Assembly (NCBI GenBank): GCA_030688135.1
Contig: JAUYIW010000032.1
Span: 1-33,060 of the forward strand
Source: Candidatus Uhrbacteria bacterium
Lineage (GTDB): Bacteria > Patescibacteriota > Patescibacteriia > UBA9934
Direction: 5' to 3'
Length of the DNA: 33,060 nt
The notes beneath the pieces are model-generated. The model saw nothing but the letters and a program-made list of their open reading frames with translations. It was not told the DNA's origin and ran no database searches. The position numbers and the translations under genes are program-made. Of the stretch, positions 1 to 33,060 are shown one piece after another; within the stretch, counting starts at the first letter, position 1; each line of letters begins with the position of its first letter.

Positions 1-771
1 ATCAGGAATTGTTGCCATTCCATTCTTGACAAAACGATTCTGATAATATCTCGGCTTACCAATAAACTCAAATACTTCCTGACCTGACTCTTCTAAAAGC
101 GAAGAACCTCCAAGCATAAAATTTTGCAAATCCCGAATTAGCAATAAAACAAGAGAAATGACAGTCATTAGCAATATACTCGATACTATAGAAAAAACAT
201 CATTGCCCTTTAAAAAGATTATGCTCGTTACGATAATCATCGCAAGCGATATAAGAGCAAGCCACTCACCGCCGCTTAGTCTTTCCGATGCGACCGCTGC
301 GGCAGAATTCCGTTTCACTTCAATACCTGTAAGCCTATCCAACATGGCGTCGTACGCCACTTGATTTAGCTTCTTTGCCTGAATAGTGGCATCCCAAATA
401 TCGAGAAATGGAGCTGCAGAAAACTTATACGCCGGTTCTGAAAGCGTAAAATCGTAAGAACGAATATAGTATATATCGATAAAATCTGAAATTTTCTTAG
501 AGAATCCCTTACTCACATGTTGAGAGATTTTAAATACAGCTAAAAATAGTGCGTCCTCTTCAGCTACGAATGTACGAACAGAATCGTATCTGTTTGCAAG
601 TCTCGATATATAAAATCCTGAAATGATAGCAAACAAAAAAGTACTTACTGTTAGCATTAATTCGACTCCTTTAAAAGAAAATCTTTCATTTAATGAAGGA
701 ACTAAAACAATAATAAGACTAAACACAACTAGCGCGAACGATGTTCCTTTTAATGCTGTTACGTATTTCAT
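1..771 (-). CDS. Partial multi-pass membrane protein, DUF4239/bestrophin-like
   Basis: An open frame of 257 codons runs from an ATG at 771 off the left edge of the window, so the C-terminus is missing. A GGAGG ribosome-binding site sits five bases upstream of the ATG. The protein has hydrophobic segments near residues 8-26 and 40-55, a long soluble middle with an ISRLANRYDSVRTFVAEED stretch, and two more hydrophobic segments near residues 175-190 and 195-215. This 2+2 membrane layout with a charged middle resembles the DUF4239 (bestrophin-like) group, but I recognise no diagnostic motif and the family call is tentative. The gene lies downstream of the ribosomal operon on the same strand, separated by a hairpin terminator, and has its own ribosome-binding site. 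Confidence 0.7.
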   Translation of the reverse strand, partial: MKYVTALKGTSFALVVFSLIIVLVPSLNERFSFKGVELMLTVSTFLFAIISGFYISRLANRYDSVRTFVAEEDALFLAVFKISQHVSKGFSKKISDFIDIYYIRSYDFTLSEPAYKFSAAPFLDIWDATIQAKKLNQVAYDAMLDRLTGIEVKRNSAAAVASERLSGGEWLALISLAMIIVTSIIFLKGNDVFSIVSSILLMTVISLVLLLIRDLQNFMLGGSSLLEESGQEVFEFIGKPRYYQNRFVKNGMATIPD

Positions 772-817
772 ATCCTCCAATTATAGAAGGATAATAACAT
801 TAAAATATTTTGAGTGC

Positions 818-845
818 AATAAAACACCCGCAAAGGTGTTTTATT
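818..845 (-). terminator. Terminator of the ribosomal protein operon
   Basis: An 11-bp perfect stem (AATAAAACACC at 818-828 pairing with 835-845) closes a six-base loop ten bases past the rpsI stop codon. The A/T-rich outer stem gives a U-rich tail on the minus strand. It ends the infA-to-rpsI operon. Confidence 0.75.
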
Positions 846-855
846 TTGATATTGA

Positions 856-1251
856 TTATCGCTTTCTCCACTGTGGTGCTCGACGCGCTCCATGAAGTCC
901 GAATTTCTTTCGTTCTTTCTTGCGAGCGTCACGTGTTAGGAATCCATGTGCCTTTATTGTAGTCCTAAGTGATTCGTCTAGCATTACAAGAGCTCGAGCT
1001 ATTCCTAAACGAATTGCGTCGGCCTGGCCAACAGGACCACCCCCTACTGCTCGAACAGTTACATCAACTTCTTCATGCTTTCCAACTTCTCGCAATGGCG
1101 CAAGAGCGGTTTTTCGAAGCTGTGCTGTACCAAAGTACTCATTGATGTCTTTGTCATTCACAGTTACTTTTCCTGAACCACCGTTGAAAAGTCTAACCTG
1201 CGCAGTAGCAGTTTTTCTGCGTCCAATTGTTTGATAGTATTTTTCAGCCAT
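856..1251 (-). CDS. rpsI: 30S ribosomal protein S9
   Basis: A 131-residue S9 protein of the small ribosomal subunit. Its C-terminal basic tail reaches the P-site tRNA in known ribosomes. The N-terminus (YYQTIGRRKTATAQVRLF), the VRAVGGGPVGQADAIRLGIARAL core and the C-terminal lysine/arginine tail ending in KR are all family hallmarks, and the length is normal. It is the last gene of the operon, 68 bp downstream of rplM, and is followed by a hairpin terminator. The spacer before it carries a sequence (1259-1292) similar to one upstream of rpoA. Confidence 0.97.
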   Translation of the reverse strand: MAEKYYQTIGRRKTATAQVRLFNGGSGKVTVNDKDINEYFGTAQLRKTALAPLREVGKHEEVDVTVRAVGGGPVGQADAIRLGIARALVMLDESLRTTIKAHGFLTRDARKKERKKFGLHGARRAPQWRKR

Positions 1252-1258
1252 ATTTGAT

Positions 1259-1292
1259 TTACCAGGTACCTTCTGATGTACTGATTGTTACA
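1259..1292 (-). repeat. Intergenic repeat shared by the rplM-rpsI and rpsD-rpoA spacers
   Basis: The stretch at 1259-1292 resembles 2909-2942. Both begin TTACCAGGT and contain GATGTACTG, with a handful of mismatches. Each lies in the leader of the downstream gene (rpsI or rpoA) on the minus strand. This may be a duplicated regulatory or processing site; its function is unknown. Confidence 0.5.
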
Positions 1293-1319
1293 GATATACA
1301 GATAGGCGTGCCTGTTGTT

Positions 1320-1682
1320 TTACGATATTGTAAGTCTTTTCATCCTTTCAACACGATGCTTATTCTTTGGAAGCATGCGAGAAACAGCTTGCTTTAAAAC
1401 TTCTGCAGGATTTGATTCAAAAATCTTTCCCATTACTCGAGTTTTTAATCCACCCGGGTATCCGCTATGTTTGTAGTACTGCTTTTGTTCTAACTTGTTT
1501 CCTGTAATCTTTACCTTTGCAATATTTGTAACAGTAACAGTGTCGCCTGCATCGATATGACGCTCGAATGATGGCTTATGCTTACCAATGAGATGTGATG
1601 CGATATCTGAAGCCATGCGACCCAAAACTTTGTCGGTTGCATCGATTTCGTAAACGTCGCGTTTTATTTCAGTAGTTTTCAT
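1320..1682 (-). CDS. rplM: 50S ribosomal protein L13
   Basis: L13 of the large subunit, 120 residues against about 142 in most bacteria, so it lacks the usual C-terminal extension. Family signatures are an N-terminal YEIDATDKVLGRMAS segment, the LIGKHKPSFERHIDAGDTV block, and the KYY-like QYYKHSGYPGGLK motif followed by AVSRMLPKNKHR. It lies 11 bp downstream of rplQ in the same transcript. A shortened L13 is compatible with a reduced-genome lineage. The call is secure from conserved motifs across the whole protein. Confidence 0.96.
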   Translation of the reverse strand: MKTTEIKRDVYEIDATDKVLGRMASDIASHLIGKHKPSFERHIDAGDTVTVTNIAKVKITGNKLEQKQYYKHSGYPGGLKTRVMGKIFESNPAEVLKQAVSRMLPKNKHRVERMKRLTIS

Positions 1683-1693
1683 AAATTTCAGAA

Positions 1694-2044
1694 CTATACT
1701 AGCTCAATTTGCACTACATCGGCACCATCACCCTGACGATGTCCAAGTTTAGTAATTCGAGTATATCCACCCTTTCGGTCTTTATATTTTGGTCCTATAA
1801 TATCCATCATCTTGTTAACAGGCTGTTCAGTAGTAAAAAAACTATACAGACGCCTTCTTGAAGCTAGATCACCTTTCTTAGCAATAGTGATCAAACGCTC
1901 TACCAAAGGCTGTACTGTCTTTGCCTTCACCTGTGTTGTCTTTATCTTTTCGTAGACAATAACACTTGTTGCGATATCGCGAAGCAAGGCCTTTCGTCCA
2001 GACATTTTTCTTCCAAGTGTTTTTGTTGTATTACGATGACGCAT
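1694..2044 (-). CDS. rplQ: 50S ribosomal protein L17
   Basis: L17 of the large subunit, which sits near the polypeptide exit tunnel. It has 116 residues, the normal bacterial length. The N-terminal RHRNTTKTLGRKMSGRKALLRDIATSVI region is typical (usual form RKLGR...HR..LLRNL), as is the closing GHRQGDGADVVQIELV. It follows rpoA by 26 bp and precedes rplM by 11 bp, the classical bacterial order. Confidence 0.96.
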   Translation of the reverse strand: MRHRNTTKTLGRKMSGRKALLRDIATSVIVYEKIKTTQVKAKTVQPLVERLITIAKKGDLASRRRLYSFFTTEQPVNKMMDIIGPKYKDRKGGYTRITKLGHRQGDGADVVQIELV

Positions 2045-2070
2045 ATTAAACTTTAATCCTAAATAACTAA

Positions 2071-2898
2071 TTACTCTTCTGATTCAACGGCCTCTTCAGC
2101 GGGCTCAGCAACTAGCTCGCTCACTTCTGCCTCTACTTCGTCCTGAACTTCTGGCTCTGTTTCCTCTTCTTTATCAGGTTTTACATCTTCTGTCAATGAA
2201 CCATGAGTAAGTTGACCATCGATCCAGTTAAAGTGATTCATTATAATCCTAGTGGCATCAACTACAGCATCCTGAGGTGTAATTGTTCCATCGGTTGTAA
2301 TGTACATTACCAACTTATCATAGTTAGTGATTTCACCAACTCGAGTATTTTCAACGTTCATACTAACGTTTACAACCGGACTAAATAGAGCGTCAACCGC
2401 CATTACGCCGATATCTCGCACATCTTCATCGCGCTCCTCTGTTGGAACGTACCCACGACCACGGCCTACAGTAATTTCTAATTGAAGTTTTGCAGTATCC
2501 GTTGTAAGGGTTCCAATTAACAAGTCACTATTGATAATCTCAACGTCTGCATTTGGAGAAATATCTTCAGCCCTTACCTCTCGTGCACTTCCGCTAACGT
2601 CAAGATTTAGCACGATTGGCTGGTCTGAGTGAACCTTAAGCCTAAGTTGCTTGAGGTTAAGGATGATATCGAGAACGTCTTCTTTTACTCCCTCGATTGT
2701 TGAAAACTCGTGCTGAGCACCTTTGACTTTTACTGCCGTTACAGCAGCACCCTCCAACGATGACAGCAAAACACGCCTAAGAGCATTTCCGATTGTGGTA
2801 CCATATCCCATGTGAAGCGGCTCGATTGTTAAAATCGCTTCGCTTTCTTTTGTACCTTCGGAGAAACTCATCTTTGATGGCAAAAGAATGTTTTGCAT
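2071..2898 (-). CDS. rpoA: RNA polymerase alpha subunit lacking the C-terminal domain
   Basis: The alpha subunit dimerises to nucleate RNA polymerase assembly. Residues 1 to about 232 are a complete N-terminal domain, including the dimer-interface TIGNALRRVLLSS (35-47), the GRGRGYVP strand and the INYDKL-like ITNYDKL motif. The usual helix-hairpin-helix C-terminal domain, which contacts UP elements and activators, is absent. In its place residues about 234-275 are an acidic tail rich in Glu and Val. Total length is 275 against 310-330 normally. The frame ends in a normal stop and no shifted C-terminal domain is visible in the 26 bp before rplQ. Alpha-dependent activation by transcription factors must therefore be limited (inference). 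Confidence 0.96.
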   Translation of the reverse strand: MQNILLPSKMSFSEGTKESEAILTIEPLHMGYGTTIGNALRRVLLSSLEGAAVTAVKVKGAQHEFSTIEGVKEDVLDIILNLKQLRLKVHSDQPIVLNLDVSGSAREVRAEDISPNADVEIINSDLLIGTLTTDTAKLQLEITVGRGRGYVPTEERDEDVRDIGVMAVDALFSPVVNVSMNVENTRVGEITNYDKLVMYITTDGTITPQDAVVDATRIIMNHFNWIDGQLTHGSLTEDVKPDKEEETEPEVQDEVEAEVSELVAEPAEEAVESEE

Positions 2899-2918
2899 AT
2901 TGTATTAATTACCAGGTT

Positions 2919-2966
2919 CCTACCGATGTACTGGTAGCTACTGATTTACTTATCCTATTCGGTAGG
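2919..2966 (-). promoter_or_regulatory. Hairpin in the rpsD-rpoA spacer
   Basis: CCTACCGA (2919-2926) pairs perfectly with TCGGTAGG (2959-2966) within the 113-bp gap between rpsD and rpoA. It overlaps the repeat shared with the rpsI leader. Possible roles are RNA processing, attenuation or an S4-type autoregulatory leader. None can be shown from sequence. Confidence 0.4.
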
Positions 2967-3011
2967 TATCTCAGTACTTATCAGCACAACAGTGGGTTCC
3001 TTGTTAATATT

Positions 3012-3644
3012 TTACCGTGAGTAAAACTCAACGATTAATTTTGGATTATAAATTTCCTTCAAGTCTTCGCCCTCTGGAATGCTTACCACTTTACCAACCT
3101 TGGTCTTAGCATCGATATGCAACCAACCTGGAGCGTTATGCTGAGCAAGACGCTCTTCTAAATCGTTAAAGATAGGCTTTGCTGCCTTGTTTCCACGAAG
3201 CGCGATTTCATCGTTAATACGAACTTGATAAGAAGGAATATTTAGCTTCTTCCCATTTACCGTAAACATTGCGTGGCTCACCATTTGTCTTGCCTGAGGA
3301 CGAGTTTTAGCAAATCCAAGTCGAAATACAGTGTTGTCTAGGCGTTGCTCTAAAAGTCGTGGAAAATTTTCTGCAGTGTTACCAGGCATTCTTGTAGCCT
3401 TATCAAAATAATTTCTGAACTGCTTTTCCATTATACCGTAAAGTCTCTTTGCTTTCTGTTTTTCACGCAATTGCTTACCAAAAGTTGAAAGTCGTGAAGG
3501 ACGACCGCCAGCCTTTGCTACACCGCCATGAACACCAGGTGCAAAAGGACGCTTTTGCATCAAACGTAATACACTCTCGCTAGTCGAGAGGGCTACGCCT
3601 TCACGTCGGCTCATTTTTCCAATTTTCTTAAGAGTCTTTCCCAT
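3012..3644 (-). CDS. rpsD: 30S ribosomal protein S4, zinc-free form
   Basis: A primary rRNA-binding protein that organises the small-subunit body and represses its own operon in model bacteria. It has 210 residues, the normal length. The N-terminal SRREGVAL and KRPFAPGVHGG segments are typical, and an S4 RNA-binding domain follows near residues 97-160 (RLDNTVFRLGFAKTRPQARQMVSHAMFTVNGK). The protein has no cysteine, so this is the C-minus form without the zinc-binding motif. It lies between rpsK and rpoA. Repeat element A ends 14 bp upstream of its start codon, and no SD is visible there. Confidence 0.96.
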   Translation of the reverse strand: MGKTLKKIGKMSRREGVALSTSESVLRLMQKRPFAPGVHGGVAKAGGRPSRLSTFGKQLREKQKAKRLYGIMEKQFRNYFDKATRMPGNTAENFPRLLEQRLDNTVFRLGFAKTRPQARQMVSHAMFTVNGKKLNIPSYQVRINDEIALRGNKAAKPIFNDLEERLAQHNAPGWLHIDAKTKVGKVVSIPEGEDLKEIYNPKLIVEFYSR

Positions 3645-3657
3645 AAGGTCAAATACT

Positions 3658-3872
3658 AGGGATCTATGTTAAAGTAAGTTCGAGTTGAAAGCGAGGGATT
3701 TTTTTCAAGATTACGTGTCCCGCCTACGGGTAATCTGCAGACCTTCGGACGGGATCCCGCCAGAGGCGGGAAAGGATGACAGGGTAATACCGGTGTATTA
3801 TTGAGGAATCCTGAACGTAAGCTTGGAAAAAATGATCGCTTTCGGCCGGACATGACTTTTACAGAGGTCCCT
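3658..3872 (-). repeat. Inverted-repeat element A, between rpsK and rpsD
   Basis: A 215-bp non-coding unit bounded by imperfect terminal inverted repeats. AGGGATCTATGTTAAAGT at the left matches, inverted, AGGGACCTCTGTAAAAGT at the right. It is homologous, in the same orientation, to element B at 16130-16343 (214 bp). Shared internal blocks include CCGCCTACGGGTAATCTGCA, a GGATGACAGGGTAATACCGG block and a TAATAC/GTATTA hairpin. Open frames inside it are by-products. It resembles a MITE-like or palindromic intergenic element that has entered an essential operon without breaking a gene. Confidence 0.8.
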
Positions 3873-3877
3873 ATAAA

Positions 3878-4336
3878 TTAAACTCTCCTCTGTCGTGGCG
3901 CACGACAACCGTTATGCGCAAGCGGAGTTACTTCCTTTATAGATAAAATATTGATTCCTTTAGAGTTAAGCGATCGAATAGCTGAATCACGTCCGCTACC
4001 TATGCCCTTCACTATTAGGTGAACCTCTTTTACTCCAAGCGGTTCAATTTTATCTACAATCTTATTTACAACTATACTTGCAGCGTATGGAGTTGCCTTC
4101 TTAGGCCCCTTAAATCCACAGTTACCGGCTGTTGCCCAAGCCAATGTATTTCCATTTGGATCAGTAACAGTAATAATTGTGTTGTTTAAAGATGCATAAA
4201 TGTAAGCGCGTCCTCGTGGGACTTGCTTTACTGTGCGCTTTTTTCCTTTAGCAGTTCTAATATACTTAGTCTGCTTCTTTTGCGCCTTGGCTGGAACAGC
4301 CTTTTCCTCAATTATTGGCATTACATCATCTGTCAT
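3878..4336 (-). CDS. rpsK: 30S ribosomal protein S11
   Basis: S11 of the small-subunit platform. Hallmarks are ASLNNTIITVTDPNGNTLAWATAGNCGFKGPKKATPYAA, the VKGIGSGRDSAIRSL block and the C-terminal HNGCRAPRQRRV. At 152 residues it is about 24 longer than typical, because of a lysine-rich N-terminal extension (residues 1-40) before the conserved core. It starts 1 bp after the rpsM stop, suggesting coupled translation. Repeat element A lies directly downstream, 5 bp past the stop codon. Confidence 0.96.
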   Translation of the reverse strand: MTDDVMPIIEEKAVPAKAQKKQTKYIRTAKGKKRTVKQVPRGRAYIYASLNNTIITVTDPNGNTLAWATAGNCGFKGPKKATPYAASIVVNKIVDKIEPLGVKEVHLIVKGIGSGRDSAIRSLNSKGINILSIKEVTPLAHNGCRAPRQRRV

Positions 4337-4337
4337 A

Positions 4338-4724
4338 CTATGTCTTTGTTAGTACGCGTCGTCCACTTCCTGCTGTGCTACGAACATTTCCCCTAAGAGT
4401 TCGTGAGTTTGTTTTTGTTCTCTGACCACGAGCTGGAAGCCTTTTTATATGTCGCAATCCTCGGTAACTGCCGGTTTCCTTTAGTCGTTTAATATTTCCC
4501 ATTATGTCTCGACGTAGCTCACCTTCAACATGATATTTCTTCTCTACGATTTCTCTAACTGTGTTTACCTGATCTTCTGTTAAATCTTTTGTTCGAATAC
4601 TCTCATCCACTTTTGCCTCTGCGAGTATCTTTTTTGAATATGTATCACCAATACCATAAATGTATGTGAGTGCTATCACAATTCTTTTTTCATTTGGTAT
4701 TGTTATTCCGGCGATTCTTGCCAT
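4338..4724 (-). CDS. rpsM: 30S ribosomal protein S13
   Basis: S13 of the small-subunit head, which contacts the tRNAs and the large subunit. It has 128 residues. It begins MARIAGITIPNEKRIVIALTYIYGIG and ends with the basic GLRHIKRLPARGQRTKTNSRTLRG segment diagnostic of the family. It lies 233 bp after rpmJ, an unusually long gap for this operon, filled by repeats. Only a weak AGAAAG ribosome-binding site precedes the ATG. Confidence 0.96.
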   Translation of the reverse strand: MARIAGITIPNEKRIVIALTYIYGIGDTYSKKILAEAKVDESIRTKDLTEDQVNTVREIVEKKYHVEGELRRDIMGNIKRLKETGSYRGLRHIKRLPARGQRTKTNSRTLRGNVRSTAGSGRRVLTKT

Positions 4725-4732
4725 ATCTTTCT

Positions 4733-4770
4733 GGGTTTTAGGTTTTAGATGTTAGGTTTTAGGTTATATA
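4733..4770. repeat. TTTTAGG-type microsatellite upstream of rpsM
   Basis: Degenerate iterations of GGTTTTAG / GTTAGG occur just upstream of rpsM. Related stretches occur near 19708-19732, 23870-23892, 25070-25086 and 29233-29260, always in spacers. Confidence 0.55.
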
Positions 4771-4773
4771 GAT

Positions 4774-4825
4774 ACCGCAGTTATCGACTAACAGATCGCG
4801 ATTTAAACCACTTTAGACTACCCTT
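4774..4825. repeat. 52-bp direct repeat, copy 1
   Basis: 4774-4825 and 4914-4965 are identical except for one base (A at 4805, G at 4945), with a 140-bp period. The second copy includes the last codons and stop of rpmJ, so the first is a duplicate of the rpmJ tail and its downstream sequence. The segment between them contains an ACCGTA/TACGGT hairpin. Confidence 0.85.
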
Positions 4826-4913
4826 TGTCTGCGTATAAAGTGAGATTAAATCGATGAGATGTTAGTTGAGAACGAGGAGCGGAGTAAACCGTAATTACTG
4901 TACGGTGTCGAGC

Positions 4914-4965
4914 ACCGCAGTTATCGACTAACAGATCGCGATTTGAACCACTTTAGACTACCCTT
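4914..4965. repeat. 52-bp direct repeat, copy 2, overlapping the 3' end of rpmJ
   Basis: The partner of 4774-4825, with one mismatch. Its right end overlaps the rpmJ stop codon (4958-4960), which fixes the direction of duplication: rpmJ-proximal sequence was copied toward rpsM. Confidence 0.85.
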
Positions 4966-5071
4966 GGCGCTGCTTATGCTTAGGATTCTTACATACAACC
5001 TGAACACGACCCTTTCTTCGGATCACGCTACAATCTCTACACATTTTCTTTACAGATGCTCGAACTTTCAT
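4958..5071 (-). CDS. rpmJ: 50S ribosomal protein L36
   Basis: A 37-residue zinc-binding protein of the large subunit. It begins [14 protein letters not shown] and ends in KHKQRQG. The zinc ligands C11, C14, C27 and H32 follow the canonical C-x2-C-x12-C-x4-H spacing. It occupies the expected place between infA and rpsM, and its stop codon lies inside a 52-bp duplicated segment. It is easily missed because it is so short. Confidence 0.95.
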
Positions 5072-5351
5072 ATGTTCGGGAAGTGAGGTTTATTATCAAT
5101 CTGCTAAAGGTTTATTTGCTGATGGCCTAGTTTATTATATTACGTCTTATGTTATTGTTTGACCAATAAACATTCGCTCTTCGCAATAAATCAGGTCGCC
5201 AGCCAATAAACTCAACTTCTTAACGATTCAAATATCACCCAAAACAGGATGATATCATTCAAAGTCGACATGTCGTGCCTGCTCTTTAAACCGATATAAA
5301 ATTAGTGAGATATCGGTCGAATAACTGATAGCTCGCGTTTTTATGCCGTTT
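5072..5351 (-). promoter_or_regulatory. infA-rpmJ spacer with hairpin
   Basis: No coding sequence is visible in these 280 bp. ACCGATAT (5290-5297) pairs with ATATCGGT (5310-5317) 34 bp past the infA stop, giving an 8-bp stem that could partly terminate or process the transcript. CAATAAAC occurs twice here and once upstream of infA. No convincing second promoter was found. Confidence 0.45.
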
Positions 5352-5567
5352 TTAGAACCGGTACGTGATGCGACCCTTTGTGAGATCGTAAGGGCTGATC
5401 TCAACTTTGACGTCGTCTCCAGGCATAATACGTATGCGAAATTTTCGCAAACGACCTGAAAGATGAGCGATGATTTCCTGTTCGTTTTCGAGTTTTACTC
5501 GGAACTGCCCGCTTGGTAAAGACTCCTCTACCGAACCGCGCATTTCTATGAATTGTTTTTCTGCCAT
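5352..5567 (-). CDS. infA: Translation initiation factor IF-1
   Basis: IF-1 occupies the ribosomal A site during initiation. It has 71 residues forming a single S1/OB-fold domain. The [39 protein letters not shown] and [13 protein letters not shown] segments are diagnostic. It is the first gene of the ribosomal operon in this window, and a promoter is visible just upstream. secY, adk and map, which often precede infA, are not adjacent here. Confidence 0.97.
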
Positions 5568-5624
5568 ATTTACGTCGGAATGATACCAGAATGCGCAAAT
5601 TTTGGCAATAAACTCGATGGCGGA

Positions 5625-5653
5625 AGTTTACTATATGAGCCATTTTAAGTCAA
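5625..5653 (-). promoter_or_regulatory. sigma70-type promoter for the ribosomal operon
   Basis: On the minus strand, TTGACT (5648-5653) is followed after exactly 17 bp by TAAACT (5625-5630). This would give a start of transcription about 50 bases before the infA ATG. Confidence 0.6.
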
Positions 5654-5748
5654 GAATACCCATGCACAACTCTATATTTAGCAATATTTGGCTAATATTT
5701 AATAAAATTGTACCCCAGCCAGAGGCTATTCCATTCCATAAACTTAAA

Positions 5749-5772
5749 CCTTAACAACGTTGAGGGTTAAGG
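5749..5772 (-). terminator. Hairpin terminator after the overlapping membrane gene pair
   Basis: CCTTAAC (5749-5755) pairs with GTTAAGG (5766-5772), followed on the minus strand by TTTAAGTTT. It lies 12 bp past the stop of the upstream membrane gene. Confidence 0.6.
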
Positions 5773-5784
5773 AATTACAAACGA

Positions 5785-6090
5785 TTAGAAGAATATATAC
5801 CCAATTGCTGCCGTGGTAAAATTCATAATCAGCCCTGTGCCAGCAGCCAATAACCACTTCTTTCTAAACATAATCGCCAGAGTCAGCGCTTCGAAAACAG
5901 CCACGCACGCCTCAATAAAAAACCAATTCATACCATAACCATATACTAACTCCCAAAAAATTGGATGCGAAATCAGGTTCAGGCCGACTACCAACAAAGC
6001 TACGCATCTATCATCAACGCACTTAAGCAAAGCTAACGCAATAGGAAGCTCAACTATAATCGTGAAAACAAGGAATACTATTTCTTCCAT
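5785..6090 (-). CDS. Small four-helix membrane protein
   Basis: A 101-residue protein made almost entirely of hydrophobic segments (about residues 3-21, 28-45, 53-70 and 77-100), with little soluble sequence. I do not recognise the family. I chose the ATG at 6090 because it overlaps the end of the upstream gene by 13 bp in the arrangement typical of translational coupling. An upstream TTG at 6108 would add six residues but has no better ribosome-binding site. It is almost certainly co-expressed with the secreted, membrane-anchored protein encoded just upstream, so the two may work together in the envelope (inference). Confidence 0.75.
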   Translation of the reverse strand: MEEIVFLVFTIIVELPIALALLKCVDDRCVALLVVGLNLISHPIFWELVYGYGMNWFFIEACVAVFEALTLAIMFRKKWLLAAGTGLIMNFTTAAIGYIFF

Positions 6091-6737
6091 CTCTTTACCG
6101 ATAACCAAATTAGAAAGAATCCGGTGCCAACCAATACTATCGTTAGAATTATGGAAGATCGTGAATTGCCCACCGCCGAATCCTCTACTACCTCCATACT
6201 AATTAGCTGCTGACTCTCATCATACATCGACTCGCTAATTAAACTAACCTCGAATGAATCAGCGTCAAGATTATCTATATGATAAATTGAAGCCCTAGCG
6301 TATATGGGATTAGAATCAGGAATAAAGCCATTTACAAATTCATCGCTAATATCGCTCAGTGAGCCGGTTACGGATGAGTGAATAAAGTACTGCTCATTTT
6401 CAGGGAGTGTATCCCACAGATCACCCCTCTCATCATCATCCTTATGAACGATTAGGTCCTGATTGTCTTTCACGATCGCAAGAAAAGGCGCACTCGTCCT
6501 ATTTCGATACTCACAGGAATCATTGAATATCTCCGAAGCATCATATGCCAGAATCAGCGAAGGACCGAACCGCCAATTTAAAGTTGAATAAATATCATAA
6601 TCTGGATAATCGTTAATGTTGTCAACGTAAGCACAGTAATAATATTCATGGAATCCTGGATCCGGACCAATATCAGCTAACGCTACCGCTGGCATAAATA
6701 GGATCAATATAAATATTGAGAGAAATATTTTTTTCAT
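6078..6737 (-). CDS. Secreted protein with C-terminal membrane anchor
   Basis: 219 residues. A Sec signal peptide spans residues 1-21 (MKKIFLSIFILILFMPAVALA, cleavage likely after ALA). A soluble region of about 170 residues follows, rich in Asp, Tyr and Ser, with two cysteines. A transmembrane helix near residues 194-214 ends in the basic stop-transfer sequence KRWKK. This is the topology of an extracytoplasmic protein tethered to the membrane. I do not recognise the soluble domain. Its 3' end overlaps the next membrane gene by 13 bp, so the two form a coupled pair. Confidence 0.8.
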   Translation of the reverse strand: MKKIFLSIFILILFMPAVALADIGPDPGFHEYYYCAYVDNINDYPDYDIYSTLNWRFGPSLILAYDASEIFNDSCEYRNRTSAPFLAIVKDNQDLIVHKDDDERGDLWDTLPENEQYFIHSSVTGSLSDISDEFVNGFIPDSNPIYARASIYHIDNLDADSFEVSLISESMYDESQQLISMEVVEDSAVGNSRSSIILTIVLVGTGFFLIWLSVKRWKK

Positions 6738-6753
6738 AAAGGAATTACATTAC

Positions 6754-6882
6754 CTTGAATTACGAAACTCGATGAGATTTGCGTGAACGGGCTGTCGATC
6801 CCCGTGAACCCTACTAAAACGTAGGGAGAATGGGGGCGACGGGCGCCCGTGAACGCAAAGATCGCGAGTTTCGTAATTCAAG
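6754..6882. repeat. 129-bp long-hairpin element C
   Basis: CTTGAATTACGAAACTCG (6754-6771) is perfectly repeated in inverted orientation at 6865-6882. The pairing continues inward with few mismatches (TTTGCGTGAACGGGC against GCCCGTGAACGCAAA) to a central CCCTAC/GTAGGG stem (6809-6814 with 6821-6826). The whole unit can fold into one long stem. It has no coding content. It looks like a palindromic MITE-type insertion, or a structured RNA, in the spacer between alaS and the envelope gene pair. Confidence 0.8.
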
Positions 6883-6960
6883 ATTTATTAATTGGTAAAA
6901 TTCTGTAGTTAATCACAATGTTGATGTAAGCGAAAGATCCTTCGGCTCAAGTCCCAGTTT

Positions 6961-6987
6961 AACCCTTAACGTTAAACGTTGAGGGTT
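6961..6987 (-). terminator. Hairpin downstream of alaS
   Basis: AACCCTTAACGTT (6961-6973) is complementary to 6975-6987 with one T-G wobble. It lies about 35 bp past the alaS stop. The AACGTTGAGGGTTA core recurs at 5756-5769 in the previous terminator, so this is a recurring terminator-like motif. Confidence 0.5.
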
Positions 6988-7002
6988 AGACATGTTACCA
7001 TC

Positions 7003-7020
7003 GCCTGCCGGCAGGCAGGC
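7003..7020. repeat. CCTGCCGGCAGG palindrome, copy 1
   Basis: GCCTGCCGGCAGGCAGGC followed by TCAGGATG and CAG recurs at 21314-21345. The alaS stop codon (TGA, 7021-7023) is formed by the TCAGGATG part of the repeat, so the end of alaS is set by repeat sequence. Confidence 0.75.
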
Positions 7021-8811
7021 TCAGGATGTCAGAGTGGCCTTTATCCTCCGTACTCCGGCGGAGGAGGCTTCTTGTTTCTCAATCTTGAATTTACCCAAAT
7101 CGCCAGTATTCTCCACATGAGGCCCACCGCAAATCTCACTTGATAAATACCCACGCTCGTCATCACCTACAAAATAAACTTTAATCTTCCCACCCATTTG
7201 AGCGTATTTGTCCTCAAACATTCCAATTGCTCCACGTTTCTTAGCTTCCTCGATCGTCAAAAGCTCGTATCTCACTGGAAGTTTTGCATCGATCGCATCG
7301 TTTACAACCTTCTCTACCCTTTCGATCTCCTCGTCAGTCAATTTAGAATCATGCGAAAAATCGAACCGTAAACGATCTTTTGTAATATTAGAACCTTTCT
7401 GACAAACATGATCACCTAAAACCTCTCTTAATGCTTCCAGCATTAAATGCGTAGCAGTGTGTAGTTTTGTTGTTTCGGTTGATGTATCGGCAAGTCCGCC
7501 TGCAAACTTCTCGCTCGCACCAGCACGCGATAAATATTGATGTTTTTTAAACTCAGCGCCAAACGCAGCACGATCCACTTTTTGACCATGCTCCCCTGCC
7601 ACTTCCTCAGTTAACTCAAGCGGAAAGCCGAAACTCTGATACAAATCAAACGCATCCTGCCCGGTAATCTCGCCAGTCTTTTCCCAGATTTTCTGAATCT
7701 GCTTTAAGCCTTTTTCTACCGTTGCGTAAAACTTCCCTTCTTCTTTTTTAATTACTTCTTGGATGTGATCCTTGTTTTCGAGCAAATCAGGATAGGCATC
7801 GGAAAGTGAGCTAATGCTTGCTTCGGTAACAAGTGATAATGACTGCTGAGTCTCAGTAATCTTCAACATCTGTCTCACTGCCCTACGAATCAACCTACGT
7901 AAAATATAACCCTGATCCTTGTTCGATGGTTCAATACCATCGTTAATAATCATCACAGCTGAGCGTACATGATCTGCAATGATGCGCATTGATCGAGTCG
8001 TATTGTCGTCAGATCCATATTTCTTACTCGCTACTGACTCAATCGCACTAATAATCCCTGCAAACAAATCAGTATCAAAAACGCTCTTCTTTCCTTGTAA
8101 AACAGCCACGGTGCGCTCGAGCCCCATTCCAGTATCAACATTTCTTTTGGCAAGTGGTTCAAGCATCCCGTCATCAAGTCTATTAAACTGCATGAACACA
8201 TCATTCCAAATCTCAACCCAATGCGAGTCTTCCGGATCAAAAACCTCTGGAGCGTCCCCAACTCCGGTCCAATAAAACATTTCACTGTCTGGCCCTTGAG
8301 GTCCTGTGTGTTTTCCACCTGCTGGCCACCAGTTATCTTCTTTTCCAAGTTTTGCAATTCGAGATTCAGAAATCCCAAGACTTACCCACTTATCAAATGC
8401 TTCTTGATCAAATTCGGCATCATCATCACCTGCAAAAACACTCACAGCAAGCTTATCAAGCGAAATTCCAAGCCACTCCGATGATGTTAGAAAATCAAAA
8501 CTCATCTGAATAGCATCATCCTTAAAGTAATCACCAAGCGACCAATTTCCAAGCATCTCAAAGAAAGTAAGATGAGTGTTGTCACCAACTTCATCTATAT
8601 CGCCAGTTCGTACGCATTTCTGATAATCAACAAGTTTTGTCCCAGAAGGATGCTCCTCGCCCATCAAATAAGGCACCAACGGATGCATTCCAGCCGTGGT
8701 GAACAAAACTGACGGATCGTTTTCAGGAATCAAAGACGCAGAAGAAATTTGTGTATGTCCCTTTGAGACAAAAAAATCAATGTATTTCTTTCGTAATTCG
8801 TTTGCTTTCAT
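7021..8811 (-). CDS. alaS: Alanine-tRNA ligase, truncated C-terminus
   Basis: Charges tRNA-Ala and clears mischarged Ser or Gly. It has 596 residues against about 875 normally. The class II catalytic core is complete (N-terminal FTTAGMHPLVPYLMG; THLTFFEMLGNWSLGDYF), as is the tRNA-recognition region. The editing domain is also present: zinc ligands H451 and H455 (HTATH) and C561 and H565 (CGGPH). The C-terminal C-Ala (DHHA1) domain that links editing to catalysis is missing, and the frame stops inside a palindromic repeat. No C-Ala frame is visible downstream. Short AlaRS forms occur in reduced-genome lineages. The start codon abuts element D. Confidence 0.95.
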   Translation of the reverse strand: MKANELRKKYIDFFVSKGHTQISSASLIPENDPSVLFTTAGMHPLVPYLMGEEHPSGTKLVDYQKCVRTGDIDEVGDNTHLTFFEMLGNWSLGDYFKDDAIQMSFDFLTSSEWLGISLDKLAVSVFAGDDDAEFDQEAFDKWVSLGISESRIAKLGKEDNWWPAGGKHTGPQGPDSEMFYWTGVGDAPEVFDPEDSHWVEIWNDVFMQFNRLDDGMLEPLAKRNVDTGMGLERTVAVLQGKKSVFDTDLFAGIISAIESVASKKYGSDDNTTRSMRIIADHVRSAVMIINDGIEPSNKDQGYILRRLIRRAVRQMLKITETQQSLSLVTEASISSLSDAYPDLLENKDHIQEVIKKEEGKFYATVEKGLKQIQKIWEKTGEITGQDAFDLYQSFGFPLELTEEVAGEHGQKVDRAAFGAEFKKHQYLSRAGASEKFAGGLADTSTETTKLHTATHLMLEALREVLGDHVCQKGSNITKDRLRFDFSHDSKLTDEEIERVEKVVNDAIDAKLPVRYELLTIEEAKKRGAIGMFEDKYAQMGGKIKVYFVGDDERGYLSSEICGGPHVENTGDLGKFKIEKQEASSAGVRRIKATLTS

Positions 8812-8959
8812 ACCCTGTAGTGAAAACTTTGATTTATGTGTATTTACTAAAACTTATAAGATTATCTAAACTATAACTGCCATGTTCTTCTTCGAGCTAA
8901 GATACCGGAACTACTACAAACTTCAAAAACGTTTTTCAAAGTTTCTACTACGGGGCATA
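8811..8959 (-). repeat. Inverted-repeat element D, copy 1, abutting the alaS start
   Basis: TACCCTGTAGTGAAAACTTT at 8811-8830 is matched, inverted and imperfect, by a right end at 8938-8959 (AAAGTTTCTACTACGGGGCA plus two bases). The outermost bases of the left end overlap the alaS ATG. Copy 2 is at 17759-17902 and a truncated copy 3 at 15168-15212, each at a gene start in the same orientation. The internal GATAATCTTATAA on the minus strand may act as a -10 region. Confidence 0.8.
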
Positions 8960-8988
8960 TGGCTAAATTGTATCGGAATGCTTCTGAC

Positions 8989-9017
8989 TTGGCAATGTCT
9001 TAAATTTATGCTAGATT
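8989..9017 (+). promoter_or_regulatory. Promoter of the 9047 cassette gene
   Basis: TTGGCA (8989-8994), a 17-bp spacer, then TAGATT (9012-9017) preceded by TGC, an extended -10. Confidence 0.7.
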
Positions 9018-9046
9018 TTTGTATCACGTTCTTTCATGGAGAAAAA

Positions 9047-9475
9047 ATGCCACGCGTAGATAGGCGTAAGATTGTTCCAAAACAAAAAAAAGAACCGGTC
9101 CCAGACACCCGTCCTAAAGTTGATAGAAGGGTTTGGAGAATGCTCGAGGAGCTGGATCACTATCGACATATTATGTGCGAATTCGATAATGGTTACGAAT
9201 ACTGGCAGTGGAGATTATTCGCACTCTGGCATCTGGGGAATGATTACGCTTTGGGTAGCCCGCTCATACTACATGGGCCAGATCTGTCCTACAAAGAAAA
9301 TGGTAACCAGTGGAAGCCATTCAGATTACGTCAGCGCGAGTACAACATTATAGAGTGTGCATGCGAACGAGATATACTTCCGAGCATAGTGACGTTATGG
9401 ATAGCTACAGGAAATCGCCGTAAGGCAACACAGGCAGTTCAACAAGAGCTCAGTCGTCGCACTTCTCGCAAATAG
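9047..9475 (+). CDS. Hypothetical basic protein, solitary cassette gene
   Basis: 142 residues from an ATG preceded by GGAG at suitable spacing. An in-frame extension upstream to 8882 would run back through element D and is unlikely. The N-terminus is basic and proline-rich (residues 1-30). The middle is rich in Trp, Tyr and His (DNGYEYWQWRLFALWHLG). The C-terminus is a basic helix. No known domain is recognised. The gene is alone on the plus strand among minus-strand genes, with its own promoter and a strong terminator, the layout shared with the genes at 20205, 20666, 24380 and 26944. Horizontal acquisition is likely (inference). Confidence 0.75.
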   Translation: MPRVDRRKIVPKQKKEPVPDTRPKVDRRVWRMLEELDHYRHIMCEFDNGYEYWQWRLFALWHLGNDYALGSPLILHGPDLSYKENGNQWKPFRLRQREYNIIECACERDILPSIVTLWIATGNRRKATQAVQQELSRRTSRK

Positions 9476-9500
9476 CAAATAATAATCACCAAAACGTAAG

Positions 9501-9524
9501 CCGGCAGAACTTGCCGGTTTTTTT
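9501..9524 (+). terminator. Intrinsic terminator of the 9047 gene
   Basis: CCGGCA (9501-9506) and TGCCGG (9512-9517) form a stem followed by seven T. A very similar unit, including the flanking CTTACAGC.AAGCCCGCATTTTAATG, recurs after the integrase fragment at 11333-11380, so the terminator is itself a dispersed repeat of about 55 bp. Confidence 0.85.
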
Positions 9525-9544
9525 CTTACAGCAAAGCCCGCATT

Positions 9545-9655
9545 TTAATGTAAAGGGGTCAGGTCTTCGATCGTCGATTTTGATGATTCACTATATCGCT
9601 TAGTGTAGAAATAAAGGGTAAAGGTAAAGGGGTCATATCCGGAATCCGGAATTAT
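9545..9655. repeat. REP-like TAAAGGGGTC sequences
   Basis: AATGTAAAGGGGTCAGGTCT (9547-9566) and GGTAAAGGGGTCATATCC (9623-9640) share a TAAAGGGGTC core often seen near transposase-associated repeats. A TCCGGAATCCGGA tract (9638-9650) follows. They lie between the cassette terminator and a transposase remnant. Confidence 0.45.
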
Positions 9656-9796
9656 ATAGAGTTTGGTTTGTCTTGTATCGCTCATAACCTCACCAAACTC
9701 ACCAATTGGCTCAAAATACACAAAACAGACAACAATTCGAAGCTCTGCTATTGCAAAGAGCGATCAATTAGGACACTCGCGCGTCTTTTTGTTTAG
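9656..9796 (+). pseudogene. C-terminal remnant of a DDE transposase
   Basis: One frame reads IEFGLSCIAHNLTKLTNWLK, then a basic tail, ending at a TAG (9794-9796). The FGL-C-AHNL-KL pattern is the usual C-terminal helix of IS1182/IS5-type DDE transposases, where it follows the last catalytic Glu. There is no start codon and nothing transposase-like upstream, so only about 46 codons survive. A different, 64-codon frame over the same bases has no such pattern. The family assignment is by pattern only. Confidence 0.5.
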
Positions 9797-9861
9797 AGTT
9801 TTGTTTTTTGAAAAGGAGTTTTTAGACAGCCTGCGGTGTTGTGTGATGTTGTACTGATTTT

Positions 9862-10542
9862 TCATTCTATTAACTTGGCGCTTTTAACTATATTTTCAAG
9901 ATACTCAAAATCTCTTTCTGTATTATTGCTACAGACTGGCACGAACTCATAATTATATTTTTCTCCAATAACTTGAAGTGCTGGATAAGAACACAAGCCT
10001 AAAGTAGCATATTTAACTACCGTGAGACCATTCAGTTCTATGGTGGTTGGCGGCACTGGAATTAATTCCGGCGGATCGGATGCTTGTATCTGCCTAATGA
10101 CTTCTTCTGCGCTGAGCTGTGGTCGAAAGTGGACAAAATCAGACCTAACCCACGTACATGCTTCAAATCCGCCAATGTCACCGAATGCTACTTGATTTTC
10201 ATATTCCCAGTAGGGATCGATTCTGAATTTTGTGCTTCCCCAGTTGGGATTATATGGAACATCGAAAGCAATACCCTTTTCCGGATTGGAGTAGCGAACC
10301 CCAGTGTTCGGCAAATCATTATTAAATTGTTCATCGCATTGTGGATTTTGAGGTGAATTATATTGCGAAAGATTTTCTGCTGTAAGCAAAATTCTTTCGT
10401 CAGCCACAGTGTTTGTGGTTTCTATTGTGGTAGGTACTTCAGCGAGCGGTTCTGATTTTGTCCACAAATAGATGCCGCCAACCACCAGAATAATTACAAT
10501 TACCCCAATTGCTACTGAAATGTTTTTGGATGTATTGGTCAT
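9862..10542 (-). CDS. Membrane-anchored extracytoplasmic protein
   Basis: 226 residues. A short cytoplasmic N-terminus is followed by one transmembrane helix (about residues 9-27, VAIGVIVIILVVGGIYLW). The extracytoplasmic domain begins with a low-complexity Thr/Glu linker. It then has a YSNPEKGIAFDVPYNPNWG segment and four cysteines (near residues 69, 124, 178 and 199) that could form disulfides. The YSN.EKGI.F.VPY pattern resembles the start of small secreted domains of the PsbP/DUF type, but I cannot name the family. It is monocistronic and faces the palindrome array upstream. Confidence 0.7.
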   Translation of the reverse strand: MTNTSKNISVAIGVIVIILVVGGIYLWTKSEPLAEVPTTIETTNTVADERILLTAENLSQYNSPQNPQCDEQFNNDLPNTGVRYSNPEKGIAFDVPYNPNWGSTKFRIDPYWEYENQVAFGDIGGFEACTWVRSDFVHFRPQLSAEEVIRQIQASDPPELIPVPPTTIELNGLTVVKYATLGLCSYPALQVIGEKYNYEFVPVCSNNTERDFEYLENIVKSAKLIE

Positions 10543-10604
10543 AGATTTTGAGTTAAGTATTATGATTTTAGTTTATTTTAAGAGAAAAATCAGCACAATT
10601 TCAC

Positions 10605-10993
10605 ACAATGTGCCGCGGATGATGCGATGTTTGTGAGTATAAAATTGTAGCATTGCTACAATTTTTTGCGAGCAAATGTCGCATATCCCGCTGTTGTCCG
10701 AAGTTCGCGAAGCGAAGCGAGCGGACTGAAGGACACAGTGGGATGAACATCCGCGGCACATTGTCCTAAATTCGAGAGTGGAGTGAACGACCGGAGGGAG
10801 TGAGTGAAGCGAGCGAATTTAGGACAACGTGCGCGGGTAATCCAATGTTTTTTGGAGCAAATCCCGAAGGGTTTGCGGAGAAAAATTTTGGATAGCCGTT
10901 GTTACACGGAGTTCCGCGAAGCGGAATGGAGTGGAACAGCGGCGATAGCCGCGCACGTTACTCGTAATGAAGCGAAGCGGAATTGCGAGTAAC
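10605..10993. repeat. Chain of four abutting palindromes
   Basis: Four inverted repeats follow one another, each sharing a few bases with the next. P1 (10605-10764) has a perfect 17-bp outer stem (ACAATGTGCCGCGGATG) and two internal arms, one with an 11-bp perfect stem (10641-10651 with 10655-10665). P2 (10761-10827) has a perfect 14-bp stem (TTGTCCTAAATTCG). P3 (10826-10959) has a perfect 11-bp stem (AACGTGCGCGG) and two arms. P4 (10957-10993) has stem GTTACTCG. P1 and P3 would fold as three-way junctions. There is no coding content. The array lies next to an integrase fragment. Confidence 0.85.
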
Positions 10994-11069
10994 TCGTTGA
11001 TATCCAAACTTTCCTTCTCAAGGATAACCATATCTTGTGTATTATGCAAACCTTGAGTATTATTTAATC

Positions 11070-11315
11070 ATGGAAAATATTTTGAATAAAACGGAGCAAG
11101 TTTTGCGATTGCACAACTATAGTCCCGGAACGCGAAAAGCATATCTGCTCTATATAAAGGAATATCTCGCCTTTGCGAAAAAAAGAGTATCGCCTACGAA
11201 GTGGAAAAATTTCGACACCGGGTTTCGAAAATCCGACAGCGGGTTTCGAAATTTCGTGAAGCAAGAGAGAAAGTTGAACGTGTGCCTAAACCCCGTTCTA
11301 CTCGTAAATAATTAG
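11070..11315 (+). pseudogene. N-terminal fragment of a tyrosine recombinase (Xer/phage integrase type)
   Basis: From the ATG at 11070 the first 30 residues match the SAM-like core-binding domain of XerC/XerD-type integrases (VLRLHNYSPGTRKAYLLYIK, then EYLAFAKK). After residue 30 the sequence changes to a short internal repeat (GGGTTTCGAAA twice) and stops at 82 residues. The catalytic domain with its Arg-His-Arg-Tyr residues is absent from the rest of the window. It is therefore a truncated gene. It directly follows the palindrome array and is followed by the same terminator type as the 9047 gene. Confidence 0.65.
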
Positions 11316-11332
11316 AGCTTCTAAAACCGTAA

Positions 11333-11356
11333 ACCGGCAAATTCTGCCGGTTTTTT
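11333..11356 (+). terminator. Intrinsic terminator, repeat of 9501-9524
   Basis: ACCGGCA (11333-11339) pairs with TGCCGGT (11345-11351), followed by a T run to 11356. It ends any transcript from the integrase fragment. Confidence 0.8.
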
Positions 11357-11368
11357 CTTACAGCGAAG

Positions 11369-11386
11369 CCCGCATTTTAATGCGGG
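11369..11386 (-). terminator. Hairpin after murJ
   Basis: CCCGCAT (11369-11375) pairs with ATGCGGG (11380-11386), 11 bp past the murJ stop. There is no T run directly after it on the minus strand, so it may only stabilise the 3' end. Confidence 0.45.
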
Positions 11387-11397
11387 TAATTTCATTT

Positions 11398-13014
11398 TTA
11401 TTGGTTTGAAATTGTAACCACAGTCTCTTCCGGATGAGCCTTTTTAAATAGCCGTTTTTTAAGCCCGCGTACAAATTCACTAAGCTCTTCACTTTTGAAC
11501 ATATATGCGGAGGCAACGTACACTGCAAGGCCTACCATGCCGGCAATAAAACCTTGCGCGAAAACTGCAAAAAAAGTATCGAGCGTAATTACTTTTACCA
11601 CAATTAACTTCATTCCCTGCGTAGCAAGGCCGCCAAATATTCCAGCAGTAGATAAAATCACAAGCGAACGTGCAATGCGTAACTCATCGAGTGATCCTAC
11701 ACGAGCGCGCAGTGGCGCCCAGAGTAAAATCAACTGAAACATAACAGCAATCGAATAAGCCATTGCCAATCCTACAACTCCATATGTTTGCGTCAGAGTT
11801 AATGCGGCAGCGACATTAATAAGTGCAGCAACAAGCCCGACTACAAAAGGAGTTAGCGTGTCGTTCTTTGCAAAATACGCGCGCACAATTACAAAAATCA
11901 ATGATTGTGCAAAAAAGCTCAAAGCGAATAACCCAAGTGTATCTGCAGTAAGAATTGTGGCCTCCCAATCAAATGCACCAGCGCCCAAGACAACTCGAAC
12001 AATTTGAGCGCGAAGTAATAAGAATAGAACACTTGCTGGAATAATAAAGAAAAGAATTTGTCTTATGGTTCCAGAAAAAGCGTTAATGAAATCTTGCTGA
12101 TCTTTCCTGTGTGCAAGTTCACAAAAAGTAGGAAACGCAGCAACTGCGTATGAAACGGCGATTACTCCAACTGGAAAAAAGTTTAGGTTATACGCAAATT
12201 GAATAATTGTTACCGATCCTACCGCCAAGGTTGAGGCAAGAATTGTCATTACCAAAAAGTTGACCTGATTTACCGCTAACCCCATAACACGCGGAATCAT
12301 ATGTTTCAGCGTATATTTAACGTCAGGATCTTTAACTTGAAATGTAAATTTAAATTTGTATCCCAATGAATAAACACCGACTATTTGTATTAGTAGATGT
12401 AAAATTGCACCAAGTACTACTCCCCATGCAAGCCCCATTGGCCCAAGTATTGGAACAAATGCGATTGCACCAAGAATAATTCCCAGGTTATAAAAAATCG
12501 GTGCAGAAGAATAAAGCACAAAACGCTTTGCACTTTGCAAAACCGATCCGTAAACCATTGAAATAGAAAGTATAAACTGCGCTAAAAACATTACACGTGC
12601 CATGTCAGCAACAGCGGACTGCTTTGCAGGATCAAAGCCCGGAGCGATTAAAGGAGCAAGATCGTGCGCAAATATTGCTGCTAAAATAAGAAATACACCA
12701 AATACAACAGCTAAGATGTTCAAAAGATTATTGGTCATCTGCCAGGCTTTCTCCTCCTGCTTCTTCTCAACATACCGTGTAAAAAGCGGTATAAAACTGG
12801 CCGAAAGCGCACCTACAACAAGAAGTTGAAACAATAAATCAGGAACCCTAAAAGCTGCAAAATAAATATCGAGTGTGTCAGACGCTCCAAATTCACCAGC
12901 CAAAATTCTATCCCGAATAAAACCAACAAAACGGGAAAGAATAGAAAACGAGGCGACAATTACTGCCGCACTCGTTATTGTGTTCGACTTTCCGTTCAAA
13001 AATCTCTTGAACAT
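11398..13014 (-). CDS. murJ: Lipid II flippase MurJ
   Basis: Moves the peptidoglycan precursor lipid II across the inner membrane. It has 538 residues with about 14 transmembrane helices (MOP/MviN superfamily). Signatures include the N-terminal ILSRFVGFIRDRILAGEFGASDTLDIYFAAFRVPDLLFQLLVVGALSASFIPLF region (one long conserved block, residues 24-77) with its conserved Arg residues, and the VQSLIFV-like AQSLIFVIVRAYFAKNDTLTPF motif near residue 375. The tail (residues about 515-538) is basic. It starts 4 bp after the stop of the surface-protein gene upstream, so the two share a transcript. This implies a peptidoglycan wall. Confidence 0.95.
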   Translation of the reverse strand: MFKRFLNGKSNTITSAAVIVASFSILSRFVGFIRDRILAGEFGASDTLDIYFAAFRVPDLLFQLLVVGALSASFIPLFTRYVEKKQEEKAWQMTNNLLNILAVVFGVFLILAAIFAHDLAPLIAPGFDPAKQSAVADMARVMFLAQFILSISMVYGSVLQSAKRFVLYSSAPIFYNLGIILGAIAFVPILGPMGLAWGVVLGAILHLLIQIVGVYSLGYKFKFTFQVKDPDVKYTLKHMIPRVMGLAVNQVNFLVMTILASTLAVGSVTIIQFAYNLNFFPVGVIAVSYAVAAFPTFCELAHRKDQQDFINAFSGTIRQILFFIIPASVLFLLLRAQIVRVVLGAGAFDWEATILTADTLGLFALSFFAQSLIFVIVRAYFAKNDTLTPFVVGLVAALINVAAALTLTQTYGVVGLAMAYSIAVMFQLILLWAPLRARVGSLDELRIARSLVILSTAGIFGGLATQGMKLIVVKVITLDTFFAVFAQGFIAGMVGLAVYVASAYMFKSEELSEFVRGLKKRLFKKAHPEETVVTISNQ

Positions 13015-13018
13015 GTTG

Positions 13019-14560
13019 CTATTTCTTCTTCGTTATCTTTTTCTTCGCTGTCTTTTTTGGCTCCGAAACGCTTGCGCTTTTCTCCGCACTCTTAGATTTA
13101 GGCTTTGCTTTCATTTTTCCGCTTGCAGTCTTCTTAACTACCGATACCGGAGCTAAAGAATCAATATCTATAAATTCCTCCTCATCGAGACTGTCTACCT
13201 CAGGCTTGTCCTCGTCAATCTCCTCGTCAATTTCCTCCTCAGTCTCTTCCTCAGAAGATTCGTCTTCTTCGGGCTCGTCTTCTTCTTCAAGAGCATCATC
13301 ATCTGCGACTGTATTTTCCTCTGGCACTGGATTGCTTAACTCATCCGAAGTCACATGAACCCTAGCAACGTCTGAAGAATCAACCTTTTTCAATCGCTGT
13401 CTTCCACTTCTTTTCAGGGCTAAAATTGACGACCCAATAAATATTAATGCTAAGAGTCCAATAGTTATTTTAACAAGTGGATTGGCAATATGGAAAAATG
13501 AAATATTTAATGCTTTTGAGTCAGTAATAGAGTTACCTTCACTGTCTGTAATAACTAGCGTCACTACGTACTTGCCAGCACTTCTAAACTTGTGACTAAC
13601 TGTTGATTGAGCAGAAGTAACGCCATCTCCAAAATCCCACAAAAATCGCATGCCCGATAAATTAGGCGCTAAAACTTCAAAATTATAAGTCTTCCAATCC
13701 TCCTGAGTATATCCAAAAGTGGTATTTGAAGAAACAACCATGTTTGAGTCAGCGTCTACCTCAACATCTGAATCAGAAGTAACTTCGACTAACAAATCTT
13801 CCACGTCTGAATTTTCACCTGCAATAACAGAATCGGCAGAGCTGTCTGCGAAGGTGTCTTCTTCTACGGTAACAGTCGAGTCGTCCACTAACGTTGGCTC
13901 TGCTTCGGCAATCAACACCGGTTCAGCATTTTGCACCTCTGGGTCAAGAGGGCTTGAGTCTTGTGCGTCCATAGACCCGTCATTGTCGGTGTCAGCATCT
14001 TTTGGATCTGTGCCAAGCTCGGCTTCAACATCATCGGTTAAACCGTCGTTGTCATCGTCGTCATCGCATACATCACCTATTCCATCGCTATCTGCATCGG
14101 CTTGATCGGCATTTGATATTTCCGGACAGTTATCTGTTTCGTCCTCAATCCCATCTCTGTCTTCATCAACAATCGGGTAAAAAAGCGATGTAATAGCAAG
14201 ATCGTTGTCGGGATTTACATCTTGAGGTTCGCTTCCCTTTACCTCAGCCCGAATGTTAAATGCGTTATAAGGAACTGTAAAATCAACCCAAACTTCTTCG
14301 TTCTCACCTCCAGCCACCAATGTTACCACCTGACTTGCGCCAATTGGCTGAACTCCTTGATAAAAGAAAATATACCCGGTTATATCGGTATCGCCCATGT
14401 TTCTAAGAGTTGAGTAAATGCGAATTTGATCTCCGGAAACAAGAACAGCCTCTGAAAAACTAATGTCAGCTGCCCTAACCCCAATGTCAGGCGTTGCAGC
14501 GTGCATTGCAACAGGCGCTAGAAATAATATTGAAACAATGAAGAAAAATCTGCGAATCAT
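13019..14560 (-). CDS. PKD / thrombospondin type 3 surface protein with charged cytoplasmic tail
   Basis: 513 residues. A signal peptide (1-21) leads into an Ig-like CARDB-type domain (25-127). A calcium-binding thrombospondin type 3 region (about 131-205) follows, with repeated D-D-D-G motifs such as DEDRDGIEDE and DADSDGIGDV. After an acidic linker comes a PKD domain (about 285-355, with WDFGDG and HKFRSAGKYVVTL). A transmembrane helix lies near 360-380. The cytoplasmic tail is first highly acidic (about 400-465) and then Lys/Ala/Ser-rich and basic (480-513). It probably acts as a cell-surface adhesin or scaffold. It is cotranscribed with murJ and probably starts at a leaderless promoter. 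Confidence 0.9.
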   Translation of the reverse strand: MIRRFFFIVSILFLAPVAMHAATPDIGVRAADISFSEAVLVSGDQIRIYSTLRNMGDTDITGYIFFYQGVQPIGASQVVTLVAGGENEEVWVDFTVPYNAFNIRAEVKGSEPQDVNPDNDLAITSLFYPIVDEDRDGIEDETDNCPEISNADQADADSDGIGDVCDDDDDNDGLTDDVEAELGTDPKDADTDNDGSMDAQDSSPLDPEVQNAEPVLIAEAEPTLVDDSTVTVEEDTFADSSADSVIAGENSDVEDLLVEVTSDSDVEVDADSNMVVSSNTTFGYTQEDWKTYNFEVLAPNLSGMRFLWDFGDGVTSAQSTVSHKFRSAGKYVVTLVITDSEGNSITDSKALNISFFHIANPLVKITIGLLALIFIGSSILALKRSGRQRLKKVDSSDVARVHVTSDELSNPVPEENTVADDDALEEEDEPEEDESSEEETEEEIDEEIDEDKPEVDSLDEEEFIDIDSLAPVSVVKKTASGKMKAKPKSKSAEKSASVSEPKKTAKKKITKKK

Positions 14561-14568
14561 ATAATAAA

Positions 14569-14574
14569 ATTATA
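14569..14574 (-). promoter_or_regulatory. Extended -10 placing the PKD gene start at the 5' end of its mRNA
   Basis: On the minus strand TGATATAAT (TG, one base, TATAAT) lies eight bases before the ATG at 14560. Transcription would begin one or two bases upstream of the ATG, giving an essentially leaderless message. No SD is present. Confidence 0.55.
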
Positions 14575-14595
14575 TCACATTTAACTGCCTTTAAA

Positions 14596-15168
14596 CTAAT
14601 CTCGTAGTCTGGCATGAGTTGGACGAGTTATCCACATGTCGCGGGCGGTATCTTGATTTATTTCAAGACGTAATCTAAAAGTTGGATGCACGCGTACTAA
14701 AATGTCTTCTAATATTCTGGTCTTCTCACCAATAATATCAACAGCGACTTTTTGACCGTTTCTAATGTTCATAGAATCAGCTTCATCTGGAGAACACATA
14801 AGATGCGCAAAAGGAATCGAGACTGCGTTTTTTAAATCTACCTCGCCATCTGGTCCAACAAGTTTACATGGCGCTGATAATGTTGTATCTCCGGTTTTTG
14901 CAATAGGCGCATTCAATCCCAAAAATACTGCTTCGGTTGACGTGACTTCTACAATTGAGTTTTCCCAATTTGGACCCAATACTCGTAGGTTAAGCGAACG
15001 CTTTAACTTACCAAGGATTTCAACAGACTCCTCGTACACGTATTGTCCTGCCTGGCTTCTTTCTTGCGCGATTGTCATTGGATGCCCCACTCCAAAAAGA
15101 ACAGCCTGGTCGGCCTGAGACAAATACACGTGGGATGGAATTACATCAACCGGAATAGGTTTTGACAT
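14596..15168 (-). CDS. PduL-like phosphotransacylase with degenerate metal site
   Basis: 190 residues with the two-domain PduL (phosphate propanoyltransferase, PTAC) layout. The first half has HVYLSQADQAVLFG and QAGQYVYEESVEILG. The second has VLGPNWENSIVEV, the LVGPDGEVDLKNAVSIPFAHL block and RVHPTFRLRLEINQD. PduL normally binds two zinc ions through HxHLS, RHIHM and a late MHID histidine. Here these read HVYLS (second His to Tyr), AHLMCS (Arg and second His lost) and LEIN (His to Glu), and the phosphate-binding Arg before VEV is gone. It may be inactive, use another metal, or have another role. Its start abuts element D copy 3. Confidence 0.75.
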   Translation of the reverse strand: MSKPIPVDVIPSHVYLSQADQAVLFGVGHPMTIAQERSQAGQYVYEESVEILGKLKRSLNLRVLGPNWENSIVEVTSTEAVFLGLNAPIAKTGDTTLSAPCKLVGPDGEVDLKNAVSIPFAHLMCSPDEADSMNIRNGQKVAVDIIGEKTRILEDILVRVHPTFRLRLEINQDTARDMWITRPTHARLRD

Positions 15169-15212
15169 ACCCTGTAGTGAAAACTTTAATTATGTTAGTT
15201 CGTTTAAGCTCT
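15168..15212 (-). repeat. Element D, copy 3 (truncated)
   Basis: The same left end, TACCCTGTAGTGAAAACTTT at 15168-15187, plus about 25 bp that align with copy 2 (AA...GTT, then AAAATT). The right end is absent: the corA stop lies at 15238. As in the other copies, the first bases of the end overlap the ATG of the gene it adjoins. Confidence 0.7.
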
Positions 15213-15237
15213 TAAGAAAATTGAAGCAACAGCACGC

Positions 15238-16143
15238 TTAGCGTCGATCTATTCGCTGGATAAATAACCAAAATGCGATCATTGAGATTACAATAATCAA
15301 ACTTACAATCGCAATGTCTTCTACAAAAGGAATGTTATTTACATTCATGCCAAAGTATCCCGTGATAAGCGTAGGAGGCATAAGTATCACGGAAATTACT
15401 GTAAGAATACGAATAATTGAGTTTGTTCTATGCGACAAGAATGCCTCATTAACATCGAATAATCCTTCAACGATATTTTTCAAATTCTCTCCAACTATAC
15501 TTACTTCGTTTAGAGTATCCTTAATATCCTCAAAATAAATATTTAAATCATCTGAAAGAAAAGTTTTGTGAGCATTTATAATATGGTCAATAACTAACCT
15601 TTGAGGATCCATAATATGCCTTAGAAACAACACATTCCTACGGAGCGATCCTAAACGAGTGGTAGTAACTTTAGTGTGTTCATCGTAAACCAACAGCTCA
15701 ACCTCTTGAGTTTCCCGTGCTAACTCACGCAATACAACCTTTGCGTCACGAAATGCGTAATCGAGCAACTTGTACAAAAAGAAACCGGTTGATTTGCTCA
15801 TTACCTCTTTCCTCAAACCATTACTGCGACTAGCGCGGGCAAAATATCTATCTACAGCTTCAATTTCATCACGCGTAATAGTTACAACATAGTCTTTACC
15901 AACAAAAATTGCTAAATTTGATTTTACAACTCGTAAACCTACGCCGTTTAGTGCAGGAATGTTTAGAACTAGAAATATATAGTGCTTATAAATATCAATC
16001 TTGGGTAGTTCAACCTCTTCACGAAGATCATCAAAATCTAGTGGGTGAAATTTAAACTCATCTTCGAGTACCTTAAAATCAGCCTCCTCTATTTTTGAGA
16101 AATGCCACCAAACAAAATTCTTTCCTTTTAGGGATCTGTGCAT
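15238..16143 (-). CDS. corA: CorA family magnesium/divalent cation channel
   Basis: 301 residues. An N-terminal cytoplasmic alpha/beta domain (1-150) is followed by a long helical stalk. Two C-terminal transmembrane helices (about 243-262 and 277-295) flank the signature YFGMNVNN, with GMN at 265-267 forming the pore mouth. It mediates pentameric Mg2+ (or Co2+/Ni2+) uptake in known relatives. The only in-frame start is the ATG at 16143, which lies inside the terminal repeat of element B, so the first four codons (Met-His-Arg-Ser) come from the element. No SD is visible. It is cotranscribed with the DUF389 gene or driven from element B. Confidence 0.93.
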   Translation of the reverse strand: MHRSLKGKNFVWWHFSKIEEADFKVLEDEFKFHPLDFDDLREEVELPKIDIYKHYIFLVLNIPALNGVGLRVVKSNLAIFVGKDYVVTITRDEIEAVDRYFARASRSNGLRKEVMSKSTGFFLYKLLDYAFRDAKVVLRELARETQEVELLVYDEHTKVTTTRLGSLRRNVLFLRHIMDPQRLVIDHIINAHKTFLSDDLNIYFEDIKDTLNEVSIVGENLKNIVEGLFDVNEAFLSHRTNSIIRILTVISVILMPPTLITGYFGMNVNNIPFVEDIAIVSLIIVISMIAFWLFIQRIDRR

Positions 16144-16343
16144 AGTCAGTTCGAGTCAAAAGCGAGTGAGTTTTTCTGAGATTACATGTCCCGCCTACGG
16201 GTAATCTGCAGACCTTAGGACGGGATTCCGCCAGAGGCAGGAAAGGATGACAGGGTAATACCGGCGTATTATCGAGGAGCCCTGAACGTAAGCTCGGGAA
16301 AAGTAACCGCCTTAGACCAGATATGACCACTGTATAGATCCCT
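16130..16343 (-). repeat. Inverted-repeat element B, overlapping the corA start
   Basis: 214 bp, homologous to element A (3658-3872) along its length and in the same orientation relative to the adjoining gene. Terminal repeats are AGGGATCTGTGCATAGT at the left and, inverted, AGGGATCTATACAGTGG at the right. It overlaps the first 14 bases of corA. Confidence 0.8.
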
Positions 16344-16357
16344 GAATTTTTTGTAAC

Positions 16358-17044
16358 TCATTTTTTATTTCCTTTGAGTACTTTTTCTTCTTTATCAACA
16401 GCTGATCTAAGTTCATGATGATGTCTTCTAAATCCCAGCAACCAGAAAATAACAAAAGCTGTTAAAATAATTCCAAAAAGGTTTATAAAGAAAAGTTCAG
16501 TTGCATCACGCATAAGGGACCAATCGGTTCCACCTAAGCCAATACCTATTGTTACAAGCGGAGGTAGTAATGCCACCGAAATAGCGACCCCGGTAACTGC
16601 CTCTTTGATTGTTTCATATGACATTGCAAATGCAGCCGCAGCACCTGCCGCAATAGCAACCGGTATCATAAAACCAAAATTCGTCTGTCTTAAAATTTCA
16701 GTTGAAGCGCCAAGTGGAATATAAAAGAATGTAATTGCTATGGCTGTTATTACTGCTACGAATACAGAAAATAAAATACTAACAGATGCTAATTTAACCA
16801 TTCTAAAGTCGCCAACAATCATACCCATGCTAATACCGAGCACTGACCAAAGAAGTGGTGAAACAAGCATGGCGCCAATAACAATTGACGAACTATCATT
16901 TAGAAGTCCGAGCGTTGCCAAAACACTCGAAATCAAAATCATTGTAAGAAAAGTTCTTCTTGGCGAACTTTCAATAACAAGTTTATCAATCACGTCTTTA
17001 TGATTGACTATTTGCGGATTAAATAATTGGTTTACCTCTCGCAT
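16358..17044 (-). CDS. DUF389 family membrane protein
   Basis: 228 residues from the ATG at 17044, chosen because AGGAGG lies three bases before it; a start 27 bp further up is also open. Six or so transmembrane helices and the family motif around SSVLATLGLLNDSSSIVIGAMLVSPLLW (residues 39-66) and VALLPPLVTIGIGL identify DUF389. Members are inner-membrane proteins of uncertain function, some linked to potassium or stress. The start overlaps the end of the upstream glycosyltransferase gene by 26 bp, so translation is coupled. Element B follows just 14 bp downstream. Confidence 0.88.
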   Translation of the reverse strand: MREVNQLFNPQIVNHKDVIDKLVIESSPRRTFLTMILISSVLATLGLLNDSSSIVIGAMLVSPLLWSVLGISMGMIVGDFRMVKLASVSILFSVFVAVITAIAITFFYIPLGASTEILRQTNFGFMIPVAIAAGAAAAFAMSYETIKEAVTGVAISVALLPPLVTIGIGLGGTDWSLMRDATELFFINLFGIILTAFVIFWLLGFRRHHHELRSAVDKEEKVLKGNKK

Positions 17045-17759
17045 AGTCCTCCTTTTTTGACTCGTGTCCAAAAGTATAATTAAATTTGCTGTGTCGGATT
17101 GGGCCGATCGTTAACAAGTGAAGTTCGGCTAAAATATATTTCACCCCAATAATAAATCTTCCATCGCGATCTTGCCGTCTTGTTGAAACACGTACCGGAG
17201 CAGTTGAAAGAAATCCAAACTTCCCTTTTTGTCCTGCACGATTCGCATAATCGTGGTCTTCTGCAAATATCACGGCTTCATCAAATCCACCTATTGCATA
17301 GTGAAGACTTTTGCGAACGAAAATGCAAAATCCCGGTGCGTGCGGACGCTTACTTCCCCACATTCTGGCGTACCGGTTATAAACCCTGTGAGAGATCACG
17401 TCATAGCGAGTTCCGCCAAGCGGTGCGACGTCAACAGTGGCAATATCTAAATTTCTAAACTCAAATTCCTCCAACGCAACTTGTAAAAAATTTGGATTAG
17501 TTAACTCCACATCTGCGTCGAGAAATAAGAGTACATCTCCTGTAGCAATGCTTGCGCCAATATTTCTGCCAACTCCGGGAAGCCCACCGTTAACTACCTT
17601 TGCGCCAAGCCCTGACGCAACCTTCCGCGTGTTGTCGGTAGAGTTAGCATCGGCAACAATAATTTCCACAGGCTGCATGGTCTGTTGATCAATAGACCTT
17701 AGCAGTTGCGGTAAGCAGTCCTCTTCATTTTTTGCAGGAATTATTATTGAAAGCTTCAT
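17019..17759 (-). CDS. Family 2 glycosyltransferase
   Basis: 246 residues with a GT-A fold. Motifs are IIIPAKNEED (5-14), VADANSTDNT (35-44), the metal-binding DAD (81-83, in VLLFLDADVEL), and a likely catalytic ED pair in FAEDHDYANR. No membrane helix is evident. It probably transfers a sugar to a lipid or surface polymer precursor. The first bases overlap the end of element D copy 2. The gene leads an apparent unit with DUF389 and then corA across element B. The sugar and acceptor cannot be told from sequence. Confidence 0.9.
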   Translation of the reverse strand: MKLSIIIPAKNEEDCLPQLLRSIDQQTMQPVEIIVADANSTDNTRKVASGLGAKVVNGGLPGVGRNIGASIATGDVLLFLDADVELTNPNFLQVALEEFEFRNLDIATVDVAPLGGTRYDVISHRVYNRYARMWGSKRPHAPGFCIFVRKSLHYAIGGFDEAVIFAEDHDYANRAGQKGKFGFLSTAPVRVSTRRQDRDGRFIIGVKYILAELHLLTIGPIRHSKFNYTFGHESKKEDYARGKPII

Positions 17760-17902
17760 ACCCTGTAGTGAAAACTTTAATCACGTTCCATTATTAAAGC
17801 CTTTTATAAAATTATCGGTGACTGAATGTCATAACTATTACGTAGGCCCTCTATTAAGACGATCGCCCTTCGAGCTTTTTAAAGTTTCTACTACAGGGCA
17901 TA
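17759..17902 (-). repeat. Inverted-repeat element D, copy 2, abutting the glycosyltransferase start
   Basis: 144 bp with the left end at 17759-17778 and the right end at 17881-17902 (AAAGTTTCTACTACAGGGCA then TA). The interior shares TTCGAGCT and TATAA.ATTATC blocks with copy 1. On the minus strand ATGACA, 17 bp, TTATAA could be a promoter. Confidence 0.8.
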
Positions 17903-17950
17903 CAAAACTCTGAGAATATAATATCAGATTTTTTTGTTAATGGCGAGTTT

Positions 17951-17983
17951 GTAATAACACAATGATTAAGTTTGAGTTATTAC
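17951..17983 (-). terminator. Hairpin between the methyltransferase gene and element D
   Basis: GTAATAAC (17951-17958) pairs with GTTATTAC (17976-17983). It lies about 70 bp past the stop of the minus-strand SpoU gene. A GACTTTA/GACTTTC microsatellite fills 18010-18055. Its role as a terminator is uncertain. Confidence 0.35.
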
Positions 17984-18055
17984 GGATCGGTAAGTGTATA
18001 GTCCAAGCTTTCCAACTGTAAACTTTCCGACTTTCTGACCTTAGACTTTAGACTC

Positions 18056-18487
18056 TCAACTACTCAACACGTACATCGCAACTCCACTTGCAACAGAAAC
18101 ATTTAAGGATTGTTTAGCGGCCATAGGAATCTGAACCAATCCATCGAGTAACATAATTGTTTCGGAATCAATTCCTTCCACTTCATTACCAAGCACAAGC
18201 GCTATCTTTTCATAATCAACAGAAGATATATTCAAGGCCTCATCCCCTATCTCTAGCCCCAGCACTTTAAAACCGTCTGCTTTAAGATTTTCCACGATCT
18301 CGCCAATACTACCTTCTTCCCAATCAACCAAATCGACCGAGCCCAGAGCAACTTTGGCGATTTCTTTACGAGGAGGAGTTGCGGTGTATCCTGTCAAAAA
18401 TAGCTTTTCAATTCCAAAAGCTGCGCAATTCCGAAAAATCGAACCAACATTATGAAGGCTTCGTATATTATGTGCAATTACTATCAT
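18056..18487 (-). CDS. SpoU/TrmH-family RNA 2'-O-methyltransferase
   Basis: 143 residues with the three SPOUT motifs: NVGSIFRN (13-20), LVLGNEVEGID (about 94-104) and IPMAAKQSLNVSVASGVAMYVL (about 116-140), which forms the knotted SAM-binding site. It lacks the N-terminal substrate domain of larger family members, resembling compact TrmH/TrmL-type enzymes. It methylates a ribose in tRNA or rRNA; which one cannot be told. The gene is divergent from the rlmD-like gene, and a -10 box lies only six bases before its ATG, so its message is probably leaderless. Confidence 0.88.
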   Translation of the reverse strand: MIVIAHNIRSLHNVGSIFRNCAAFGIEKLFLTGYTATPPRKEIAKVALGSVDLVDWEEGSIGEIVENLKADGFKVLGLEIGDEALNISSVDYEKIALVLGNEVEGIDSETIMLLDGLVQIPMAAKQSLNVSVASGVAMYVLSS

Positions 18488-18493
18488 ATTGCT

Positions 18494-18522
18494 ACTATAT
18501 AGTGTTGCCGGCTCTGAATCAA
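18494..18522 (-). promoter_or_regulatory. Leaderless-type promoter of the SpoU gene
   Basis: Minus strand: TTGATT (18517-18522), 17 bp, TATAGT (18494-18499), then six bases and the ATG. Transcription should start at, or one base before, the ATG. No SD. Confidence 0.6.
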
Positions 18523-18534
18523 GTACAAGTCACC

Positions 18535-18563
18535 TTGACCAAAATGAATTTCAGTCTTATAGT
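18535..18563 (+). promoter_or_regulatory. Leaderless-type promoter of the rlmD-like gene
   Basis: TTGACC (18535-18540), 17 bp, TATAGT (18558-18563), then seven bases and the ATG at 18571. This supports 18571, not the ATG at 18544, as the true start, with a leaderless message. Confidence 0.6.
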
Positions 18564-18570
18564 CAGCGCT

Positions 18571-19704
18571 ATGAAATCAGAATGTCCAAATAAAGAACAC
18601 TGCGGAAGCTGTGGATGGAGTCACATTCCATACGATAATCAGTTGCAGCAAAAATTAAGCGATATTAATGGATCTTTTAAATTGAAAGGTCTTGATCTTC
18701 AAGTTGAAGAGATTATGCCATCGCCACAGACTAGCCACTACCGAAATCGAATGGATTTTGTGATTGATTTTGAAGGTCGTGTGGGACTTCGTGAAAAAGG
18801 AAAATGGTGGCGTGTAATTGACGATCATACCTGTTTCATTGCTGATGAGATCATTGAAAAGGTATTTAGTATTATTAGAATATGGTCTAAAGAATCAGGT
18901 CTTAGCTATTTTGATCGCAAGTCTCATGCTGGGTTTTTGCGCTATGCCGTTGTTCGATCAACCTTGACCGGTGAAGTGATGGTAAACATTGTTACGAGCG
19001 CTCCAAATGGTGAAGAAGGGCTTGCGGAACTAAAAAAACTAGTAGATTTAGTTAATGCAACTACTGTGATTTGGTCTGTGAACAATACAGTGAGCGATGT
19101 TTCCTATGGTGATGACGTTCGTGTGATTTCTGGTCCTGGCCATATTGAAGAAAGTATTAACGGCTTTAAATATAAAATCAGTCCTAACGCATTTTTCCAA
19201 ACAAATCCACATGCTGCTCCATTGCTTATGGATACTGTTCAAGAGTTTGCAGGCGACATATCAAATAAAACTGTACTCGATCTTTACTGTGGAACAGGAT
19301 TTTTCTCTATTCCGCTAGCTAGAGTAGCTGGCAAAGTTATTGGCGTTGAGCTAGTTGCCGAAGCAATCGCTGACGCTAGGGCAAACGCAGAGATGAATCA
19401 GGTTAATATTGAATTCCATGATGCTAAAACAGAAGAGTTTGACTGGCAGTCTTTGAATCCTGATATTGTAATAATCGACCCTCCACGAAGTGGAATGCAC
19501 GACAAAGCGCTTGCCGATCTAATTCAGGCAAAGCCACCGACGATCGTATACGTTTCGTGCAACTATAAAAATCTAGCGCGCGAGCTATTGATATTGCGAA
19601 AATATTATGATGTTCAGGAAATCCGCGCAATCGATATGTTCCCACACACTCCACACGTTGAGGTGGTTGTTAAGCTGGAATTGGCAGATGCCGAAGAAAT
19701 TTAA
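18571..19704 (+). CDS. RlmD/TrmA-type RNA (uracil-C5) methyltransferase
   Basis: 377 residues from the ATG at 18571, chosen by the promoter position. The N-terminus carries an iron-sulfur cluster motif (C5, C11, C14 as C-x5-C-x2-C, plus a Cys near residue 92). The SAM-binding Rossmann core has VLDLYCGTGFFSIPLA and the IVIIDPPRSGM block. The catalytic Cys lies in VYVSCNYKNLARE. The usual N-terminal TRAM RNA-binding domain is absent, making it shorter than E. coli RlmD (433). The RNA target (23S rRNA U747/U1939 or tRNA U54) cannot be fixed by sequence, so no symbol is given. Confidence 0.9.
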   Translation: MKSECPNKEHCGSCGWSHIPYDNQLQQKLSDINGSFKLKGLDLQVEEIMPSPQTSHYRNRMDFVIDFEGRVGLREKGKWWRVIDDHTCFIADEIIEKVFSIIRIWSKESGLSYFDRKSHAGFLRYAVVRSTLTGEVMVNIVTSAPNGEEGLAELKKLVDLVNATTVIWSVNNTVSDVSYGDDVRVISGPGHIEESINGFKYKISPNAFFQTNPHAAPLLMDTVQEFAGDISNKTVLDLYCGTGFFSIPLARVAGKVIGVELVAEAIADARANAEMNQVNIEFHDAKTEEFDWQSLNPDIVIIDPPRSGMHDKALADLIQAKPPTIVYVSCNYKNLARELLILRKYYDVQEIRAIDMFPHTPHVEVVVKLELADAEEI

Positions 19705-19762
19705 AAGACTAGGTGTTAGCTTATAGGTGATAGAGACTCGGGTTTGTTAGCGTCAATTATAT

Positions 19763-19802
19763 GTGTGGCACTTTTCGTCCGATCGGTCACTTTATGCCAC
19801 AC
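19763..19802 (+). terminator. Hairpin after the rlmD-like gene
   Basis: GTGTGGCA (19763-19770) pairs perfectly with TGCCACAC (19795-19802) across a 24-base loop. The tail TTGTTAAAC is only weakly U-rich. Confidence 0.45.
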
Positions 19803-19865
19803 TTGTTAAACTACGAATCGACAACTATCGACTTTTATATATCTTACCTCTTTTCAACCTTTCGG

Positions 19866-19975
19866 AACCTAATAAACCTCCCCGTTAATCGTAAAACCTC
19901 TCTTTAATCTCTCCGTTCTTCGCATAACCTCCTAGTAATCAGATGAACCTCTCGATTCTCGTATAGCCTCCTCAG
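19866..19975. repeat. Degenerate AACCTC repeats at about 20-bp spacing
   Basis: AACCTC at 19875, 19895, 19926 and 19946 and AGCCTC at 19965 occur with spacings of 20, 31, 20 and 19 bp, three of them followed by TAATC. On the minus strand each reads GAGGTT, an SD-like core; on the plus strand it matches the 16S anti-SD core. No coding frame accompanies them. The rest of 19705-20027 shows only a microsatellite and the hairpin at 19763-19802. Confidence 0.6.
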
Positions 19976-20027
19976 CCCGTAACTTCACTAAAATCCTTAA
20001 AATTCTCTGACCTTTAGCGCAAAGTCC

Positions 20028-20056
20028 TTGACAGGGGCTGTTTTTTATGATATTGT
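20028..20056 (+). promoter_or_regulatory. Promoter of the 20205 gene
   Basis: Consensus TTGACA (20028-20033), 17 bp, TATTGT (20051-20056). Confidence 0.75.
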
Positions 20057-20068
20057 ATATTGTCGAGT

Positions 20069-20130
20069 GGTCACCTACCTCAACAAAGGACTCTAAATGT
20101 TGGCAATTTTGCCACAACTGAGGTGACCCA
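20069..20130 (+). promoter_or_regulatory. Structured leader with nine-codon upstream frame and masked SD
   Basis: GGTCACCT (20069-20076) pairs perfectly with AGGTGACC (20121-20128), covering a GAGGTGA SD. A second anti-SD, ACCTCA (20077-20082), could pair with TGAGGT (20119-20124). Inside, AAAGGA precedes an ATG at 20097 that opens a nine-codon frame (MLAILPQLR) ending in TGA at 20124-20126, in the same frame as the main gene. The codon after the SD, at 20130, is ATC. Confidence 0.6.
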
Positions 20131-20204
20131 TCTCCGACAACAACATCGCGTCGCCCGCAACTGGCGACATCATACGATCTGACGACCTCGAACTCCTAAT
20201 TCTT

Positions 20205-20564
20205 ATGCGCTTTGAAGACGGCATGTGGTACGCCTTCCCGGTGGACTCCATTCCCTACTGGGGCACGCAAGATGAAGAGATCGGCGAGATAGACAAACCT
20301 CAACGGTTTGTTCGATTCTCAAGGGGCGTGCAGCTTACAACAAAGCAGCTCCAAAAAATGGAGCGTAGTGAAAGAGTGTCTCGACAAGCACTCGACATCG
20401 CTATTTGTAAGTTCCGCTTGCTTTGGGGATATACTCCACTTTGTTGCATGCGTTGCAGCGACCCGTGGTTTGAAGATCGTGTTGCGATCGATGACCTTCC
20501 CGTTTACCAGTGCCTCTTAGACTGGATCCGGCAGAGGGTCGTCAAGATCGAACAAGCGCGTTAG
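20205..20564 (+). CDS. Hypothetical protein, solitary cassette gene with unusual start
   Basis: At least 119 residues from the ATG at 20205, which has no SD. The frame stays open back to 20127 and that stretch looks coding (after ATC: SDNNIASPATGDIIRSDDLE), so the real product may begin at 20130 with a non-canonical ATC after GAGGTGA. It may also begin at 20097 by reading through one TGA. The protein has a Trp- and Tyr-rich N-terminus (GMWYAFPVDSIPYWG), an RVSRQALDIA segment and a CCMRC cysteine cluster near residues 84-88. No family is recognised. It has its own promoter and terminator, and C-ending codons are more frequent than in its neighbours. Confidence 0.7.
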   Translation: MRFEDGMWYAFPVDSIPYWGTQDEEIGEIDKPQRFVRFSRGVQLTTKQLQKMERSERVSRQALDIAICKFRLLWGYTPLCCMRCSDPWFEDRVAIDDLPVYQCLLDWIRQRVVKIEQAR

Positions 20565-20574
20565 CGTAATCGTT

Positions 20575-20604
20575 CTGACCTACTTCGGTGGGTCAGTTCT
20601 TTTT
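20575..20604 (+). terminator. Intrinsic terminator with TTCG loop
   Basis: CTGACC-T-AC (20575-20583) and GT-G-GGTCAG (20588-20596) close a stable TTCG tetraloop, followed by TTCTTTTT. It ends two bases before the -35 of the next gene. Confidence 0.9.
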
Positions 20605-20605
20605 A

Positions 20606-20634
20606 TTGACAAAATCATAAATTAATGATAGTCT
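20606..20634 (+). promoter_or_regulatory. Promoter of the 20666 gene
   Basis: TTGACA (20606-20611), 17 bp, TAGTCT (20629-20634). Confidence 0.75.
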
Positions 20635-20665
20635 CGTTCTAGACATTTTCAACCTGGAGAGAAAA

Positions 20666-20911
20666 ATGCGACAGCTGGAACTTTTTACAAGAACACACAT
20701 CAGCGATCAGATTGAGCTACAGAAAATTCATGCCACCGAGCACCACGGCGAAAGCGGACAGGTTATTTCGCTCGACAATGCTCGCAGGAAACAAGCACTC
20801 CGAAAAATACTCAAGAGCTATGGACTCACAATCGAACAAGCGAGATGCCTCCCGCCTGAACGCGCAATCAAACTCGCGCTAGCGGTACAGCGCGAACTGC
20901 GCAAGGGCTAG
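20666..20911 (+). CDS. Small hypothetical protein, solitary cassette gene
   Basis: 81 residues, with TGGAGAG at good spacing before the ATG. The protein is helical and basic. Residues 34-81 contain VISLDNARRKQALRKILKSY, then a GLTIEQARCLPPERAIKLALAVQREL segment resembling a small helical DNA- or protein-binding module, but no known domain is recognised. It is separated from the 20205 gene by a tetraloop terminator with a promoter immediately after it. The two are thus independent units packed head to tail. Confidence 0.72.
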   Translation: MRQLELFTRTHISDQIELQKIHATEHHGESGQVISLDNARRKQALRKILKSYGLTIEQARCLPPERAIKLALAVQRELRKG

Positions 20912-20921
20912 ACCCTACCTA

Positions 20922-20946
20922 AAACCCGCCTCGTAAAGGTGGGTTT
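20922..20946 (+). terminator. Hairpin after the 20666 gene
   Basis: AAACCCGCCT (20922-20931) pairs with AGGTGGGTTT (20937-20946) with one G-T wobble and a five-base loop. The following ACTATTTCC is only modestly U-rich. Confidence 0.65.
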
Positions 20947-21542
20947 ACTATTTCCAAAAGATATTTCGCATTTCACCATTTCGAATTGATTTACTCCGAG
21001 TATGAACTGCTGCCCAAGTTGATAATCGATAAAAAATCCATTCATCGCTAGATCACAAAGCTCCTCAGGATGACAGTGGTCGAGAAATTCTGGCCTCTTA
21101 TTCTAATCGTTATATACTTTTTACTCATTTAGTAGCTCAATTCTTGCACTGTAAAACCGCCGCCTTTCCGAGCACGCCCGGCTTTGGTAGGGCAGGAGTC
21201 AGGAAATAGCATTTTTAACCCTTTCATAACAAAAATCAAGATCTACGTCTTGAAAATATATAATGCAAGGTGTCCAAAATGCCCTGACGTATGCCTGACC
21301 TAATGCCGGGCGAGCCTGCCTGCCGGCAGGCAGGCTCAGGATGACAGCAACTAGAAGATTTCTCCTCGCGACCTACAGACTCGTCGAAATGGTAACTTTC
21401 TACTTATTAAATAGATCAAACAAATCCTAACCTGGCAGATTAGATGACTCCTCCACCCAAATTGCGTATGATCCCAAACGACCTTGTCGAAATGGTATTT
21501 TTTTTGCCTCCTCCCACTTCTTTCCCTTTTTTTCACCTCATC
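20947..21542. other. Repeat-rich intergenic region without a gene
   Basis: No convincing frame in 596 bp. It contains the 22-bp perfect palindrome GCCTGCCTGCCGGCAGGC plus AGGC (21314-21335), followed by TCAGGATGACAG and shared with 7003-7031. It also holds CAGGATGACAG at 21067-21077 and a direct repeat TGTCGAAATGGTA / CGTCGAAATGGTA near 21374 and 21486. It looks like a graveyard of short dispersed repeats. Confidence 0.6.
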
Positions 21543-21788
21543 TCACACTCTCTTGATTCTCTTCACGATATGAGTCCAGCCACAACTTGAGCATGTTAGT
21601 GTTATTAGCTTTTCCTCAATATCAACTTTAACAGGTACACCACAAGACCGATTTGGACAAGTAACAATGTCTGAGTACCTATCTATACCACGTGATAATT
21701 TATCTAAAATCTTTTCCTCTATTTCCAGAGTATATTCATTTTGTTTACGATATTTTTCAGTCTTTTCTTTATACTCAGGGTTTGTCAT
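21543..21788 (-). CDS. Small zinc-ribbon protein
   Basis: 81 residues. The first 40 are charged and helical (EYKEKTEKYRKQNEYTLEIE, then EKILDKL). The C-terminal half holds a C-x4-C (CPNRSC) and a C-x2-C (CSSC) pair spaced as in a zinc ribbon. I do not recognise a specific family; such proteins often bind nucleic acid or other proteins. Its ATG lies two bases after the stop of a tiny membrane-protein gene, so the two are probably translated together. There is no independent SD. Confidence 0.65.
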   Translation of the reverse strand: MTNPEYKEKTEKYRKQNEYTLEIEEKILDKLSRGIDRYSDIVTCPNRSCGVPVKVDIEEKLITLTCSSCGWTHIVKRIKRV

Positions 21789-21790
21789 AT

Positions 21791-21913
21791 CTAAAAATGA
21801 AAAATTTCTGGATAAACTCTATACGCAGCTAACAGAAAAATAATAGTGATTACTATCACGGATAGTACTGCTACTAGACGCCATATGTTAAAACTTTTTG
21901 GTGTGTCCTCCAT
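21791..21913 (-). CDS. Tiny single-pass membrane protein
   Basis: 40 residues from the ATG at 21913: a short polar N-terminus (MEDTPKSFNIWR), one hydrophobic helix (about residues 13-30) and a short C-terminus ending in FHF. It ends two bases before the start of the zinc-ribbon gene. No strong SD is visible; a TATAAT-like sequence lies near 21930. The length, single helix and coupling to the next gene support reality, but no homologue is known to me. Confidence 0.5.
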   Translation of the reverse strand: MEDTPKSFNIWRLVAVLSVIVITIIFLLAAYRVYPEIFHF

Positions 21914-22036
21914 ATAATCTTTGTTGGAGTTATTATATCACGGTTACAATCAATCCAAAAAAAGGACGAGCAAAACGCCCATACTTTCTTATACCTGTCG
22001 TTCTGTACTACTTACTACTAACTTCTTACTCCGCGA

Positions 22037-22456
22037 TTATTTAAACATCTTCCATGTTGGTCGCATAAACAAATATGTAGCAAGCGGGCCAAGAAGACCA
22101 AGAAGTGACGATCCAACGCCTAAGCCACTAACAATATTTATGATTACAGCAAGCGCTGCTACTACAAGCATTCCGTAAAAACCCATTAACTTCCACTTAA
22201 ATAACATTACAATAAAAACAATATTCGCAGCTGAGAAAATTGCCAACACATAACTAGCCCATGCTGGAATTATCATCATGACTTCTGTTGACGATGGAGC
22301 CGCAAGATTACCAATAAATCCTAAAACTGCGCCGATTAGAATTAAAACAAGCCATGCTGTAAGCCAAAAACCACGTTGACTCTTTCCTTCGGGTTTTGAC
22401 ATAGCCCCAGCTGGCCTGCCTGACATCTGGCTAGACTCTGGATTTAAACTATCCAT
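22037..22456 (-). CDS. Four-helix membrane protein
   Basis: 139 residues. A polar N-terminus of about 28 residues precedes four hydrophobic segments (about 31-51, 62-80, 84-101 and 104-128) and a short basic end (RPTWKMFK). No family is recognised. It follows the nucleotide-chemistry genes on the same strand at a 29-bp distance, so it could be cotranscribed with them. Confidence 0.75.
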   Translation of the reverse strand: MDSLNPESSQMSGRPAGAMSKPEGKSQRGFWLTAWLVLILIGAVLGFIGNLAAPSSTEVMMIIPAWASYVLAIFSAANIVFIVMLFKWKLMGFYGMLVVAALAVIINIVSGLGVGSSLLGLLGPLATYLFMRPTWKMFK

Positions 22457-22485
22457 AAAAAAAATTATTAACTTATGTGACTAAA

Positions 22486-22938
22486 TCATACCATGTTAGC
22501 GAAATACGCAATAGAACCGTAGAGCTCAATTGACTTCATGCCTAATATTTCTTCACGGGACTCAATATTGGGAATCTTATTCAATAAATAAATTGGCTTC
22601 CCCAAATGAAACGCTAAGCCCATCTCGAGCAACGTATTTGCTCCTATGTAACTCTGAATCCCACGCTTATCTTCATTCGCCACCAATATTACGTCTGCCC
22701 ATTCAACTTTTTTAAAATGACTTCGCATTGCCTCGCTTTTCCTTTGCCAAATCCAACTATCGTCATTTGCTTCTTTCTTTCGCTGCGTATAATAGTCAAG
22801 CACAGAGATCATTTGACCGTGATCGTCTTCAATCATCGACGGCGGCAACTTCACCTCATGTCCAAACGATTCTAACTCTGCGCAGATTTCCTGCATACGA
22901 TTATAAAATGCAATGCTACCGCAAAGAGTAATTTTCAT
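22486..22938 (-). CDS. Nucleoside 2-deoxyribosyltransferase-like protein
   Basis: 150 residues with the Rossmann-like fold of the deoxyribosyltransferase/DUF4406 group. It begins MKITLCGSIAF and has a central WADVILVANEDKRGIQSYIG segment and an ANTLLEMGLAFHLGKPIYLLN block, where the E of LLEMG aligns with the catalytic Glu of the family. Members move deoxyribose between bases or hydrolyse nucleoside monophosphates. The gene starts one base after the Nudix stop and follows CYTH and Nudix genes, which suggests nucleotide salvage or house-cleaning. Confidence 0.7.
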   Translation of the reverse strand: MKITLCGSIAFYNRMQEICAELESFGHEVKLPPSMIEDDHGQMISVLDYYTQRKKEANDDSWIWQRKSEAMRSHFKKVEWADVILVANEDKRGIQSYIGANTLLEMGLAFHLGKPIYLLNKIPNIESREEILGMKSIELYGSIAYFANMV

Positions 22939-22939
22939 A

Positions 22940-23350
22940 TTATTTGAATGGCGAATACCCAGTTAACAAAAGATTCTCATTGGAAAGAAGTAGCGGTTCT
23001 GGTAGATCACCCCAATCAAACCAATGCCAGCCTTCGCATTTATGAGGTTCGCAATTTTGTACTTCCCCGCTCTTCCAATCAGCGACCATCCAAACAGTTA
23101 TGTAGTGAACGCCTTCTTCATGGCCACAATCATTTGTTGTATGAACGTGCCTAATATTGTCAATTTCGACTCCTGCCTCTTCCATTGTTTCCCGCCGAGC
23201 GCATTGCTCAAAAGATTCAAACCACTCTAAATGACCTCCTGGAGTTGACCACTTACCACCGCCAGCACCAATTCTTTTACCAAACAAAACCATGCCGTCT
23301 TTAACGATTAGTACTCCAACACCGACCTTTGGACGTCGACTCTCATCCAT
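22940..23350 (-). CDS. Nudix hydrolase
   Basis: 136 residues with a perfect Nudix box at 39-61 (G-x5-E-x7-R-E-x2-E-E-x-G-V, containing E54, E57 and E58 for metal binding). The N-terminal RPKVGVGVLIVKDGMVLFGKR segment and the GKWSTPGGHLEWFES stretch resemble NUDT15/MutT-like enzymes that hydrolyse nucleoside triphosphates or their damaged forms. The exact substrate is not determinable. It lies three bases after the CYTH gene and one base before the deoxyribosyltransferase-like gene, in a tight operon. Confidence 0.93.
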   Translation of the reverse strand: MDESRRPKVGVGVLIVKDGMVLFGKRIGAGGGKWSTPGGHLEWFESFEQCARRETMEEAGVEIDNIRHVHTTNDCGHEEGVHYITVWMVADWKSGEVQNCEPHKCEGWHWFDWGDLPEPLLLSNENLLLTGYSPFK

Positions 23351-23353
23351 AAA

Positions 23354-23866
23354 CTATAAAGCTTTATAATATTTTAGCACGTCTCCACCAGTCCAAGGCT
23401 TTGCGTCATCACGACTAAATCCAAGCTTTTCCACCCACTCAAAGACCGCCTGTTCATCTTTACCTTCTATTTCCATTAACGTAGGAACTCCTGGGATTGT
23501 ATCGAACTCAAATAACACGCCTTCCAAAGAATAAGATAAACGATGCTTCTTATAACTATCAACTTCTGCATAGTCTAGCCTACCCATAATCTCCTTCATG
23601 ATCTCAAAATTATCAACGCTTACCTGAAGCTCTTCTTCAATTTTAACACCCTTTTTACTAATCTTGTGTTTGAAAGTGAGTTCATTAGTCTCTCCCTTTG
23701 TTCTCAACCGAAGTCTGTAATCCTGATTTTTTAGAGAGCGACTCGCAGTGTCATAATATATTACATCCATGTCTCCTTCAAAAAATTTCTTTGCCCCTAA
23801 AGCTAAAAGCTTAGCTACAACATCATCAACATTTACTTCTAGAATTTTTACTTCTACTTCTTTCAT
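23354..23866 (-). CDS. CYTH-domain protein (class IV adenylate cyclase / triphosphatase type)
   Basis: 170 residues. The defining ExExK motif is at 3-7 (EVEVK). The following strands carry alternating charged residues (YRLRLRTKG, ELTFKHK, KHRLSYSLEGVLFEFDTIPGVPTLMEIEG) that line the triphosphate tunnel. Known members are CyaB-type adenylate cyclases, thiamine triphosphatases or inorganic triphosphatases. Sequence alone cannot choose, but triphosphatase is plausible beside a Nudix hydrolase. It is the first gene of the cluster, and repeat E1 lies 26 bp upstream of its start. Confidence 0.9.
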   Translation of the reverse strand: MKEVEVKILEVNVDDVVAKLLALGAKKFFEGDMDVIYYDTASRSLKNQDYRLRLRTKGETNELTFKHKISKKGVKIEEELQVSVDNFEIMKEIMGRLDYAEVDSYKKHRLSYSLEGVLFEFDTIPGVPTLMEIEGKDEQAVFEWVEKLGFSRDDAKPWTGGDVLKYYKAL

Positions 23867-23892
23867 AGTGATAGCTTATAGGTTTTAGGTGT

Positions 23893-23982
23893 TACCACCT
23901 TTCGCCAAGCTGAAGGTGGTCCGCCCACGTTCTGCGTGGCGGAGGGATTAGGCTCGCGTAGGGGCAACCCAATGTGGTTGCC
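23893..23982. repeat. 90-bp repeat E1, inverted partner of E2
   Basis: Identical to the reverse complement of 24980-25069 except for one base. Three hairpins lie in series: ACCACCTT/AAGGTGGT (23894-23901 with 23913-23920), a CCGCC.ACG/CGTGGCGG stem, and GGCAACC/GGTTGCC. No coding content. Confidence 0.9.
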
Positions 23983-23999
23983 CGGTGGGTATTAGGTTT

Positions 24000-24059
24000 T
24001 ACCACCTTTCGCAAAACCGTTGGTGGTCCGCCTACGTTATGTGTGGCGGAGGAATCACC
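24000..24059. repeat. Degenerate half copy of repeat E
   Basis: ACCACCTTTCGCAAAACC, then TGGTGGTCCGCCTACG and GTGTGGCGGAGGAATC, aligns with the first 60 bp of E1, with mismatches. It follows E1 in direct orientation. The rest of 24060-24303 has G-rich hairpin-prone tracts (GGGGGTTTGGGGGACGGAGT then ACCCCC; GGGTTACAGAACCC) and no gene. Confidence 0.7.
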
Positions 24060-24303
24060 AAATGCCGAGTGTGATCGGAAGGCGGAAGCAGTTTCTTTCC
24101 TCCATTTCTTTGCTGCTTCAAAGAAATAGGGCCTGGGGGTTTGGGGGACGGAGTACCCCCATTGGTTAATCGAGATGTGTAGGAGTTGGGTTACAGAACC
24201 CTTTTGACAAGAGGGCGTGGAACCCCCGCCCCTACGGTTAGGATAATAACTCCGTTGTGACTTTAGACTTTCGGCCTCCTTAGTGTGCCTCATACTCGTA
24301 TAT

Positions 24304-24332
24304 TTGACAAATTCGATAATTTGCTGCATTAT
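24304..24332 (+). promoter_or_regulatory. Promoter of the 24380 gene
   Basis: TTGACA (24304-24309), 17 bp, CATTAT (24327-24332). Confidence 0.7.
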
Positions 24333-24379
24333 CTTCTTGCGCCGGGAAACGCCACATCAAACCATTAGAAAAGAGAAAA

Positions 24380-24895
24380 ATGAAGGTCTTCCTTTTTTAC
24401 CTCGCAGATCGCGATTTCTTCAACTGTTGCCTAGCGCACATAGGGGGCCAAAAGTTCAAAACCAAGGGATACGATCCATGTCGAATGGACAAGATCATTG
24501 ACGCTCGCTACAGAAGACGGGGCTATCAAGTATATTGGTTACTACTAGGTAGGCCAAATAACAAGGCTATACCTTTTCTCGACAGATTCCCTGACCAGCT
24601 GAGTCCAGCGGATGAAGACGTCATCATCCCTGCTGGAATCTGCTTCCGTAGCCTCACATTACAACGCATAAAGCCAAAGCCTAGCTATGTGCTAAAGCAA
24701 CTTCCACGACCAACGTCACACCTAGTACTTGGTGGTTTTCACAGATATGAATGCGTGGAGCAGTTTGCAACGTCCGCAAGGGTCTCTGGCGTGAACACCG
24801 ACATCGACGACGACCTTACCGACCAATTCTTCAGAATCACAAATGAACAGGGAGAAATCCCGCTGATTCGTCAAGAAATTCGCCCTGTTTACTGA
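24380..24895 (+). CDS. Hypothetical protein, solitary cassette gene between inverted repeats
   Basis: 171 residues from the ATG after GAAAAGAG. The protein is basic overall, with three cysteines and no membrane helix or signal peptide. Recognisable stretches are YRRRGYQVYWLLLGRPNNKA, RFPDQLSPADEDVIIPAGIC and a C-terminal TDQFFRITNEQGEIPLIRQE. No known domain is seen. The gene sits alone on the plus strand with its own promoter and terminator, and the whole unit is enclosed by near-identical 90-bp inverted repeats E1 and E2, which makes mobility plausible (inference). Confidence 0.7.
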   Translation: MKVFLFYLADRDFFNCCLAHIGGQKFKTKGYDPCRMDKIIDARYRRRGYQVYWLLLGRPNNKAIPFLDRFPDQLSPADEDVIIPAGICFRSLTLQRIKPKPSYVLKQLPRPTSHLVLGGFHRYECVEQFATSARVSGVNTDIDDDLTDQFFRITNEQGEIPLIRQEIRPVY

Positions 24896-24904
24896 CAGGC
24901 ACTT

Positions 24905-24935
24905 ACTGTCGTACTTGCGACAGTTTTCTTTTTTC
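24905..24935 (+). terminator. Intrinsic terminator of the 24380 gene
   Basis: ACTGTCG (24905-24911) pairs with CGACAGT (24918-24924), followed by TTTCTTTTTT. Confidence 0.9.
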
Positions 24936-24979
24936 ACGATTTGAGCTATGGTGGAGTCCATAATACCTATATTCTACCT

Positions 24980-25069
24980 GGCAACCACATTGGGTTGCCA
25001 CTACGCGAGCCTAATCCCTCCGCCACGCAGAACGTGGGCGGACCACCTTCAGCTTGGCGAAAGGTGGTA
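24980..25069. repeat. 90-bp repeat E2, inverted partner of E1
   Basis: 89 of 90 bases match the reverse complement of 23893-23982. It ends 18 bp before the era ATG, so the era leader is repeat sequence followed by a TAACCTA microsatellite. No promoter or SD for era is visible outside it. Confidence 0.9.
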
Positions 25070-25087
25070 AAACCTATAACCTAACCT

Positions 25088-25945
25088 ATGAAATCAGGAT
25101 TTGCGGTCATGATTGGCCGATCAAACGTTGGAAAATCAACTTTACTTAACTCCCTTGTTGGCACAAAAGTGGCAATTACAACTCCAAAGCCACAAACCAC
25201 TCGCAAGCCAGTTCAAGGAGTGCTCACAACTGACGAAGGTCAGGTTGTTTTTGTGGATACTCCTGGAGTAATGCAAAAAGCAAGAGATCCACTTACAAAA
25301 AAATTATTGCAATGGGTTGAAGATTCACTAAGAGATATTGAAGTAATACTTTATGTTGTCGATCCTACTCGTCCAATTGGAAATGAGGAAAAGAAAGCAA
25401 TGCAGTTAATAGCAGGTGTTCAAAAACCAAAACTACTCGTAATTAATAAAATCGATGAAAAATCATCAAATAGAAACATAGCCTTTTATAGAGATCTTTT
25501 TAATAACGATACCTTTGACGCAATGGTTGAAGTTTCAGCGATTCGAGGAACAAATTTGGATCTTATAAAGCGTTGGATTTTTGAAAACTTACCCGAAGGA
25601 GAATTAATGTATCCAGAAAGTGACATTTCAAATATGCGGAAAGAGGAGCAAATCGCTGAACTCATTCGTGAAAAACTATTTCTGCGTTTGCGCCAAGAAG
25701 TTCCCTACTCTACTCATGTTGAGGTAGAAGAGATTGACCAGCGAAAAAATGGAGTTGTCTATATTAAGGCAGTTATATACACAACAGACGAAAGATATAA
25801 AAGTATGATAATCGGAAAAGAAGGACGCGGTATTTCCGAAATCGGACGCGCAACGCGTAATGAACTTGAAGCTGTAACGCAACAAAAATTCTACCTAGAT
25901 CTTAATGTCCAGGTAGATTCTAGATGGCTTGATCGACTTGTTTAG
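25088..25945 (+). CDS. era: GTPase Era
   Basis: A ribosome-assembly GTPase that binds the 3' end of 16S rRNA. It has 285 residues. The G1 loop is GRSNVGKS (10-17), G3 is DTPG (57-60) and G4 is NKID (120-123). The C-terminal KH RNA-binding domain (about 200-285) includes IIGKEGRGISEIGRATRNEL and the closing VQVDSRWLDRL. Length is near the usual 295-300. No SD precedes the ATG and the leader is repeat E2. The stop codon directly abuts the stop of the convergent thioredoxin-like gene. Confidence 0.96.
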   Translation: MKSGFAVMIGRSNVGKSTLLNSLVGTKVAITTPKPQTTRKPVQGVLTTDEGQVVFVDTPGVMQKARDPLTKKLLQWVEDSLRDIEVILYVVDPTRPIGNEEKKAMQLIAGVQKPKLLVINKIDEKSSNRNIAFYRDLFNNDTFDAMVEVSAIRGTNLDLIKRWIFENLPEGELMYPESDISNMRKEEQIAELIREKLFLRLRQEVPYSTHVEVEEIDQRKNGVVYIKAVIYTTDERYKSMIIGKEGRGISEIGRATRNELEAVTQQKFYLDLNVQVDSRWLDRLV

Positions 25946-26206
25946 CTACTCGCCCTTTGCCCAAGCAACCAAAGCGTCGTAATCAGACGAACCACATAAA
26001 AACTTCTTTGAGTCAGTATTGTAGAAAAATGGAACGCCTCCGCAAAGTCCGGTATCGTACTCTTCCATCTTTTTGGCGTTTTCATCACTATTCCACACCT
26101 CGAACTTCTCTACATTAACCTTATTTTCCTTTTCCATTTTTTCAACTAAAGGTATCATTTCGATACAATGCGGACATGTTTCGCCAAAAAATTCAAGTAA
26201 AGACAT
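25946..26206 (-). CDS. Small thioredoxin/glutaredoxin-like protein
   Basis: 86 residues, one thioredoxin fold. The active site CPHC is at residues 11-14 after FFGETC. A cis-proline loop (GVPFF) follows near residue 58, preceded by an extra Cys, and another Cys lies near residue 71. No signal peptide, so it is cytoplasmic. It probably acts as a dithiol-disulfide oxidoreductase. It is convergent with era (the two stops form TAGCTA with no gap) and divergent from the FecR-like gene. Confidence 0.85.
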   Translation of the reverse strand: MSLLEFFGETCPHCIEMIPLVEKMEKENKVNVEKFEVWNSDENAKKMEEYDTGLCGGVPFFYNTDSKKFLCGSSDYDALVAWAKGE

Positions 26207-26242
26207 AGTGTGTAAGTTATAATATCAAATTAGAAGATACAA

Positions 26243-26806
26243 ATGGAACGCATAAATTCTACCACATTGATGCTGATCTTGACCATTACAATGCTGTCAG
26301 CCGTGCTTTTAGTTGGGAATCGGTTTGATGCAAAGTGGGCAGGAGGCGAAGGCTACGAAGCTCATGCTACTGCAATCGTTAATGATAATCTGTATTCTCG
26401 AGGTGAAATAATTTCAAGTGGAGACGAATGGCTGGAAGTTAATTTCGATAATACTAAGATTTTGATGTATAAAGACTCTGAAATCAAGCTTGTCGACGGT
26501 CGACCGAATAAACTAGAAGTTTCACTTATTCAAGGCAGGATTGTAGTAATTGGAAATCTAACTGTGAGCACACGTGACGTTCGCACAGTAGTAGATGGAA
26601 CGGCATCGATTGTGCATTATAGCTGGCTTGATCAGATCGAAATTGTAAGCATTGATGGTTCGCTAAAACTTTACCGAGATGACCGCATTGAAGACTTTTC
26701 AGGAAAGGCACTTCAAACAGCAACACTATCGCCATATACCGATGAAGAAATCGATTTTGACGCTTCCACATCTTCGGCATCGGATTTTTACGACTGGGCA
26801 TTGTAG
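26243..26806 (+). CDS. Membrane-anchored FecR-like protein
   Basis: 187 residues. An N-terminal anchor helix (about residues 7-25) is followed by a beta-rich domain with the FecR-type pattern: a sensitising GEIISSGDEWLEVNF strand pair, then DSEIKL and VSLIQGRIVVIG, then VSTRDVRTVVDGTASIVHY. This domain binds ligands or signals in anti-sigma systems, but no sigma or anti-sigma partner is encoded nearby. The C-terminus is acidic with a Ser-rich linker. It probably faces the outside. The gene shares a 36-bp spacer with the divergent thioredoxin-like gene, containing TTATAAT near 26217. Confidence 0.72.
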   Translation: MERINSTTLMLILTITMLSAVLLVGNRFDAKWAGGEGYEAHATAIVNDNLYSRGEIISSGDEWLEVNFDNTKILMYKDSEIKLVDGRPNKLEVSLIQGRIVVIGNLTVSTRDVRTVVDGTASIVHYSWLDQIEIVSIDGSLKLYRDDRIEDFSGKALQTATLSPYTDEEIDFDASTSSASDFYDWAL

Positions 26807-26859
26807 CCTACCTTCACTACTAGTCCCGAGCCAATAACTAGCCATAGCATAGCGCCAGC

Positions 26860-26888
26860 TTGACATTCTGGCATTTTTTTGATACCTT
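26860..26888 (+). promoter_or_regulatory. Promoter of the 26944 gene
   Basis: TTGACA (26860-26865), 17 bp, TACCTT (26883-26888). Confidence 0.7.
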
Positions 26889-26943
26889 AGGCCCTCGATT
26901 AAAATCGTGGTCGAGAAACAAAACAACCAGAAGCGGAGGGAAA

Positions 26944-27732
26944 ATGGTTTACCACCCAACCTGGATTATAACCGAAAGTATCTACGCAAATCCAAACAGG
27001 ATCGTACTAGAGCATGTGCGTGGCGACATCTTTGTTGACCGTACAACGTTCCGGCACACTGACGAACGGATCGTACCAGTCTACTTCGAAGTCAAGCCAG
27101 AGCATAGCCCATGCGTCTTCTTCGTACCCGAACTCCCAGACGGCGGAAGGATGAGGATTATCTTCGCAGCCTGTCGCAAAGCTCTAATCGAAGGTACGTG
27201 TACAGATATTCGTACAATCGGCAAACTGAACATAGGCAGATGGCAAAGGAAGTCAATCTTCGTGCAAGTAAGAAAAGAGGAGGCTCTTGACCGCTATCCG
27301 CCAGTTGTTGGTAAGTTCATCATTGACTGTTCAGGAATCACCAAGGCACGCTATTTACGTGACCAGGTTATTAATGGAAAAATGAATCAACTTTGTCTTT
27401 CTGGTGAGTGCGATCAAGAGTTGCTGTCTGGTGTGACTGGAAACTTTGAAAGCAACGAAGGATTTCAAAAGCTTCTGAAAATAAAATCCACGGAACTCAA
27501 GGCAGAAATTAAACCCGGCGAATACAGCAGCAACCATGTAAAAGCCTATGTTCACCGTGCACGAATAGCCGATGAAACTGTTTACCGAATCTTTGTAACA
27601 GGTAGCACAGAAGTGATTGTGACCAAATTCCTTTTTGCCCTTGTAAGCGGATCTTGCGAACCCACAGGGAATCTTGGAAAAGTAAATCGCGCAAAAGTAC
27701 TTGCTTTGCACCTGCGTGCTCAAGTTCTCTGA
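26944..27732 (+). CDS. Hypothetical protein, solitary cassette gene
   Basis: 262 residues from the ATG at 26944, which has GGAGGG five bases upstream; an open extension to 26860 overlaps the promoter and is rejected. There is no signal peptide or membrane helix. The N-terminal half is beta-rich (RIVLEHVRGDIFVDRTTFRH) and the C-terminal half has Lys-rich helices. No domain is recognised. It has its own promoter and a strong terminator on the plus strand, as with the genes at 9047, 20205, 20666 and 24380. Its first half uses GC-ending codons more than the flanking genes do. Confidence 0.75.
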   Translation: MVYHPTWIITESIYANPNRIVLEHVRGDIFVDRTTFRHTDERIVPVYFEVKPEHSPCVFFVPELPDGGRMRIIFAACRKALIEGTCTDIRTIGKLNIGRWQRKSIFVQVRKEEALDRYPPVVGKFIIDCSGITKARYLRDQVINGKMNQLCLSGECDQELLSGVTGNFESNEGFQKLLKIKSTELKAEIKPGEYSSNHVKAYVHRARIADETVYRIFVTGSTEVIVTKFLFALVSGSCEPTGNLGKVNRAKVLALHLRAQVL

Positions 27733-27742
27733 TCTAACTCAA

Positions 27743-27793
27743 AACGCCTCAGTCAAAGGACAGCTGTCCTACGGCTAGAGGCGTTCTTTTTTT
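27743..27793 (+). terminator. Intrinsic terminator of the 26944 gene
   Basis: AACGCCTC (27743-27750) pairs with GAGGCGTT (27778-27785), followed by C and seven T. The loop contains the palindrome GGACAGCTGTCC. Confidence 0.9.
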
Positions 27794-27813
27794 ATCTACG
27801 TTTAGCGTTAATC

Positions 27814-27849
27814 AAAAACGGTTCGTCACCGAGTGAAGGACCGTTTTTT
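27814..27849 (-). terminator. Terminator of the beta-CASP gene
   Basis: AAAAACGGT (27814-27822) pairs perfectly with ACCGTTTTT (27840-27848), with an inner TCAC/GTGA. It lies 10 bp past the minus-strand stop and gives a T run on that strand. It also backs up the convergent cassette terminator. Confidence 0.8.
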
Positions 27850-27858
27850 AAAGCTATA

Positions 27859-29232
27859 CTAAAACTCAAAGCTCTCGTAAATCTTCGGTATTATAATTTC
27901 TGACTTAATCTTGTCACTTAAAAACTTCTTAAACTCCTCTTTTACTTCTGGATCTCCGTGAACTAAAAAAATTTTTGCAATGTCCCCTTTTTTAGGTTTA
28001 AGCCATTTTGCAAGTTTATTTCTATCGCCATGCGCAGAAAAAGAGCTAATCACAGACACCTCAGCGTTTACCGCAACTTTTTCACGAAATATTGAAACTT
28101 CTTTAGCTCCATCTTGAATCTGCCTTCCCAAAGTCTCCTCAGCCTGAAATCCAATAATCAATACCCCACTCTTCTTATCCTCAAGATATCGTTTTAAATG
28201 ATGTAGCACTCGCCCACCTGTCATCATGCCGCTTCCGGCAATAATAATTTTTGGACGTGTGTCATCGTTTATTGTTTTTGAACCTGCTACATCTAATGTT
28301 AAAATCAAATTTTTAAAACTAAAAAAATCTTTATCTGGACTTAGAACAATTGACCTATCAAAATCAAGATAGTCACTATATTGCTGATATGCTTCAGTTG
28401 TACGAATTGCAAGCGGACTGTCTAGATAGATTGGAACCTTTGGGATTTCGTTTTTGTCTATTAATTCATCCAACTCATACAATAACTCTTGCGTTCTTTC
28501 AATTGAAAAAGCTGGAATTATTAATGTGCCACCTCGCTCAATTACTCGTTTTACATTATCTACCAATAATCCACCTCGCTCGGCAACTGGCGCATGGTCT
28601 CTGTTGCCATATGTTGATTCAACAATAGCAATGTCAGCTTTTGAAATCGATTCTGTTCCAGGTAAAATTGGAATATTGTCGTTTCCAACATCGCCACTAA
28701 ACAAAAAACGTTTTTGCTCTCCGCCCTTCAATTCTGAACCGGGTACGTCAATCGTTACATAAGCAGATCCTAGAATATGTCCAACGTCATGAAACATCGC
28801 TTTAAGTCCTGGCGCTGGTTCAAACTCTGCGTGATAATTAATAGTAGTAGACAGCTCAAACATTTTTGCTACTTCATCTTCCGAGTACAAAACTTCATCC
28901 CTACACTTAATAGCATTTTCGCGCATAACATTTAGCGCATCCTCGAGTACTAATCTAGAAAGAGTTTGTGTTGGCGGAGTCATAAATACCTTGCCTGTAA
29001 AGCCTTCGCGTACAAGCTTTGGAATTCTTCCTATGTGATCAAAATGAGCGTGCGTAACGATTACAGCATCGATAGATTTTGGTTCAAACTGAAATTCTTC
29101 GTAATTCTTTTTTCCGCACATGCGTTCGCCCTGAAACATTCCACAATCTACTAAAATCTTTGCGTCGGAAGTTTCCAATAAAAAACAAGACCCTGTCACG
29201 CCACGAACCGCTCCGTGAAAGGAAATATTCAT
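27859..29232 (-). CDS. Metallo-beta-lactamase / beta-CASP RNA nuclease
   Basis: 457 residues. The N-terminal metallo-beta-lactamase fold has HAHFDH (61-66) and GHILGSAYV, and the beta-CASP insert follows with SGDVGNDNIPILPG, the ESTYGNRDH motif and the IIAGSGMMTGGRVLHHL block. The C-terminal SAHGDR and LVHGDPEVK complete the metal site. This matches the CPSF73/YSH1-type RNA exonuclease family (COG1236), active on RNA in the cytoplasm. It probably takes part in RNA maturation or decay. A TTAGCTTTTAGC microsatellite lies directly upstream. Confidence 0.94.
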   Translation of the reverse strand: MNISFHGAVRGVTGSCFLLETSDAKILVDCGMFQGERMCGKKNYEEFQFEPKSIDAVIVTHAHFDHIGRIPKLVREGFTGKVFMTPPTQTLSRLVLEDALNVMRENAIKCRDEVLYSEDEVAKMFELSTTINYHAEFEPAPGLKAMFHDVGHILGSAYVTIDVPGSELKGGEQKRFLFSGDVGNDNIPILPGTESISKADIAIVESTYGNRDHAPVAERGGLLVDNVKRVIERGGTLIIPAFSIERTQELLYELDELIDKNEIPKVPIYLDSPLAIRTTEAYQQYSDYLDFDRSIVLSPDKDFFSFKNLILTLDVAGSKTINDDTRPKIIIAGSGMMTGGRVLHHLKRYLEDKKSGVLIIGFQAEETLGRQIQDGAKEVSIFREKVAVNAEVSVISSFSAHGDRNKLAKWLKPKKGDIAKIFLVHGDPEVKEEFKKFLSDKIKSEIIIPKIYESFEF

Positions 29233-29283
29233 ACGATTAGCTTTTAGCTGTTAGCTCTGTAAGCGAGCTGATTTATAATATAA

Positions 29284-29655
29284 CTATTTGCTTAATCGAC
29301 TAGTAAACCTATTAAGCATCTTAGCAATAACCGATGCTTTTTCAAGACACTCGCGATAAATAGCTTCTGATAGATAAGCATCGTCTAGGGCACAATCCAG
29401 TATTGCGACTACTTCGTCCAATGAGGTCCGAGAACGATTAATAAAGACTACCATGTCCCGATCAGTCCTTCTGTTCGCGCCTTCTGCAATATTTAAAATT
29501 ATTGAGCCCAATGCACGTCTGGCCTGGTCTTTCAATACGAATCTTTCATCAACAGGGAAAGTATTTACAATTCCTAAAATAAAAACACGAAATGACCTTG
29601 CTTCCCTGTATACCTCCCAATTCTGAAATCTAAAACCGTATTCACTAGTTTCCAT
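29284..29655 (-). CDS. Four-helix bundle protein of the 23S rRNA intervening-sequence family
   Basis: 123 residues from the ATG at 29655; an upstream TTG at 29673 is less likely. The family pattern is clear: FQNWEVYREA, FPVDERFVLKDQARRALGSIILNIAEGANR (residues about 34-63) and FINRSRTSLDEV. These proteins (TIGR02436) are encoded inside 23S rRNA insertions in some bacteria and are common free-standing genes in CPR genomes, where their role is unknown. It is the fourth gene of the disulfide operon, 29 bp after the acidic protein gene. Confidence 0.88.
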   Translation of the reverse strand: METSEYGFRFQNWEVYREARSFRVFILGIVNTFPVDERFVLKDQARRALGSIILNIAEGANRRTDRDMVVFINRSRTSLDEVVAILDCALDDAYLSEAIYRECLEKASVIAKMLNRFTSRLSK

Positions 29656-29684
29656 GCTAATTGCTAATAGCAAAATGCTAAAGG

Positions 29685-29915
29685 CTAACTGCGCTTATCT
29701 AATTCTGCAGCAAACTCATCCCATCTTGCTTTAATTGCATCCTCCATGTCTTCGATAGGCTGATCAGCGCTTAACTCGCCAACTTCACGATGCTCTTCTA
29801 GCACGGTTTCTACAAGCTGGTCAAACGCTTCACGGTCTGCAACGCCATTCGCGATTGCAAGTTCAACCACTTCTTCAAATAATTCTTGATTTGATGTAGC
29901 TAAATTCTCAGTCAT
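29685..29915 (-). CDS. Small acidic hypothetical protein
   Basis: 76 residues, helical and strongly acidic (many Glu and Asp, few Lys), with no cysteine, signal peptide or membrane helix. I do not recognise a family. It follows the VKOR gene by nine bases and precedes the four-helix bundle gene by 29, so it belongs to the same transcript. The conserved order suggests it is real, but its role is open. Confidence 0.65.
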   Translation of the reverse strand: MTENLATSNQELFEEVVELAIANGVADREAFDQLVETVLEEHREVGELSADQPIEDMEDAIKARWDEFAAELDKRS

Positions 29916-29924
29916 AAATATATT

Positions 29925-30380
29925 TTAGTCATGGATTATTTCTAACTTTGGTTTAATGTGATCTATGTGACGTAACCGGAATAATGAAACTGCAATGACT
30001 AAAATGCTCAGCTGTGAAGCTAAACACAACAAACACCAAGTGTATAAAACAAGCGCCTCAATGAAAGTGAGATATAAGCTAAAGAAAAGTCCCACTATTG
30101 CAAACACCGTCATTGCGGTTATTGCCGACTCTTCATTTCTGAAAATATAAATTATTGTGGATATAAACAGAAATATGTACGCGCCAAATCCCATAAGTGA
30201 AACCGGAATACCTAAAAACTCCGAATAAGAGCTTTTGTTTACAACTTCGCAATCAAACGTTTCGTTAATTGAGCAAAATGAAGAATCGCCAAGATCAAAA
30301 TGAGCAAGCGCAGCGTAAACCGAGGCCGTGCCTCCAAATATTGAAAATATTAATATTGCTCCTATTAACCATTTACGCAT
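29925..30380 (-). CDS. Vitamin K epoxide reductase (VKOR) family protein
   Basis: 151 residues with four transmembrane helices. The loop cysteines C36 and C44 (SFCSINETFDCEVV) and the active-site pair C116 and C119 (WCLLC) fit the VKOR/LnmR pattern, as does the SEFLGIPVSLMG block. VKOR reoxidises thioredoxin-like oxidases using quinone, replacing DsbB in many bacteria. It starts three bases after the upstream thioredoxin-like gene, which is the expected partner. Confidence 0.95.
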   Translation of the reverse strand: MRKWLIGAILIFSIFGGTASVYAALAHFDLGDSSFCSINETFDCEVVNKSSYSEFLGIPVSLMGFGAYIFLFISTIIYIFRNEESAITAMTVFAIVGLFFSLYLTFIEALVLYTWCLLCLASQLSILVIAVSLFRLRHIDHIKPKLEIIHD

Positions 30381-30383
30381 AAC

Positions 30384-30917
30384 TTATTCTTCACCTGTAG
30401 TTGAGTCGTCTTCCACTACCACCACATCTTCCACGATTACATCTTCTCCCTCAATTGTAACTTCCGCATTCACAGTTCCGTCTCCATTTTCACCTGTAAC
30501 TTCTACCGTAGTTGAAGTACCTTCATCTTCTATGCCAGGTGTAGACTCTCGATTAAGTAAAACTCCAAAGGTATCTGCAAGTGTTTGCAATGACACCTTT
30601 CCGGTTAAATTAACGCCTTCTTCATTCACCCAGTACGGAACAGACTTGATATCTGGACAAAGATCAAATGTTTTTGAACCTGGTGATGAACACTCAATAT
30701 ATTCAATATGACGAAACGATGAACCAAATGCCTCTTTTTGAGCTGCGCAGTTTGGACACCAATAAGTGCCGTACATGACAACTCCAGCCTCGGTTAGGTC
30801 TTTTGCAAAATCGTCATACTCGCCAGGTGCATAATTTTTCCACATGCCAGCGACTATTAGTCCTGCTATTACTAAAACTGCCAAACCTATCATTGATGTT
30901 GTTGAAGATATTTTCAT
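30384..30917 (-). CDS. Membrane-anchored thioredoxin-like oxidase with acidic tail
   Basis: 177 residues. An N-terminal helix (about 9-27) anchors the protein, with the domain outside. The thioredoxin-like domain (about 33-118) has CPNC at 54-57, two more cysteines (near 76 and 87) and a cis-proline (VPYW). Residues about 123-177 are an acidic, Thr/Val-rich tail (STPGIEDEGTSTTVEV and onward), which could be a surface linker. It is the DsbA-like partner of the VKOR in the same operon. Its promoter lies near 30966-30994. Confidence 0.92.
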   Translation of the reverse strand: MKISSTTSMIGLAVLVIAGLIVAGMWKNYAPGEYDDFAKDLTEAGVVMYGTYWCPNCAAQKEAFGSSFRHIEYIECSSPGSKTFDLCPDIKSVPYWVNEEGVNLTGKVSLQTLADTFGVLLNRESTPGIEDEGTSTTVEVTGENGDGTVNAEVTIEGEDVIVEDVVVVEDDSTTGEE

Positions 30918-30965
30918 AAAATTTATGATTTTTAAGATGTGGACTTCTTTATAAGCCCATTAAGT

Positions 30966-30994
30966 ATTATAATACGCAAAGAACATGCTGACAA
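30966..30994 (-). promoter_or_regulatory. Promoter of the disulfide operon
   Basis: Minus strand: TTGTCA (30989-30994), 17 bp, TATAAT (30966-30971). The -10 lies in the palindrome GTATTATAATAC (30964-30975), so a -10 also exists on the plus strand toward dus, without a clear -35. Confidence 0.65.
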
Positions 30995-31033
30995 CTTTAA
31001 TCAAGAATGACCTTGCAGTCAAATTAACTGTGC

Positions 31034-32014
31034 ATGGAAATCGACTGGATATCGCAAGTTAGACCAATATTAGCGCTTTCGCCAATGGCGGACATGACCG
31101 ACTCACCATACTGTCGTACTGTTAGAGCTGTTGTAGATCAAACCATACTAGATTCTAAGCTGATTCTTTTCCGTGAAATGGTATCAGCAGAAGCTGTCGT
31201 ACGTAAAAACGAAAAGACGCTAGCCATGGCCGAGCTACATGCAGAAGAAAGGCCAATAGTGCAACAAATATTTGGAGCTGATCCAAAAGTAATGGCAGAA
31301 GCAGCGCGAATCATTGAAGAATCTTTTGCGCCGGAAGCAATCGACATCAACATGGGATGTCCGGCATACAAAATTACATCGAGCTTTAACGGTGCAGCTT
31401 TAATGCGCGAACCGGAACTTGCGGCTAAAATAGTTCGAGAAGTAAAAGCCGCTGTGGGCGTTCCTGTCTCTATTAAAATTCGAGCTGGGTGGTCCGAGCA
31501 TACTGAGTGCATTGAATTTTCTAAAGTGTTAGAACAGGCTGGTGCAGACTTAATTTCAATTCACGGAAGAACAAAAATTCAAGGCTATGCCGGACTAGCG
31601 GACCGAGAAGCTGTGCGTAAAGCAAAAGAAGCAGTTTCCATTCCTGTTTTGTACAATGGTGACATTTTTACTTGGCAGGATTATTTTAGTGCGCTCGAAG
31701 AAACTGATTGCGATGGAGCACTTATCGCCCGCGGAGCGCTTGGCAATCCATGGATATTCAAACAGATCGAAGAAAAGCTAGACGGCAAAGAACCTAGCAT
31801 AACATCTCTAACTGAAAGAATCAGCCTTGTGCAATATCACCTAAATCTGCATCTAATTCAGTATGGCGAACGATCTGCTCCAACTTTTCGCAAACATTTA
31901 TCTTGGTATTTTAAAGGCGTGCCTGGTTTTAAGGAATATAAGCAAAAATTAATGACAGCCCTTACCCACGACGAAATAAACGACATACTTCTTGAAATCA
32001 CTGAACACTATTGA
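31034..32014 (+). CDS. dus: tRNA-dihydrouridine synthase
   Basis: Reduces uridine to dihydrouridine in the tRNA D-loop using FMN. It has 326 residues with a TIM-barrel Dus fold. ALSPMADMTDSPYCR begins the fold; catalytic Cys109 lies in INMGCPAYKI; the flavin-binding blocks VSIKIRAGW, ISIHGRTKIQGY, VLYNGDI and GALIARGALGNPW follow, and a C-terminal helical domain ends the protein. It is intact and of normal length. There is no SD ahead of the ATG, and no confident promoter was found on this strand. It is 45 bp upstream of the ATP-grasp gene, whose promoter overlaps its stop. Confidence 0.95.
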   Translation: MEIDWISQVRPILALSPMADMTDSPYCRTVRAVVDQTILDSKLILFREMVSAEAVVRKNEKTLAMAELHAEERPIVQQIFGADPKVMAEAARIIEESFAPEAIDINMGCPAYKITSSFNGAALMREPELAAKIVREVKAAVGVPVSIKIRAGWSEHTECIEFSKVLEQAGADLISIHGRTKIQGYAGLADREAVRKAKEAVSIPVLYNGDIFTWQDYFSALEETDCDGALIARGALGNPWIFKQIEEKLDGKEPSITSLTERISLVQYHLNLHLIQYGERSAPTFRKHLSWYFKGVPGFKEYKQKLMTALTHDEINDILLEITEHY

Positions 32015-32039
32015 CCTGTTGCAATATAATGGTTATCAT
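32011..32039 (+). promoter_or_regulatory. Promoter of the ATP-grasp gene
   Basis: TTGACC (32011-32016), overlapping the dus stop, then 17 bp and TATCAT (32034-32039). Confidence 0.6.
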
Positions 32040-32059
32040 ACCGATACTTAAACCAATTT

Positions 32060-33004
32060 ATGAATATTGGAATTTTAACATTTGTAAATTCACAGAAGAG
32101 CCTTGCCATTGGCACAAAACGTATCATAAAATTAGCTAAGACTCGCGGACACAACGTAAAGGTTTTTTATAGTCCACTGATTGGACTATCTTTCGGTAAT
32201 GATAAGTCGCTGACCTACAAAGGTAGAAAATTAAATCCTGAAAAGTACGATGTAATATTAGTAAGACCTGGATTTAGTAGCGAACCAAGTATTCATGCAT
32301 CATTCATTAAACAATTTCAACTCGCTGGCTTTTACGTTCTGAATGGCTACATTGGAGTGTTCCGTGCAAAAAATAAAATTCGAACACTTCAAATGCTCGA
32401 CCATTTTGGAGTCCCAGTACCTAAAACGCTTGTTGTTAAAGATGCGAGTCTAATTGCTGACGCTGCTGAAGATTTCCGTTTTCCGGTAATCGTAAAAGTA
32501 ATTTTCGGCACTCATGGTAAAGGAGTATTTATCGCTGAATCAAAAAGATCTCTGAAACCAATTGTTGAATATCTTGTTGATAAAGAAAAAGGACCTGTTT
32601 CTTTGCAAGAGTATATTCGTGAAGCGAAAGGTCAGGACTTGCGAGTTTTTGTACTTGGAAAAAAAGTTGTTGCTGCCATGGAGCGAATTGCTAAAGGTGG
32701 AGAATTTAGAGCTAATTTCCATAAAGGTGGTCATGTAAGATTGGCAGACCTTTCAATCAAAGAAAAGAAAATGGCAATTCGGGCCACTCAAGTTATTGGC
32801 CTCGATATTGCAGGTGTTGATATTCTTCGAACTAACTCTGGCCCTAAGGTAATTGAAGTAAATTCTAACCCTGGACTAGAGGGCATAAGCAAAGCTTCAA
32901 AAGTAGACGTTGCTGAAAAAATTGTAGACTTCATTGAGCATCGAGTTGAAAAATACGGACACAAATACAAACGACCACTTCCAAAAAGAAAGATGATTGA
33001 ATAA
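32060..33004 (+). CDS. RimK-like ATP-grasp ligase
   Basis: 314 residues. An N-terminal alpha/beta domain (1-95) is followed by the ATP-grasp fold. The RTLQMLDHFGVPVPKT segment matches the RimK family, as do the nucleotide loop FPVIVKVIFGTHGKGV, the QEYIREAKGQDLRVFVLG strand and the metal-binding ending PKVIEVNSNPGLEGI. RimK adds glutamate to ribosomal protein S6; related enzymes glutamylate cofactors or build peptides. A basic tail (KYKRPLPKRKMIE) follows. It has no SD. The substrate cannot be assigned without S6 or cofactor genes nearby. Confidence 0.9.
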   Translation: MNIGILTFVNSQKSLAIGTKRIIKLAKTRGHNVKVFYSPLIGLSFGNDKSLTYKGRKLNPEKYDVILVRPGFSSEPSIHASFIKQFQLAGFYVLNGYIGVFRAKNKIRTLQMLDHFGVPVPKTLVVKDASLIADAAEDFRFPVIVKVIFGTHGKGVFIAESKRSLKPIVEYLVDKEKGPVSLQEYIREAKGQDLRVFVLGKKVVAAMERIAKGGEFRANFHKGGHVRLADLSIKEKKMAIRATQVIGLDIAGVDILRTNSGPKVIEVNSNPGLEGISKASKVDVAEKIVDFIEHRVEKYGHKYKRPLPKRKMIE

Positions 33005-33034
33005 ATAGTCACCGCTTACGCGGTGACTATTTAT
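33001..33034 (+). terminator. Terminator of the ATP-grasp gene
   Basis: A 15-bp perfect stem: ATAAATAGTCACCGC (33001-33015) pairs with 33020-33034 around a TTAC loop and includes the gene's last stop codon. It is followed by TTTC. It would work in both directions. The final 26 bases hold nothing identifiable. Confidence 0.85.
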
Positions 33035-33060
33035 TTTCAAATTTATTTAGCATCTCTCGT

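Follow-up and report, generated by a model that had tools for sequence, protein, structure and literature searches.

A nine-codon leader frame ending in the putative ribosome binding site of an orphan gene with a possible ATC start codon in Candidatus Uhrbacteria

The window analysed here is the whole contig JAUYIW010000032.1 (33,060 bp) of a Candidatus Uhrbacteria genome of 1.04 Mb, which is assembled in 82 contigs. An orphan gene on the plus strand (20130–20564, 144 codons counted from an ATC codon, with the stop codon TAG at 20564) is located between rumA, which ends at 19704, and era (25088). The two genes are closer together in three related genomes of one genus, where era is found within 1.5 kb after rumA, and in other relatives different genes are present between rumA and era. 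As the content of the rumA–era interval differs among the relatives, it is a lineage-variable stretch. Extra genes in the interval 19704–25088 are present here and in the related genome G008. The GC content of the orphan gene is 52%, compared with 42% for the genome, and its codon use is atypical.

Relatives of the 144-residue product were searched for in 22 other genomes of the family, 72 of the order and 380 of the class (overlapping sets, about 430 genomes in all), and none was found. No match was detected in the GTDB r220 species genomes, IMG/VR, phages or plasmids, where the GTDB r220 and IMG/VR scans used exact short peptide patterns that detect close relatives only. The product belongs to no Pfam family and to no PHROG family. 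Weak matches with E values of 0.004–0.1 were inspected and found to be spurious. A small SD-led ORF beside rumA in the genome G012 (L089) is vaguely alike and is not homologous (shuffle p 0.35). The AlphaFold model of the orphan protein is unusable, with a pLDDT of 39.5.

On the 3′ side of the orphan gene, a hairpin of 9 pairs resembling an intrinsic terminator (CTGACCTACTTCGGTGGGTCAG followed by TTCTTTTT) is located at 20575–20604 on the plus strand. Its position suggests a one-gene unit, and the promoter at 20028–20056 together with this hairpin probably delimits a single-gene transcription unit. A second orphan gene, also SD-led, is present at 20666–20911 on the plus strand. It encodes 81 aa, is predicted to be helical (pLDDT 66), and had no relatives in the searches performed for it. 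Its N-terminus, MRQLELF, resembles the sliding-clamp-binding motif QLxLF.

The promoter of the orphan gene is sigma-70-like, with TTGACA at 20028–20033, a spacer of 17 nt, and TATTGT at 20051–20056 preceded by a TG (extended −10). It matches the consensus at 10 of the 12 positions and is the joint best in the region. Judged from position only, the TSS would lie at about 20062–20064. An 8-bp inverted repeat follows on the plus strand, the 5′ arm GGTCACCT at 20069–20076 and the 3′ arm AGGTGACC at 20121–20128. A search of the 1.04 Mb genome for this 8+8 repeat, with arms 20–50 nt apart, gave this single case (control, 0). Between the two arms, AAAGGA (20085–20090) is located six nucleotides before the ATG at 20097, which opens a predicted nine-codon frame, MLAILPQLR (20097–20126). 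The stop codon of this mini-frame, TGA at 20124–20126, is included in the sequence GAGGTGA (20120–20126), the SD of the main gene, and three nucleotides later the ATC at 20130–20132 is reached. The ATC is in frame with the mini-frame, and the frame is open from there to the TAG at 20564. All of these elements had been described in the original prediction, and each of them was found again at the same position. No ATG, GTG or TTG is present in frame between 20130 and 20205, so that the first canonical start is the ATG at 20205–20207. As had been claimed, this ATG has no SD, though it does have a T at −1. No riboswitch or leader of Rfam was matched, and no second copy of the leader was found in the genome.

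The anti-SD tail GGATCACCTCCTTT is present in the 16S rRNA of relatives (12 loci, same family); the genome itself has no assembled 16S. In 760 kb, 61 ATG genes have a properly spaced SD of at least 6 nt, versus 38 and 23 with reversed and complemented control motifs. In the case of 4-nt SD motifs, the counts near and far from starts are 48 and 47, a contrast of nil, and T is found at −1 in 73% of the ATG starts of this genome. An SD is used by a minority of the genes, and most genes apparently start without one. The arrangement GAGGTGA-N3-start also precedes the canonical starts of three genuine SD genes of this genome (L016, L060 and L070). In a scan of the 760 kb for SD-led non-canonical codons that precede the first canonical start, codon 20130 ranked top: its SD measures 7 nt and is optimally spaced, and the extension is 25 codons long. 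No other non-canonical codon of the sampled genome combines an SD of at least 7 nt with an extension of more than a few codons. Scrambled-SD controls gave some 7-nt matches before non-canonical codons genome-wide as well; thus, the fit between the SD and the ATC is local, not genome-wide, evidence.

Codons 20130–20204 score −0.045 bits per codon, versus −0.046 in the rest of the gene, and their frame is ahead of both alternatives by roughly 0.5 bits per codon. When a GC-matched codon model was derived from the GC-rich genes of this genome, the frame contrast was attained by 3.8% of the stop-free windows in non-coding sequence, and 77% of coding windows were at or below it. The coding signal over the 25 codons is suggestive, not decisive. 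The original prediction held that 20130–20204 looks coding, and the codon statistics and the GC-matched model agree with it. Its idea of a start at ATC 20130 is likewise favoured over ATG 20205 by the SD, the N3 spacing, the anti-SD in the 16S tails of relatives and the coding character. In the living lineage, translation is likely to begin at codon 20130, when a true ATC and a miscalled or mutated ATG are taken together. A genuine ATC, on the one hand, and an ATG changed to ATC by mutation or consensus error, on the other, are about as likely as each other. The infC gene of this genome probably starts with ATG, so that ATC 20130 is without a known precedent here. If initiation occurs at ATC 20130, residue 1 is formyl-Met.

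The RNA 20062–20140 folds at −26.6 kcal/mol (z −3.78), and none of 200 shuffles was as stable. In the ensemble the main SD is 87% paired, and the pairing is split between the 8-bp hairpin and an alternative, local 6-bp triloop hairpin, GAGGUG-ACC-CAUCUC (20120–20134, plus strand). The local hairpin encloses the spacer between the SD and the start, and buries the AUC too. With the 5′ arm removed or the mini-frame blocked in silico, the main SD is still about 83–86% paired, because the local hairpin takes over. The mini-frame SD, AAAGGA, is about 50% unpaired. The masking of the SD by a single hairpin, as originally proposed, is retained in part: the 8-bp repeat does cover the SD, but two alternative hairpins share in masking it. 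Chance estimates were obtained by shuffling the dinucleotides of the 67-nt leader 20,000 times. As post hoc values for a site chosen for looking unusual, a 7-nt SD correctly spaced before ATC is found in 0.26% of the shuffles, an SD-led mini-ORF whose end is no more than 12 nt from the start in 0.3% (0.08% in frame), and an 8-nt inverted repeat in 2.8%.

The reading that we prefer, tentatively, combines a start at AUC 20130, a GAGGUGA RBS held in hairpins, and coupling from the nine-codon frame, with weak expression of the main gene. Transcription from the promoter at 20028–20056 would give a short, probably single-gene transcript for the lineage-specific protein. On this transcript the main RBS, GAGGUGA at 20120–20126, would be folded away in one of the two alternative hairpins, with AUC 20130 as the first codon, and the mini-frame start at 20097 would be better exposed than the main start. 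The leader stop at 20124–20126 is inside the ribosome footprint of the start 20130. A ribosome terminating at this UGA would cover both hairpins, its footprint reaching past 20135, and may then reinitiate at the AUC, 3 nt beyond the stop. The expected outcome is weak, translationally coupled expression of the main gene. We infer translation of the mini-frame, reinitiation and the function of the AUC in vivo from this arrangement, and coupling from the mini-frame to the main gene is plausible. As only a ribosome at the TGA would open both hairpins, the geometry favours termination–reinitiation over a stalling switch. A regulatory signal is not indicated, and coupling at a constant low level is more probable than a switch. 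A two-lock switch, in which the ATC start of a lineage-specific Patescibacteria gene is enclosed in the dual hairpin and opened only by ribosomes terminating on the nine-codon leader, is quite unlikely.

Many bacterial genes have a leader frame near their main start, and reinitiation after such frames has been put forward as a means of raising expression, the commonest distance between the leader stop and the main start being 10–11 (PMC4833913). The present locus resembles them in its short SD-led frame, in the stop beside the main start, and in the RBS hairpin overlapping both the stop and the SD. It differs from them in that the main start is ATC and the gap between stop and start is 3 nt instead of 10–11. 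Natural non-canonical starts include the ATC of Streptomyces infC, the GTC of sigR, and the ATT of infC (PMC5472188). Like those starts, ATC 20130 is a near-cognate codon with a good SD, and it would be expected to be weak and IF3-sensitive; the GTC of Streptomyces sigR is a regulated parallel to it. The SD is at the normal spacing (GAGGTGA-N3-ATC), and no better canonical start is nearby, as would be expected of a gene with a near-cognate start. The infC and sigR starts are documented in the literature, whereas ATC 20130 is found in one orphan gene of one assembly.

The strongest rival to the coupled AUC start also places initiation at codon 20130. It holds that this codon was or is ATG, changed to ATC at 20132 either by an error of the assembly or consensus or by a recent crippling mutation, and that the mini-frame is partly coincidental. 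The assembly is a draft of the metagenome type in 82 contigs, and an ATG here would give a textbook SD-N3-ATG with the N-terminus MSDNN. The ATC completes the 6-bp local inverted repeat GAGGTG-ACC-CATCTC, and near-palindromes are prone to templated mutation. One event would account for everything downstream of 20126; however, an SD-led mini-frame with its stop in the RBS would stay a 0.3% coincidence. We regard this reading as a serious possibility, though one with less than an even chance. A start at ATG 20205 without SD would turn 20063–20204 into a 142-nt structured untranslated leader. The T-ATG context is typical of this genome (73%), and the nil contrast of 4-nt SD motifs implies that most genes lack an SD. 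With this start, however, the SD at 20120 would be left unused, the hydrophobic stretch DLELLILMRFEDG would be cut, and 20130–20204 scores as coding; such a start is rather unlikely. The inverted repeat can also be read at the level of DNA, with GGTCACC and GGTGACC as repressor half-sites and the RNA hairpin as a by-product. The arms are perfect, their spacing of 52 bp corresponds to an integral number of turns (about five), they are just downstream of the promoter, and a third GGTCAC is present at 19785. Against this, GGTCACC/GGTGACC sites occur 39 times in 760 kb with no other such pair, and the 3′ arm overlaps the SD, where the anti-SD dictates the sequence. A repressor site is improbable here.

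Two further readings come from the original prediction, and both lost ground. In the case of ermC-like attenuation, drug or amino-acid stalling on MLAILPQLR would open the hairpin and switch the gene on. As in ermC/ermCL, a promoter, a leader frame with its own accessible SD, and a hairpin hiding the main SD are present in the right order, and 3 of the 9 leader codons are Leu. Unlike in ermC/ermCL, the leader stop is inside the main RBS, so plain termination already opens the RBS, and two hairpins compete for one SD, which stays locally paired once the 5′ arm is freed. The gene downstream, whose product has no Pfam or PHROG match, is not recognised as a methyltransferase or as another resistance or biosynthesis gene, no homologue in the collections searched shows conservation of the leader, and MLAILPQLR is not known to contain a stall motif. 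With no recognised stall peptide, antibiotic or regulatory target or conserved leader, and with the SD still paired after loss of the 5′ arm, attenuation in the strict sense is very improbable. Readthrough of UGA-C at 20124, or a base error in this codon, would yield a single protein from ATG 20097; no other stop interrupts the frame before or after the TGA, and the ATG of the mini-frame has an SD. UGA is, however, an ordinary stop in this genome, where 60 of the 406 genes of at least 200 aa end in TGA. By this count, the genome is also not one of the UGA-recoded Patescibacteria (code 25). As it would become a coincidence that a strong SD is positioned precisely for codon 20130, readthrough is scarcely credible.

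In the locus, known parts are combined in an unusual way around one orphan gene. As each component is already known, it would be a further case and would not establish a new principle. Should the ATC start be true, gene callers will misplace the start of this gene by 25 codons, and the locus would exemplify, for a little-studied bacterial group, a near-cognate start that coupling to a leader frame makes usable. Should the ATC be an error, the locus is a warning against reading biology from single bases of draft assemblies.

Other repeated sequences were observed in the window. Downstream of rumA, an imperfect palindrome, GTGTGGCA...TGCCACAC, is located at 19763–19802 and contains another GGTCAC. 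Between rumA and the orphan gene, the minus strand at 19820–19995 carries a degenerate array of units of about 20–30 nt that resemble GAGGTTxxxCGAxxAACGG.

Ten unrelated genes of this genome (L109–L118) are preceded by a near-identical leader, mostly TAAGTTTTAGTAGATACACATAAATCAAAGTTTTCACTACAGGGTATG, whose end coincides exactly with their start codon; the genes include AlaRS, a pyruvate-kinase-like gene and a glycosyltransferase. In the window it is present three times on the minus strand, at 8809–8830, 15166–15187 and 17757–17778, with the gene starts at 8811, 15168 and 17759, respectively. This shared leader carries no SD, and with up to 1 mismatch allowed in 22 nt it was absent from 71 other genomes of the order. 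It is a candidate for a dispersed element, or for a common promoter/5′UTR, that supplies the start codon.
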